A DNA stretch of 49,061 nucleotides from Euzebya sp. (GCF_964222135.1 NZ_CAXQBR010000020.1:1-49061); one strand, 5' to 3'. Counted from the first letter of the stretch, positions 1 to 49,061 are shown. Numbers and translations: made by a program. Notes: a model not told the origin generated them from the sequence alone.

Positions 1-95
1 GCCGGCCCGGGCCATCCGCACGTTCTCCGGCCGCCGGCCCGGGCCATCCGCACGTTCTCCGGCCGCCGGCCCGGGCCATCCGCACGTTCTCCGGG
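1..95. repeat. 32-bp tandem repeat, three copies
   Basis: Three head-to-tail copies of a GC-rich 32-bp unit begin at 1, 33 and 65; the third ends at about 95. The copies are essentially identical, each containing GGGCCATCCGCACGTTCTCC. The array touches the window edge, so more copies may lie outside. No gene is visible between here and 214. Confidence 0.9.
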
Positions 96-103
96 ACCCT
101 CCG

Positions 104-183
104 GGACGACGGGCAGACGGGCCATCACGGTCACAGGACGACGTGCAGACGGCCCCCACGATCACAGGACGACGTGCAGACGG
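104..183. repeat. 31-32-bp degenerate tandem repeat, three copies
   Basis: A second array follows directly. The core GGACGACGTGCAGACGG occurs at 136-152 and 167-183, with a one-base variant at 104-120, giving periods of 32 and 31 bp. Copies two and three are identical over 22 bp. The array lies downstream of the 3' end of the LigD-type gene on the - strand. Confidence 0.85.
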
Positions 184-214
184 GGCGCCCCATCCCCCGC
201 ATCACCCTCGCGGG

Positions 215-1138
215 TCAGCGCGCCGTCCCGCCCAGGTAGCTCCCCGTCCGGCCCCGCGGGCTGGCGTCCAATAGGTCGAACCCAGCGTCGACGACCGCGG
301 TGGCGGCCCGCTCCAGCCGCTGGACCTGCCATGCCCCCTCCCACGGGTCGGGCCGGTCGAGGACGGTCCGCAACGTGAAGGCCGTCGGGTCCAGCTCGTC
401 GGTCACCTCGTCCCAGTCGAGCGGGGTGGCCACCGTCGCCTGCGGGTGCGCCCGCGGGCTCCACGCGGCGATCAGCGTCGACGCCCCGCTGCGCGACCAG
501 TCGACCAGCGTGCGGCCGTGCCGCTCGTCCTTGCGCATCTCGACGGTCAGCACGTCGGGGTGGCGGTCGACGACCATCCGGGCGATCGCGAGGGTCAGGG
601 GCCGCAGCAGGTCCTGGCCGTACCGGCGCTCGATCGGGACGATGACGTGCAGTCCCCTCCCGCCGCTGGTCTTCGCCACGGGGTCGAGGCCCAGCTCCAC
701 CAGCACCTCGCGGATCCACCGGGCCACCCTCGCCGGGGGGATCGGGTCCGGGCCCGGGTCGACGTCGAAGACCAGCTGGTCACCCCGGTCCGGGCGGTCA
801 ACCCGGAAGAGGGCGGGGTGCAGCTCGACGACGTTCTGCTGGGCGAGCCACTCGAGCCCCTCGACGTCGTCCACCAGCGCGTAGGCGACCTCGCGGTCTG
901 CGGACTCCGCCCACTGGCGCCACCGGCCGATCGCCTCGGGCGCGTGGTCGGGCAGGTCCTTCTGGAAGAACCCCTTCGCGTCCACGCCGCGGGGGAAGCG
1001 CTTGAACGACAGCGGCCGGTCGGCCACCTGCGGGAGGAGCCGGTCCGACGCCTCGCGGACGTAGTCGAACAGGTCCCGCTTCGTCAGGCCCACCTCGGGC
1101 CACAGGACCTTGTCCGGGCTGGACAGCGTGACGGCCAT
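215..1138 (-). CDS. LigD-type DNA polymerase/primase domain protein
   Basis: A 307-residue stand-alone homologue of the polymerase (primase) domain of the NHEJ ligase LigD, which fills gaps with ribonucleotides at double-strand breaks. The family opening SSPDKVLWP lies at residues 6-14, the metal-binding FDVDP at 124-128 (Asp125, Asp127), and the nucleotide-binding TSGGRGLHV at 157-165. No ligase or nuclease domain is fused and no Ku gene is in the window. I chose the ATG at 1138 over the GTG at 1168 because a TAGGAT -10 box lies 8 bases upstream and would give a leaderless mRNA, and because homology begins here. A paralogue lies at 21905-22999. The family assignment is firm; the repair role is inferred. 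Confidence 0.88.
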   Translation of the reverse strand: MAVTLSSPDKVLWPEVGLTKRDLFDYVREASDRLLPQVADRPLSFKRFPRGVDAKGFFQKDLPDHAPEAIGRWRQWAESADREVAYALVDDVEGLEWLAQQNVVELHPALFRVDRPDRGDQLVFDVDPGPDPIPPARVARWIREVLVELGLDPVAKTSGGRGLHVIVPIERRYGQDLLRPLTLAIARMVVDRHPDVLTVEMRKDERHGRTLVDWSRSGASTLIAAWSPRAHPQATVATPLDWDEVTDELDPTAFTLRTVLDRPDPWEGAWQVQRLERAATAVVDAGFDLLDASPRGRTGSYLGGTAR

Positions 1139-1146
1139 CGGCGCGG

Positions 1147-1152
1147 ATCCTA
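1147..1152 (-). promoter_or_regulatory. -10 box (TAGGAT) of the LigD-type gene
   Basis: TAGGAT on the - strand ends 8 bases before the ATG at 1138, which implies a leaderless transcript. No -35 is obvious. Confidence 0.5.
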
Positions 1153-1182
1153 TGCCCCACACGTCCACCGGGTGGGCGCGGG

Positions 1183-1188
1183 TAGCCT
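1183..1188 (+). promoter_or_regulatory. -10 box (TAGCCT) of purC
   Basis: TAGCCT ends 9 bases before the purC ATG, so transcription would start at or next to the start codon. There is no Shine-Dalgarno sequence. Confidence 0.55.
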
Positions 1189-1197
1189 TCCGCGGCG

Positions 1198-2124
1198 ATG
1201 GAGGAACTGGACCGCCTCACCGCACTCGACGGGGTCACCCGCGTCGGGTCGGGGAAGGTGCGCGAGCTGTTCGCCGTCGGTGACGACCACCTGCTGCTGG
1301 TGGCCACCGACCGGATCAGCGCCTTCGACGTGGTGATGCCGACGCCGATCCCCGACAAGGGGAAGGTCCTGACCGGCATGACCGCGTTCTGGCTGACCCG
1401 CCTCACCGACGTGGTCGGCAACCACATGGTCACCACCGACCCCGACCGGTTCGGCCACGGGCTCGCGGCCCACGCCGACCTCCTCCGCGGCCGCGCCATG
1501 CTGTGCCGCCGGGCCGAGCCCCTGCCGATCGAGTGCGTCGCCCGGGGCTACCTGGCCGGCTCGGGGTGGAAGGAGTACCGCGAGCGGGGGACCGTCTGCG
1601 GCATCGCCCTGCCTGACGGGCTGGTCGAGTCCGAGCGGCTCGGTGAGGTGCTGTTCACCCCGGCGACCAAGGCCGAGCGCGGCGACCACGACGAGAACAT
1701 CAGCCTCGAGCGGGCCGCCGACCTGATCGGCACCGACCTGGCGGCGAGGGTGCGCGAGCTGACCATCGAGCTGTACCGGCGCGCCGCCGACCACGCCGCG
1801 AGCCGCGGGATCATCCTGGCCGACACGAAGTTCGAGTTCGGGCTGCTGCCCGGCGCCGACGGCGAGCGCGAGCTGATCCTGATCGACGAGGTGCTGACGC
1901 CCGACTCCTCGCGCTTCTGGCCGGCCGAGGACTACGAACCCGGTCGTCCGCAGCGATCCGTCGACAAGCAGTACGTGCGCGACTGGCTGGAGACCCTCGA
2001 CTGGGACAAGTCGCCACCCGGGCCCGACCTGCCCGACGACGTCGTGGCGCGGACCCGCGAGCGGTACGTGCGGGCCTACGAGCAGCTGACCGAGACCTCC
2101 TTCACCGAATGGACCACCCCGTGA
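1198..2124 (+). CDS. purC: Phosphoribosylaminoimidazole-succinocarboxamide (SAICAR) synthase
   Basis: A 308-residue cytosolic enzyme that ligates aspartate to CAIR using ATP in step 8 of de novo IMP synthesis. It shows the family blocks GKVRELFAV near the N-terminus, ATDRISAFDVVMPTPIPDKG, the substrate-site block IECVARGYLAGSGWKEY, ILADTKFEFG and LIDEVLTPDSSRFW. Length is normal for the single-domain bacterial enzyme. The ATG follows a TAGCCT -10 box by 9 bases with no Shine-Dalgarno, so it is probably translated leaderless. It heads a purC-purS-membrane protein-purQ cluster; its stop overlaps the likely GTG of purS in a GTGA. Confidence 0.97.
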   Translation: MEELDRLTALDGVTRVGSGKVRELFAVGDDHLLLVATDRISAFDVVMPTPIPDKGKVLTGMTAFWLTRLTDVVGNHMVTTDPDRFGHGLAAHADLLRGRAMLCRRAEPLPIECVARGYLAGSGWKEYRERGTVCGIALPDGLVESERLGEVLFTPATKAERGDHDENISLERAADLIGTDLAARVRELTIELYRRAADHAASRGIILADTKFEFGLLPGADGERELILIDEVLTPDSSRFWPAEDYEPGRPQRSVDKQYVRDWLETLDWDKSPPGPDLPDDVVARTRERYVRAYEQLTETSFTEWTTP

Positions 2125-2372
2125 CCCGAGTCGTCGTCGACGTGATGCTGAAGCCGGAGATCCTGGACCCCCAGGGGCAGGCCGTCGAGCGGGCCCTCCC
2201 CTCCCTCGACCTCGAGGGGGTGACGGGGGTCCGGATCGGCAAGCACATCGAGCTCGAGGTCGCCGACGGCGCCGGCGACCCGGAAGCCGTCGCCGCCACC
2301 GTCGCTGACAAGCTGCTCGCCAACCCGGTCATCGAGACCTACACCGTCCGGGTTGAGCAGCCCTCGACGTGA
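2121..2372 (+). CDS. purS: FGAM synthase subunit PurS
   Basis: An 83-residue small subunit that holds PurL and PurQ together in the three-part formylglycinamidine ribonucleotide synthase. The family opening RVVVDVMLKPEILDPQG and the later GVRIGKHIELEV are clear. I prefer the GTG at 2121, which overlaps the purC TGA in GTGA and is the usual family start; an in-frame ATG at 2109 would add four residues. The presence of PurS agrees with the small-type PurL and separate PurQ encoded nearby. Expression is probably coupled translationally to purC. Confidence 0.93.
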   Translation: MTRVVVDVMLKPEILDPQGQAVERALPSLDLEGVTGVRIGKHIELEVADGAGDPEAVAATVADKLLANPVIETYTVRVEQPST

Positions 2373-2382
2373 GGGCGCCCCG

Positions 2383-3114
2383 ATGAGGGACGACCGGGCC
2401 CGCGACGTCTACGCGGGCGCCCGGTCCGAGGAGCTCGCCGAGCCGCTGCTCCCGCGCTGGTTCGTGCTCCTGGCCCTGACCGCCGTCCCGGTCGCGCTCG
2501 GCGTCGCCGTCTGGGCCTTCGGCGTCTTCGGCCCGCACGACGGCCCGGGCGCCGAGCGCCGGCCGCCACCGGCTGGCGACCTCGCCACCGACGTCGGCCA
2601 GTTCAACGTCGGCACCTCGGCTCCCGAACCGCTGACCCTGGAGGGTTGCGCCCGGTACCGGGGCATCCAGGGCGCGGGCAGCGACGCCGACGTCGCGCGC
2701 ATCGACGCCGCCGTGTCCGCGCTCTGCGAGGTCACCGTCCCCGAGGCCGTCGCCCGCCGCCTGCAGGCGTTCGCCGCCGCCGACGGCGTGATCCGGTTCG
2801 CCCAGTTCCAGGCGACCGGTGTCGACTCGACCCTCGACGTGTCCACCGACCCGCCGCGGGTGCTTCTGAACGCCCGCTTCGCACGGGACGACACCGAGTC
2901 CTGGTGGATCGCGCCGCTGGTGGCGCACGACACGACGTTCCTCGAGCTGGACCCGACGCTGGCGGCGAGCGCGTTGGAGGCCAGGGAGGCCGAGGCGGTG
3001 ATCTGCGACCGGCTCGAGGAGGACGACCGGCCGTCCCGCGCCTGTGAGGACGCCCGTGCCCTCGTCGACCTCCTGGACCCGATCCGCGCGCTCGAGGCGG
3101 CCGGGTTCGAGTAG
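2383..3114 (+). CDS. Unrecognised single-pass membrane protein inside the purine cluster
   Basis: A 243-residue protein I do not recognise. A short charged cytoplasmic N-terminus precedes one hydrophobic segment (about residues 25-45, [18 protein letters not shown] onward). The rest should be extracytoplasmic and contains three Cys residues (one in EGCARYRG). The part around AHDTTFLEL followed by [15 protein letters not shown] is laid out like the HExxH and downstream glutamate of membrane-anchored zinc peptidases, but the HExxH itself is absent, so this is only a weak resemblance. The ATG at 2383 has GAGGG nearby; a TTG at 2353 would overlap purS. It sits between purS and purQ in the same direction, so it is probably co-transcribed with them. 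Confidence 0.8.
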
Positions 3115-3139
3115 GCGCCTCGGGTGGCAGGGCGGCCGC

Positions 3140-3145
3140 TACGCT
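3140..3145 (+). promoter_or_regulatory. -10 box (TACGCT) of purQ
   Basis: TACGCT ends 7 bases before the purQ ATG. This suggests purQ also has its own leaderless transcript, separate from the upstream purC-purS unit. Confidence 0.5.
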
Positions 3146-3152
3146 GCCGGCC

Positions 3153-3818
3153 ATGCGCATCGGCATCCTGCGGTTCCCCGGCACCTGCGACGACCGCGAC
3201 AGCGCCTACGCGATCCGGACGATCGGCCACGAACCGGTCGTGCTGTGGCACGGCGACGCCGACCTGCAGGGCGTCGAGGCCGTCGTGGTCCCCGGCGGGT
3301 TCAGCTACGGGGACTACCTGCGCGCCGGCGCGATCGCCCGGTTCAGCCCGGCCATGCGATCGGTCGCCCAGCTGGCGGCGGACGGCGGGCGGGTGCTGGG
3401 CATCTGCAACGGGTTCCAGGTGCTCTGCGAGGCCGGCCTGCTCCCCGGCGCCCTGACGCGCAACGTCGGGCTGCGCTTCACCCACCGCCTGCAGCACCTC
3501 CGTGACGAGGCAACCGGGCGGGTCCTCGCCATCCCGCTGAAGAACGGCGAGGGCCGCTACGTCCACCCCGATCCCACGGCGCTCGCCGCCGGCGGACAGG
3601 TCCTGGCGCGCTACTGCGAGCCCGACGGCGCGGTCACGGACGCGGCGAACCCGAACGGCAGCGTCGCCGGCATCGCCGGGGTGACCAACACCGCGGGGAA
3701 CGTCGCCGGCCTGATGCCCCACCCCGAACACGCCGTCGACGCGCTCGTCGGCTGGGGCAGCACCGACGGACGGGGGCTCCTCCTCGAGCGGCTGATCGGC
3801 CAGCCCGTCCCGGCCTGA
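3153..3818 (+). CDS. purQ: FGAM synthase glutaminase subunit PurQ
   Basis: A 221-residue class I glutamine amidotransferase that supplies ammonia to PurL in step 4 of purine synthesis. The nucleophile elbow [17 protein letters not shown] places the catalytic Cys near residue 89. The PHPEHA block near the C-terminus carries the His and Glu of the triad. The N-terminal [14 protein letters not shown] and [16 protein letters not shown] are typical. The ATG follows a TACGCT box, without a Shine-Dalgarno. It is convergent with the phosphotransferase gene downstream; the two stop codons are about 38 bases apart. Confidence 0.97.
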
Positions 3819-3856
3819 CCAAGCCCTCCTGACCCGCCCGGTCCACGCCGCTCCGG

Positions 3857-4843
3857 TCAGAGCCCGGCGACCTCCGCGCGGAGGGCCTCCCAGGCCACCT
3901 CGGTCTCGGCGTCCTCGGACACCGCCCCCGCCAGCTGCACCGCGAACGCGGCGACGTCGGCCAGCGCGAACCACTCGCGGTGCAGGTCGAGCAGGTCGTC
4001 GCGGACCTCCACCCCGGTCTGCCGGGCGTAGCGCGCCGCCAGCTCGGCGTCCTCGCGCACCAGGAACCACAGGTCCCGCTCGGGCTGGCCGAGCGCGGTG
4101 GTGTCCCAGTCCACCAGGCGGACCCCGCCGAGCACCGCCATGACGTTCCCGGCGTGCGGCTCGCCGTGGGTGATGACCCGCCGGTCGGCCAGCGCCGCCT
4201 CCGCATCGACGGCTTGGTCGTGGGCGCGCAACCGGGCCCGCAGGTCCGCGTCGTGGCGGTCGAGCAGCTCCGCCAGGCGAGCGGCGTACGGCCCACCGGC
4301 CACCGTCGTCCGACGGTCGAGGAGGGCCTCGAGGTCGGCGCGGCCGGGGACGGCGAGGTCGTTCGGGGGCACCAGGTCCGATGCCGTCGAGGTGGTGTGC
4401 ACCTCGACCACGACGTCGAGGGCGGCGTCGCGGACGGCGGCGCTCGGGAACGGCCCCCAGCCGAAGGACTCGCCGTCGACGTGGGGGTACAGGGAGATCG
4501 CGTGCCCCTCCCGGCGGACGGTCACCGCCCCCTCCGCGGTCGGTGTGGGGGCGACCACGGCCGCGATCCCGGCGGCCCGGAGGCTGCGCGCGGTCGACAG
4601 AGCCCGATCGAGGCGGTCGTGGCGCGCGTCGGGGCCGCCCTCCCCCAGGTGGCCGGGTGCCCGCAGGTCGTCTGCCGTGGCGAACCAGCGCGCCCCGAGC
4701 GCGTCGACGACCGCCCAGTGGTGGCTCCCGAACCCCACCGGCAGGTACGTGACGCTGCGGACGTCGACGCCCCACCCGCCCGCGACGACCCCGGCGACGT
4801 CGGCGTCGGTCAGGTCGCGCGGGGGCAGCAGCACGCGCCCCAT
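3857..4843 (-). CDS. APH-family (kinase-fold) phosphotransferase
   Basis: A 328-residue member of the aminoglycoside phosphotransferase/choline kinase superfamily. The catalytic loop ITHGEPHAGNVM carries the HGxxHxxN-type residues and is followed by the metal-binding RLVDWDTTALGQPERDLWFL; both lie in the C-terminal half. The N-terminal lobe is divergent. The ATG at 4843 has GAGGG about 5 bases upstream and is preferred over a GTG at 4864. Substrate cannot be read from sequence: members phosphorylate sugars, amino alcohols or antibiotics, and a housekeeping role is at least as likely as resistance. It is convergent with purQ and lies just downstream of the broken hydrolase gene, with which it may be co-transcribed. 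Confidence 0.82.
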   Translation of the reverse strand: MGRVLLPPRDLTDADVAGVVAGGWGVDVRSVTYLPVGFGSHHWAVVDALGARWFATADDLRAPGHLGEGGPDARHDRLDRALSTARSLRAAGIAAVVAPTPTAEGAVTVRREGHAISLYPHVDGESFGWGPFPSAAVRDAALDVVVEVHTTSTASDLVPPNDLAVPGRADLEALLDRRTTVAGGPYAARLAELLDRHDADLRARLRAHDQAVDAEAALADRRVITHGEPHAGNVMAVLGGVRLVDWDTTALGQPERDLWFLVREDAELAARYARQTGVEVRDDLLDLHREWFALADVAAFAVQLAGAVSEDAETEVAWEALRAEVAGL

Positions 4844-4879
4844 CCTGCCCTCGATCCCGGGCACCGGGGGCTGTGTGGG

Positions 4880-5779
4880 TCAGCCGGCCAGGTGGCGGAG
4901 GAGGAAGTCGCGCTGGGCCGTGGACGACGTCGCGAACGCCTCGCCCGTGTAGGCGTCGAAGTGCCCGCCCGGCAGGATCACCAGCTCCTTGGGCTGCAGC
5001 GCGGCCTCGTAGGCCGTCGCGGTCAGGTCGAAGGGGACGAGGTGGTCCTCGCGCGCGGCGACGAGCAGGAGGGGCGTGGGCGAGATCCGGGAGATGTACG
5101 TGGCCGGCTCGTACTCGGTGAACAGCTCGACCGAGTGGAGGGTCACCTCGTTGCGCCAGTGCTTGGCGCGGTCCTCCGGCAGGTTCGTGAAGAACGCCCA
5201 GGTGTCCGGCGTCGGCAGGGCGCACGGCTCGCCCTCGGGCGCGGTGACGGGGAGGACCGACGGTGGCTCGCCCGCGAGCCTCGCGGCCCGGTCGGCGTCG
5301 AAGCCCTGGCGGAGCCCGGCCCAGACGTCGCCGCGGATCAGGCGTTGCGCGCTCGTGTAGCCGTAGGTCAGCGGCACCTGGGAGACGACGGCCTTCACGC
5401 GCCGGTCGAGGGCGGCGACCACCAGGACGTGCCCGCCGGCGTAGCTGGACCCCCACACGCCGATCCGGTCGGCGTCGACCTCGTCGAGGCTCTGCGCCCA
5501 GGTGATCGCGTCGCGGTAGGCGCGGATCTGGGTGGTCGGGTCGATGTGCTGGCGGGGCTAGCCGTCGCTCTCGCCCAGGTTGGGGTTGTCGTAGACGATG
5601 ACGCCGAGGCCCGCGGCGGCGAAGACCTCGGCGAAGTCGTCCAGGTGGATCTCCTTGGTGGCGGAGAAGCCGTGGGCCATGACGACGGTCGGCGCCGGCC
5701 CCTCCACCCCCTCGGCGTCGTAGCGCCACCCCCGCAGGGTGGTGCCGTCCTCGGTCCTGAACTCGATGTCGTGGCGCAC
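4880..5779 (-). pseudogene. Alpha/beta hydrolase (dienelactone hydrolase-like) interrupted by an in-frame amber codon
   Basis: One continuous reading frame of about 299 codons from the GTG at 5779 (GAGGAG Shine-Dalgarno 6 bases upstream) to 4880, interrupted by TAG at 5558-5560. Before the stop: VVMAHGFSATKE and the strand ending YDNPNLGESDG. After it the frame continues PRQHIDPTTQIRAYRDAITWA, nucleophile elbow GSSYAGG, acid AREDHLVP and histidine PGGHFDAYTG, so every catalytic element survives. The family normally reads SDGEPRQ here, so TAG most simply replaces GAG through one base change. This is a recent nonsense mutation, a sequencing error, or readthrough. It is divergent from the AraC gene at 5908. 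Confidence 0.85.
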
Positions 5780-5907
5780 GGTCGGCTCCTCGTCGTCGTC
5801 GGGTCCCTCGATGGGGTGGTGATCCGCACCCTGGACGACGGGGGGCAGGAGTGCTTGCGTGTGGGGGAACGCGGACTCGACATCGCGTGCAGAGCCGAGG
5901 AGACCCG

Positions 5908-6870
5908 ATGGGTGGTGCGCCCCCAGGCGCCGGGGGCTGGTCGTCGACGCAGACGGCGGTCATCGAGCGCGAGGAGGCGGTCCGCGAGATCCTGAGCGGC
6001 ACGCACCTGCCCTGGGACCTCCGCCTCGAGGACCCCTCCGCCTACGAGCTCGAGGTGACCTGGCACCAGCTCGGGGACGCGACGGTCGTCGACTGCCGCT
6101 CCGCGCCGCTCCGGGGCCGGCGGGCCACCCCGGAGCTGCGCCGCACCGACCAGGACACCGTCGGGGTGCTGCTGGTCACCGAGGGTCGGGAGCGGGTCCG
6201 CCAGGGCGACCCCACCGCCGAGCTGACCGCCGGCGACGTGCTGTGCTGGCACTCCGCCGCCCCGGTGCAGTTCGAGGTCGTCGAGGCGGTCCGGAAGGTC
6301 ACCCTGCTGGTGCCGACGGACCGGCTGGCGGTCCGCACGCGGCGAGGCCGGGTCGGCCCGGTCGCGCTGCCGGCGTCGAGCGCGCTCGGCCGGCTGCTGG
6401 CGGGCCACCTCCGGACCCTGGCCGAGGTCGGCGGGCAGCTCGGGACCGGCGACGCGCTGCTGGCCGTGGACGTCGCCCTCGACCTTCTTGTCCGCGGAGC
6501 CGAGCCGGTGAGCGGGGGGCCAGGCGGGGCGGTCGAGGCGCTGGCGGCCCGCGCCCTCACCGCGATCGAGACCGACCTGGACGACCCCGACCTGACGCCG
6601 ACGGCGCTGGCCGGACGGCTCGGCGTGTCACCGCGCTACCTCCACCTCGCGTTCGCCTCGACGGGGACGACGGTCGCCGCCCACATCCGGCGGCGGCGGT
6701 TGGAGCGGATCGCCCGCGATCTCGCCGACCCGCGCCTGGCGGCGTGGAGCCTGACCGACCTGGCCCACCGCTGGGGCTTCGGCGACGCCTCGCAGCTCAG
6801 CCGGGCGTTCCGAGCCGTGTACGCGGAGACGCCGAGCGCCTACCGCCGGCGGGTCGCCCCTCAGAAGTAG
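5908..6870 (+). CDS. AraC-family transcriptional regulator
   Basis: A 320-residue regulator. The N-terminal half resembles the AraC-binding-like cupin domain (VGVLLVTEGRERVRQGD, then LTAGDVLCWHS). The C-terminal 100 residues hold two helix-turn-helix motifs: LTPTALAGRLGVSPRYLHLAF and the second helix region HRWGFGDASQLSRAFRAVY followed by TPSAYRR, the AraC signature. The ATG at 5908 has GAGGAG 6 bases upstream; in-frame starts upstream lack one. It is divergent from the disrupted alpha/beta hydrolase across 128 bp, so the hydrolase is its likely target. The last 10 bp overlap the 3' end of the acetyltransferase gene on the other strand. Confidence 0.92.
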   Translation: MGGAPPGAGGWSSTQTAVIEREEAVREILSGTHLPWDLRLEDPSAYELEVTWHQLGDATVVDCRSAPLRGRRATPELRRTDQDTVGVLLVTEGRERVRQGDPTAELTAGDVLCWHSAAPVQFEVVEAVRKVTLLVPTDRLAVRTRRGRVGPVALPASSALGRLLAGHLRTLAEVGGQLGTGDALLAVDVALDLLVRGAEPVSGGPGGAVEALAARALTAIETDLDDPDLTPTALAGRLGVSPRYLHLAFASTGTTVAAHIRRRRLERIARDLADPRLAAWSLTDLAHRWGFGDASQLSRAFRAVYAETPSAYRRRVAPQK

Positions 6871-8093
6871 TCGTGGAACCAGGGCTGCGGCGCGCCGAAG
6901 ACGGCGTCGAGGGTCGCGACGTCGGCGGCGGACGCCCCTGACAGCCGACCCTGGAAGGCGAGGGTCCGGGCCCGGACGTGCCCGGTGAACAGCGCCGAGA
7001 GCGCGCCGACGTCGATGGTCGGGGCGGCGTCCGGTCCGCCGCGGGTGAGCCGACCCTCGCCGTCGGCGACCTCGAGGGTCCAGGTCCCGTCGTTCGCCGC
7101 GAGCAGCGGGTCGTGGACGCCCAGGCTGATGGCGGTCGGGGCACCGGCCGGCCAGCCGCGACCGGCGACGGCGGTGGGGAGGTCGACCAGGCGCGCCATC
7201 CACGGGTGGACCTCGGTGTCGAGGTCGTGGGCCGGCACGGACAGCTCGTCGAGGAGCGGCTCGTGGGGTGCGCCGGTGAACTGCGTCCGCGCGCAGACCG
7301 ACGCCTGACCGGCGACGACGTGCCACAGAGCCAGCCACGTGTCGCGGTCGGTCGCCGCCAGTCCGACGACCCGCTGGGTGAAGATCGACCGGTCACCCGG
7401 CGGGGTGGCGCTGCGGCTGACCTGCAGGACGCCGGTGATCGTGCCGTCACGCTCGGCGACGAGGGCATCGAGGTCGCGCGTGCGCGCGTCGTCGGGTTCG
7501 AAGATGTGGCGGAGCCGTGCGTCGCTGCGGGTCTCCCGCCCGTGCGCCTGCGCCGCGGCGTCCCACACCGGGGCGATCCCGGGGAGGTCGTCGGGGTAGG
7601 CGAGACGGCGGAGGCGGGGCGGGGCGCTCGGGCGCGGGAGGCCGCCGAGCGTCCCGGTCGGCAGCACGTGGCGGATCTGCACGCCGGCGAACTCGAACCC
7701 CGACCACCGGTAGAGCGCCGGCACGGTCGGGTACAGGCAGGCGATCACATCGCCGCGGGTCCGGGCGAGCTCGAGGGCCGCACGCACGAGCCGGCCGGCG
7801 ATGCCCCGACGGCGCTGGTCGGCGGCGACGGTGACCGACGCGACGCCGGCCATCGGCACCTGCCGGCCGCCGAGCCACTGGCCCAGCGACCAGACGCCGG
7901 TGTGCCCGACCAGGCGGTCGCCGTCGTAGGCGCCGAGCCGGCTGTCCGCGGGGATGTAGTTCGCCTCCCCCTCCTCGGGGTAGCGGGTGGCCAGCGACGA
8001 GCTGAACGCCGCCACGCGCAGGGCGTGGGCCGCGGGGTGGTCGGCCGGGTCGAGGGGACGGACCTCGACCGCCTGAGCGAGAGCATCGGTCAT
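6861..8093 (-). CDS. Eis-like GNAT N-acetyltransferase
   Basis: A 410-residue protein with the architecture of mycobacterial Eis: two GNAT folds and a sterol-carrier-like C-terminal domain. The first GNAT carries GVASVTVAADQRRRGIAGRLV, whose V-x(3)-R-R-G-I-A/G part binds acetyl-CoA. The family hallmark IACLYPTVPALYRWSGFE follows. It ends WFHDYF, matching the terminal aromatic carboxylate that acts in catalysis in Eis. Substrates of Eis relatives are amines, including aminoglycosides and lysine side chains; the native substrate here is unknown. It is transcribed away from purL across a 298-bp region that contains inverted repeats. Confidence 0.9.
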   Translation of the reverse strand: MTDALAQAVEVRPLDPADHPAAHALRVAAFSSSLATRYPEEGEANYIPADSRLGAYDGDRLVGHTGVWSLGQWLGGRQVPMAGVASVTVAADQRRRGIAGRLVRAALELARTRGDVIACLYPTVPALYRWSGFEFAGVQIRHVLPTGTLGGLPRPSAPPRLRRLAYPDDLPGIAPVWDAAAQAHGRETRSDARLRHIFEPDDARTRDLDALVAERDGTITGVLQVSRSATPPGDRSIFTQRVVGLAATDRDTWLALWHVVAGQASVCARTQFTGAPHEPLLDELSVPAHDLDTEVHPWMARLVDLPTAVAGRGWPAGAPTAISLGVHDPLLAANDGTWTLEVADGEGRLTRGGPDAAPTIDVGALSALFTGHVRARTLAFQGRLSGASAADVATLDAVFGAPQPWFHDYF

Positions 8094-8123
8094 CGCCGCG
8101 ACACGCTACGTCGTCGGCCCCGT

Positions 8124-8319
8124 CCCAGCGGATGGAATCTGCACCGTCGGTCCCACCCCAGCGGATGGAATCGACACCGTGGATGGTCCGGCGTGGTGCA
8201 GGAGTGGAGTGGGAGGCCTGGTGTGACTCCTGAGACCGCCACCCTCGCGTGAGGGTGTCGATTCCATCCACGGGCGCACCCCCACCCCTCCCCCGGGATG
8301 TCGAATCCATCCACGGGTG
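8124..8319. repeat. Four-copy repeat in inverted pairs upstream of purL
   Basis: A roughly 21-bp sequence with core GGATGGAATC(GA)CACC occurs twice on the + strand (8124-8146, 8157-8179) and twice as its reverse complement (8254-8274, 8296-8319, the latter with one inserted base). A perfect palindrome ACCCTCGCGTGAGGGT lies at 8241-8256 beside the third copy. The block fills most of the 298-bp gap between the divergent acetyltransferase and purL genes. No ORF is credible inside it. Confidence 0.85.
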
Positions 8320-8376
8320 CCCCCCCAGCCCTCCTCGCCGACCCACCCGTGTGCCGCCGCCCACGGGGTCGCGGCG

Positions 8377-8382
8377 TAGGCT
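8377..8382 (+). promoter_or_regulatory. -10 box (TAGGCT) of purL
   Basis: TAGGCT ends 9 bases before the purL ATG, with no Shine-Dalgarno; a leaderless transcript is likely. Confidence 0.55.
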
Positions 8383-8391
8383 GCCGCCCCG

Positions 8392-10641
8392 ATGGCGACG
8401 ACCTCCGCTGACACCCCGACGCCCGCCCCCGCCCCCGAGCCCCGCGCGCTCGCCCGCGAGCTGGGGTTGACCGACGACGAGTACGACCGGATCGTCGAGA
8501 CCCTCGGACGCGACCCGTCGACCGCCGAGCTCGGGACCTACTCGGTGATGTGGTCCGAGCACTGCAGCTACAAGTCGTCGAAGATCTACCTGAAGACCCT
8601 GCCGACCGAGGGGAGCCGGATCCTGGTCGGGCCGGGCGAGAACGCCGGCGTGGTCGACGTGGGCGACGGCCTGGCGGTGACGTTCAAGATCGAGAGCCAC
8701 AACCACCCCTCCTTCGTCGAGCCGTTCCAGGGCGCGGCGACCGGCGTCGGCGGGATCATCCGGGACATCCTGACCATGGGGGCCCGGCCGATCGCGCTGA
8801 TGGACCCGCTGCGCTTCGGCGACCCCACCTCCCCCAAGACCCGGTGGGTCGTCGACGGCGTGGTCCGCGGCATCGGCCACTACGGCAACTCCATCGGGGT
8901 CCCGACCGTCGGCGGCGAGGTCGTCTTCGACCCCTGCTACCAGGGCAACCCGCTGGTCAACGTCCTCTGCGTGGGCGTGCTGCCGGCCGATCGGATCCAG
9001 CTCGCCAAGGCGGAGCGGCCGGGCGACGTCGCCGTCCTGATCGGGCAGCGGACGGGGAGGGACGGGATCGGCGGCGCGTCGGTGCTCGCGTCCGCCGAGT
9101 TCTCCGAGCACGGGGTCGACGAGGCCAAGCGTCCCAACGTCCAGGTCGGCGACCCGTTCGCCGGCAAGCAGCTGATCGAGTGCTGCCTCGAGCTGTACGC
9201 CGCGGACCTGCTGAGCGGCATCCAGGACATGGGCGCGGCCGGCATCGCCTGCTCCACCTCGGAGATGGCCTCGGCCGCCGGCCTGGGGATGCACGTCGAC
9301 CTCGACGACGTGATCCTCCGCGAGGCGTCGATGGACGCGTGGGAGATCCTCTGCAGCGAGTCCCAGGAGCGGATGCTGGCGCTGGTGGGCCCGGACCACC
9401 TCGACGAGGTCCTCGCGATCTGCCGGCGCTGGGGCATCGACGCGACCCCGATCGGGACCGTCGTCGAGGGCGACCGGCTCGTGTTCGACCGCCACGGCGA
9501 GCGGGTCCACGACGCGCCCGCGGCATCCCTCGCCCACGACGGCCCGACCTACACCCGCCCGGTGGCCGACTGGGTCCACCCGCACGCCGGCATCGACGTC
9601 GACGCGGACGCCGCAGCCGCCTACGACCGGACCAGGGACCTCGCCGCCGACGCGATGGCCGTCCTGACGAGTCCCAACATCGCCCCGCCGGCCTGGGTGA
9701 CCGACCAGTACGACTCGATCGTCGGGCACGGCACGGTCCAGGGAATCGGTGGCGACGCCGCCGTCCTCCGGATCGAGGACCGCAACCGGCGGGGCATCGC
9801 GATCGCCACCGACGGCAACGGCCGCTGGTGCGCCCTCGACCCGGTGGAGGGGGCGCGGCGGGTCGTCGCCGAGGCGGCCCGCAACGTCGCCTGCACCGGC
9901 GCGCTGCCGGTGGCGGCGACGAACTGCCTGAACTTCGGCTCCCCCGAGGTGCCGGAGGTGATGGGGCAGTTCCGGGACGTGATCGCGGGCATGTCGCACG
10001 CCTGCACCGCCCTCGACACGCCGATCACGGGCGGGAACGTGTCGTTCTACAACCAGACGGCAGACACCGCGATCCACCCGACGCCGGTCGTCGGCGTCCT
10101 CGGCGTCCACCCCGACGTGACGCAGTCGACGCCGGCGACGTTCGCCGCCCCCCGCCACGCGGTGCTGCTGGTCGGCGCCCCCACCCGGGCGGGCCTGGCC
10201 GGCAGCGAGTGGGACTGGGTGTGCAACCAGCGCATCGCGGGAGCGCTCGACCCGATCGACCTCGCACTCGAGCGGCGCCTGCACCGGTTCCTGAACATCG
10301 CCCGGACCGAGGGGATCCTCGCCAGCGCCCACGACGTGTCGACCGGTGGGCTGGTCACCGCGCTCGTGGAGGCGTGCGGCGACGGCCTCGGCGTCACCTG
10401 CCAGCTGCCGACGCACCTGCCGGAGCACCAGATCTGGTTCTCCGAGGCCCCCGGCCGGGTCGTCGTCTCCGCACCCGATGCCCGGGCGGTCGACGCCCTG
10501 GCGCGCGAGCACGACCTCGACGTCCGCCCCATCGGCATGACCACCGCCGCCCGGCGGCTGGTCGGCGGGTCGCTCGACCTGGACCTGGACGCCGTCGCCG
10601 CCGCGCAGGCCGCGGTGCTCCCGGCGCTGCTGGGGCCGTAG
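8392..10641 (+). CDS. purL: FGAM synthase large subunit PurL (small type)
   Basis: A 749-residue ATP-dependent subunit that converts FGAR to FGAM with ammonia delivered by PurQ, assembled with PurS. Family blocks include [52 protein letters not shown], and in the second half [15 protein letters not shown] and [14 protein letters not shown]. The length is that of the small PurL that requires separate PurS and PurQ, both present at 2-4 kb. The ATG follows TAGGCT by 9 bases. The gene is followed after 10 bp by an ABC ATPase gene. Confidence 0.97.
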
Positions 10642-10651
10642 GGACCGCCTG

Positions 10652-11437
10652 GTGGCCGACCTCGCCATCGAGCTGTCCGGCGTCGCCCTCCGTCGCGGGG
10701 GCGTCCCGGTCGTCCACGACGTGGACTGGGCCGTCGCGGCCGGCGAGCGGTGGGTGCTGCTCGGCCCGAACGGGGCGGGGAAGTCGACGATCCTGAGGTT
10801 GGCTGCCGCGTACGAGCTGCCGTCCAGCGGGACGGTCCGGGTGCTCGGCGAGCGGCTCGGCGCGACGCACATCCCGACGCTGCGGACCCGGATCGGCTAC
10901 ACGGCGAGCGCCCTCGAACGGCTGATGGATCCGCGCATGGCCGTGCGGGCCGCGGTCGCGAGCGGCGTCGACGCGACCCTGGTGTCCTTCCGCCCGGCCT
11001 ACGACGACGCGCAGTGGGCGCGGGTCGACGACGCGGTCGCGCGGGTCGGCTTGGACGGGATCGCCGACCGTCGCATCGGCCTGCTGAGCGAGGGTGAGCG
11101 GCGACGGGTCCAGATCGCCCGTGCGCTGCTGGCCGGTCCCGAGCTGCTCCTCCTCGACGAGCCCACCGCGGGGCTCGACATCGCCGGTCGCGAGCAGCTG
11201 CTCGGGATCCTGGCGGACGTGGCCGAGGACCCCTCGGTCACCGCGGCGGCGTTCGTCACCCACCACGTCGAGGAGATCCCGCCCGGCTTCACCCACGCCG
11301 CGCTGGTCGCCGGCGGGACGGTCGTCGCCGCCGGCCCGCTGGAGGAGGTCCTCACGTCGGAGTCGCTGTCAGCGGCCTTCGACCACCCGCTCGAGGTGAG
11401 CCGGGACGGCGACCGCTGGACCGCCCGGGGCCGCTGA
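10652..11437 (+). CDS. Orphan ABC transporter ATP-binding protein
   Basis: A 261-residue ABC ATPase: Walker A GPNGAGKST near residue 39, signature LLSEGERRRVQIARALL, Walker B LLLLDEPTAGLD, and H-loop histidine in VTHHVEEIP. The signature LSEGE, the AxxARALL helix and the ending are like those of ModF/YlmA-type ATPases linked with metal or molybdate uptake, but the substrate is not determined. The GTG at 10652 lies 10 bases after the purL stop, without a clear Shine-Dalgarno, so it is probably translated by coupling. No permease or binding protein is adjacent, so its partner must be elsewhere or it has a non-transport role. Confidence 0.88.
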   Translation: MADLAIELSGVALRRGGVPVVHDVDWAVAAGERWVLLGPNGAGKSTILRLAAAYELPSSGTVRVLGERLGATHIPTLRTRIGYTASALERLMDPRMAVRAAVASGVDATLVSFRPAYDDAQWARVDDAVARVGLDGIADRRIGLLSEGERRRVQIARALLAGPELLLLDEPTAGLDIAGREQLLGILADVAEDPSVTAAAFVTHHVEEIPPGFTHAALVAGGTVVAAGPLEEVLTSESLSAAFDHPLEVSRDGDRWTARGR

Positions 11438-11459
11438 GCTGACCGCCGGCCGGGTCAGC
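11438..11459. terminator. Bidirectional hairpin between convergent genes
   Basis: GCTGACC at 11438-11444 pairs with GGTCAGC at 11453-11459 around an 8-base loop. It lies between the ABC ATPase stop and the 3' end of the DUF2269-like gene on the - strand. There is no U-tract, as is usual in high-GC actinobacteria. Confidence 0.5.
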
Positions 11460-11469
11460 GACGGTCAGG

Positions 11470-11916
11470 TCAGGCGCCCCACTTGAAGACCATCGCGGCG
11501 ACGGCGATCGTCAGCAGCGTCAGGTCGACCATCGTGATGCTGACCACGGCCTTGCGGGCGGTCTCGGTCGCCGCGGCGTCGCCGCCGGCCGCCGCCTCGC
11601 CGAGCCGCTCGTAGCGGGGACCGAGCACCCGGCCACCGAGGAACGCCGACACCAGGTACACGACGATCCCGATGGTGATCCAGGCCTCCTCGAAGTCGAG
11701 CCCGTCGGTCGTCAGGACCATCGCGATGCCCGCGAGGAACGCGATGCCCCCCATCGCGCCGAAGAACGGCCCCATCGCCCCGCCGAGCCGGACGACCGTC
11801 CCGAGGGCGGCGGTGTCGGTCCGGGCGGCGCGCCCCGCGAGGGCGGTCAGGAAGATGCCCCCGCCGAACCAGGCGATCACGGCCATGACGTGGATGAACT
11901 TCAGCGTCTCGTACAT
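11470..11916 (-). CDS. DUF2269-like four-helix membrane protein
   Basis: A 148-residue integral membrane protein with four predicted helices. The first (KFIHVMAVIAWFGGGIFL) carries the His and Trp typical of DUF2269/CopD-like proteins, followed by FFGAMGGIAFLAGIAMVL, TIGIVVYLVSAFLGG and a C-terminal TMVDLTLLTIAVAAMVF. Function is not established; relatives are sometimes linked with copper or haem. The - strand sequence CACACT ends 8 bases before the ATG, so a leaderless transcript is possible. The Kelch gene lies 48 bp upstream on the same strand. Confidence 0.8.
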   Translation of the reverse strand: MYETLKFIHVMAVIAWFGGGIFLTALAGRAARTDTAALGTVVRLGGAMGPFFGAMGGIAFLAGIAMVLTTDGLDFEEAWITIGIVVYLVSAFLGGRVLGPRYERLGEAAAGGDAAATETARKAVVSITMVDLTLLTIAVAAMVFKWGA

Positions 11917-11924
11917 CGCCGCGC

Positions 11925-11930
11925 AGTGTG
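11925..11930 (-). promoter_or_regulatory. Possible -10 box (CACACT) of the DUF2269-like gene
   Basis: CACACT on the - strand ends 8 bases before the ATG at 11916. The same hexamer at nearly the same distance precedes the genes at 19086 and 35063. Confidence 0.35.
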
Positions 11931-11964
11931 GACCACCGGGGGCTCCGACGCGAGCCGGCTCTGC

Positions 11965-13245
11965 TCACCCGCGCGCGGTCGACCATCCGGCCCGGAAGGT
12001 CGCGCCCTCGGCGACCGGGCCCGCCGGGCCCTGCCCCGACCACAGCCAGATCTCCTCCCCCGTCCACGCGGCGGCGTGGCCGCTCACGGCCTGCAGCGGC
12101 GCCGGCGGCAGCGCCGACCAGCGGGCGGTCGCGGGGTCCCAGACCGCGCCGGGCACCTCCGCCGGCCCGCCGAGGACGACCGCCCGGTCCCCGGTCCAGA
12201 CCACCGCGTGGGTCGCGGCGTACCCCTGGGGGGAGGGGGGCAGCACCGTCCAGCGCCCCTCGGCGACGTCGAGCGCGAGCCCGCCGACCTCCACCGCATC
12301 GGGCCGGCCGAGCAGGAGCATCTCGCTGCCCGTCCAGACGGCCTGCGCCGACCGCATCCCGACCGGCGAGCCGGGCAGGAGCCGCCAGGTGTCGGTGGAG
12401 GGGTCGTAGGCGGCGACGTCGGTGGGGCCGGTGCCGGACCAGACGACGACCTCCTCCCCGGTCCACACCGCGGCCAGCAGCCCGAAGGCGCGCTCGAGCG
12501 GTGCGGGGCTGGTGAGGGTCCAGGTGTCAGCGGCCGGGTCGTACAGCGCCGCCGGAGCCTCGGTCTCGAAGGTCCGCGACCCGCCGTAGACGAACACCTG
12601 CTCGCCGGTCCACACCGCCACGTGGCCCGAGCGCGGGTTGAGGGGGGCGTCGCGCAGCGGCCGCCAGGTGTCGGTCGCGGGGTCGTAGACGGCGCCGTCG
12701 ACGTCCTGGGCCGCGCGGGCGGCCTCCAGGCCGACCGGCGTCCCCTCGAACACGACCAGCTCGGTGCCGGTCCAGGTCGCGGTGTGGGCGACCCGGTGCC
12801 CGAGGGGTGACGTCGCCATGGGCGACCAGGTCCGGCTGACCGGGTCGAACCGGGCACCGACCGGGCCGAGGTCCGGCTGACCTCCGTACACCAGCACCTC
12901 CTCCCCCGTCCAGGTCGCGCTGGGGCGGGTGCGCGCGGCCAGCGGGGAGACTCCCAGCGGCACCCACGACCCGACGGCGGTGGTGGCCGGTCCCGGCGCC
13001 GGGGCGGTGGGGAGCGGGGCCGGCTCCTCCTCGTCGGCCACCGCGGGGGTCGGGTCGACCTCGAGGTCGGCGGTGGGATCGTCGCCACCGCCGATGCGGG
13101 CCACGACGCCGACGGCGACGACCACGACGACCAGCCACAGGACACCCACCCTCCGGCGCCACCCGCCGTCTGCGGGAGGTGGCGTCGCGGTGGCCGGCGT
13201 CGGCTCGGTGCGCAGGTCTATCCGTCGAGCATCCCACACCGCCAC
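11965..13245 (-). CDS. Membrane-anchored Kelch-repeat beta-propeller protein
   Basis: About 426 residues. A short N-terminus precedes one transmembrane helix (about 30-50, VLWLVVVVVAVGVV), then an acidic and proline-rich linker to about residue 95. The remainder is six to seven Kelch blades, each with a WTGEEVLVYGG-like strand followed by YDPATDTW and PLRDAPLNPRSGH-like segments. The propeller should lie outside the cell as a binding scaffold; no enzymatic site is visible. The start is uncertain: GTG codons at 13245 and 13239 are the only options before the helix, and neither has a Shine-Dalgarno. It is divergent from purF, only about 50 bp away. Confidence 0.82.
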   Translation of the reverse strand: MAVWDARRIDLRTEPTPATATPPPADGGWRRRVGVLWLVVVVVAVGVVARIGGGDDPTADLEVDPTPAVADEEEPAPLPTAPAPGPATTAVGSWVPLGVSPLAARTRPSATWTGEEVLVYGGQPDLGPVGARFDPVSRTWSPMATSPLGHRVAHTATWTGTELVVFEGTPVGLEAARAAQDVDGAVYDPATDTWRPLRDAPLNPRSGHVAVWTGEQVFVYGGSRTFETEAPAALYDPAADTWTLTSPAPLERAFGLLAAVWTGEEVVVWSGTGPTDVAAYDPSTDTWRLLPGSPVGMRSAQAVWTGSEMLLLGRPDAVEVGGLALDVAEGRWTVLPPSPQGYAATHAVVWTGDRAVVLGGPAEVPGAVWDPATARWSALPPAPLQAVSGHAAAWTGEEIWLWSGQGPAGPVAEGATFRAGWSTARG

Positions 13246-13281
13246 CCCGCCGGCCACGGGCGTCTCGGCGCTCCCGGCGTC

Positions 13282-13287
13282 TACGCT
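13282..13287 (+). promoter_or_regulatory. -10 box (TACGCT) of purF
   Basis: TACGCT ends 6 bases before the purF GTG; a leaderless mRNA is likely. Confidence 0.5.
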
Positions 13288-13293
13288 TGCGCC

Positions 13294-14745
13294 GTGAGCG
13301 ACACCCCCGAGGACCAGCCCGCGACCGGACCTCGGGACGCCTGCGGCGTCTTCGCGGTCTACGCCCCCACCGAGCACGCGGCGAAGCTGGCCTACTACGG
13401 CCTCTACGCCCTGCAGCACCGCGGGCAGGAGTCCGCAGGGATCGCCGTGAGCGACGGTGCGTCGATCGTCGTCACCAAGGAGATGGGGCTCGTCAACCAG
13501 GTCTTCGACGAGACCCGCCTGACCGCCCTCGAGGGTCACCTCGGCATCGGCCACGTCCGCTACTCGACCACCGGCGCGTCGACGTGGGACAACGCCCAGC
13601 CGACCTTCCGCTCGACCCCCGAGGGGCACGTCCTGTCCCTCGCCCACAACGGCAACCTGACCAACACCGGCCACCTCTCCGGGGAGCTGCCGGTCGGGGA
13701 GAGCTGCTCGAGCGACTCCGACCTGCTGAGCGCCCTCGTGTCGGACGCGCGGGACCGCCTCGGCGCCGACGGCACGACCGAGGACGCGCTGGCCGAGGTC
13801 CTCCCCCACGTCGACGGCGCGTTCTCCCTCGTGGTGATGGACGAGCGGACGATCTACGGGGCGCGGGACCCCCAGGGCGTCCGTCCCCTCGTCATCGGGC
13901 GGCTGAAGAGCGGCGGCTGGGTGGTCGCCAGCGAGACCGCCGCCCTCGACATCGTCGGCGCCCACCGGGTGCGCGACGTCGAACCGGGAGAGATCGTCGC
14001 CATCGACGACGCCGGGCTGCGCAGCCGCCGCTACGCCGACGCCCGTCCGAAGGCGTGCGTGTTCGAGTACGTCTACGTCGCCCGGCCAGACCACATGACC
14101 GCCGAGACGTCGGTGTACGCCGCCCGCCGGCGCATGGGCGAGCTGCTGGCCAACGAATCCCCCGTCGACGCCGACCTGGTCATCCCGGTCCCGGACTCCG
14201 GAATGGCCGCCGCCGGCGGGTACTCCGCCGCGTCCGGCATCCCCTACGCAGAGGGGCTGACCAAGAACCGCTACGTGGGACGGACGTTCATCCAGCCGAC
14301 CCAGAGCCTCCGCCAGCTCGGCATCCGCCTGAAGCTGAACCCGCTGCCGGACATCATCGCCGGGCAGCGGCTCGTGGTCGTCGACGACTCGATCGTGCGG
14401 GGCAACACCTCCCGGCAGCTGGTGGCGATGCTGAAGGCCGCCGGCGCCGCCGAGGTGCACCTCCGCATCACCGCACCGCCGATCAAGTGGCCGTGCTTCT
14501 ACGGCATCGACATGGCCACCCGGGCCGAGCTGATCGCCGCCGGCATGGAGGTCGAGGAGATCCGGCGCTTCCTCGACGCGGACTCGCTCGCCTACCTCTC
14601 CCTCGACGGGCTGATCGAGACGACGAAGCGGCCCGCCACCTCCCTCTGCAGCGCGTGCTTCGACGGGGACTACCCGATCCCGGTCGAGGCGCTGACCCGC
14701 CAGCGCGGCAAGGCGGTCATGGCGACGCTGTGGGAGTCGACCTGA
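13294..14745 (+). CDS. purF: Amidophosphoribosyltransferase (glutamine PRPP amidotransferase)
   Basis: A 483-residue enzyme for the first committed step of purine synthesis, making phosphoribosylamine from PRPP and glutamine. A 16-residue propeptide precedes Cys17 in DACGVFAVYAP, the N-terminal nucleophile exposed by processing. Glutaminase blocks LQHRGQESAGIAVSDG and IGHVRYSTTG follow. The PRTase domain has the PRPP loop VVVDDSIVRGNT. Cysteines at PCFYGID and SLCSACFDGDYP indicate the Fe-S cluster form (Bacillus type). The GTG start follows TACGCT by 6 bases. The stop TGA overlaps the purM ATG by one base. Confidence 0.97.
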   Translation: MSDTPEDQPATGPRDACGVFAVYAPTEHAAKLAYYGLYALQHRGQESAGIAVSDGASIVVTKEMGLVNQVFDETRLTALEGHLGIGHVRYSTTGASTWDNAQPTFRSTPEGHVLSLAHNGNLTNTGHLSGELPVGESCSSDSDLLSALVSDARDRLGADGTTEDALAEVLPHVDGAFSLVVMDERTIYGARDPQGVRPLVIGRLKSGGWVVASETAALDIVGAHRVRDVEPGEIVAIDDAGLRSRRYADARPKACVFEYVYVARPDHMTAETSVYAARRRMGELLANESPVDADLVIPVPDSGMAAAGGYSAASGIPYAEGLTKNRYVGRTFIQPTQSLRQLGIRLKLNPLPDIIAGQRLVVVDDSIVRGNTSRQLVAMLKAAGAAEVHLRITAPPIKWPCFYGIDMATRAELIAAGMEVEEIRRFLDADSLAYLSLDGLIETTKRPATSLCSACFDGDYPIPVEALTRQRGKAVMATLWEST

Positions 14746-15758
14746 TGGGCGAGACCTACGCGGGCGCCGGGGTCGACCTCGACGCGGCCGACGCGGTCGT
14801 CGAGGGCATCCGACCCCACGTCGAGCGGACGCACCGACCGGAGGTCCTGGACGGCATCGGCGGGTTCGGCGGCCTGTTCGCCATCGACACCGCGCGCTGG
14901 CGCGAGCCGGTCATGGTGACCGCCACCGACGGCGTGGGCACCAAGCTCGAGCTGGCCCGGCGCCTCGGCCGGCACGACACCGTCGGCATCGACCTGGTGG
15001 CGATGGTCGTCGACGACATCGTCGTGAGCGGCGCCGAGCCGCAGGTCTTCCTCGACTACATCGCGATCGGCCGGCTGGACCCCGACGTGGTGACCGAGGT
15101 CGTCGCCGGCATCGCGGAGGGGTGCGTGCAGGCCGGCTGCGCCCTGGCGGGTGGCGAGACCGCCGAGCACCCCGGCGTCATGCCCGCCGGCGACTACGAC
15201 CTGGCCGGGTTCGGGGTCGGCCTGGTCGAGCGGTCAGCGATCCTCGGCCCCCACCGGGTGGCGGAGGGCGACGTGCTGGTGGGGATGCCGGCGAGCGGGC
15301 TGCACTCGAACGGCTACAGCCTGGTCCGGGCGCTGGTGGACGGGCTGGACCTGGCCGACGGCCACGGGCTGGACCGTCCGCTCGGCGAGGAGCTGCTCAC
15401 CCCAACCGCGCTGTACACCCGCCCGTGCCTGGCCCTGGCGGCGGAGGGGCTGGTCAACGCCCTGTGCCACGTCACCGGCGGGGGGCTGCCGGGGAACCTC
15501 CCGCGGGTCCTGCCGGCGGGGCTGGGTGCGGACGTCGGGCTGGGGTCGTGGACGCCGGCGCCGGTCTTCGGTCTGCTCCAACGCCTCGGGTCGGTGGCGA
15601 CCGACGAGATGTTCCGCGTCTTCAACATGGGCGTCGGCATGGTCGCCGTGGTGCCGGCCACCGAGGTGGACGCCGCGCTGGCCGTGCTCGGCCGCCACGG
15701 GGTGGAGGGGTGGGTCCTCGGCCGCGTCACCACCCCCGCCGGCGTGCGCCTGCGCTGA
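14745..15758 (+). CDS. purM: Phosphoribosylformylglycinamidine cyclo-ligase (AIR synthase)
   Basis: A 337-residue ATP-dependent enzyme that closes the imidazole ring (step 5 of purine synthesis). It begins MGETYAGAGVDLDAAD, the family opening, and continues with IGGFGGLFAID, ATDGVGTKLELA, GIDLVAMVVDDIVVSGAEP, LAGGETAEHPGVM and GLHSNGYSLVR. The ATG shares its first base with the last base of the purF stop (TGATG), so translation is probably coupled. Length is normal. It is the last purine gene in the cluster and faces the dehydrogenase gene across a repeat-filled gap. Confidence 0.96.
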   Translation: MGETYAGAGVDLDAADAVVEGIRPHVERTHRPEVLDGIGGFGGLFAIDTARWREPVMVTATDGVGTKLELARRLGRHDTVGIDLVAMVVDDIVVSGAEPQVFLDYIAIGRLDPDVVTEVVAGIAEGCVQAGCALAGGETAEHPGVMPAGDYDLAGFGVGLVERSAILGPHRVAEGDVLVGMPASGLHSNGYSLVRALVDGLDLADGHGLDRPLGEELLTPTALYTRPCLALAAEGLVNALCHVTGGGLPGNLPRVLPAGLGADVGLGSWTPAPVFGLLQRLGSVATDEMFRVFNMGVGMVAVVPATEVDAALAVLGRHGVEGWVLGRVTTPAGVRLR

Positions 15759-15784
15759 GCCATCCCGGTCATGCACCCCTGAAC

Positions 15785-15927
15785 CTCAGATCTGAGAACT
15801 GGGTCCTGTGACGGAGCTAAGGCTCAGATCTGGGTCCTGTGACGCCGGAGCTGAACCTGAGATCTGAGGGCTGGGTCCGGTGACGCAGCTGAGGCTCAGA
15901 TCTGGGTTCTGCGGTGCCGGAGCTACC
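15785..15927. repeat. Four degenerate tandem units built on CTCAGATCTGAG
   Basis: Units begin at 15785, 15823, 15856 and 15894, alternating about 38, 33, 38 and 34 bp, so the array looks like a duplicated 71-bp block. Each starts with CT(C/G)AGATCT and continues GGGTCCTGTGACG and GAGCT. Long units carry an extra GAG that completes a palindrome around AGATCT. The array fills the gap between the convergent purM and dehydrogenase genes. No ORF is supported here; a terminator role is possible. Confidence 0.85.
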
Positions 15928-15932
15928 GGGTC

Positions 15933-17012
<1,080 letters not shown>

Positions 17013-17123
17013 GAGGACCTGCCTTTGGTCGCCGGCCGGTGGGTCCCACCGGTTCCGGTCCGGGTGCGGCGGCGCGCCGGGGTCGCCGGCTGCCGCGTCG
17101 ATCACCCGGATCCTAACCGGACG

Positions 17124-18311
17124 TCACAGCGCCATCTGGCCGAGCACCCGACGGATGCGGGCGAGCACCACGGGGGGTGCCATCTCACCGGTGATGACGT
17201 CCGCCGCGCCGAGGTCGAGCGCCATCCGCTCCTGCTCGGCGTCGGGCGTCGGCTGGTGCGCGACCACCGGGATGCCGGTCGTGCGGGGCGAGGTGCCGAG
17301 GTCGGCGATCGTCCCCGGGAGATCGGCCACGGCGACCACCACCACGTCGGTCAGGACGGGGCTGACCCGGTCGGCCAGCTCGGCGACGGCGTCGAGGACG
17401 AGGACCGGCAGCTCGTCGCCGACCGCCTCGCGCACCGCACGCCCGACGGATCCGTCCCCGATCACGACCACCCGGACGTCGCGATCACGACGGCGCTTCG
17501 CCTCGTACATGCGGGCGTCGGCGGCCTCCATCAGCTCCGCGACCGTCCAGTGCTCCCCCGGTTCGGTCCGGGCGTCGCCGATCGTGACCGAGAGGGGGAA
17601 CTCGGTCCGCTCGCCCAGGCGCGCCGTCGCCTCCCGCAGCCGCTCGAGCGCCTCGTCGAGCGACTCCGGCCGTCCCGGCGCGCCGGTCAACAGGACGCAG
17701 AACTCGTCCCCGCCGATCCTGGCGACGATGTCGGCATCCCGCACGGTGTCGGTGAGCATCTGGGCGGTCTCGACCACCGCCTGGTCGCCGGCGCGGTGGC
17801 CGAACCGGTCGTTGATCGCCTTCATGCGGTCGATGTCCACGAACACCAGCAGGCAGGCTCGCTGCTCGCGCTCGGCGACCTTCAACGCCTGGTCGGCGAG
17901 GGCCAGGAACGCCCGCCGGTTCCCGACGCCGGTCAGGTGGTCGGCCAGCGCCAGCCGCTGCAGCTCGCTGCGGGTCCGCGCGCTGCGGGTGATGTCGCGC
18001 AGCATGACGATGTGGGTCACGTCAGCGGCATCCCCCTGGGGGACCGACGCCGCCCGCAGCTCCGCCACCCTGACCCCGCGTCGCGCGTGCAGCAGGCGGA
18101 TCTCGGCCGCCCCCCCGGCGACGATCGGCACCCCGAAGGACAGGCCCCGCAGGACCGCTGCGGGACGACCCAGCATGCGCGCGGCAGCCGGGTTGGCGAA
18201 CGCGATGATCCCGTGGCCGTCGACGGCGAGGATCCCGTCGTCGCTGACCTCGACCATGCGCCGGTACACCGACGGGTCCAGCGCGCCGGCGTCGCCGCGG
18301 GGGGTCCTCAC
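17124..18311 (-). CDS. PAS-GGDEF diguanylate cyclase with C-terminal pseudo-receiver
   Basis: 395 residues: a PAS domain (about 15-107, with VSDDGILAVDGHGIIAFANPA), a GGDEF domain (about 120-272) and a receiver-like domain (278-395). DHLTGVGNRRAF opens the cyclase, the active site is GGDEF at 200-204, and an RxxD product-inhibition site (RDAD, 191-194) lies five residues before it, so c-di-GMP synthesis with feedback control is expected. In the last domain the acidic pair is reduced to GD, the phospho-Asp position reads VVVAVADLPG and the switch lysine is missing (DVITGEM), so it cannot be a normal phosphoacceptor. A GTG start has AGGAGG 8 bases upstream. It is the third gene of an operon with glutaredoxin and kaiB. 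Confidence 0.92.
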   Translation of the reverse strand: MRTPRGDAGALDPSVYRRMVEVSDDGILAVDGHGIIAFANPAAARMLGRPAAVLRGLSFGVPIVAGGAAEIRLLHARRGVRVAELRAASVPQGDAADVTHIVMLRDITRSARTRSELQRLALADHLTGVGNRRAFLALADQALKVAEREQRACLLVFVDIDRMKAINDRFGHRAGDQAVVETAQMLTDTVRDADIVARIGGDEFCVLLTGAPGRPESLDEALERLREATARLGERTEFPLSVTIGDARTEPGEHWTVAELMEAADARMYEAKRRRDRDVRVVVIGDGSVGRAVREAVGDELPVLVLDAVAELADRVSPVLTDVVVVAVADLPGTIADLGTSPRTTGIPVVAHQPTPDAEQERMALDLGAADVITGEMAPPVVLARIRRVLGQMAL

Positions 18312-18339
18312 TCGTGCTGCCTCCTGCCCCCCGTGGACG

Positions 18340-18681
18340 TCAGGTGTCGCCGTCGCCGGTCGGCGGCTGCGGGCGCGGGTCGGGTGCGGCGATCACGCCG
18401 AGGGCCTCGAGCACCGACCGGGTGTCGGTCATGTCCCCGATCAGGCGGCGGGCCGGCCGGGGGGACTCGCGGACGAGGGTGGGGGTGGCCAGGATCAGCG
18501 ACTCCTCGGCCAGGTCGGGGCGTTCCAGCACGTCGACGATCGACACGGTCACCGCCACGTCGAGCTCGTCGGCCACGACGGCCTGCAGCTCGTCGACGGT
18601 CCGGTCCGCCCGCGGCGTGCGACCCGCGACGTACAGCGTCAGGCGCAACGCGCCCTCGCCCTCTTCGGTGCGGTCGCTCAC
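18340..18681 (-). CDS. kaiB: KaiB-family protein
   Basis: 113 residues. LRLTLYVAGRTPRADRTVDE, SIVDVLERPDLAEE, LILATPTLV and RRLIGDMTD follow cyanobacterial KaiB closely in order and spacing (LYVAGNTPNS, IDVLKNPQLAEE, ILATPTL, RRIIGDLSD). KaiB has a thioredoxin-like fold that can refold to bind KaiC, SasA-competing sites and the pseudo-receiver of CikA. No kaiC or kaiA is in the window. The GTG at 18681 is just before the fold; a purine-rich GGGGGAGAG precedes it. It lies 28 bp before the PAS-GGDEF gene and 60 bp after the glutaredoxin gene on the same strand. The C-terminal tail after residue 97 is proline-rich and poorly conserved. Confidence 0.9.
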   Translation of the reverse strand: MSDRTEEGEGALRLTLYVAGRTPRADRTVDELQAVVADELDVAVTVSIVDVLERPDLAEESLILATPTLVRESPRPARRLIGDMTDTRSVLEALGVIAAPDPRPQPPTGDGDT

Positions 18682-18741
18682 CTCTCCCCCTTCCGGTCCC
18701 GCCGCGTTGACCGGCAGGATAGCGGGTCGGCGCACCGCGCT

Positions 18742-18993
18742 TCAGGCGTCGGGTCGGACCAGCGCGACGACCTGCCGGGCGGAGGGGTTGGACAGCACCT
18801 CGTCGCCGACCTGGACGGTGGGGACCAGCTCGTTCCCGTCGTTCGCGGAGCGGACGAACGCCGCGCCGTCGGGATCCTCCCAGATGTTCACGCCCCGGTA
18901 CTCGACCCCCGCGGCGTCCAGCCCGTGCTGCAGCGCCGCGCAGAAGCCGCAGCCGGGGCGCCAGTAGAGGGTGATCTCGGGCGTGGTGGGCAT
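18742..18993 (-). CDS. Glutaredoxin-like (mycoredoxin-type) thiol oxidoreductase
   Basis: 83 residues, a single thioredoxin fold. The active site is CGFC at residues 15-18 (YWRPGCGFCAAL), followed by VNIWEDPDGAAFV, the cis-proline LVPTVQVGDE, and a C-terminal helix. The size and the WRPGCGFC context match actinobacterial mycoredoxin/glutaredoxin-like proteins that reduce mixed disulfides, though those usually read CGYC. The ATG at 18993 has GAGGAG 8 bases upstream. It heads the operon with kaiB and the PAS-GGDEF gene, which raises the question of redox input to that module. Confidence 0.88.
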   Translation of the reverse strand: MPTTPEITLYWRPGCGFCAALQHGLDAAGVEYRGVNIWEDPDGAAFVRSANDGNELVPTVQVGDEVLSNPSARQVVALVRPDA

Positions 18994-19072
18994 CGCGTCG
19001 CTCCTCGGGAGGGGATCGGGGTCGGGATGGTCGCCCGGCCTCGAACGCTGCCACGCCACGGCGTGTTCCTGC

Positions 19073-19078
19073 CACACT
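19073..19078 (+). promoter_or_regulatory. Possible -10 box (CACACT)
   Basis: CACACT ends 7 bases before the GTG at 19086; no Shine-Dalgarno is visible. Confidence 0.35.
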
Positions 19079-19085
19079 CCGGGTC

Positions 19086-19982
19086 GTGACCGTCCCCGAT
19101 GTGGCAGTGCCGCTCTTCGAGCTGGACCCGCCGGCGTTCGTCGCCGCGCGGGACGACCTGGTCCGCTCGCTCAAGGCCGCCGGCGATCCCGGCGCGGCGG
19201 CCGCGGTGAAGGCGCTGCGCCGTCCCACGGTCGCCGCCGCGGCCCTGAACCACGTGTCCCGCGACCAGCCCGACCTGATCACGGCGGTCGCCGGTGCCGC
19301 CCAAGAGCTCGCCAGGGTGCAGCGCCGCGCCCTGAGCGGCGTGCGCGGCGCGGACCTGCGCGGCGCCGTCCGGGCGCACCACGCGGCGATCGACGAGGTC
19401 CTGTCCGCCCTGGACCCCGACACGACGCCGGTGCGCGACGCGGTCCGCACCGCCCTGCTGGCCGCCGCGGTCGACACCGACCTCGCCCGTGCCATCGCGA
19501 CGGGCGTCCTGCAGGCGACGCCGACCACCGCACCGGACCCCACCGCGGCGCTCGGGATGGGCGTGCCGCTGGCCGCCGTGCCGGACGCCGCGGACGCCAC
19601 GGCCTCCGCCGATGGGGAGGCCGCGGCCGAGGACGAGGCGCGGATCGCCGCCGAGCGGGCCGCGAGGGCCCGCGTCGAGGAGGCCGAGCGCCACCTGGGC
19701 CAGGTCACCATGACCCACCTGGCGGCGGCCCGGCGCCACCGCACGACCGCGGAGGCGGCCGAGCGCGCCCGCACCGCGGCCGACGCAGCCGACGCGGACG
19801 TCGCCCGCCTGCGCGAGGAGCTCACCGCGGCGGAGGAGACCGCGCGCACCGCAGCCGCACAGGCAGCCGAGGCCGACCACCGGCTGGTCGAGGCGGCGCG
19901 GGTGGAGGCGGAGGCGGAGGCCGCCGTCACGGCGGCGGCCGAGGCGCTCGAGGCGGCACGCGACCGGCTGGACGGACGATGA
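19086..19982 (+). CDS. Coiled-coil protein of unknown function
   Basis: 298 residues. The N-terminal part (about 1-150) is a helical domain with FELDPPAFVAARDDLVRSLK and ALRRPTVAAAALNHVSRDQP, a sequence style I have seen in uncharacterised actinobacterial proteins, but I cannot name a function. From about residue 175 to the end it is an Ala/Glu/Arg-rich coiled coil with heptad spacing (for example ARVEEAERHLGQV and LREELTAAEETART). No signal peptide or membrane helix. It is divergent from the glutaredoxin operon and followed by the response-regulator gene, which has its own -10 box. Confidence 0.8.
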   Translation: MTVPDVAVPLFELDPPAFVAARDDLVRSLKAAGDPGAAAAVKALRRPTVAAAALNHVSRDQPDLITAVAGAAQELARVQRRALSGVRGADLRGAVRAHHAAIDEVLSALDPDTTPVRDAVRTALLAAAVDTDLARAIATGVLQATPTTAPDPTAALGMGVPLAAVPDAADATASADGEAAAEDEARIAAERAARARVEEAERHLGQVTMTHLAAARRHRTTAEAAERARTAADAADADVARLREELTAAEETARTAAAQAAEADHRLVEAARVEAEAEAAVTAAAEALEAARDRLDGR

Positions 19983-20011
19983 CCGGCGGGGCCGTCCCGC
20001 GGTGCAGGTCC

Positions 20012-20017
20012 TAGTCT
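20012..20017 (+). promoter_or_regulatory. -10 box (TAGTCT) of the response-regulator gene
   Basis: TAGTCT ends 7 bases before the GTG at 20025, implying a leaderless transcript. Confidence 0.5.
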
Positions 20018-20024
20018 GCGAGCC

Positions 20025-20399
20025 GTGGCGAACCGGCTGGTGGTGATCGACGACGACCCCGCGCTGCGGGTCCTGCTCAGCGAGACGATGGCGTTGCAGG
20101 GGTTCGACGTGGACGCCTTCGGCTCCGGCGCGGAGGCGATCGAGAAGGCGGAGTGGGGCCGCACCGGCTCGGCGCTCATCGACTGGATGATGCCGGGGAT
20201 GTCCGGCGTCGAGGTCGTCGACTGGCTCGCCGCCCACCACCCCGACGTCAGGCGCATCATCGTCACCGCGGCCGCCGACGCGCTCCTGGTCCAGCACCCC
20301 GAGATCGTCGACCGCGCCGCCGTGCTGGCGAAGACCGACTTCAGCGGCCCGCGGGTCGCCGAGATGATCGAGGCGACGTGGCCGCCGTCGACGGCGTGA
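20025..20399 (+). CDS. Single-domain (CheY-like) response regulator
   Basis: 124 residues, a receiver domain only. The acidic cluster IDDDP is at 8-12, the phosphoacceptor Asp53 lies in ALIDWMMPGMSG, the switch Thr80 in IIVTAAAD and the conserved lysine in VLAKTDF (Lys103). All residues for phosphorylation are present but there is no output domain, so it must signal by protein contact. No histidine kinase is in the window. Its stop TGA overlaps the likely GTG of the next ABC ATPase gene in a GTGA, so the two are translationally coupled. Confidence 0.9.
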   Translation: MANRLVVIDDDPALRVLLSETMALQGFDVDAFGSGAEAIEKAEWGRTGSALIDWMMPGMSGVEVVDWLAAHHPDVRRIIVTAAADALLVQHPEIVDRAAVLAKTDFSGPRVAEMIEATWPPSTA

Positions 20400-21166
20400 T
20401 CACCCTCGACGGGGTCGCCCTCGGCTACGGCGGGGCACCCGTCCTGGCCGACGTCGACCTGGCCCTGCCGGCCGGCACGCTGACCGCCCTGATCGGCCCG
20501 AACGGGTCGGGCAAGAGCACGCTGCTGCACGGGATCGCCGGCTTGATCACCCCCTCCGCCGGCACGATCGCGGTGTTGGGCCAGCCGCCCGAGCGGGTCC
20601 GGGCCCGCATCGCCTACGTGCTGCAGCGGACCGAGGACAACGCCCTGCTGCCCGTCAGCGGTCGCGAGGTGGTGGCGATGGCCCGCTACGCCCACCGCGG
20701 GCTGCTCGGCCGGCTCCGCGCAGCGGACCGCGCCGCCGTCGACTCCGCCCTCCAGCGGATGGACGCGACCGGGCTGGCCGACTCCCAGCTGCGCGAGCTG
20801 TCCGGCGGTCAGCAGCAGCGCCTGCTGATCGCCCAGGGGTTGGCCCAGGACGCCGACGTGCTGCTGCTCGACGAACCGGTGACCGGCCTCGACCTCGTGT
20901 CCCGCGACGCGATCCTCGACGTGGTCCGCGCCGAGCGCGACGCGGGCCGGTCGGTGGTCATGACCACCCACGAGATGGCGGACGCGCGAGCCGCCGACCT
21001 GGTCGTCCTGCTCGCCGGGCGCGTCCTCGCGGTCGGACCGCCCGACGAGGTGCTGACCGCCGAGCACCTGCAGGCCGCCTACGGCGCCCGACCGATCGTC
21101 GTCGGCGACCACGTCGTGCTGGACGACCCGCACCACCACCACGACCACCGGGCCCAGGAGCGCTGA
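20396..21166 (+). CDS. Metal-type ABC transporter ATP-binding protein with His-rich tail
   Basis: 256 residues. Walker A GPNGSGKST, Q-loop in YVLQRTEDNALLPV, signature LSGGQQQRLLIAQGLA, Walker B LLLLDEPVTGLD and H-loop MTTHEMAD are intact. The overall pattern is that of ZnuC/MntB-type ATPases, and the C-terminus DDPHHHHDHRAQER is a likely metal-binding tail. The GTG at 20396 overlaps the response-regulator stop (GTGA); another GTG at 20378 is possible. No permease or metal-binding lipoprotein follows; the next gene is convergent. Confidence 0.87.
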   Translation: MITLDGVALGYGGAPVLADVDLALPAGTLTALIGPNGSGKSTLLHGIAGLITPSAGTIAVLGQPPERVRARIAYVLQRTEDNALLPVSGREVVAMARYAHRGLLGRLRAADRAAVDSALQRMDATGLADSQLRELSGGQQQRLLIAQGLAQDADVLLLDEPVTGLDLVSRDAILDVVRAERDAGRSVVMTTHEMADARAADLVVLLAGRVLAVGPPDEVLTAEHLQAAYGARPIVVGDHVVLDDPHHHHDHRAQER

Positions 21167-21181
21167 CCCAGGTCCGATGCG

Positions 21182-21874
21182 TCAGGGGCGTCCGCCGGCG
21201 AACCGGGCGATCGCCCGGTCGGCCAGCTCCTGGGTGGCCCGCTCGTTCGCCGCGGCGGTCAGGGGCACGTTGACCAGCGGGATCACCCGGCGGGCGAGGG
21301 AGCGGAGCCCCACCAGGTGCATCAGCGTGCGGAGCCGCTGCGCCGGTCCGGTCAGGCGGCTCAGCGCCCCCCGCCAGCGCACCCTCCCCTCGGCGACGAC
21401 GTCGTCCAGCCCGTCGATCTCCCACAGGGCCAGCAGGTCGGCGACCCGGGCATCGCGGTCGTACGGATCGCGGCCGTAGGTGGCCGCCAGCTGGGTCACC
21501 ATCCGAGCCTGGATCCAGGCGAGGGACGTCAGGTCGCCGGCCAGGCCGGCGATCGCCGCGGGGATCGTCAGCGTGCCGGCCGAGCCCCAGAACGAGGTGA
21601 CCTGCACGGCGGTCAGCGCCCCGCCGGCGATCATGCCCTGACGGCGGGCGAGCGCGACGTGCTCGGCGACCACATCGTCGACGGCCTTCCACGTCGGGGT
21701 CCCGGCTGCGGTCGCCTCCCGCGCCCGATCGACCGCCGACCCGGTGTGCGCCAGGACCGCGGCGCTCGCGAGCCCCTCCCCCACCCGCCCGGCACCGCTC
21801 AGCACCCGGCGGACCACCTCGGCGGGGGCACGCACCAGCCCGCGGTCGTCCTGCTCCTCGATCGGTCCACCCAT
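21182..21874 (-). CDS. EcsC family protein
   Basis: 230 residues resembling the EcsC family (named after a Bacillus protein encoded with the EcsAB transporter; biochemical role unknown). Visible features are helical segments with moderately hydrophobic central parts (GMIAGGALTAVQVTSFWGSA, LTIPAAIAGLAGDLTSLAW), and the conserved AATYGRDPYDRDAR followed by LLALWEID. The C-terminal region VIPLVNVPLTAAANERAT is also typical. It may associate with the membrane peripherally. The ATG at 21874 is preferred over the adjacent GTG at 21877; TAGGTG lies 7 bases upstream. It is convergent with the metal ABC ATPase, 15 bp away. Confidence 0.78.
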   Translation of the reverse strand: MGGPIEEQDDRGLVRAPAEVVRRVLSGAGRVGEGLASAAVLAHTGSAVDRAREATAAGTPTWKAVDDVVAEHVALARRQGMIAGGALTAVQVTSFWGSAGTLTIPAAIAGLAGDLTSLAWIQARMVTQLAATYGRDPYDRDARVADLLALWEIDGLDDVVAEGRVRWRGALSRLTGPAQRLRTLMHLVGLRSLARRVIPLVNVPLTAAANERATQELADRAIARFAGGRP

Positions 21875-21904
21875 CACCGGCCACCTACCGCAGCGAGCCC
21901 CGCC

Positions 21905-22999
21905 CTACTCCTTGCGCGCCCTGCTGGGCGCGACCCTCGGGGGTTCGTTGGGCATCTTCGGGTACACCGGCGGCCAGGGGGCGTCCGCCAGTCCGGCCGC
22001 GGCGTCGGCGGCGTGCATCGCGAGCAGCGGATCGAGGGACTGGGGCGCGTCGTACATCGCCGCCCACGGGTCCCCCTCCGACGCCAGCCGGGCGGGCACG
22101 GTCGCGATGGTGAGCGCGTCCGGGTCCACGACGCCCAGCTCCTCCCACGCGAACGGGGCGGAGACCTGCCCGCCGACCTTCGCCCTGACCGACCAGGCCC
22201 CGAACACCGTCTTGTGCGGCGCGTTCTGGTTGTAGTCGACGAAGACCCGGTCGCCGCGCTCCTCCTTCCACCACGCGGCGGTCAGGAGGTCGGGGCGGCG
22301 GCGCTCCAGCTCGCGTGCCACCGCCACGCCGGCCGCACGGACCTCGTAGGCGTCCCAGCGCGGCTCGAGGCGCACGTACACGTGGATGCCGCGCTTCCCC
22401 GTGGTCTTCGCGAACCCGGCGATGCCCGCCTCCGCGAGCAGCTCGCGCAGCACGCCGGCGGCCTCGCGCACGCGGTCGAAGCCGACGGACGGCATGGGGT
22501 CGAGGTCCAGGCGCAGCTCGTCGACGACCTCCCGCCCCTCGGTCCCACCCCACTGCTCGACGTCGATGTCGGGCAGCTCGACCGACGAGCTCGCGGCCGG
22601 ATCGAAGGTCACCACCGCGCCGTCGTCGCCGACCCGCAGCGGCCAGACGTGGAAGCCGAGGCACCCCATGTTGACCGCCCAGGCGACGTGGGCCAGGTCG
22701 ACGGCGACCAGGGCGTTCGACGGGGTGCCGTTGACCGTCTGCACGCTGGTGGTCTCGAGCCAGGCCGGCGCGCCCTTCGGCACCCGCTTCTGGAAGAACG
22801 ACTTCCCCCGGGCCCCCTCCGGGTACCGCTCGAGCAGGACCGGCCGGCCGCCCATCGTGGCCATCAGCGGCCCCTCGACCGCCTCGTAGTAGCGGACGAG
22901 GTCCAGCTTGGTCTCGCCGCGCTTCGGGAAGAAGACCTTGTCGGGGCTGGTCACCTTGACCGGTCGTCCGGCCAGGTCCAGCACCACGTCGTCTGCCAT
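21905..22999 (-). CDS. Second LigD-type DNA polymerase/primase domain protein
   Basis: 364 residues, paralogous to the gene at 215-1138. The opening VKVTSPDKVFFPKRGETK, the metal-binding LRLDLDP (residues 162-168) and the nucleotide-binding TTGKRGIHVYV (199-209) are clear. Compared with its paralogue it has about 40 extra residues before the metal site (about 121-160), a region also found in the larger subgroup of stand-alone LigD polymerases. No ligase or nuclease domain is present. The ATG follows a TAGGCT box by 8 bases; that box overlaps the stop codon of the upstream ABC ATPase gene. Roles in non-homologous end joining are known for the family, not shown here. Confidence 0.88.
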   Translation of the reverse strand: MADDVVLDLAGRPVKVTSPDKVFFPKRGETKLDLVRYYEAVEGPLMATMGGRPVLLERYPEGARGKSFFQKRVPKGAPAWLETTSVQTVNGTPSNALVAVDLAHVAWAVNMGCLGFHVWPLRVGDDGAVVTFDPAASSSVELPDIDVEQWGGTEGREVVDELRLDLDPMPSVGFDRVREAAGVLRELLAEAGIAGFAKTTGKRGIHVYVRLEPRWDAYEVRAAGVAVARELERRRPDLLTAAWWKEERGDRVFVDYNQNAPHKTVFGAWSVRAKVGGQVSAPFAWEELGVVDPDALTIATVPARLASEGDPWAAMYDAPQSLDPLLAMHAADAAAGLADAPWPPVYPKMPNEPPRVAPSRARKE

Positions 23000-23007
23000 C
23001 GCCGCAG

Positions 23008-23013
23008 AGCCTA
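23008..23013 (-). promoter_or_regulatory. -10 box (TAGGCT) of the second LigD-type gene
   Basis: TAGGCT on the - strand ends 8 bases before the ATG at 22999. Its TAG is the stop codon of the amino-acid ABC ATPase gene, so the promoter is embedded in that gene's 3' end. Confidence 0.55.
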
Positions 23014-23760
23014 GAGCCGTCCGCCGTCGATCAGGCGGCTGAGGAACTGGCGGGTCCGGGCCTCCGACGGGTCGGTGAGGACTTGGGTCGGCGGTCCGGA
23101 CTCGACCACCACCCCGCCGTCCATGAAGCAGACGACGTCGGCGACGTCGCGGGCGAAGGCCATCTCGTGGGTGGCGAGGACCATCGTCATGCCCCCGTCG
23201 GCCAGCTCGCGGATCACGTCGAGGACCTCGCCGACCAGCTCGGGGTCGAGCGCGGACGTGATCTCGTCGAGCAGCAGCAGCTCGGGCCCGCCGACCAGCG
23301 CGCGGACGATCGCGGCGCGCTGCTGCTGCCCGCCGGACAGCCGGTCGGGGTACTCGGTGGCCTTGTCGGCCAGGTCGACGCGGCCGAGCAGCTCCATCGC
23401 GGTCGCCTCCGCCTCGTCCCGGGGGATCCGCTGCGCCTTCCGGGCGCCGAGGGTCACGTTGTCGAGGACCGACAGGTGCGGGAACAGGTTGAAGGACTGG
23501 AACACCATGCCCATGCGCCGCCTGACGGCGTTCTGGTCGACCCGCCGGCCGGAGATGTCCTCGCCGTCGAGCAGGATCCGACCGGCGTCGATCCGCTCGA
23601 GCAAGTCGATGCAGCGCAGGAGCGTCGACTTGCCGGACCCGGAGGGGCCGATCAGGCAGACGACCTGCTCGCTGCGGACCTCGAGCGACAGCCCGTCGAG
23701 CACGACCTTGTCGCCGTAGGCCTTCTCGACGGCGTCGCAGACCAGCAGCGCGTCGCTCAT
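23011..23760 (-). CDS. Amino-acid ABC transporter ATP-binding protein
   Basis: 249 residues, GlnQ/HisP type. Walker A GPSGSGKSTLLRCI, MVFQSFNLFPHLSVLDNV around the Q-loop, signature LSGGQQQRAAIVRAL, Walker B LLLLDEITSALDPELV and H-loop LATHEMAFARDVAD. The sequence around the Q-loop and SALDPELVGEVL are characteristic of polar amino-acid importers. Its ATG overlaps the permease stop in ATGA, so the order on the - strand is binding protein, permease, ATPase. Confidence 0.95.
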   Translation of the reverse strand: MSDALLVCDAVEKAYGDKVVLDGLSLEVRSEQVVCLIGPSGSGKSTLLRCIDLLERIDAGRILLDGEDISGRRVDQNAVRRRMGMVFQSFNLFPHLSVLDNVTLGARKAQRIPRDEAEATAMELLGRVDLADKATEYPDRLSGGQQQRAAIVRALVGGPELLLLDEITSALDPELVGEVLDVIRELADGGMTMVLATHEMAFARDVADVVCFMDGGVVVESGPPTQVLTDPSEARTRQFLSRLIDGGRL

Positions 23761-24509
23761 GCCATCGTCTGGCTGCGCCGCGCCCGGTCGCGGGCGGTGT
23801 ACCAGTCCGCGAACCGCGCCGCGGGGATCGAGATGGCCAGGAACAGCACGGTCGCGGTGACGTAGGAGGAGTAGTTGAACGTCCGCGCGGTGTAGATGCC
23901 CGCCTCCCGGACCGCGTCGCGGACGCCGAGGACGCTGATGAGGGCGACGTCCTTCTGCAGGCTGACGACGCCGTTCAGCAGCGCAGGGATCACGTTGCGC
24001 ACCGCCTGGGGCAGGATCGCGTGCCGCAGGCCCTGGGCCTGGGTCAGACCGAGGGACTTGGCGCTCATCCGCTGGCTCTCGGGGACCGCGTCGATGCCGG
24101 AGCGGTACACCTCCGCGGTGTAGGCGGAGTAGCTCAGCACCAGCGTCGTGGTCCCCCAGAACAGCTCGGATCGGGGCAGGCCGGGGATCTGCAGGGCCGG
24201 CACCCCGAAGCCGAGGAGGAGTATGGCGAGGATCAGCGGGATGCCCCGCCAGAAGTCGATGTAGAGGACGCTCAGCAGGCGGAGGGGGAAGAACGCGGGT
24301 CCGCGCAGGCTCCGCATCACCGCGATCAGCAGGGCGAGCAGCAGGATCGCCACCTGCGCCACCACGAACAGGCGGACGTCGAGCCAGAACCCGCGCAGGA
24401 CGTCCGGCCACGCCGCGGCGATGTCCGCGGGGTTGAAGAACTGGTCGCGGACGACGGGCCACTGGGGGCTGGTGGCGATCAGGACCGCGACGAGCCCGAA
24501 GACGGCCAC
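23757..24509 (-). CDS. Amino-acid ABC transporter permease (5' end probably frameshifted)
   Basis: 250 residues from the only canonical in-frame start, GTG at 24509. Five to six membrane helices and the ATPase-docking EAA loop (AKSLGLTQAQGLRHAILPQA) are present. However, the frame stays open upstream of 24509 and encodes a plausible N-terminus (GPLRRRSRWREAVGDFF, then GAAIAAIST leading into the first helix) with no ATG, GTG or TTG. A GTG overlapping the binding-protein stop at 24674-24676 is in another frame and reads MTDPSRLR before a stop. A one-base deletion near 24650 would explain both. The GTG at 24509 cuts into the first helix and has no Shine-Dalgarno. Confidence 0.85.
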   Translation of the reverse strand: MAVFGLVAVLIATSPQWPVVRDQFFNPADIAAAWPDVLRGFWLDVRLFVVAQVAILLLALLIAVMRSLRGPAFFPLRLLSVLYIDFWRGIPLILAILLLGFGVPALQIPGLPRSELFWGTTTLVLSYSAYTAEVYRSGIDAVPESQRMSAKSLGLTQAQGLRHAILPQAVRNVIPALLNGVVSLQKDVALISVLGVRDAVREAGIYTARTFNYSSYVTATVLFLAISIPAARFADWYTARDRARRSQTMA

Positions 24510-24672
24510 CGTCGAGATCGCGGCGATCGCCGCACCCCTCGCCCCCTCCTCGGCGAAGAAGTCCCCGACCGCCTCGCGCCAGCGGGACCGACGGCGCAGC
24601 GGCCCCCAGCCGGGCGGCTGGGGGCTGGTGGCGGGCTGGTCCGGGCCGCTCAGCGGAGTCGGGAGGGGTCGG

Positions 24673-25581
24673 TCACGGCTCCAGGGTGGGGATGTCCCCG
24701 CCCTGGTTCAGCCACTCGTCCTCGAGCGCCTCGACCGTGCCGTCGTCGAGCAGTGCCTGGAGGGCCGCGTCGACGCAGCTCACCAGCTCGCTGCCCTCCT
24801 CGAAGAGCAGGCCGAGCTCCTCGGGATCGTCACCCTCGCGGGGCAGCACGCCGACGATGGAGGCGTCCGGGATCTCGACGGCGGTGATGAAGTAGGCGGT
24901 CGGGAGGTCGAAGACCAGCCCGTCGACCTGGCCGGCGTCGAAGGCGGCCTTGGCGCCGGCGTTGTCGTCGTAGACCTGCGCGGGCTCCTCGGGGTCGATG
25001 ACCGCGTCGACGTAGTCGAGGGAGGTGGTGCCGATCGCGGCGCCGAGCCGGTCGTCGGCCAGGTCGCCCACGGTCGTCGCCTCGGCGACGGGCGAGTCCT
25101 CGGCCGCCACGAGGGCCTGCTCGACGGCGTAGTAGCCGACGGAGAAGTCGACGACCTCGTCGCGGTCCTCGGTGATCGAGTACTGCTGGACGTTGAAGTC
25201 GTAGTCCTTCTCACCCGGGGCGATCGCCTCGTCGAAGCCGGTCCGGACCCAGGTGACGGCGTCCTCGGCGAAGCCCATCTCCTCGGCCAGCGCGTAGACC
25301 AGGGCGGACTCGAAGCCCTCGCCGTTGGTCGGGTCGTCGTCGACCATCCACGGCTCGAAGACGGGCTCGCCCGTGGCGACGGTCAGCGTGCCCTCCTCGA
25401 AGAGGGGCAGGTCCTCGACGGCGCACTCGCCGCCGGCTGCGGCCTCGGTCGTGTCGGCGGCGGCCTCCTCGGTCGCGTCCTCGGTGGCGTCGTCGGTGGC
25501 GTCGGGCTCGTCCGCGCCCCCGCACGAGGCGGCCAGCACGGCCAGGACCAGGACACCCAACAGGCTGCGGCGCAACGGCAT
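24673..25581 (-). CDS. Amino-acid ABC transporter substrate-binding lipoprotein
   Basis: 302 residues. A lipoprotein signal peptide ends in the lipobox LAASC with Cys20; a Thr/Glu/Asp-rich linker (21-50) follows. The mature part is a family 3 solute-binding protein: GTLTVATGEPVFEPWMV, GFESALVYALAEEMG, YDFNVQQYSITEDRDEVVDFS and AAIGTTSLDYVD. The ATG has a strong AGGAGG 7 bases upstream. The ligand is probably a polar amino acid, but is not determined. The protein is anchored outside the membrane and feeds the permease and ATPase encoded downstream. Confidence 0.94.
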   Translation of the reverse strand: MPLRRSLLGVLVLAVLAASCGGADEPDATDDATEDATEEAAADTTEAAAGGECAVEDLPLFEEGTLTVATGEPVFEPWMVDDDPTNGEGFESALVYALAEEMGFAEDAVTWVRTGFDEAIAPGEKDYDFNVQQYSITEDRDEVVDFSVGYYAVEQALVAAEDSPVAEATTVGDLADDRLGAAIGTTSLDYVDAVIDPEEPAQVYDDNAGAKAAFDAGQVDGLVFDLPTAYFITAVEIPDASIVGVLPREGDDPEELGLLFEEGSELVSCVDAALQALLDDGTVEALEDEWLNQGGDIPTLEP

Positions 25582-25658
25582 CTCGAACCTCCTACACGGG
25601 TCGTTGAGGGCCACCGGTGTACCAAGCCGAGTCCTCGCCGGCCAGCCGGGCCGGCGGG

Positions 25659-26462
25659 TCAACGTGGTGAACCCCTGACGACCGCGGCCTCCTCGTAGGT
25701 CGTCGCGTGGAGGAACCCGAGGTCGCGGTACAGCGCCCGGGCGGGGGCGGTGCGGTGCCGGACGTTCAGCCCGATGACGTCGGCGACCTCCCGCAGGCGG
25801 TGGACCAGGCCGACCACGACGGCCCGGCCGTGCCCGCGCCGGCGGTGGGAGGGGTGGGTCGCCACGTTGCCGATCGCGGCCACCCCGGTGCCGGGCTCGA
25901 CCACGTGGACGCCGGCGACGGCGACCAGCACCCCGTCGGGGCTCCGGCCCTCGCGGCGGCCCAGGTAGAAGCCGGTGTCGACCAGGCCGGCGTGGAAGAA
26001 GTCCCCGGCATCGGGGTCGGTCGCGAACAGCGCGGTCATCGCCGGCACGTCCGCGCGGTCGAGCACCACCAGGTCGTCCGGTGGGTCCGGGAGGGGCGCG
26101 TCCGGGGGGAGGTGCAGCTTGTCGTACGCGTCGGCCCACCGGGCGGTGTAGCCCGCCCCCTCCAGCGCCGCCGTCAACCCGGTCGGGCCGGTGATCGTGA
26201 ACGCGTCCGGGAGGTCCCCCCGCGCGGGTGCGGCCAGGTCCGCGAGCAGCTCGAGGGTGGCGGGACGGGCCGACGGGTCCGCGGTCACGCTGTAGACGAC
26301 GTCACCTCCCGGGAGGTCGAGGAGGCCCACGACGGCGTCCCCCCGCCGCCACCACGTCGAGGTCGGCCACAGCTGCACCACGTCGGCGATGCCGTAGGGG
26401 TGGACGTGGGGGGCCCGCTGGTAGATCGCGAGGATCTCCGCGGGGTCGTCGACGGGCCGCAT
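25659..26462 (-). CDS. GNAT family N-acetyltransferase
   Basis: 267 residues. The C-terminal half is a GNAT fold: VAAIGNVATHPSHRRRGHGRAVV contains the acetyl-CoA loop (R-R-x-G-x-G/A), and LNVRHRTAPARALYRDLGF is the usual final motif. The N-terminal half (WPTSTWWRRGDAVVGLL and onward) resembles a divergent GNAT domain, suggesting a two-domain arrangement. Substrate unknown. It is divergent from the GAF gene across 87 bp that contain a hairpin repeat. Confidence 0.88.
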   Translation of the reverse strand: MRPVDDPAEILAIYQRAPHVHPYGIADVVQLWPTSTWWRRGDAVVGLLDLPGGDVVYSVTADPSARPATLELLADLAAPARGDLPDAFTITGPTGLTAALEGAGYTARWADAYDKLHLPPDAPLPDPPDDLVVLDRADVPAMTALFATDPDAGDFFHAGLVDTGFYLGRREGRSPDGVLVAVAGVHVVEPGTGVAAIGNVATHPSHRRRGHGRAVVVGLVHRLREVADVIGLNVRHRTAPARALYRDLGFLHATTYEEAAVVRGSPR

Positions 26463-26482
26463 CAGCGGCGCAGGGTACCGGC

Positions 26483-26534
26483 GAGCTCGGGCGCGATCGG
26501 GGCCTCCTTCGCCTGACGGCGAAGTTGGGCGCGA
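26483..26534 (+). repeat. Hairpin repeat, copy A, upstream of the GAF/subtilisin genes
   Basis: About 52 bp nearly identical to the reverse complement of 29207-29258. It contains a 7-bp stem (CTTCGCC/GGCGAAG) with a TGAC loop. In the other copy the stem is CCTCGCC/GGCGAGG, so the differing base pair is compensated. The repeat ends immediately before the -10 box of the GAF gene. Confidence 0.85.
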
Positions 26535-26540
26535 TAGTGT
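26535..26540 (+). promoter_or_regulatory. -10 box (TAGTGT) of the GAF gene
   Basis: TAGTGT ends 9 bases before the ATG at 26550 and directly abuts the hairpin repeat, which would then occupy the -35 region. Confidence 0.5.
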
Positions 26541-26549
26541 CCGCGCGGC

Positions 26550-27107
26550 ATGGCCCACCAGACCCCCGACCCCGTCCTCACGGCCGTGACCGCCGCGGCG
26601 ACCCGCGCCACCGGGGCCGCGGTCGGGCTGCTGCTGCGGGCAGAGGGACGGGTCCTGCGCGTCGTCGCCACCGCCGGTGCGGTGCCACCCGACGTGCTCG
26701 GGGAACCGATCTCGATCGGCGACGGCGTGGCGGGCTACGTCGTCGCCGCGGGCCAGCCGCTGGTGCTGTCCGCCGGCTCCGCGGACCCCCGGCTCGGGGA
26801 GGGCACGGCGAGCCTGCTCGGCACCAACCCCTCCTCCGTCCTCGCGGTGCCGGTCCAGGGCGACGAGCACGTCCTCGGCGTCATCGAGCTGCTCGACGCC
26901 ATCGACGGGACCTTCGGGGTCGACGACACCGAGCAGGCGACCCTCCACGCCGGCGTGGCGGCCGCGGCGCTGGCCGACGAGCGCCTGGCCGGCATGCGCG
27001 ACGTCCCCGACCCGGCCGAGCTGGCGGCTGAGCTGCGGCGACTGGCCGCGGCCGACCCGTCCCGCTACGCGACCGTCGCGACGATCCTGCAGTCGCTGGT
27101 GCGGTGA
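26550..27107 (+). CDS. GAF domain protein
   Basis: 185 residues, one GAF domain (about 15-150). VGLLLRAEGRVLRVVATAGAVP, ISIGDGVAGYVVAAGQPLVLS, SVLAVPVQGDEHVLGVIELLDAIDG and the closing helix follow the GAF pattern used for small-ligand or redox sensing. No kinase, cyclase or DNA-binding part is attached; the remaining C-terminus is short and helical. The ATG follows TAGTGT by 9 bases, with the hairpin repeat just upstream. Its TGA overlaps the start of the subtilisin gene, so the two proteins are probably made together and may interact. Confidence 0.87.
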   Translation: MAHQTPDPVLTAVTAAATRATGAAVGLLLRAEGRVLRVVATAGAVPPDVLGEPISIGDGVAGYVVAAGQPLVLSAGSADPRLGEGTASLLGTNPSSVLAVPVQGDEHVLGVIELLDAIDGTFGVDDTEQATLHAGVAAAALADERLAGMRDVPDPAELAAELRRLAAADPSRYATVATILQSLVR

Positions 27108-28060
27108 TGTCGCGGGCGGACATCCCCGCGTGGGCGAAGGAGTCGGCGGTCCTCGAGCTCGCCGCGGTCACCTCGCTCGGGGACCTGACGCCGGAGTGGG
27201 CCTGGGGAGGCTCGACCGGCGAGGGCGTCAGGGTGGCCGTCGTGGACTCCGGGGTCGACGCGGACCACCCGGACCTCGAGGGGTGCGTCGACGCCGGCGG
27301 CGGCATGGCCTTCCGCCTGGACCCGGACGGGGAGGTCATCGCCACGCCGGGACCGCACCGGGACGCCTTCGGGCACGGGACGGCCTGCGCGGGGATCATC
27401 CACAGCCTGGCGCCCGACGCGACGATCACATCGGTCAAGGTGCTGGGCGAGGGACTCAGCGGCAAGGCGGCGGTGTTCCTCCGCGGGCTCGCCTGGTGCG
27501 TCGAGCAGGGCTTCGACGTGATCAACCTGTCGCTCGGGACGACCAAGCAGGACTGGGCCCTGGCCTTCTACGAGGTCTGTGACTCCGCGTACTTCGCCGG
27601 GTCGTTCGTGGTGACGGCCGCGAACAACGTCCAGCGCCCCTCGTGGCCGTCGCTGATCGGGTCCGTCACGAGCGTCGCGTGCAACCTGAGCGCGGACCCC
27701 GAGCGGTTCCACTACAACCCCGAGCCGCCGACGGAGTTCCTGGCCCACGGCGTCGACGTCGAGGTGGCGTGGCGGGGCGGGTCCCGCATCGTCGGCACGG
27801 GCAACTCCTACGCCGCGCCGCACATCGCCGGGATCGCCGCGCGGATCAAGGCGAAGCACCCGGACCTGCGGCCGTTCCAGCTCAAGACCGTCCTGTGGGC
27901 GACCGCGGCGAACGTCCTGGAGGCGCCGACGCGCGCAGGTGCACGGCGCCCACGGCTCATCGCGTCGGCCAAGGCCTCCGGGGCGTTCGGGACCCAGGAC
28001 CTCCGCCGTGCCGGCGTGGCCCCCTCCTCCCCCTCCGCGCCCTCCCGATCCAAGATCTGA
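27107..28060 (+). CDS. Intracellular S8 (subtilisin-like) serine protease
   Basis: 317 residues with no signal peptide and no inhibitor_I9-type propeptide; only about 40 residues precede the catalytic domain. The triad is Asp47 (VAVVDSGVDADHPDL), His90 (FGHGTACAGI) and Ser234 (TGNSYAAPHIAG, with GNS in place of the usual GTS). The oxyanion Asn lies in VVTAANN. The ATG at 27107 shares its first base with the GAF stop (TGATG); a GTG at 27104 is in frame too. The C-terminal tail is Ser/Pro-rich. Cytosolic location is inferred from the missing signal. It is convergent with the hydroquinone reductase gene. Confidence 0.9.
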   Translation: MSRADIPAWAKESAVLELAAVTSLGDLTPEWAWGGSTGEGVRVAVVDSGVDADHPDLEGCVDAGGGMAFRLDPDGEVIATPGPHRDAFGHGTACAGIIHSLAPDATITSVKVLGEGLSGKAAVFLRGLAWCVEQGFDVINLSLGTTKQDWALAFYEVCDSAYFAGSFVVTAANNVQRPSWPSLIGSVTSVACNLSADPERFHYNPEPPTEFLAHGVDVEVAWRGGSRIVGTGNSYAAPHIAGIAARIKAKHPDLRPFQLKTVLWATAANVLEAPTRAGARRPRLIASAKASGAFGTQDLRRAGVAPSSPSAPSRSKI

Positions 28061-28095
28061 GCCCGAGGTCCGTAGGCGGCCCCGCCGCGCAGATC

Positions 28096-29145
28096 TCAGG
28101 CGTGTGACAGGCCGAGGAGGGGCAGGGCCGGGTTGTCCGCCGCGGGCACCCGCTCGTCGGCGCGGACGGGGCCGGGCGGGGTCCCGTCACCGAACGGGCT
28201 GCCGCCGAGCGCCTCACGGTGGTGCGGCTCGGCCCACACCGTCAGGTCGGGACCGGCGGGCACGACCCCGGTGGGGTTGATGTCGAGATGGGTCGCGTAG
28301 TAGTGCTGCTTGATCTGGGTGAAGTGCTGGGTGTCGCCGAACCCGGGGGTCTGGAAGAGATCGCGGGCGTAGGCCCACAGGACCGGCATCTCGGTCAGCT
28401 TGACCCGGTTGCACTTGAAGTGGCCGTGGTACACCGCGTCGAAGCGGGCGAGGGTCGTCCACAGCCGGACGTCGGCCTCGGTGATCGTGTCCCCGACGAG
28501 GTAGCGCTGGGTCTCGAGGCGCCGGCTGAGCTCGTCGAGCCGGTCGAACAGCGCGGCGTAGGCCCGTTCGTAGGACGCCTGGGAGCCCGCGAACCCGCAC
28601 TTGTAGACCCCGTTGTTGACGTCCTCGTAGAAGCTGTCGGCGACCTCGAGGATCTCCTCCCGACGTCCGTCGGGGAACAGGTCCGGGGCGCCGTCGCGGT
28701 AGTGGGCGGTCCACTCCGTCGACAGGTCGAGCGTCATCGTCGGGTAGTCGTTCGTGACGACCTGCCCCGTCGGCACGTCGACGATCGCGGGGACGGTGAT
28801 GCCCTTCGGGTAGTCGGGGAAGCGGGCCAGGTAGGCGTCCTTCAATCGAGGGATGCCGAGGACGGGATCGACCTCGCCGGGATCGAGGTCGAAGGTCCAG
28901 GAGTCCGCGTCGTGCACCGGTCCGGCGATGCCCATCGACAGGACGTCCTCGAGCCCGAGCAGCCGCCGGACGATCAGCGCCCGGTTCGCCCACGGGCAGG
29001 CGCGGGCGACGACCAGCCGGTAGCGGTCCGCCTCGACCGGCCACTCACCCTCCCGCTGCGGGTCGGCGACGATCCGGTCGGTGATGTAGTCGGTGTCGCG
29101 CTCGTAGGAGTCGGTGACGTAGCGGTCGTGGGTCTCGGTGGCCAT
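28096..29145 (-). CDS. Glutathionyl-hydroquinone reductase family protein (Xi-class GST)
   Basis: 349 residues of the ECM4/YqjG family. The thioredoxin-like part carries the catalytic Cys50 in VARACPWANRALIVRRLLGL. Other hallmarks are WTFDLDPGEVDPVLGI, TVPAIVDVPTGQVVTNDYP, the GST C-terminal domain with YKCGFAGSQASYERAY, and FHxVY-like FDAVYHGHFKCN. Family members reduce glutathionylated hydroquinones; in actinobacteria mycothiol is a likely substitute. TAGACC lies 6 bases before the ATG. A hairpin repeat shared with the GAF gene lies about 60-115 bases upstream. Confidence 0.93.
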   Translation of the reverse strand: MATETHDRYVTDSYERDTDYITDRIVADPQREGEWPVEADRYRLVVARACPWANRALIVRRLLGLEDVLSMGIAGPVHDADSWTFDLDPGEVDPVLGIPRLKDAYLARFPDYPKGITVPAIVDVPTGQVVTNDYPTMTLDLSTEWTAHYRDGAPDLFPDGRREEILEVADSFYEDVNNGVYKCGFAGSQASYERAYAALFDRLDELSRRLETQRYLVGDTITEADVRLWTTLARFDAVYHGHFKCNRVKLTEMPVLWAYARDLFQTPGFGDTQHFTQIKQHYYATHLDINPTGVVPAGPDLTVWAEPHHREALGGSPFGDGTPPGPVRADERVPAADNPALPLLGLSHA

Positions 29146-29206
29146 GAGGACGGTCTACCCCGCCGGCGCCCGTGCCGACCGCGTCGCCTCCTACACCTCA
29201 GGATCG

Positions 29207-29258
29207 CGCCGAACCTCGCCGTCCGGCGAGGCAGGCCCCGATCGCGCCCGACCTCGGC
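29207..29258 (-). repeat. Hairpin repeat, copy B, upstream of the hydroquinone reductase gene
   Basis: On the - strand this matches copy A at 26483-26534 over about 52 bp with about seven differences. The stem CCTCGCC/GGCGAGG with GGAC loop keeps pairing despite substitutions. Like copy A it points toward the downstream gene. Confidence 0.85.
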
Positions 29259-29273
29259 GCCCACCGCTCACCT

Positions 29274-31295
29274 TCAGTCGCGCTCGAACAGCGCATCGAG
29301 CTGGTCGCGCCCCTCCACGTCCGCCAGCGCCACGACCTCGTCGCCGGAGTACAGGATGGTGTCGCCGCGCGGGACGATCAACCGGCCCTCGCGTCGGACG
29401 CTGGTGATCGTCGTGCCCTCGGGCAGCTGCAGGTCCCGCAGGGCCATCCCCGCCGCCGGCGAGCCGATCGCGACGGTCAGCTCGACGAAGTGCACGCCGC
29501 TGAGCTCGCGCATCGCGATGCGCTCCTTGCGGTGCTGCCTGCCCAGACCCTGGTTCACCGCCTGCCGGTAGGCCTCGATGATGTCGGCCCGCCGCAGCAT
29601 GCCGACGAGGGAGGGGCTGGTCTGCGGGTCGACCACGGGCAGCCGTCCGACGTCCGCGGCCGCCATCCGGTGGAGGGCGCGGAACACCGGCGTGGTCGGC
29701 GACACGGTGAGGGGCTTGCGGCTGCACACGTCGACGGCGGTCCGGGGGTCCTCCCCCTCGACCGGCGGGTCGGGGAGGTCGCTGATCGTCACCACCCCGA
29801 CGAGGCCGCCGCGGTCGTCGACGACGGCGAAGCCGTGGTGGCCGGTCTCGGCGAAGCGGTGGCGGAGCGCGTCGAGGCCCATGTCGACACCGACGCTCGG
29901 CGGGTCGCTGGTCATCACCTCGCCGACGGTGACCGACTGCATGACGTCGATCTCCTCGGGCTCGTCGACGACGATGCCCTGCCGCTTGAGCGGGGCGGTG
30001 TAGATGCCGTCGGGGTGCATCCGGTCGGCGACGAACGTCGCCAGGCCGGCGGCGAACATCAGCGGCAGCACCAGCCCGTAGTCGCCGGTCAGCTCGAACA
30101 CGATCAGGATGGCCGTCAGCGGCGCCCGGGCGGCGGCGGCGAACACGGCCGCCATGCCGACCAGCGCGTAGGCCCCCGGTTCGAGCGAGGCCGAGGGCAC
30201 GAGCAGATCGGCGGCGTGGCCGACCGCCCCGCCGAGCGCCGCGCCGCAGAAGAGGGTCGGCAGCAGCGAGCCGACCGCGTTCCCGGACGTGACCGACAGC
30301 ATGGTCGCGCCGAACTTCGCGACCATCAGGGTGAGCAGGATGCGGACCGGCTCCCACCCTCCTCCGGCGGTGGCCCCGTCGATCATCGTGTCGATCGGCT
30401 CGGTGTCGCCGAAGATCGGCGGGAGCTGGTGCCCGCTGCCCAGGACCTCCGGCACGGCGAGGGCGATCAGGCCGACGCCGAGGCCACCGAGCGCGACCCG
30501 CAGCGGACGCCAGCCGGGGAGGCGGTCGAACAGGTCGTGGCCGATCCGCTCGCCGTGCAGGAACGCCATCCCCACCAGCGCGGCGAGGATCCCGATCAGG
30601 GCGTAGCCGAGCAGCTCGCGCGGGTCGGTGAGGCCGTACTCGACGCGGGACTCGAAGACGATCTCGGGACCGACCAGCTCCCGGGCGGTGACCGACCCGG
30701 CGACGGCGGCGAGGACCCCGACCTGCCGCGACCGGGCGGACAGCCGCCCGAGGATCAGCTCGATCGCGAACAGCATCCCGCCGATCGGCGCGTTGAACGA
30801 CGCACCGATCCCCGCGGCCGCACCGGCGGCGACGAGCGTGCGCATCCGGTCCTCGTCAACGCCGAACGCCGCGCCCACGAGCGACCCGACCGCCCCGCCG
30901 CCGAGGACGATCGGGGCCTCACGGCCACCGGACCCGCCGGTGCCGAGCGCCACCCCCGAGGCGACGAGCATCCCGGCCGGCACACGCTTGCGGAACCGGC
31001 TCCCGCGCAGGGCGATCGTCCGCATCACCTCGGTGATCCCGCCGCCGGCCGTCTCCGGCACCCAGTACGCCACGAGCAGTCCGACGACCAGCGCGCCGAG
31101 CGCGGGGACCAGGACGGTCCGTAGCGTCGAGGCCTCCGCGCCGAAGGCGAGGTCCTGGGCGAGCCCGATCACCTGGATCAACGCGAAGGCGAGGAGGCCC
31201 GTCAGGATCCCGATGACCCCACCGAGCGCGAGCAGCCCGGGCTCGCGCCGTGCGAACGCGATCATCCGACCGCGGACCTTCGTGGGCGCGTTCAC
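29274..31295 (-). CDS. ClC-type chloride channel/transporter with CBS pair and RCK_C domain
   Basis: 673 residues. The membrane part (about 15-430) has ClC signatures: AGGGITEV (83-90), GTGGSGGREAP (118-128, with the gating Glu126), FNAPIGGMLFAIE and GNAVGSLLPTLFCGA. It is followed by two CBS repeats (VGEVMTSDPPSVGVDMGLDA; VVDPQTSPSLVGML) and a TrkA-C/RCK_C-like domain near 595-670 (MRELSGVHFVELTVAIGSPA, DTILYSGDEVVAL). CBS domains bind adenine nucleotides, and RCK_C domains often bind ions or c-di-AMP. The GTG start overlaps the stop of a 31-codon ORF in GTGA; that ORF in turn overlaps purU. Confidence 0.92.
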   Translation of the reverse strand: MNAPTKVRGRMIAFARREPGLLALGGVIGILTGLLAFALIQVIGLAQDLAFGAEASTLRTVLVPALGALVVGLLVAYWVPETAGGGITEVMRTIALRGSRFRKRVPAGMLVASGVALGTGGSGGREAPIVLGGGAVGSLVGAAFGVDEDRMRTLVAAGAAAGIGASFNAPIGGMLFAIELILGRLSARSRQVGVLAAVAGSVTARELVGPEIVFESRVEYGLTDPRELLGYALIGILAALVGMAFLHGERIGHDLFDRLPGWRPLRVALGGLGVGLIALAVPEVLGSGHQLPPIFGDTEPIDTMIDGATAGGGWEPVRILLTLMVAKFGATMLSVTSGNAVGSLLPTLFCGAALGGAVGHAADLLVPSASLEPGAYALVGMAAVFAAAARAPLTAILIVFELTGDYGLVLPLMFAAGLATFVADRMHPDGIYTAPLKRQGIVVDEPEEIDVMQSVTVGEVMTSDPPSVGVDMGLDALRHRFAETGHHGFAVVDDRGGLVGVVTISDLPDPPVEGEDPRTAVDVCSRKPLTVSPTTPVFRALHRMAAADVGRLPVVDPQTSPSLVGMLRRADIIEAYRQAVNQGLGRQHRKERIAMRELSGVHFVELTVAIGSPAAGMALRDLQLPEGTTITSVRREGRLIVPRGDTILYSGDEVVALADVEGRDQLDALFERD

Positions 31296-31387
31296 GGCTG
31301 CATCGCGCTCATGGCCCGACCCCCGCGCTTGCGCGCCGGGCTCGCCCCCCCGGCCTCGCCGATGACCGCTCGCAAGCTCGCGATCAT
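31292..31387 (-). CDS. Possible 31-residue ORF linking purU and the ClC gene
   Basis: An ATG at 31385-31387 overlaps the purU stop in ATGA, and the 31-codon frame ends with a TGA at 31292-31294 that overlaps the GTG of the ClC gene in GTGA. The product begins MIASLRAVIGEAGG and is basic (PARKRGGR) and without a membrane helix. Both four-base overlaps are the usual coupling signals, so translation could run from purU through this ORF into the ClC gene. It may serve only as a coupling device; product function is unknown. Chance occurrence cannot be excluded. Confidence 0.45.
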   Translation of the reverse strand: MIASLRAVIGEAGGASPARKRGGRAMSAMQP

Positions 31388-32238
31388 CGGAACACGATCG
31401 TCCGTTCCGCGAAGCGGAAGACGCGGTGCTCCGCGTGGGCCTTGACGGCGCGGGACAGGACGATGCGCTCGACGTCGCGGCCGATGGTCGCGAGGTCCTC
31501 CGGGGTGTCGGAGTGGCTGACCCGCGCGACGTCCTGGTCGATGATCGGCCCCTCGTCGAGGTCGGCGGTCACGTAGTGGGCGGTCGCCCCGATCAGCTTG
31601 ACCCCCCGCTCCCACGCCTGGTGGTACGGCCGCGCCCCCTTGAACCCGGGCAGGAACGAGTGGTGGATGTTGATCGCCCGTCCCTCCAGCTGCTCGCACA
31701 GCCCGTCGGACAGGATCTGCATGTACCGGGCGAGCACGACCAGCTCGATGTCGTGCGCCACGAGGAGCTCGCGCAACCGACCCTCCGCCTCGGCCTTGGT
31801 GTCCGCCGTCACCGGGATGTGGACGAACGGGACGCCGTAGTTCGCCGCGACCTGCTGGAGGTCCCAGTGGTTGCTGACGACCAGCGGGATGTCGATCGGC
31901 AGCTCGCCGGCGTGCCAGCGGTACAGCAGATCCCGGAGGCAGTGGTCGAACTTGCTGACGAGGACCACGGTGCGGGTCCGGTGGTCGGCGCGCCGCACCT
32001 CGAGGTGGGCGCCGAACGCCGTCACGCGGTCCCCGAGCGCCGCGGCGATCTCGGTCGGGTCGTCGATGTCGACGGCGAAGCGGGTGCGCATGCAGAACCG
32101 GCTGATCGACGGCTCGCTGAACTGGGCGTTCGAGAGGATGTTGCCGCCGAGGTCGGCGATGCCGTTCGCGATGCCGGCGACGATGCCCGGCTGGTCCTCG
32201 CACTCGAGCGTCAGCACGTAGCTGGTGGGCTGGGTCAT
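31384..32238 (-). CDS. purU: Formyltetrahydrofolate deformylase
   Basis: 284 residues. An N-terminal ACT domain (YVLTLECEDQPGIVAGIANG) is followed by a formyl-transferase fold with VVLVSKFDHCLRDLLYRW, the active-site NIHHSFLPGFKGARPYHQAW and ATAHYVTADLDEGPIIDQD. The enzyme hydrolyses 10-formyl-THF to formate and THF; formate can feed formate-dependent purine synthesis. The ATG at 32238 is supported by homology starting immediately. It is divergent from the squalene-cyclase-like gene and coupled downstream to a mini-ORF and the ClC gene. Confidence 0.95.
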   Translation of the reverse strand: MTQPTSYVLTLECEDQPGIVAGIANGIADLGGNILSNAQFSEPSISRFCMRTRFAVDIDDPTEIAAALGDRVTAFGAHLEVRRADHRTRTVVLVSKFDHCLRDLLYRWHAGELPIDIPLVVSNHWDLQQVAANYGVPFVHIPVTADTKAEAEGRLRELLVAHDIELVVLARYMQILSDGLCEQLEGRAINIHHSFLPGFKGARPYHQAWERGVKLIGATAHYVTADLDEGPIIDQDVARVSHSDTPEDLATIGRDVERIVLSRAVKAHAEHRVFRFAERTIVFR

Positions 32239-32305
32239 GGCCTTCGATGTTCGCACAGCCGGGCCGGCCCTCCCCAACGCCGACCGCACGGGGCACCATG
32301 CGACC

Positions 32306-33247
32306 GTGCGCGCACCCGAAGCCCTGATCACCTGGCTCCTCGACGGCGACCCGGCCGTCCAGTGGCAGGTCCGCCGCGATCTGCTCGACGCGCCCGCCGA
32401 CGTCGTCGCCGTCGAGCGGGCCCGGGTCGCGACCGAGGGGTGGGGCGCCGCGCTGCTGGCCGCACAGCACCGCGACGGCGGGTGGGGGGAGGGTCTGTAC
32501 AGCCCCAAGTGGACCTCGACGACCTACACGCTGCTCCTGCTGTGCCAGCTGGGCCTGCCCGCCGGCGACGACCGGGCCCGGCAGGGGTGCGGACGTCTCC
32601 TCGACGGGGCGCGCTGGATCGACGGCGGCGGGCTGAACCTCGCCAAGACCGTGCGGTACCCCGAGGTGTGCATGACCGCGCTGGTCCTCCGCACCACCGC
32701 GGACTGCGGCGTGCAGGACGAGCGGCTCGGCCCCCTGCGGACCTGGCTGCTCGACCAGCAGCTGGGTGACGGGGGGTGGAACTGCGAGACGATCCGGACG
32801 CACAGCACCCACGGCTCGTTCGACACCTCCATCCTCGTGCTCGAGGCGCTGCACGCGTGGGAATCGGCGAGGGGACCGGACCCCGAGGTCGCTCGCGCCG
32901 CCGAGCGGGGCCGGGAGTTCTTCGCCGCCCACCGCCTGTACTGCTCCCACCGCACCGGCGAGGTGGTCGACCCCGCCTACGAGCGGATCGTGTTCCCCCC
33001 GGGCTGGCACCACGACCTGCTGCGCGGTCTCGAGCACTTCGCATCGGCGGGTGCACCGGTCGACGACCGGCTGGCGGACGCCGTGGCACTGCTCCGGTCG
33101 CGCCGACGGCCGGACGGGACGTGGGCGATGAACGCCCGCCACCCCGGCCGGTACCACTTCGTGCTCGAACCCCCGCGCGTCCCCAGCCGGCTCACCACCG
33201 TGCGGGCGCTCCGGGTCCTCCGCTGGTGGGAGGAGGGGCAGGGCTAG
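32306..33247 (+). CDS. Squalene-cyclase-fold (prenyltransferase-like repeat) protein
   Basis: 313 residues forming one alpha/alpha barrel domain. QW-like repeats are visible: AAQHRDGGWGEGLYSPKW, QQLGDGGWNCE and RPDGTWAMN. The catalytic DxDD of squalene-hopene cyclase is not seen, and the length is about half that of a complete cyclase, so an enzymatic role is doubtful. The N-terminal ITWLLDGDPAVQWQVRRDLL is shared with other short bacterial proteins of this type. The GTG at 32306 lies 6 bases after CACCAT; an upstream ATG at 32225 would overlap purU's start on the other strand. A lycopene-cyclase-like gene follows after 108 bp. Confidence 0.8.
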   Translation: MRAPEALITWLLDGDPAVQWQVRRDLLDAPADVVAVERARVATEGWGAALLAAQHRDGGWGEGLYSPKWTSTTYTLLLLCQLGLPAGDDRARQGCGRLLDGARWIDGGGLNLAKTVRYPEVCMTALVLRTTADCGVQDERLGPLRTWLLDQQLGDGGWNCETIRTHSTHGSFDTSILVLEALHAWESARGPDPEVARAAERGREFFAAHRLYCSHRTGEVVDPAYERIVFPPGWHHDLLRGLEHFASAGAPVDDRLADAVALLRSRRRPDGTWAMNARHPGRYHFVLEPPRVPSRLTTVRALRVLRWWEEGQG

Positions 33248-33355
33248 CGCCGGCGCGGATGGCGCGAGCGGCGGATGCGCCCAGCGATGTGCACTTCGGC
33301 CACGTGGGCGGCCGACCTGCACAATCACGTGACGCCGCCCGAGGAGGATCCGCCC

Positions 33356-34558
33356 GTGCCCCACCACGACCCCGTCGACGTTCTGGTGGTCGGCGCCGGC
33401 CCGACGGGACGGGCGCTCGCGCACCGCGCGGTGGCGTCCGGTCTGACCGCGGCGGTGCTCGACCCCTCCCCCGCCCGCGCCTGGCCGGCGACGTACGGGG
33501 CCTGGGAGGACGAGCTCCCCGGGTGGCTCCCACCCGCGCTGCACGCCGTTCGCAGCGACGTCGTCGAGGTCGTCGCCCGGCGGACCCACCGCCTCGACCG
33601 CGCGTACGTGGTGCTCGACACCCCGGGTCTGCAGCGCCACCTGTCGTCCGACGACCGGGTGGGCGTGGTCACGGGCGCCGCCGTCGGGTCCCGGCGCGTC
33701 ATCGGGGGCGCGGCCGGGACCGTGGGCGTCGTCGCCCGGACCGGCGAGACCGTCCCCGCCCGGGTCGTGGTGGACGCGAGCGGCGACCGCCGGACCCTCA
33801 CCGGCGGCCGTGCGCCCGGCGACCGGGCCGCGCAGACCGCCGTCGGGGTGGTCCTCGACCGCACGGATCTCCCGACGGTGTTCATGGACTGGTCGGTCGA
33901 CCACGGGCGCGATCCGTCGGCCGGGGCGTGGCCGACCTTCCTGTACCAGGTCCCCCTGGGCGGTGGCCGCGTCCTGTTGGAGGAGACCGCGCTCGCCCGC
34001 CGTCCGGCGCTGTCGCACGACGAGCTGCGCAGTCGGCTGGCCGCCCGGCTGGCCGCCCGCGGGATCGAGGTCCCGGCCGACGCCCCGGAGGAGGTCGTGA
34101 CCATCGCGGTCGACACCCCCCGCACCCGCGGGACCGGGCACGTCATCCCCTTCGGCGCCGCCGTCCCGCTCATCCACCCGGCCACCGGGTACGGCCTGGC
34201 CGCCGCGCTGCGGATGGCCGACCCCGTGGTCGCCGCGATCGCGGCCCACCTCCCCGACGGCCGTGCCGCCGCCACCGCCGCCCGCGAGGTGCTGTGGCCC
34301 TGCCGCGCCCGGCTGGTCCACCACCTGCGACGGCGGGGGCTGGAGGCGCTGCTCGCCCTCCCCCCGGACCGGGTGCCGGACTTCTTCGACCGGTTCTTCA
34401 GCCTCCCCCGCGAGCAGCAGCGCGCCTACCTGTCGTCACGGACCGACCTCGTCGGTGTCGCCCGGGCGCAGCTGGCGCTGTTCGCGGCCGCCGACCCGCC
34501 CCTCCGGCGCCACCTGCTCCGTTGGGGCGCGATGCCGATCGGCGACGCGCACGCCTGA
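33356..34558 (+). CDS. Lycopene cyclase-like flavoprotein (CrtL/CrtY type)
   Basis: 400 residues. An N-terminal dinucleotide-binding motif (DVLVVGAGPTGRALAHR, residues 8-24), ATYGAWEDELPGW resembling the NYGVWxDE block, VFMDWSVDH, VLLEETALARR resembling the essential FLEET motif, and FGAAVPLIHPATGYGLAAAL near the C-terminus together match the plant/bacterial lycopene beta-cyclase group. The expected reaction is ring closure at the ends of lycopene in carotenoid synthesis. The GTG has GAGGAGG 8 bases upstream. No other crt gene is in the window, so the pathway must be encoded elsewhere. Confidence 0.88.
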   Translation: MPHHDPVDVLVVGAGPTGRALAHRAVASGLTAAVLDPSPARAWPATYGAWEDELPGWLPPALHAVRSDVVEVVARRTHRLDRAYVVLDTPGLQRHLSSDDRVGVVTGAAVGSRRVIGGAAGTVGVVARTGETVPARVVVDASGDRRTLTGGRAPGDRAAQTAVGVVLDRTDLPTVFMDWSVDHGRDPSAGAWPTFLYQVPLGGGRVLLEETALARRPALSHDELRSRLAARLAARGIEVPADAPEEVVTIAVDTPRTRGTGHVIPFGAAVPLIHPATGYGLAAALRMADPVVAAIAAHLPDGRAAATAAREVLWPCRARLVHHLRRRGLEALLALPPDRVPDFFDRFFSLPREQQRAYLSSRTDLVGVARAQLALFAAADPPLRRHLLRWGAMPIGDAHA

Positions 34559-34560
34559 CG

Positions 34561-34589
34561 GGCTGGATCCCCCCGGCCGGGGGTCAGCC
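34561..34589. terminator. Bidirectional hairpin between convergent genes
   Basis: GGCTGG...CCCCC pairs with GGGGG...CAGCC between the lycopene cyclase stop and the 3' end of the membrane-protein gene on the - strand. The stop codon at 34584-34586 lies inside the right arm. Confidence 0.55.
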
Positions 34590-34961
34590 GCCGTCGGCCA
34601 CGGACAGCAGCCAGGTGCCGGCCACCAGCAGCGGCAGGCCGACGAGCAGCGCCACGCCGAGCGAGCTGAGGGTCCCCACCTCACCGAACCCGCCCTGGTC
34701 GCCCGCGGCTCGGTCGGCGGGACCTGCGAGGTCGCCGGCGTCCCCGACGCCCCGCAGCTTCACGACCCCGCCACCGGTCACCAGCAGCACGACGCCGACC
34801 GCGGTGACGGCCATCGCCATCGCCCGCTCGACCGGGACCAGCCAGCCCACCGCGATCACCGCGGTCACGACCCCGATCCCAGCACCGGCCAGCACGTAGC
34901 AGCGGCCGAGGTCGGCGAGGTGAGCCCAGCGGGGGGTCAGTCGTGGTGTCGAGGTCGTCAC
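34584..34961 (-). CDS. Small membrane protein of unknown function
   Basis: 125 residues with about three hydrophobic segments: YVLAGAGIGVVTAVIAVGWL, MAMAVTAVGVVLLVTGGGVV and LGVALLVGLPLLVAGTWLL, with a hydrophilic Gly/Asp-rich loop between the second and third. No motif is recognised. The GTG at 34961 has GGGAG about 5 bases upstream; a longer frame to 35081 would overlap the engB start and lacks support. It is divergent from engB across about 100 bp. Confidence 0.7.
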   Translation of the reverse strand: MTTSTPRLTPRWAHLADLGRCYVLAGAGIGVVTAVIAVGWLVPVERAMAMAVTAVGVVLLVTGGGVVKLRGVGDAGDLAGPADRAAGDQGGFGEVGTLSSLGVALLVGLPLLVAGTWLLSVADGG

Positions 34962-35049
34962 GGGGCTCCCTGGTGGTGCGCGGCGGCTGGCGCCGAGGGA
35001 CGCGATCGCACCACACCGGACCGGCGACGTCCAGATCCGCGAGGCACGG

Positions 35050-35055
35050 CACACT
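35050..35055 (+). promoter_or_regulatory. Possible -10 box (CACACT) of engB
   Basis: CACACT ends 7 bases before the engB GTG at 35063; no Shine-Dalgarno is visible. Confidence 0.35.
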
Positions 35056-35062
35056 ACGGCCG

Positions 35063-35662
35063 GTGACCGCGCCCCTGGCAATGACGTTCCGCGCCTCCGC
35101 CGACGACCCGGACGACCTGCCGGCGTCGACCGCGGAGGTGGCGGTGATCGGCCGCTCGAACGTCGGAAAGTCGTCGTTGGTCAACGCCGTCGCCGGCCGC
35201 AGGGAGCTCGCGAGGACGTCCAAGACGCCGGGGCGGACCCAACTCCTCAACGTGTTCGACGTCACCGTCCCCGGCCGGCAGGGGACGACGCTCGTGGACC
35301 TGCCCGGCTACGGGTACGCGAAGGCGTCCAAGGCCGACCGGGGGCGCTGGCAGAAGCGGATGGAGCGCTACGTCCTGACCCGCGAGCCCCTGGTCATGGT
35401 CATGGCCTTGGTCGACGGGGAGGTGGGTCCGACGCGCCTCGACCTGGCGACCCTCGCCTGGCTGGTCCACCACGACATCCCCCTCACCGTGGTCGCGACC
35501 AAGCACGACAAGGTCAAGTCGTCCCAGCGGCAGAAGCGGAAGCGGCAGGTGGCCGAGGCCCTCGGCGTCGAGCCCGGGGACGTCGTCTGGGTGAGCACGG
35601 CGAAGGGCACCGGAGTCGACCGCCTCCGCGGCCTGGTCGGGGAGTGGCTGTCCGTCGCGTGA
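35063..35662 (+). CDS. engB: Ribosome biogenesis GTPase YihA/EngB
   Basis: 199 residues. The G motifs are in order: G1 GRSNVGKSSLVNAV, G2 region TSKTPGRTQLLNVF, G3 DLPGYGYAKA, G4 ATKHDK and G5 VSTAKGTGVD. The protein acts in assembly of the large ribosomal subunit in the cytosol. The GTG at 35063 is 7 bases after CACACT; an ATG at 35081 (MTFRASADD) is a second candidate. Length is normal for the family. Confidence 0.95.
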   Translation: MTAPLAMTFRASADDPDDLPASTAEVAVIGRSNVGKSSLVNAVAGRRELARTSKTPGRTQLLNVFDVTVPGRQGTTLVDLPGYGYAKASKADRGRWQKRMERYVLTREPLVMVMALVDGEVGPTRLDLATLAWLVHHDIPLTVVATKHDKVKSSQRQKRKRQVAEALGVEPGDVVWVSTAKGTGVDRLRGLVGEWLSVA

Positions 35663-35700
35663 TCAGCCGGCGACCTGGCCGAGCAGGGCTGAGGATGCCG

Positions 35701-36102
35701 TCACCCGGCGCGCAGCAGACCCTCCACCTTGGTGACGACGGCCGCCGGGTCCGGTGGCGGCCCGACCGACAGCACACGGCCGTCGGCCACGATCGCGCCG
35801 TTCGCGGTGCCCTGCCGCACCGTCCGCCACGCCTCGGCCCACGTCGCCCCCCGCCGACGGGCGTCGCGCCACAGGGCCGGGAGCAGCCAGAACGTGTTCC
35901 GCGGGTCGACCACCTCGATCGCGACGGCGGCCCCGAGCGCGGCGCGCAGCGCCCGGTAGACCGCCCCCATCCGGTCCATGAGCACGCGGCAGTGCGCGTA
36001 GTCGGATCCGCCGCCCAGCTCGTCGTGGATCCCGCCGATGGTGCCGCAGCACCCCGAGCCGGTGTGCTGGCTGTCCCACTCGCGGACCAGGATGATCCTC
36101 AC
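35701..36102 (-). CDS. CstA-linked small protein with a Cys-Cys motif
   Basis: 133 residues beginning RIILVREWDSQHTGSGCCGT, with the paired Cys near residues 18-19, then GGIHDELGGGSDYAHCRVLM with a third Cys, and VEVVDPRNTFWLLP-like DPRNTFWLLPALWRD. The thioredoxin-fold-like layout (a Cys pair after the first strand) suggests redox or metal binding, but I cannot name the family with confidence. The GTG overlaps the cstA stop in GTGA, so it is coupled to the transporter. In enterobacteria cstA is followed by the different DUF466 gene yjiX, so this replaces the usual partner. Confidence 0.8.
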   Translation of the reverse strand: MRIILVREWDSQHTGSGCCGTIGGIHDELGGGSDYAHCRVLMDRMGAVYRALRAALGAAVAIEVVDPRNTFWLLPALWRDARRRGATWAEAWRTVRQGTANGAIVADGRVLSVGPPPDPAAVVTKVEGLLRAG

Positions 36103-37826
36103 GTGATCGCGCCGATCTCCTCGGCGTCCTCCGACACGCCGCCGGCGGCCCGGGCCGCGCGCAGGGCCAGCGTCGCCTCGACGATCAGCCACAGCGCGAG
36201 CCCGAGGATGATCGCGTCGAGGGGGGCCAGGACCCAGTCGCCCTCGCTGATGAAGTCGCCGAGGTTCTCGAGCAGCGCCCACACCGTCATGACGAACAGG
36301 AAGACCAGCGGGGCGATCTGGGCCACCGCGGAGCGCCCGCCCTTGGTGACCCACACGGCGACCACGGCGAGGGCCAGACCGGCGGTCAGCTGGTTGGTCG
36401 TGCCGAAGAGGGTCCAGAGGCGGCCGAAGGCGTAGCCCTGCTCGCCACCGCCGGGGGCGAGGGACAGGGCGAGGGGGACGGCGACCGCGATCGCGGTGGT
36501 CAGCGTGATGTTCCGCTTGAGGGCGCGCGCACCGGCCAGCTCGGCGATCTCCTCCACGATGTAGCGCTGCAGCCGGACGCCGGTGTCCATCGAGGTCGCG
36601 GCGAAGCTGATCACGACGACCGCGGCGAAGACGGTGCCGAGCTCGATCGGGACGCCGACGTGGCTCGCGAACCCGGCGATGCCGTTGACGAAGTTGCCGA
36701 CCGCGCCGCCCGACGCGGTCGCGAAGTCCGGGTACATAGTCGAGAAGTCCGCCTCGATCCCCGAGGCCGCGACGCCTGCGGTGACGGCCAGGATCGATCC
36801 GAGGGCGAGCGCCCCCTCCCCCAGCGCCCCGACGTAGCCGACGTACTTGGCGTCGGACTCCTTGGCCAGCTGCTTCGAGGTCGTGCCCGAGCTGACCAGG
36901 GAGTGGAAGCCGCTGATCGCCCCGCAGGCGATGGTCACGAAGAGGAACGGGAAGAAGCTCGGCGACCCGTCGGGGACGTCGGAGTTGAGAGCCGGCGCCT
37001 CGATCGTGTCCAGGCCGATCGTGAGCCCGAGGAAGATCACCCCGAGGGCGATGAACAGCTGGTGGGAGTTGATGTAGTCGCGCGGCTGCAGCAGGATCCA
37101 CACGGGGATGCGCGAGGCGATGAAGGCGTAGGCGTAGAGGATCAGCACCCACAGGGTCCGCGCGCCGATGCCGAGGGACTCCGCCAGCCCGTCGATCTCG
37201 ATCGGGACGGCCTGCCCGACGGCGATCAGCAGGTACAGGGCGATGACGCCGACGATGGAGGGGACGAGCGCCCCGGTGTTCGTCCTGCGGATGTAGATGC
37301 CGATCCCGATCGCGAGGGGGATCTCGGCGAAGATCGGGATGACCGCCCCGGGGTTGGCGACCAGCAGGTTGCCGATGACGACGGCGAACACGGCGACGAC
37401 CAGGGTCAGCAGGAAGAAGAGGATGAGGAGGAAGAGGGTCCGGGCCCGCCGGTTGATGATGTCCCCGGCGATGTTCCCGATGTTGCGTCCACCGTTGCGC
37501 GCCGAGACGACGAGCGCGCCGAAGTCGTGGACCCCGGCCGCGACGATCGTCCCGATCGACACCCACAGCAGGGCGGGCACCCAGCCCCAGAACACCGCGA
37601 TGGCCGGCCCGACGATCGGGGCGGCGCCGGCCACCGACGTGAAGTGGTGGCCGAACAGCACGTGCTTGTTGGTCGGGACGTAGTCGACCCCGTCCTCCAT
37701 CTCGACCGCCGGCGTGGGCCGGCTGTCGTCCAGGGCGTACACCTTCTCGGCCAGGTAGGTCGCGTAGAACCTGTAGCCCAGGGCGAACGCCCCGAGCACC
37801 ACGACGAGGACGACGACTGCCGGCAT
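36099..37826 (-). CDS. cstA: Carbon starvation protein CstA (peptide/pyruvate transporter)
   Basis: 575 residues, about 16 membrane helices. Family hallmarks: PTNKHVLFGHHFTSVAGAAP, GPAIAVFWGWVPALLWV, GVHDFGALVVSARNGGRNIG, GFHSLVSSGTTSKQLAKESD and FGTTNQLTAGLAL. CstA proteins import peptides or pyruvate under carbon limitation. This is the shorter form, near 575 rather than 700 residues. The ATG has GGAGAGGAG 6 bases upstream. A 10-bp inverted repeat lies about 100 bp upstream in the divergent region. Confidence 0.94.
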   Translation of the reverse strand: MPAVVVLVVVLGAFALGYRFYATYLAEKVYALDDSRPTPAVEMEDGVDYVPTNKHVLFGHHFTSVAGAAPIVGPAIAVFWGWVPALLWVSIGTIVAAGVHDFGALVVSARNGGRNIGNIAGDIINRRARTLFLLILFFLLTLVVAVFAVVIGNLLVANPGAVIPIFAEIPLAIGIGIYIRRTNTGALVPSIVGVIALYLLIAVGQAVPIEIDGLAESLGIGARTLWVLILYAYAFIASRIPVWILLQPRDYINSHQLFIALGVIFLGLTIGLDTIEAPALNSDVPDGSPSFFPFLFVTIACGAISGFHSLVSSGTTSKQLAKESDAKYVGYVGALGEGALALGSILAVTAGVAASGIEADFSTMYPDFATASGGAVGNFVNGIAGFASHVGVPIELGTVFAAVVVISFAATSMDTGVRLQRYIVEEIAELAGARALKRNITLTTAIAVAVPLALSLAPGGGEQGYAFGRLWTLFGTTNQLTAGLALAVVAVWVTKGGRSAVAQIAPLVFLFVMTVWALLENLGDFISEGDWVLAPLDAIILGLALWLIVEATLALRAARAAGGVSEDAEEIGAIT

Positions 37827-37925
37827 GGCGGGCTCCTCTCCGGTCCCCGGGCCACGACCCCCGTCGCGGGCCCCTGGGGGCCTTCGGCTCCGGCCAGTCC
37901 ACCGCAGATCGGCGACGGTGTCCAG

Positions 37926-37961
37926 GGTCCTCGTCGGGGGACGGGGACGGGGACGAGGACC
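37926..37961. promoter_or_regulatory. 10-bp inverted repeat in the cstA divergent region
   Basis: GGTCCTCGTC at 37926-37935 is exactly complementary to GACGAGGACC at 37952-37961, separated by a G-rich 16-base loop with GGGGAC repeats. The 228-bp gap 37827-38054 separates cstA from the gene at 38055. It could be an operator for cstA or a hairpin in its leader; nothing else stands out in the gap. Confidence 0.45.
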
Positions 37962-38054
37962 TCCGTCCACCCCCGCGAGGGCCCTTCGGCCTGGCCGAAC
38001 GCCGGGGGTCGGGCGCAGGATCGCGGGCAGCGCTCGAGACAGGAGGTCGCCGAC

Positions 38055-38741
38055 TTGGGACGACGTGTGGGTGGAGCCGCAGCTGAGCGGGATGCCGGAG
38101 GAGCGACGAGCGGAGGACGACCGGGTCAGCTGCTCTGCCCGTTCGACCTGACCGTGGAGCCGATCGCGGCGATGCTCAACTGCGAGCTCGCCGACCACCC
38201 GGTGTACGACGGCGTGGAGATCCAGGCGTTCGACGACGAGGTGCACGGCTCCGGGCTGCTGTGCTTCCTCTCGCGTCGCGCGGACCGCACCGTCGTGGAC
38301 CCGGACGCCCCGGGGTCGGTCGAGGCGTGCGCCGACGCGTCGTCGATCCACGGGGTGGCGGTGGTCTTGGACGGGGCGTCTGCGCGGCTGTCGCTCGATC
38401 CGCCGCTGCTCGACCTGCGGCGCCTCGACGCCGGGGACCGGGTGGAGGGCCGCTGGGCGGTGTCGGTCGGCGGGACGGCGATCACGGGCGGGACCTGGAC
38501 CGCCGGACGGCGCGACGACGTGGTCGATGTCGCCATGGCCGTGACCCGCCGCTGGCGACCGGAGGGCCTGCCCCCGCTCATGCGCGTCGTCACCGCGGTC
38601 GCGCCGGTGTTCCGGACCTGGCCGACGACCTACCGCTGGGAGGCGGAGATCGACCTGGCCCGCGAGGTGGCGCGCCACGCGGGCTGGCGGCGCACCACCG
38701 CGGGCGACACCTCCTACCGGCGGTTGACCCGGTCTGCCTGA
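38055..38741 (+). CDS. Conserved-looking protein of unknown function
   Basis: 228 residues from a TTG at 38055 that has a perfect AGGAGGT 7 bases upstream; GTGs at 38067 and 38154 are alternatives without such a site. The recognisable body begins LTVEPIAAMLNCELADHPVY and continues VEIQAFDDEVHGSGLLCFLSR, LLDLRRLDAGDRVEGRWAVS and TAVAPVFRTWPTTYRW. It looks soluble and mostly beta-strand in the middle; no motif or membrane segment is evident. It is divergent from cstA and precedes the recQ-like gene by 59 bp. Confidence 0.65.
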   Translation: MGRRVGGAAAERDAGGATSGGRPGQLLCPFDLTVEPIAAMLNCELADHPVYDGVEIQAFDDEVHGSGLLCFLSRRADRTVVDPDAPGSVEACADASSIHGVAVVLDGASARLSLDPPLLDLRRLDAGDRVEGRWAVSVGGTAITGGTWTAGRRDDVVDVAMAVTRRWRPEGLPPLMRVVTAVAPVFRTWPTTYRWEAEIDLAREVARHAGWRRTTAGDTSYRRLTRSA

Positions 38742-38800
38742 CCCCGGCGGGGTGTGGACCGCCGGCGGGCGGCGTCGCAGCGGCCTGCGAGGGTGGTGAC

Positions 38801-41065
38801 ATGACCACCGACCGCCCGCCCCTGCCCGAGCCCCCACCGGTGGAGACCGACGACGAGCCGGCCGGCCCCCCGGTCGATGCCGACACCGCACGGCACGTCC
38901 CCCGACGGTCCACCCGCACCGGTCCTCGACGGCAGGCCGAGGACACCGACGAGGTCGCGGTCCGGCCCGACGCCGACGCCCTCGTGCGCGCTCTGGCCGG
39001 GCCGGACGCGTCGATCCGCGACGACCAGCTGACCGCGATCACGGCGCTGCTCAACGGTCGCCGCGCGCTGGTCGTGCAGCGGACCGGGTGGGGCAAGACG
39101 GCGGTGTCCCTGGTGGCGACGGCCCTCGCCCCACGCCGCGGCGACGGGCCGACCCTGCTGGTCAGCCCGCTGCTCGCCCTGATGCGCGACCAGCTGGCCG
39201 CCGCCGCGGCCATCGACGTGACCGCGGCGACGATCAACTCGGCGAACGTCGACCGCTGGCGCGAGGTGGAGGAGGCCGTGCTGGCCGACACCGTCGATCT
39301 GCTGCTCGTCAGCCCCGAGCGGCTGAACCACCCGGGCTTCCGCGAGCGCGTGTGGCCGGTCCTGGCCGACACCGTCGGGATGCTGGTGATCGACGAGGCG
39401 CACTGCATCTCCGACTGGGGCCACGACTTCCGCCCGGACTACCGCCGGATCCGCGACGTGCTCGACGACCTCGGCCCGGAGGTGGGGGTGCTGGCCACCA
39501 CCGCGACGGCGAACGACCGGGTCGTCGCCGACGTCACCGCCCAGCTCGGCGAGGCGCCGCTGGTGCTGCGCGGCGGGCTGGACCGGACGTCGTTGCACCT
39601 CGCCGTCCACCGGCTCGACGACGACGAGCGGCTGGCCTGGCTGGCCGACTGGGTCCCGACCGTCGAGGGGACCGGCATCGTCTACTGCCTCACAGTGGCC
39701 GACACCGACCTGGTCGCGGGGTTCCTCCGCGAGCGGGGCGTCGAGGCGGTCGCCTACTCCTCGGCCCTGTCGACCGAGGACCGCGAGGCCCTCGAGGCTG
39801 ACCTGAAGGCCAACCGGGTGAAGGCGGTCGTCGCGACGTCCGCGCTCGGCATGGGGTTCGACAAGTCCGACCTGTCCTTCGTCGTCCACCACGGGCTCCC
39901 CTCCTCCCCGGTGGCGTACTACCAGGCGATCGGCCGCGCCGGCCGCGGGGTGCCGCGCGCGGACGTGGTGGCGCTGCCGGGGGTGGAGGACGAGGCGGTG
40001 TGGCGGTACTTCGCGTCGGCGTCGATGCCGTCGGGTCGGCTCGTCGACCAGATCCTCGACGCGTTGGACACCCGGTCCGCGACGTCGCTGGTGCGCCTCG
40101 AGTCGAGCGTCAACGCGGGCCGCGGCCGCCTCGACGCGGCGCTGCGGATCCTCGACGTCGACGGGGCGGTCGAGCGAACCGACGGCGGGTGGGTCGCGAC
40201 CGGCCGCGGGTGGCAGCCCGACCGCGACCGCATCGATCGCGTCGCGGCGGCCCGGGCCACCGAGGCGGAGGCGATGCGGACCTACGCCGACCTGGCCGCG
40301 CAGGGCGGGTGCCTGATGGCGCTGCTGCTCGAGCACCTCGACGACCCCGACGTGCGAGCGGCGCCGGGGTGGCGCTGCGGCCGGTGCGCCGGCTGTGACC
40401 CGGACCTCCCCTCCGCCCGGTTCCGCGCCGATCCGGCGACGGTGGCCGCGGCGCTCGGCCACCTGCGCAGCCAGGACGTCGTGCTCGAGCCGCGCAAGAT
40501 GTGGCCCTCCGGGGTGCCAGGCCGGAAGGGCCGCATCGCCGGTGCCGCCCAGGCGGCGGAGGGGCGGGCGCTCGCCCGCGGCTCGGACCCCGGGTGGCGG
40601 TCCGTCGTGGACGCCCTGCTGGCCGACGACGCCGCGGCCGACGACCCGGCGGTATCCGCAGCGCTGGACGAGGCGGTGGAGGGGCTGGTGGCCGTCCTGG
40701 CCCGCTGGGACTGGGCGGCGCGGCCCACCTGGGTCACGTGGGTGCCGTCCCGCCGCCGACCGTGGCTACCGGCGGCGTTGGCCGAGCGGATCGCCACCAC
40801 CGGTCGGCTGCACCTGGCAGATGTCGTCCGCCGCGCACGAGACACCCCGCCCCAGGACCGGATGGGCAACTCGGCCCACGCCGCGGCGAACGCGCTCGCG
40901 GGTCTGGCGGTGGACTCGGCGGCGATCGCCGAGGCGCCGCCCGGCCCGGTGCTGGTCATCGACGACATCCGCCAGACCGGGTGGACGCTCACGGTCACCG
41001 CGGCGCTGCTGGCCGAGGACGGCGCCGGCCCCACCCTCCCCCTCGTCCTGCAGCGGGCCTACTGA
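38801..41065 (+). CDS. RecQ-family DNA helicase fused to a C-terminal phosphoribosyltransferase domain
   Basis: 754 residues. A disordered acidic/proline-rich N-terminus (1-60) precedes the helicase: Walker A QRTGWGKT (93-100), VSPLLALMRDQ, DEAH at 198-201 in VIDEAHCISDWGHDFRPDYR, ATTATAN, and motifs V-VI in SALGMGFDKSDLSFVVHHG and QAIGRAGRG. A short zinc cluster WRCGRCAGC lies near residue 528. The last 200 residues lack the RQC/HRDC domains of E. coli RecQ and end in VLVIDDIRQTGWTLT, a type I PRTase PRPP motif like that of ComFC. DNA repair or recombination is likely; the PRTase role is unknown. GAGGGTGGTG precedes the ATG. Confidence 0.9.
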   Translation: MTTDRPPLPEPPPVETDDEPAGPPVDADTARHVPRRSTRTGPRRQAEDTDEVAVRPDADALVRALAGPDASIRDDQLTAITALLNGRRALVVQRTGWGKTAVSLVATALAPRRGDGPTLLVSPLLALMRDQLAAAAAIDVTAATINSANVDRWREVEEAVLADTVDLLLVSPERLNHPGFRERVWPVLADTVGMLVIDEAHCISDWGHDFRPDYRRIRDVLDDLGPEVGVLATTATANDRVVADVTAQLGEAPLVLRGGLDRTSLHLAVHRLDDDERLAWLADWVPTVEGTGIVYCLTVADTDLVAGFLRERGVEAVAYSSALSTEDREALEADLKANRVKAVVATSALGMGFDKSDLSFVVHHGLPSSPVAYYQAIGRAGRGVPRADVVALPGVEDEAVWRYFASASMPSGRLVDQILDALDTRSATSLVRLESSVNAGRGRLDAALRILDVDGAVERTDGGWVATGRGWQPDRDRIDRVAAARATEAEAMRTYADLAAQGGCLMALLLEHLDDPDVRAAPGWRCGRCAGCDPDLPSARFRADPATVAAALGHLRSQDVVLEPRKMWPSGVPGRKGRIAGAAQAAEGRALARGSDPGWRSVVDALLADDAAADDPAVSAALDEAVEGLVAVLARWDWAARPTWVTWVPSRRRPWLPAALAERIATTGRLHLADVVRRARDTPPQDRMGNSAHAAANALAGLAVDSAAIAEAPPGPVLVIDDIRQTGWTLTVTAALLAEDGAGPTLPLVLQRAY

Positions 41066-41084
41066 GCAGGCCGGCCGTCCCCCG

Positions 41085-42374
41085 TCAACGGGTCCCGCAG
41101 AACCGCATCGCGGTCAGGGCGATCGTGCGGGCGGCGGTGCGCAGGTCGGCGATGGCGACGGACTCGTCGGGGCGGTGGGCGTCGCGGATGTCACCGGGTC
41201 CGTAGACGATCGTCGGGATCTGCCCGACGCCGACGGTCAGGCCGAGGTCGCACCCGTACGGCATGCCGCGCACGTCCGCCGGGCGTCCGGTGACCGCCTC
41301 GGCGGCGGCGCTGGCGGTCGTGACGACGGCGGCGTCGAGCGGGGTGGCGCCGGGGAGGAACTGCCCGCCCCACCACTCGACGGTCGCGGGGTTCGCGGAC
41401 AGCCAGGGGTCGGTCTGACAGGCGTGGGCGACGGCGTCGACGAGCTCGGCGCGGGCGACGTCGAGGTCTTCGCCGGGGGCGACGCCGTAGCGGCCCTCCC
41501 AGGTCAGCCAGTCGCACTCCGACGACGGCCAGTCCCCACCCGCGATCCGCCCCCCGCAGATCGCGAACGGCCGCTCCAGCCACGAGAACAGCTCGTCGGT
41601 CTCCCGGGCGTTGCGGGTGCGCTCGAGCTCGAGGACCGCCCGCTGGATGACGGGGAACTTCTCGATCGCGGAGACGCCCTCCTCGCGCAGGCACCCGTGG
41701 GCGCTCAGCCCGCGGAGGGTGATGCGCCAGCTCAGCGCCCCCGCGCTGGCGGGGACGACGGCGAGGTCGGTCGGCTCGGCGATGAGGCACCCGTCGACCG
41801 TCGTGCGGCCCGCGGCGAGGTGCTCGAGCAGGGCCAGGGTGCCGGTGCCCCCGTCCTCCTCGCCGACGACCGAGGCGAGCAGCGTCGTGCCGGCCAGCTC
41901 GACCCCCGCGGCGCGGATCGCGGCCACCGCGGTCATCGCGGCGGCGAGCCCGCCCTTCATGTCGCAGGTGCCGCGGCCGACGACCCGGCCGTCCCGGACC
42001 GTCGCGGTGAACGGCGGTGAGGTCCAGTCCTCGTCGATGCCGGGCGGGACGACGTCGATGTGGCCGTCGAGGAGCAGCGTCGGCCCGTCCCCTCCCCCGA
42101 GCCGACCGAGGACGCCGACCGCCTCCGGGCGGTCGAACTCGGCGCTGAACGCCGGGTGGGCGGACAGGGCGGGCACGTCGACGTCCCAGGTCTCGACGTC
42201 GAGGCCGAGCCGTTCCAGGTGGTCGGCGACGACGCGCTGGCCGGCCGTCTCCTCGGCGCTGACCGAGGGCACCGCGACCAGGTCGGCGAGCAGGTCGAGC
42301 AGCGCGGCCTCGTCGATCGCGTCGAGGACCCGCTGCTCGTCCGCGGTCAGCGCCGCCGGGGGCGAGGGGGTCAC
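41085..42374 (-). CDS. M20 family metallopeptidase/deacylase (ArgE/DapE type)
   Basis: 429 residues. Zinc-site motifs are LLLDGHIDVVPPG, VGRGTCDMKGGLAAA and SVVGEEDGGTG, followed by CLIAEPTDLAV and a C-terminal VYGPGDIRDAHRPDESV with the last zinc ligand. A lid/dimerisation insert lies between. The family includes acetylornithine deacetylase, succinyl-diaminopimelate desuccinylase and carboxypeptidases; ArgE/DapE-type deacylase is the safest call, the exact substrate is not determined. Start is the GTG at 42374, close to VTPSPPAALTADEQ. It is convergent with the recQ-like gene, 19 bp away. Confidence 0.92.
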   Translation of the reverse strand: MTPSPPAALTADEQRVLDAIDEAALLDLLADLVAVPSVSAEETAGQRVVADHLERLGLDVETWDVDVPALSAHPAFSAEFDRPEAVGVLGRLGGGDGPTLLLDGHIDVVPPGIDEDWTSPPFTATVRDGRVVGRGTCDMKGGLAAAMTAVAAIRAAGVELAGTTLLASVVGEEDGGTGTLALLEHLAAGRTTVDGCLIAEPTDLAVVPASAGALSWRITLRGLSAHGCLREEGVSAIEKFPVIQRAVLELERTRNARETDELFSWLERPFAICGGRIAGGDWPSSECDWLTWEGRYGVAPGEDLDVARAELVDAVAHACQTDPWLSANPATVEWWGGQFLPGATPLDAAVVTTASAAAEAVTGRPADVRGMPYGCDLGLTVGVGQIPTIVYGPGDIRDAHRPDESVAIADLRTAARTIALTAMRFCGTR

Positions 42375-42448
42375 CGATGGCCCCCGACGCGAGCGCGGGT
42401 TGTCCACAGCCTCCGCACATCGGCGTTCCTGGCCCCCGCAGTCCTGCC

Positions 42449-42454
42449 TAGCGT
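42449..42454 (+). promoter_or_regulatory. -10 box (TAGCGT)
   Basis: TAGCGT ends 7 bases before the ATG at 42462, fitting the leaderless pattern seen across the window. Confidence 0.45.
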
Positions 42455-42461
42455 CCGGTCC

Positions 42462-42878
42462 ATGACCACTCCTCTCCCTGAGCTCCCCGCACCCGGCACC
42501 GTCCAGTCCCGCGCCGAGGTGCTCGCCACCGCCGGGTCCCGCACGCGCCGGGCCGCGGTGCTCCGCGCCGCCGGCGGCGGGCCGATCGTCGGGCTCGCCG
42601 TCACCATCGCCCGGAACCCGGACGCGCCGGCGCGGATCGCGCTCGACGGCGCCGCGACCGACCGGGCGGCGGCAGAGCTCGTCCGCGAGGCCCGGTCGGT
42701 CCCGGTCTGGGTGCGGACCCGGTCGAGCGGCGGCTGGACCTTCACCGGCACCTGGCGCCCGAAGGCGATCCAGTCGATGTCGATCGATGACCGCGGCGAC
42801 GTCGTCGCCGGTGTGCTGGTGCTGGAACCCGTCGACGTCGTCCACGTGCCCGAGGTCGACCGCGCTCCGGGTGGCTGA
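42462..42878 (+). CDS. Small protein of unknown function
   Basis: 138 residues, soluble, not recognised. SRTRRAAVLRAAGGGPIVGL, RIALDGAATDRAAAELVREA and VWVRTRSSGGWTFTGTWRP are the most distinctive parts; the centre could be a helix-strand alpha/beta fold and the end is acidic. The ATG is preceded by TAGCGT with a 7-base gap. It is divergent from the M20 gene across 87 bp and convergent with the transsulfuration gene, whose stop is 10 bp away. Confidence 0.72.
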   Translation: MTTPLPELPAPGTVQSRAEVLATAGSRTRRAAVLRAAGGGPIVGLAVTIARNPDAPARIALDGAATDRAAAELVREARSVPVWVRTRSSGGWTFTGTWRPKAIQSMSIDDRGDVVAGVLVLEPVDVVHVPEVDRAPGG

Positions 42879-42888
42879 CCGGCACGGT

Positions 42889-44064
42889 TCACAGGACGGA
42901 CAGGGCCTGGTCCAGGTCGTCGATGAGGTCCTCGGCGTCCTCGATCCCCGCGGAGTAGCGGATCAGCCCCTCGCTGATGCCGGCGGCCGCCCGCTCCTCC
43001 GGCGTCAGCTCGACGTGGCTGGTCGTGGCCGGCGGGCCGACGATCGTCTCGACCTGTCCCAGGTTGGCCGCGAGGTAGGCGTGCGCCAGCCGGGGCAGGA
43101 CGGTCTTCACCGCCGCCATCCCGCCCGCGAGCTCGAAGGAGAGCATCCCCCCGAACCCGGCCATCTGCCGCTTGGCGATCTCGTGACCCGGGTGGCTGAG
43201 CAGCCCGGGGTAGTGGACGGCGACGACGGCCGGGTGGTCCTCGAGCCACCCGGCGACCCGCATGGCGTTGGCGTTGTGCCGCTCGACGCGCAGCCCGAGG
43301 GTCTTCAGGCTCCGCAGCATCTGGGCGGCGACGGCGGGGTCCATCCCGGTCCCCGCGATCTCGCGGTACCGGAAGACCCGGTCGATGAGCTCGGCGGCGC
43401 CGCAGACCACGCCGCCGAGGACGTCCCCGTGCCCGCCCAGGTACTTCGAGGCGGAGTGCAGCACCAGGTCCGCGCCGTGGGCCAGCGGCTGGGTGTTGAT
43501 GGGCGTGGCGAAGGTGTTGTCGACGACGACCAGGCCACCGGCCTCGTGCGCGGCGCTCGCGGTCCGGGCGATGTCGAGCACCTTGAGCGCCGGGTTGGTC
43601 GGGGTCTCGAGGTACAGCACGTCGCACCCCTCCGCGATGGCTGCGTCCAGCCCGTCGGCGTCGTCGGTGTCGACGACGACGCAGTCCACCCCGAAGCGGG
43701 GGAGGATCTCGGTGAGCATCAGGTAGGTGCCGCCGTAGGCGTCCTTGACGCTGACCACGCGGCTGCCCTTGCCGGTGAGGGCGAGCAGGGTCGAGGAGAT
43801 CGCGGCCATGCCCGTGGTGAAGCTGGTCCCGGCCTCGGCGCCCTCGAGCGCCGCGACCTTCGCCTCGAACCGGTCGGTCGTCGGGTTGGAGTTGCGGCTG
43901 TAGATGTGCCCCTCGGCCTGCCCCGTCGCCGCGGCCAGCCAGGCGTCGACGTCCGGGTACGCGAACGCCGAGTTCGTCGCGATGGGCGGGACCACTGACC
44001 CCGTGGCCGGGTCGACGACCTCGGTGAGGTGGACGGAGCGGGTGGACGGTCCGAGGGCTGGCAC
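42889..44064 (-). CDS. PLP-dependent transsulfuration enzyme (cystathionine gamma-synthase/lyase or methionine gamma-lyase type)
   Basis: 391 residues. STRSVHLTEVVDPATGSVVPP opens the protein; IYSRNSNPTTDRFEAKVAALEG, TTGMAAISSTLLAL, YLETPTNPALKVLDI, VVDNTFATP and the PLP lysine in HSASKYLGGHGDVLGG follow. The enzymes of this fold make or cleave cystathionine, O-acetylhomoserine or methionine, and sequence alone does not separate them here. The GTG at 44064 has GAGAGGAC about 5 bases upstream. No other Met/Cys gene is adjacent. Confidence 0.92.
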   Translation of the reverse strand: MPALGPSTRSVHLTEVVDPATGSVVPPIATNSAFAYPDVDAWLAAATGQAEGHIYSRNSNPTTDRFEAKVAALEGAEAGTSFTTGMAAISSTLLALTGKGSRVVSVKDAYGGTYLMLTEILPRFGVDCVVVDTDDADGLDAAIAEGCDVLYLETPTNPALKVLDIARTASAAHEAGGLVVVDNTFATPINTQPLAHGADLVLHSASKYLGGHGDVLGGVVCGAAELIDRVFRYREIAGTGMDPAVAAQMLRSLKTLGLRVERHNANAMRVAGWLEDHPAVVAVHYPGLLSHPGHEIAKRQMAGFGGMLSFELAGGMAAVKTVLPRLAHAYLAANLGQVETIVGPPATTSHVELTPEERAAAGISEGLIRYSAGIEDAEDLIDDLDQALSVL

Positions 44065-44133
44065 AGCGGTCCTCTCAGGCGGGAGCGGGCGGCACGACGG
44101 CGCGTGGACCGACCAGCATCGCCCAGGACGGCC

Positions 44134-44181
44134 CCGGGATGCCAGGACCCCGGGATGCCAGGACCTCGAGATGCCAGGACC
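44134..44181. repeat. 16-bp tandem repeat, three copies
   Basis: GATGCCAGGACC recurs at 44138, 44154 and 44170 with a strict 16-bp period; the third copy has CTCGA in place of CCCGG before it. It lies in the 129-bp gap between the ERCC4-Lsr2 gene and the transsulfuration gene, both on the - strand. Confidence 0.85.
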
Positions 44182-44193
44182 GGACGGCTCCGA

Positions 44194-45159
44194 TCAGGAC
44201 CGGCCGTGCGCCCGGTCGTACGCCGCGCGCACCGCCGCGGGGACCCGACCCCGGTCGGACACCGCGACGCCGGCCCGCTGGGCCCACGACCTGATCTCGG
44301 CGCTGGTCGGCTCCGACGGCGGCAGCGGTCCGGCGGTGGCGAGCGCGGACACGAGCGCCTCGGCCCCGCGGTCCTCCTCCAGGTGCGCCAGCGCGGCGCC
44401 GAGGAACCGGTAGGTCCACTCCTCCGCGAGGGGGCGCGTCTCGGCGAAGATGACCGGCACCGAGGGGACGCGCACGGCGAGCTCCGCCAACGCCTCGGCG
44501 ACGGCGGAGGGTCGGGCGTGGCGCAACGCGAAGATCTGGGAGTAGCGGTCCTCGACCACGATGGCGGCGTGCGGCGCCGCGGCCAGCTCGGCTGCCTGCT
44601 GGCGCACCCTGCCGTCGAGCAGACCGCCGACGAGGTCCTGCAGGCTCTTGCGCTCCACGACCGCGGCCAGGTGCCCGGCCTCGGCCTCGACGGCGTAGTC
44701 GCCGGCGGGCAGGCTGCGGCGCAGCACCGCTGCCTGCTGGTTCGCGAAGCGCCAGCCGTACCGCTCGTTGGTGTCCACCAGGATGGTCAGCACCCGACCG
44801 TGGGCCCGCGCGGTCGGCAGGGACACCGCCGGCCGCGCCTGCTTGGCGACCGTCGCGGTCTGCCAGAAGATCATCTGGCGACCACGGCCGCGGGCGAAGA
44901 CGAACTGCGACCGGCTGTGCCGCCCGCGGTCGAGGACCAGGTCGATCGCGGCGCCGCGCCGACGGCAGGTCCGCACCGCGACGCGCTCGACCACGACGGG
45001 GTCCTCGGGCCACTCGGCGGGGTGGCAGTAGAGCTTCGACGTCCGCGGCCAGGTGTCGCGGGTCTTGAGGACGATCCCGTCCGGGCCGAGGGGGATGCGC
45101 ACGAGGTACGGCAGGCTCGTGCCCTCCTCGGGGTTCTCCGCGATGACGAAGTCGTCCAC
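44194..45159 (-). CDS. ERCC4-type nuclease fused to an Lsr2 DNA-binding domain
   Basis: 321 residues. An N-terminal beta-rich region (1-110, with SQFVFARGRGRQMIFWQTAT) precedes an ERCC4 nuclease domain: LTILVDTNERYGWRF (Asp129), VVERKSLQDLVGGLLDGR with the E-R-K-x3-D motif at 169-175, and IVVEDRYSQIF. The last 36 residues, SAEIRSWAQRAGVAVSDRGR then VPAAVRAAYDRAH, match the Lsr2 C-terminal domain, which reads the minor groove of AT-rich DNA. A structure-specific or xenogeneic-DNA-targeted nuclease is the inference. The GTG at 45159 is where homology begins. It is divergent from the cold-shock gene. Confidence 0.9.
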   Translation of the reverse strand: MDDFVIAENPEEGTSLPYLVRIPLGPDGIVLKTRDTWPRTSKLYCHPAEWPEDPVVVERVAVRTCRRRGAAIDLVLDRGRHSRSQFVFARGRGRQMIFWQTATVAKQARPAVSLPTARAHGRVLTILVDTNERYGWRFANQQAAVLRRSLPAGDYAVEAEAGHLAAVVERKSLQDLVGGLLDGRVRQQAAELAAAPHAAIVVEDRYSQIFALRHARPSAVAEALAELAVRVPSVPVIFAETRPLAEEWTYRFLGAALAHLEEDRGAEALVSALATAGPLPPSEPTSAEIRSWAQRAGVAVSDRGRVPAAVRAAYDRAHGRS

Positions 45160-45228
45160 GTCGCCCAGGGTGCCAGCCCGGCCGATCGGACCTGTGGAGG
45201 AACTGGTGTGCGATCGGCGTCGAGCGGA

Positions 45229-45234
45229 TAGGCT
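45229..45234 (+). promoter_or_regulatory. -10 box (TAGGCT) of the cold-shock gene
   Basis: TAGGCT here would place the transcript start near 45241, giving an untranslated leader of about 87 bases, typical in length for csp genes but unlike the leaderless neighbours. Confidence 0.5.
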
Positions 45235-45241
45235 CGTGTCC

Positions 45242-45273
45242 GGTGTCGGGTGCGATTCGGCCCGACACCTTTT
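45242..45273 (+). promoter_or_regulatory. Terminator-like hairpin in the cold-shock leader
   Basis: GGTGTCGGG pairs perfectly with CCCGACACC around a 10-base loop and is followed by TTTTCCTTT. No + strand gene ends nearby upstream, so it belongs to the cold-shock leader. Attenuation or 5'-end stabilisation are possible. A second small stem TGAAT/ATTCA at 45308-45323 encloses the only Shine-Dalgarno-like GAAGTG. Confidence 0.6.
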
Positions 45274-45327
45274 CCTTTGCCGGTTGCCACAATCGGGCCG
45301 GCAGCAATGAATGAAGTGATTCACAAA

Positions 45328-45531
45328 ATGGCTCAAGGCACTGTCAAGTTCTTCAACAACGACAAGGGGTACGGCTTCATCGCGCCGGATGACGGCGGCG
45401 AGGACCTCTTCGTCCACTTCTCGAACATCACGGGTTCTGGCTTCAAGTCCCTCGAGGACGGCCAGCGCGTGGAGTTCGAGATCGGTCAAGGCCGCAAGGG
45501 CGACGAAGCCCAGCAGGTCACGCCGCTGTAG
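45328..45531 (+). CDS. Cold-shock domain protein (CspA family)
   Basis: 67 residues: [20 protein letters not shown] carries RNP1 (KGYGFI, residues 13-18) and DLFVHFSNI carries RNP2. It binds single-stranded RNA and DNA and melts RNA structure. An in-frame ATG at 45307 would add MNEVIHK; the standard family start is at 45328. The leader is AT-richer than anything around it and contains a perfect hairpin. A clear terminator follows the stop. Confidence 0.97.
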
Positions 45532-45549
45532 CACCCCTTCAGCGCACTC

Positions 45550-45584
45550 GAGGCCGACCACCTGGTCGGCCTCGTCGTCGTTTT
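45550..45584 (+). terminator. Rho-independent terminator of the cold-shock gene
   Basis: GAGGCCGACC pairs with GGTCGGCCTC around an ACCT loop, followed by GTCGTCGTTTT. It begins 18 bases after the stop codon and is the most canonical terminator in the window. Confidence 0.85.
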
Positions 45585-45627
45585 CAGGGGCGCGTCGTCG
45601 GCGGCTGCGCGCTCGTCAGGCCCGGGC

Positions 45628-46452
45628 CTACTCGAGTGCCTCCTCGATCGTCCGGGCCGGGTGGCCGGCCACGCGCTCCACGTGGTCGGTGACGCGGGAC
45701 ACCTCTCCCGCCGCGATCGCCGTGTAGGTGGAGATCCAGGCGTCCATCTCGAAGGGTTCGGGATCCAGGTGGGCGCGGGAGGCGCGAGCCTCGTCCACCG
45801 TCTCGGCCACGTACCGCAGCTCCTTGCCGATGACGGCCCCGGCGCGGTCGGCGATCTCGGCCATCGTGAGCGCCTCCGGGCCGGACAGCTCGTAGACGGC
45901 ACCGGCGTGGGCGGCGGGGTCGCGGAGGACCGCCGCGGCGACGTCCGCCACGTCGGCGCGGGCCACGGCGGCAACCCGCCCCTCCCCCGCGGGCCCGCGG
46001 ATGACCCCCTCGGAGTCGGCGAACCACGGGAGCAGGTCGGCGTAGAAGTTGTCCCGCAGGATGGTCGCGGGCAGGCCGGACTCCCTGATCGCCGCCTCGG
46101 CGTCGGCGTGGTCCCGCCCCAGCGTGAAGATCGCGTCCGGCGCGGCGCCCGCGAAGGACGTGTACACCAGGTGGGTCACACCGGCCTCGGCGGCTGCGCC
46201 GATCGCGTTGCGGTGGTGCTGGCGGCGGTCGGCATGCTCCGCGCCCGAGACCAGGAAGAGGACGTCGACGCCCGCGAAGGCGTCGGCGCACGCCCCGCGA
46301 TCGGCGTAGTCGGCGACCCGCACGGTCGCGCCGGGGATGTCCGGCGCGCGATCGGGGTCGCGCACGATGAGGGTGGGGGCGACGTCAGCGAGCTGGCGGG
46401 CCACCATCCCGCCGACGTGCCCGGTGGATCCGGTGATGCCGATCGTGGTCAT
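45628..46452 (-). CDS. NmrA-like NAD(P)-binding oxidoreductase
   Basis: 274 residues, atypical short-chain dehydrogenase. The N-terminal MTTIGITGSTGHVGGMVARQ carries the glycine motif GxTGxxG; LFLVSGAEHADRRQHH, VYTSFAGAAPDAIFTLGRDH and LRDNFYADLLPWFADSEG match the NmrA/NAD(P)H azoreductase-like group (QOR2 type). A catalytic Tyr-x3-Lys is not apparent. Function may be quinone reduction or redox sensing. It is convergent with the cold-shock gene and divergent from a 71-residue ORF. Confidence 0.9.
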   Translation of the reverse strand: MTTIGITGSTGHVGGMVARQLADVAPTLIVRDPDRAPDIPGATVRVADYADRGACADAFAGVDVLFLVSGAEHADRRQHHRNAIGAAAEAGVTHLVYTSFAGAAPDAIFTLGRDHADAEAAIRESGLPATILRDNFYADLLPWFADSEGVIRGPAGEGRVAAVARADVADVAAAVLRDPAAHAGAVYELSGPEALTMAEIADRAGAVIGKELRYVAETVDEARASRAHLDPEPFEMDAWISTYTAIAAGEVSRVTDHVERVAGHPARTIEEALE

Positions 46453-46599
46453 GGGCGGTACAGCGCGGGGCGGGCGCTCAACATTCCCGCCGGCCGGCCG
46501 ATCAGGGGTCGTCCTACGCGAGGTCACCCCGTCCGAACGGCCCGTTACACCCTGCGAGCGCGGGGGGATGATGTCCTCGCAGTCAGGAGGTACACCACC

Positions 46600-46815
46600 A
46601 TGACCACCCAGACCACCACCCCCGAGAGGACCGACGCGCCGCGGATCATCCGGACCCAGTCCGGCTCGCGGTACCGCATCCAGGGTGAGACCGTGCAGAA
46701 GCTGACAGGAGACGAGCCCGAGGGGCGGTTCCAACTGGTCGACGTGCACAAGAACCGGTTGCGCTACACCGACGGGTCACGCCTCTACATCTCCACGCCG
46801 CTCGTCGCCGCCTGA
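46600..46815 (+). CDS. 71-residue protein of unknown function
   Basis: A small ORF with a strong AGGAGGT 8 bases before its ATG. After a Thr-rich start (TTQTTTPERTDAPR) the body reads RTQSGSRYRIQGETVQKLTG and KNRLRYTDGSRLYISTPLV, alternating short strands with basic residues; it looks like a small beta-sheet domain. No known motif. It has its own 147-bp upstream region and is probably monocistronic; a hairpin follows 58 bases after the stop. Confidence 0.75.
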   Translation: MTTQTTTPERTDAPRIIRTQSGSRYRIQGETVQKLTGDEPEGRFQLVDVHKNRLRYTDGSRLYISTPLVAA

Positions 46816-46872
46816 TCTGGGACGGGCCGGCATGAGGTGAGCGGGCCTGAGGTGAGCCCGGCCTGAGACGAG

Positions 46873-46902
46873 CTTTGCCATGACCGGCAGGTCGTGGCGA
46901 AG
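46873..46902 (+). terminator. 13-bp hairpin between the 71-residue ORF and the HtrA gene
   Basis: CTTTGCCATGACC pairs with GGTCGTGGCGAAG around GGCA; the two mismatches are U-G pairs in + strand RNA. It probably terminates the upstream gene, or acts as an operator for the protease gene 50 bases downstream. Confidence 0.5.
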
Positions 46903-46954
46903 TCTTGGCGGTCGTGCGGGCCAGCGTTGACGGGGTGGGCTGCACCCTCGTCGC

Positions 46955-48121
46955 ATGCCCACCGTCATCGAGCGCCCCGTCGACGTCGACGAGCGCCACA
47001 CCCCGCCCGCACCCGCACCGCTGCCGGTCCCCCCGCCGCCGTCGACCTCGCACCACCGCCGCGGAGATCGCCGGGGTCGGTGGACGCCGGTCGCGAGCGC
47101 GGCCATCGCGGCCGTCGTCGCCGCCGCCGTCGCCGTCCCAGTGGCCCGCGCGACCGTCGACGACCCGACTGCCCCGACTGCAGAGACGAGCGGGACGACC
47201 GCGCCCGTCGTGGCGGAGATGCCCTCGGTGGCAGAGGTCGCGGCGGCCGTCTCACCCTCCGTGGCCCGGGTCGGGGTGTCCGGTCCGGCCGGGCAGGGCT
47301 CGGGCTCTGCGGTGGTGTACGACCCCGCGGGCATCCTGGTGACCAACGCCCACGTGGTGGCTGACGCCGCGGAGGTCGAGGTCACGCTCGCCAGCGGCGA
47401 GGTGTTCCCGGCCGAGGTGGTCGGGGCGGACCCCGCCACCGACGTGGCGGTGCTCCGGATCGGCGCGACCGACCTGCCGTCCGTGCCCTTCGCCGACGAC
47501 GAACCGACCGTCGGGGAGCCCACCATCGCGATCGGGAGCCCGTTCGGGCTGGAGGGGTCCGTCACGACCGGGATCGTCAGCGCCACCAACCGGACGCTCG
47601 GCGGGCAGTCCGGTGTGCTGGGCGACCTGATCCAGACCGACGCCTCGATCAACCCGGGCAACTCCGGCGGCGCACTCGTCGACGGCGACGGTGAGCTGAT
47701 CGGCCTCAACACCGCGATCCTGTCCGGCAGCGGGACCTCCAGCGGCGTCGGGTTCGCCGTGCCCGTGACGACCGTCCGGGACGTCGCCGACCAGATCCTC
47801 GAGACCGGCACGGTCGTGCACGCCGCCCTCGGCGTCGCCGGGCAGACCGTCGACCCCCAGGTCGCCGAGCGCTACGCGCTGGGCGTCGAGTCGGGCGCCG
47901 TCATCGCCCAGGTGCAGGACGGCTCAGCGGCCGACGAGGCCGGCGTCCGTCGGGGCGACATCGTCGTCGCCGTGGACGGCGAACCGGTCGAGTCCATCGC
48001 CGACCTCTCCGTCGCCGTCCAGACGCACGATCCGGGTGACACGATCTCCCTAGACGTGGTCCGCGGTGGTGAGGAGCTGACCCTCGACGCCACCCTGGGC
48101 GAGCAGCAGCCGGCCGGCTGA
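46955..48121 (+). CDS. HtrA/DegP-type serine protease with PDZ domain
   Basis: 388 residues. A proline-rich cytoplasmic N-terminus (1-43), one membrane helix (about 46-66), then a trypsin-like domain with His133 (LVTNAHVVADA), Asp163 (ATDVAVLRIG) and Ser237 (INPGNSGGALV), and a PDZ domain (about 285-380, GSAADEAGVRRGDIVVAVDG). It is expected to act outside the membrane in protein quality control. CACCCT ends 6 bases before the ATG and no Shine-Dalgarno is visible, so it may be leaderless. It is convergent with the YdjM-like gene. Confidence 0.94.
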   Translation: MPTVIERPVDVDERHTPPAPAPLPVPPPPSTSHHRRGDRRGRWTPVASAAIAAVVAAAVAVPVARATVDDPTAPTAETSGTTAPVVAEMPSVAEVAAAVSPSVARVGVSGPAGQGSGSAVVYDPAGILVTNAHVVADAAEVEVTLASGEVFPAEVVGADPATDVAVLRIGATDLPSVPFADDEPTVGEPTIAIGSPFGLEGSVTTGIVSATNRTLGGQSGVLGDLIQTDASINPGNSGGALVDGDGELIGLNTAILSGSGTSSGVGFAVPVTTVRDVADQILETGTVVHAALGVAGQTVDPQVAERYALGVESGAVIAQVQDGSAADEAGVRRGDIVVAVDGEPVESIADLSVAVQTHDPGDTISLDVVRGGEELTLDATLGEQQPAG

Positions 48122-48143
48122 CGGCCGGGCCGGGACCGGTCAG
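48118..48143. terminator. Bidirectional hairpin between convergent genes
   Basis: CTGACGG pairs with CCGGTCAG (one bulge). Both stop codons, TGA at 48119 and its opposite at 48140, lie inside the arms. Confidence 0.4.
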
Positions 48144-48673
48144 AGCAGCGCCGGCCACACCGACCGGATCGCGACCACCGCGAGCAGGGCGAGGCAGGCC
48201 AGGCCGACCAGTCGGTCGACGGACCCGCCGGTCCGGGCGAGGGGGACGCCCAGCCGCCGGCGGGTGAGCGGCCACAGCAGCGGGACGCCGCCGGCGGTCA
48301 GGCCGTCGGCGACGAGGTGGCTGAGCGCCCCGGCGGCCACCGCATCGGCGATCCACCGCGCGTCGGGCACCAGCATGCGATCCGCGACCGCGGTCAGCCC
48401 GAGCCACAGGGCCAGGACCGCCACCGCGCTGTGCGTCGCGCCGCGGTGGCCCCCGGCCGCGGTCCGGACGCCGACCGCGAGTGCGCGGGTGGCGACCCCA
48501 CCCGCGCGGCTGGCCCGGCTGCCGACGTGGTCGAGGTCGGGGAGCAGGGCCCTGCCGGCGCAGATCACGGCCCCGAACGCGATCTCGCCGGAGGAGGGGG
48601 CACCGGGCACGGCCTCGCCCGCCACCACGACCCACGTCACCGCCCCGAGCAGCGCGTGGGTGCGACCGGTCAT
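48140..48673 (-). CDS. YdjM/DUF457-like membrane-bound metal-dependent hydrolase family protein
   Basis: 177 residues with four to five hydrophobic segments. The family pattern is clear: MTGRTHALLGAVTW at the start, ALLPDLDHVGSRAS, HRGATHSAVAV and AGALSHLVADGLTAGGVPLLWP, providing conserved His and Asp residues for a metal site. E. coli YdjM is LexA-regulated; no LexA box is evident here. The ATG has GGAG 8 bases upstream. Biochemical activity is not established. Confidence 0.88.
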   Translation of the reverse strand: MTGRTHALLGAVTWVVVAGEAVPGAPSSGEIAFGAVICAGRALLPDLDHVGSRASRAGGVATRALAVGVRTAAGGHRGATHSAVAVLALWLGLTAVADRMLVPDARWIADAVAAGALSHLVADGLTAGGVPLLWPLTRRRLGVPLARTGGSVDRLVGLACLALLAVVAIRSVWPALL

Positions 48674-48990
48674 GTGGGGGCTCCGGAGGTGTGTGTGGGT
48701 CGGGGCGTCGGGCCTGCGACGCCGGGGCCTGCGGCGGCGCCGTGCGACGGGGTGGTGTGCAGGGTGCCGCCCCCCTGTGACATCGCACGCGACGTCCGAC
48801 GCCGGTGCACGCCAGCTGATGGGCCCGGGTCGTGTGGTCCGTGCCGGGTGGGGTCGAGGGTCCCGCGGGGAGGGGGCTGTGCGGCCTGTCGACAGACCGG
48901 CCGGGTGTCGATGCTGATGGTGTCTCCACCACACCCCACCAACCCCACACCAGACCGGAGACCTGGGACCTTACGAGGAGGTCCACCGTC
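48674..48990. other. 317-bp intergenic region between divergent genes
   Basis: No ORF with codon-usage or homology support and no RNA gene is seen. It carries the promoters of the YdjM-like gene (-) and the membrane-protein gene (+). A slightly AT-richer, CCACACC-rich stretch at about 48905-48955 precedes the latter. Confidence 0.6.
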
Positions 48991-49061
48991 ATGATCGCGT
49001 CCCGCATCCGCATCCTCGGCGTCGTCCTCGCCGCCATCGGCATCGCCTTCATCGGCGGCGG
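48991..49061 (+). CDS. Membrane protein, 5' end only (cut by the window edge)
   Basis: An ATG at 48991 with GAGGAGGT 8 bases upstream opens MIASRIRILGVVLAAIGIAF and continues hydrophobic to the last base. A short basic N-terminus followed by a helix indicates an inner-membrane or exported protein. Only 23 codons are visible, so no family can be assigned. Confidence 0.65.
   Translation, partial: MIASRIRILGVVLAAIGIAFIGG

Follow-up and report, generated by a model that had tools for sequence, protein, structure and literature searches.

The hairpins analyzed here belong to a genus-specific, REP-like repeat of Euzebya, and its cognate AbiEi-Vsr nuclease probably plays for the repeats the part that RAYT transposases play for REPs. 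The repeats form a dispersed family with a conserved hairpin, their sequence turns over from species to species, and genes and repeats are paired in a species-specific and paralogue-specific manner. The occurrence of an AbiEi-Vsr gene flanked by its own repeat type is a new finding and suggests a new kind of enzyme that may spread or maintain repeats.

The stretch under study (the window) comprises 49,061 nucleotides of a Euzebya sp. genome (NZ_CAXQBR010000020.1:1-49061). Gene calls rest on a codon model for which the window's own genome served as training data, and domain names come from Pfam. The features surrounding the two hairpins are as follows:

25659..26462, minus strand: GNAT acetyltransferase gene, divergent from the GAF gene (gene call and Pfam)
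26478..26542, plus strand: family-1 repeat copy 1 (covariance model 78.2 bits, E 1e-12)
26550..27107, plus strand: GAF-domain gene (gene call and Pfam)
27107..28060, plus strand: subtilase-family gene (gene call and Pfam)
28096..29145, minus strand: GST-family gene of the glutathionyl-hydroquinone-reductase type (gene call and Pfam)
29196..29260, minus strand: family-1 repeat copy 2 (covariance model 84.4 bits, E 7e-14)
29274..31265, minus strand: gene for a ClC channel with CBS and TrkA-C domains, its 3' end abutting copy 2 (gene call and Pfam)

A repeat search of the window recovered the inverted hairpin pair of the original prediction as two 57-nt arms, 26479-26535 and 29203-29259, that are 88% complementary. 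The stem of copy 1, CTTCGCC/GGCGAAG, occupies 26507-26513/26518-26524 on the plus strand around the loop TGAC (26514-26517), and two CGATC motifs start at 26494 and 26532, 38 nt apart. Copy 2, read on the minus strand, carries the stem CCTCGCC/GGCGAGG; the proposed compensated change, U-A to C-G with pairing kept, thus holds. In a genome-wide BLAST search copy 1 matched copy 2 with an E value of 9e-14, which excludes chance likeness of the two copies, and also matched dozens of further places.

Both copies do lie ahead of genes as had been proposed, and two points can be added on their placement. Copy 1 sits in the 87-bp gap between the divergent GNAT and GAF genes and therefore points at one of two gene starts, and copy 2, located 14 nt past the stop of the ClC gene and about 50 nt ahead of the start of the reductase-type gene, is therefore as much a 3'-end element as a promoter element. 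Copy 1 leaves the family consensus exactly at 26536-26541, where TAGTGT resembles a -10 hexamer and precedes the start codon of the GAF gene by 8 nt; judged from these letters, the inserted copy may have been co-opted into a leaderless GAF promoter.

Copy 1 matches 56 places in the window's own assembly by BLAST, and a covariance model built from 30 aligned copies resolved about 60 distinct copies in 46 clusters and in both orientations, which supports the mobile structured element that had been offered as one of two readings. The family is REP-like in the functional sense, comprising dozens of short palindromic, mostly extragenic, dispersed copies, with 57 of the 60 outside called genes and three overlapping coding frames. 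The clusters were distributed over 15 convergent, 24 codirectional and 7 divergent gaps, against about 9 convergent and about 15 divergent expected from the intergenic base shares in 0.85 Mb (convergent 19%, codirectional 49.5%, divergent 31.6%). Convergent gaps are accordingly enriched and divergent gaps depleted, and the placement of family 1 shows a 3'-end bias, not a promoter bias.

The other reading, a regulator shared by the two promoters, was not supported by the genome-wide scan with the covariance model. Nearly every Pfam family among the 31 scanned genes with an element upstream occurs just once, and neither redox nor stress functions stand out. All three congeners have orthologues of the GAF and GST-family genes (70-77% identity), none of them with an element upstream. 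A shared promoter or regulator of redox genes was rejected on the absence of functional clustering and of conservation at orthologues. The many copies irrespective of promoters agree with a plain repetitive extragenic element, yet that description is incomplete, as every type of repeat is matched by a nuclease gene of its own that lies between inverted copies.

The design of the repeat was compared in 96 distinct copies from four species, all of which hold two CGATC-centred motifs exactly 38 nt apart with the hairpin between them. Seven stem positions were paired in 76% of cells, compared with 59% (sd 1.3) after shuffling of the 3' letters and 27-48% after sliding. The stems vary by species (CTTCGCC/GGCGAAG, CGTCGTC/GACGATG and AACCCAC/GTGGGTA-type) with pairing kept, more weakly in the genome termed G002, where 37-80% of cells pair per position. 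Since the 96 cores were picked for the 38-nt register and the shuffles do not remove the relatedness of copies, the hairpin conservation is supportive and not proof.

The genus sample consisted of four genomes: that of the window (G000), G001, G002 and G003. Across the 12 kb compared, the second replicon of G003 is identical to plasmid NZ_CP031166.1 of Euzebya pacifica. The 15-mer GCGCGATCGGGGCCT occurs 49 times in G000, 38 times in G003, 35 times in G001 and 0 times in G002. It was met 0 or 1 times in each of 26 other genomes of the order, and the reversed control gave 0 throughout. By this sequence distribution the family-1 repeat is recent and specific to the genus.

A single locus brings the repeats of the four genomes together. 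Between trpD and a small lrp-type gene, recognized by inspection of translations, all four Euzebya genomes hold an AbiEi-Vsr gene flanked by inverted pairs of the species' own repeat, laid out as 2-3 copies in one orientation, a gene of about 295 codons and 2-3 copies in the opposite orientation. The cognate gene of the window's repeat lies at this locus on contig C13 of G000. In G002, which is without the window's repeat, the orthologous gene (52% identity) occupies the same place and is flanked by inverted pairs of CACGATCGGGGCCTAACC...GCACGATCGTGG, a variant with 35 copies in G002 and 2 in each other species when one mismatch is allowed. Repeat type and gene thus co-vary across the four genomes, the type that flanks the gene being the one that is dispersed.

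Comparison of the genes adjoining sampled clusters (47 in G000, 21 in G001, 14 in G003 and 24 in G002) left the trpD/lrp locus as the sole repeat site that G000 has in common with another species. Several more sites are common to G001 and G003, which are close relatives. An adjacency between L088 of G000 and L115 of G001 was rejected as a shared site because the elements lie on different sides of the genes.

The gene is intact in G000 and G001, and in G003 it is broken by an IS21-type istA/istB insertion. The Euzebya pacifica locus L124 (G003:C1 2670604-2674208) is in effect a natural knock-out of the AbiEi-Vsr gene with 38 repeats remaining, and the continued presence of repeats therefore does not need the gene. 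The gene stands in opposite orientations at L059 (G000:C13 17445-18716) and L106 (G001:C4 207397-208719), as if recombination between the repeats had inverted it.

An AlphaFold2 model of the cognate protein, built on 16 homologues, reached a mean pLDDT of 92. In this model the AbiEi antitoxin 6y8q is matched by residues 1-179 (Z 13.3, rmsd 4.7, 171 aligned), and residues 183-289 match the homing endonuclease I-Bth0305I (3r3p; Z 12.4, rmsd 2.7, 96 aligned), NGO0050 (3hrl; Z 12.2, rmsd 1.7, 91 aligned) and Vsr (1cw0; Z 10.9, rmsd 2.0, 99 aligned). Residues S185, D221, D234, H238 and D247 are invariant in the 16-homologue alignment. Pfam and PADLOC agree on DUF559 and AbiEi (PADLOC AbiEi 3e-12), DUF559 being still annotated as a domain of unknown function. 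Going by the structure model, the cognate protein is an AbiEi-like DNA-binding module fused to a predicted Vsr-type PD-(D/E)XK nuclease. A search of genome contigs by DNA pattern and by three-protein alignment gave no match, nor did a plasmid search with the Euzebya protein; a plasmid search with a homologue gave one Tsukamurella gene. In the open-access papers searched, nothing pairs DUF559 with REP, inverted repeats or AbiEi.

The association of gene and repeat extends beyond the shared locus. Of the 33 homologous genes in the class whose flanks were long enough, 10 have strong flanking inverted repeats (z>6), compared with 5 of 285 controls, all drawn from unbiased stretches of G000 (Fisher p 8e-8). 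When inverted or direct flanking repeats at z>6 are counted, the proportion is 16 of 33 against 5 of 285 (Fisher p 5e-14); around about half of the homologues clear flanking repeats are lacking. The three controls with the highest scores (z 16, 15 and 12) are all AbiEi-type proteins, one of them also among the 33 targets, which is a hypothesis-free rediscovery of the association. Two further G000 AbiEi-type genes found blind, L263:1665-2669 and L247:15579-16556, have flanking inverted repeats of their own (GGATGGATTCGACATC and CACGGATCGACTCCG). In Tsukamurella, which belongs to another class, a DUF559 gene lies between TGCGGTGGATTCTCACCGCTCAGCGGGCAATATCCACCGCAC and the inverse of that repeat, and three records of the same Tsukamurella species contain the repeat at additional, unannotated places. 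The repeat on contig C5 of G001 had no close copies in the sampled G001 DNA.

A second AbiEi-Vsr paralogue in the window's genome, on contig C73, has AGATCT palindromes on either side at intervals of 38-34-38 nt. Among AGATCT pairs 12-80 nt apart in 0.85 Mb, a spacing of 38 occurred eight times, 34 twice and 72 six times, and any other spacing only twice; family 2 is therefore dispersed too. Its 8 elements in 0.85 Mb, 5 of them outside the window, extrapolate to roughly 30-50 per genome. Two family-2 features lie in the window:

15784..15911, no strand assigned: family-2 array between convergent genes, four AGATCT at 15788/15826/15860/15898 (spacing 38-34-38), of the same type as the C73 flanks
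28049..28102, no strand assigned: family-2 copy with AGATCT motifs 38 nt apart at 28053 and 28091, reaching over the end of the subtilase gene and the convergent gap ahead of 28096

Repeats at other homologues have periods of 39, 62, 81 or 82 nt, and the 38/34 spacing thus does not hold throughout.

In REP/RAYT systems, short palindromic repeats occur in dozens per genome, extragenic and with a 3'-end bias; a single-copy gene lies between inverted copies, several gene-repeat pairs may share a genome, and syntenic orthologues stay in place while the repeat sequence changes (PMC2817692, PMC3116915). The Euzebya repeats are likewise short, palindromic, dispersed and 3'-biased, with a gene flanked by inverted copies, several gene-repeat pairs, and a syntenic gene accompanied by a changing repeat. 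Unlike REPs, they are longer and carry two palindromic motifs 38 nt apart, and the protein is an AbiEi module with a Vsr-type nuclease. A RAYT-driven REP system proper was rejected: Y1_Tnp (PF01797), the HUH gene, is absent from all four genus genomes (5 of 14 control genomes match), and the GTAG head is absent from the consensus of the 30 aligned copies. The architecture of RAYT and REP is mirrored without enzyme homology, and the Euzebya system therefore works like RAYT/REP and is not a member of it.

Likenesses to other systems are partial. CGTC-tagged and untagged REP-like families are also REP-like and without RAYT, but neither end of the G000 consensus of the Euzebya repeat carries a CGTC tag, the inner stem there is 7 bp (8-9 bp in the CGTC family), and the Euzebya repeat has a dedicated associated gene. 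The AbiEi type IV antitoxins (S. agalactiae AbiEi, M. tuberculosis Rv2827c) share the fold of Euzebya residues 1-179, whereas the Euzebya protein is fused to a Vsr-type nuclease and its repeats lie on both sides of the gene and genome-wide. The toxin partner of such antitoxins is AbiEii (DUF1814); the genes seen beside the Euzebya locus on inspection of translations are trpD and the small lrp-type gene. Vsr, I-Bth0305I and DUF559 proteins share the fold of residues 183-289 with its conserved acidic and His site; the N-terminal DNA-binding module differs, and no intron, intein or mismatch-repair context was seen. Rickettsia RPE resemble the in-frame Euzebya copies inside essential or conserved genes (murG, hemW), but the Euzebya sequence is unrelated and mostly intergenic. 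The in-frame copy in murG (G000:C62) falls in residues 173-232, a stretch represented by only about ten residues in the homologue from Pseudomonas aeruginosa, and adds about 20 residues to the murG linker; the hemW copy is found in G002.

Three other explanations could account for part of these observations. The nuclease could be a defence or DNA-repair protein, the repeats being spread by something else and building up or being kept near it because it tolerates or requires them, for instance as self-DNA marks or nicking sites. Its Vsr-type fold, the Vsr-like Caulobacter DUF559 protein reported earlier (PMC12907096) and the match of 2 of the 16 homologues to the NCBIfam model 'anti-phage protein ProA' all accord with such a role, which nevertheless does not predict a cognate inverted-pair repeat type of its own around each paralogue and in each species; with Y1_Tnp lacking in the genus and no other enzyme-repeat association seen, we regard this account as unlikely. 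Slightly less credit is due to the proposal that the repeats are operators of an AbiEi-type protein, which represses its own gene and has the dispersed copies as its regulon; this amounts to the shared-regulator reading with a named regulator. AbiEi antitoxins are autorepressors whose own promoters contain the paired 23-bp inverted repeats that they bind, with gaps of 3 or 13 bp (PMC7319586), a geometry near the 38/34-nt spacing, and the structure model matches the AbiEi fold; repeats at the 5' side of the gene alone would therefore read more simply. The repeats instead stand on either side of the gene, the majority of copies lie elsewhere than upstream of genes, with an excess at convergent sites, and a few lie in-frame within genes, all of which, together with the lack of conserved sites at orthologous genes, weakens the operator reading. 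The genes with an element upstream have no function in common, and the nuclease residues are conserved.

That the repeats are ordinary structured 3'-end elements, acting as terminators in both directions or as stabilisers of mRNA and unconnected with the nuclease, is very improbable. The 3'-end bias, the stable hairpin and the perfect long palindromes among the copies (C1:60059, C44:6277) would suit such a function, but no T-run follows the hairpin, copies also occur in divergent gaps and inside genes, and Rfam has no match in the window at the gathering threshold. The cognate gene arrangement, the fixed 38/34 spacing and the species-specific types would moreover be left unexplained.

Under the preferred explanation, a REP-like repeat with a cognate AbiEi-Vsr nuclease, the nuclease would move or maintain the repeats. 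The AbiEi part would recognize the palindromic motifs, much as AbiEi antitoxins read paired inverted repeats (PMC7319586), the Vsr-type domain would nick or cut the repeat, perhaps in its extruded hairpin form, and the repeat would be copied to new sites through repair or recombination, or be maintained. Any influence on the GAF and reductase genes would be a by-product. Neither a transposition event nor a target-site signature was observed. A wider generalization, which we advance tentatively as a fair possibility short of a probable one, is that AbiEi-Vsr (DUF559) proteins are sequence-specific nucleases and a non-HUH counterpart of RAYTs, widespread in Actinomycetota, each mobilising or maintaining its own palindromic repeat family, that of the window included.

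Many bacterial REP-like families are without a known enzyme, as stated for CGTC REPs, which have no known dedicated transposase (PMC3733652). The link between gene and repeat provides a candidate enzyme for such orphan families and a candidate role for DUF559 genes. If true, the REP/RAYT way of life would have arisen two or more times in evolution, with enzymes that are not related to each other.

Two features of the copies themselves were also noted. At C1:60053-60117 and C44:6271-6335, variant near-perfect long palindromes (GATCGGGGCCTACTTCGCC TCAT GGCGAAGTAGGCCCCGATC) stand beside a standard copy. In the first 3.5 Mb of the G003 chromosome, about 17 of 20 family copies are on the minus strand, a possible replication-strand bias.
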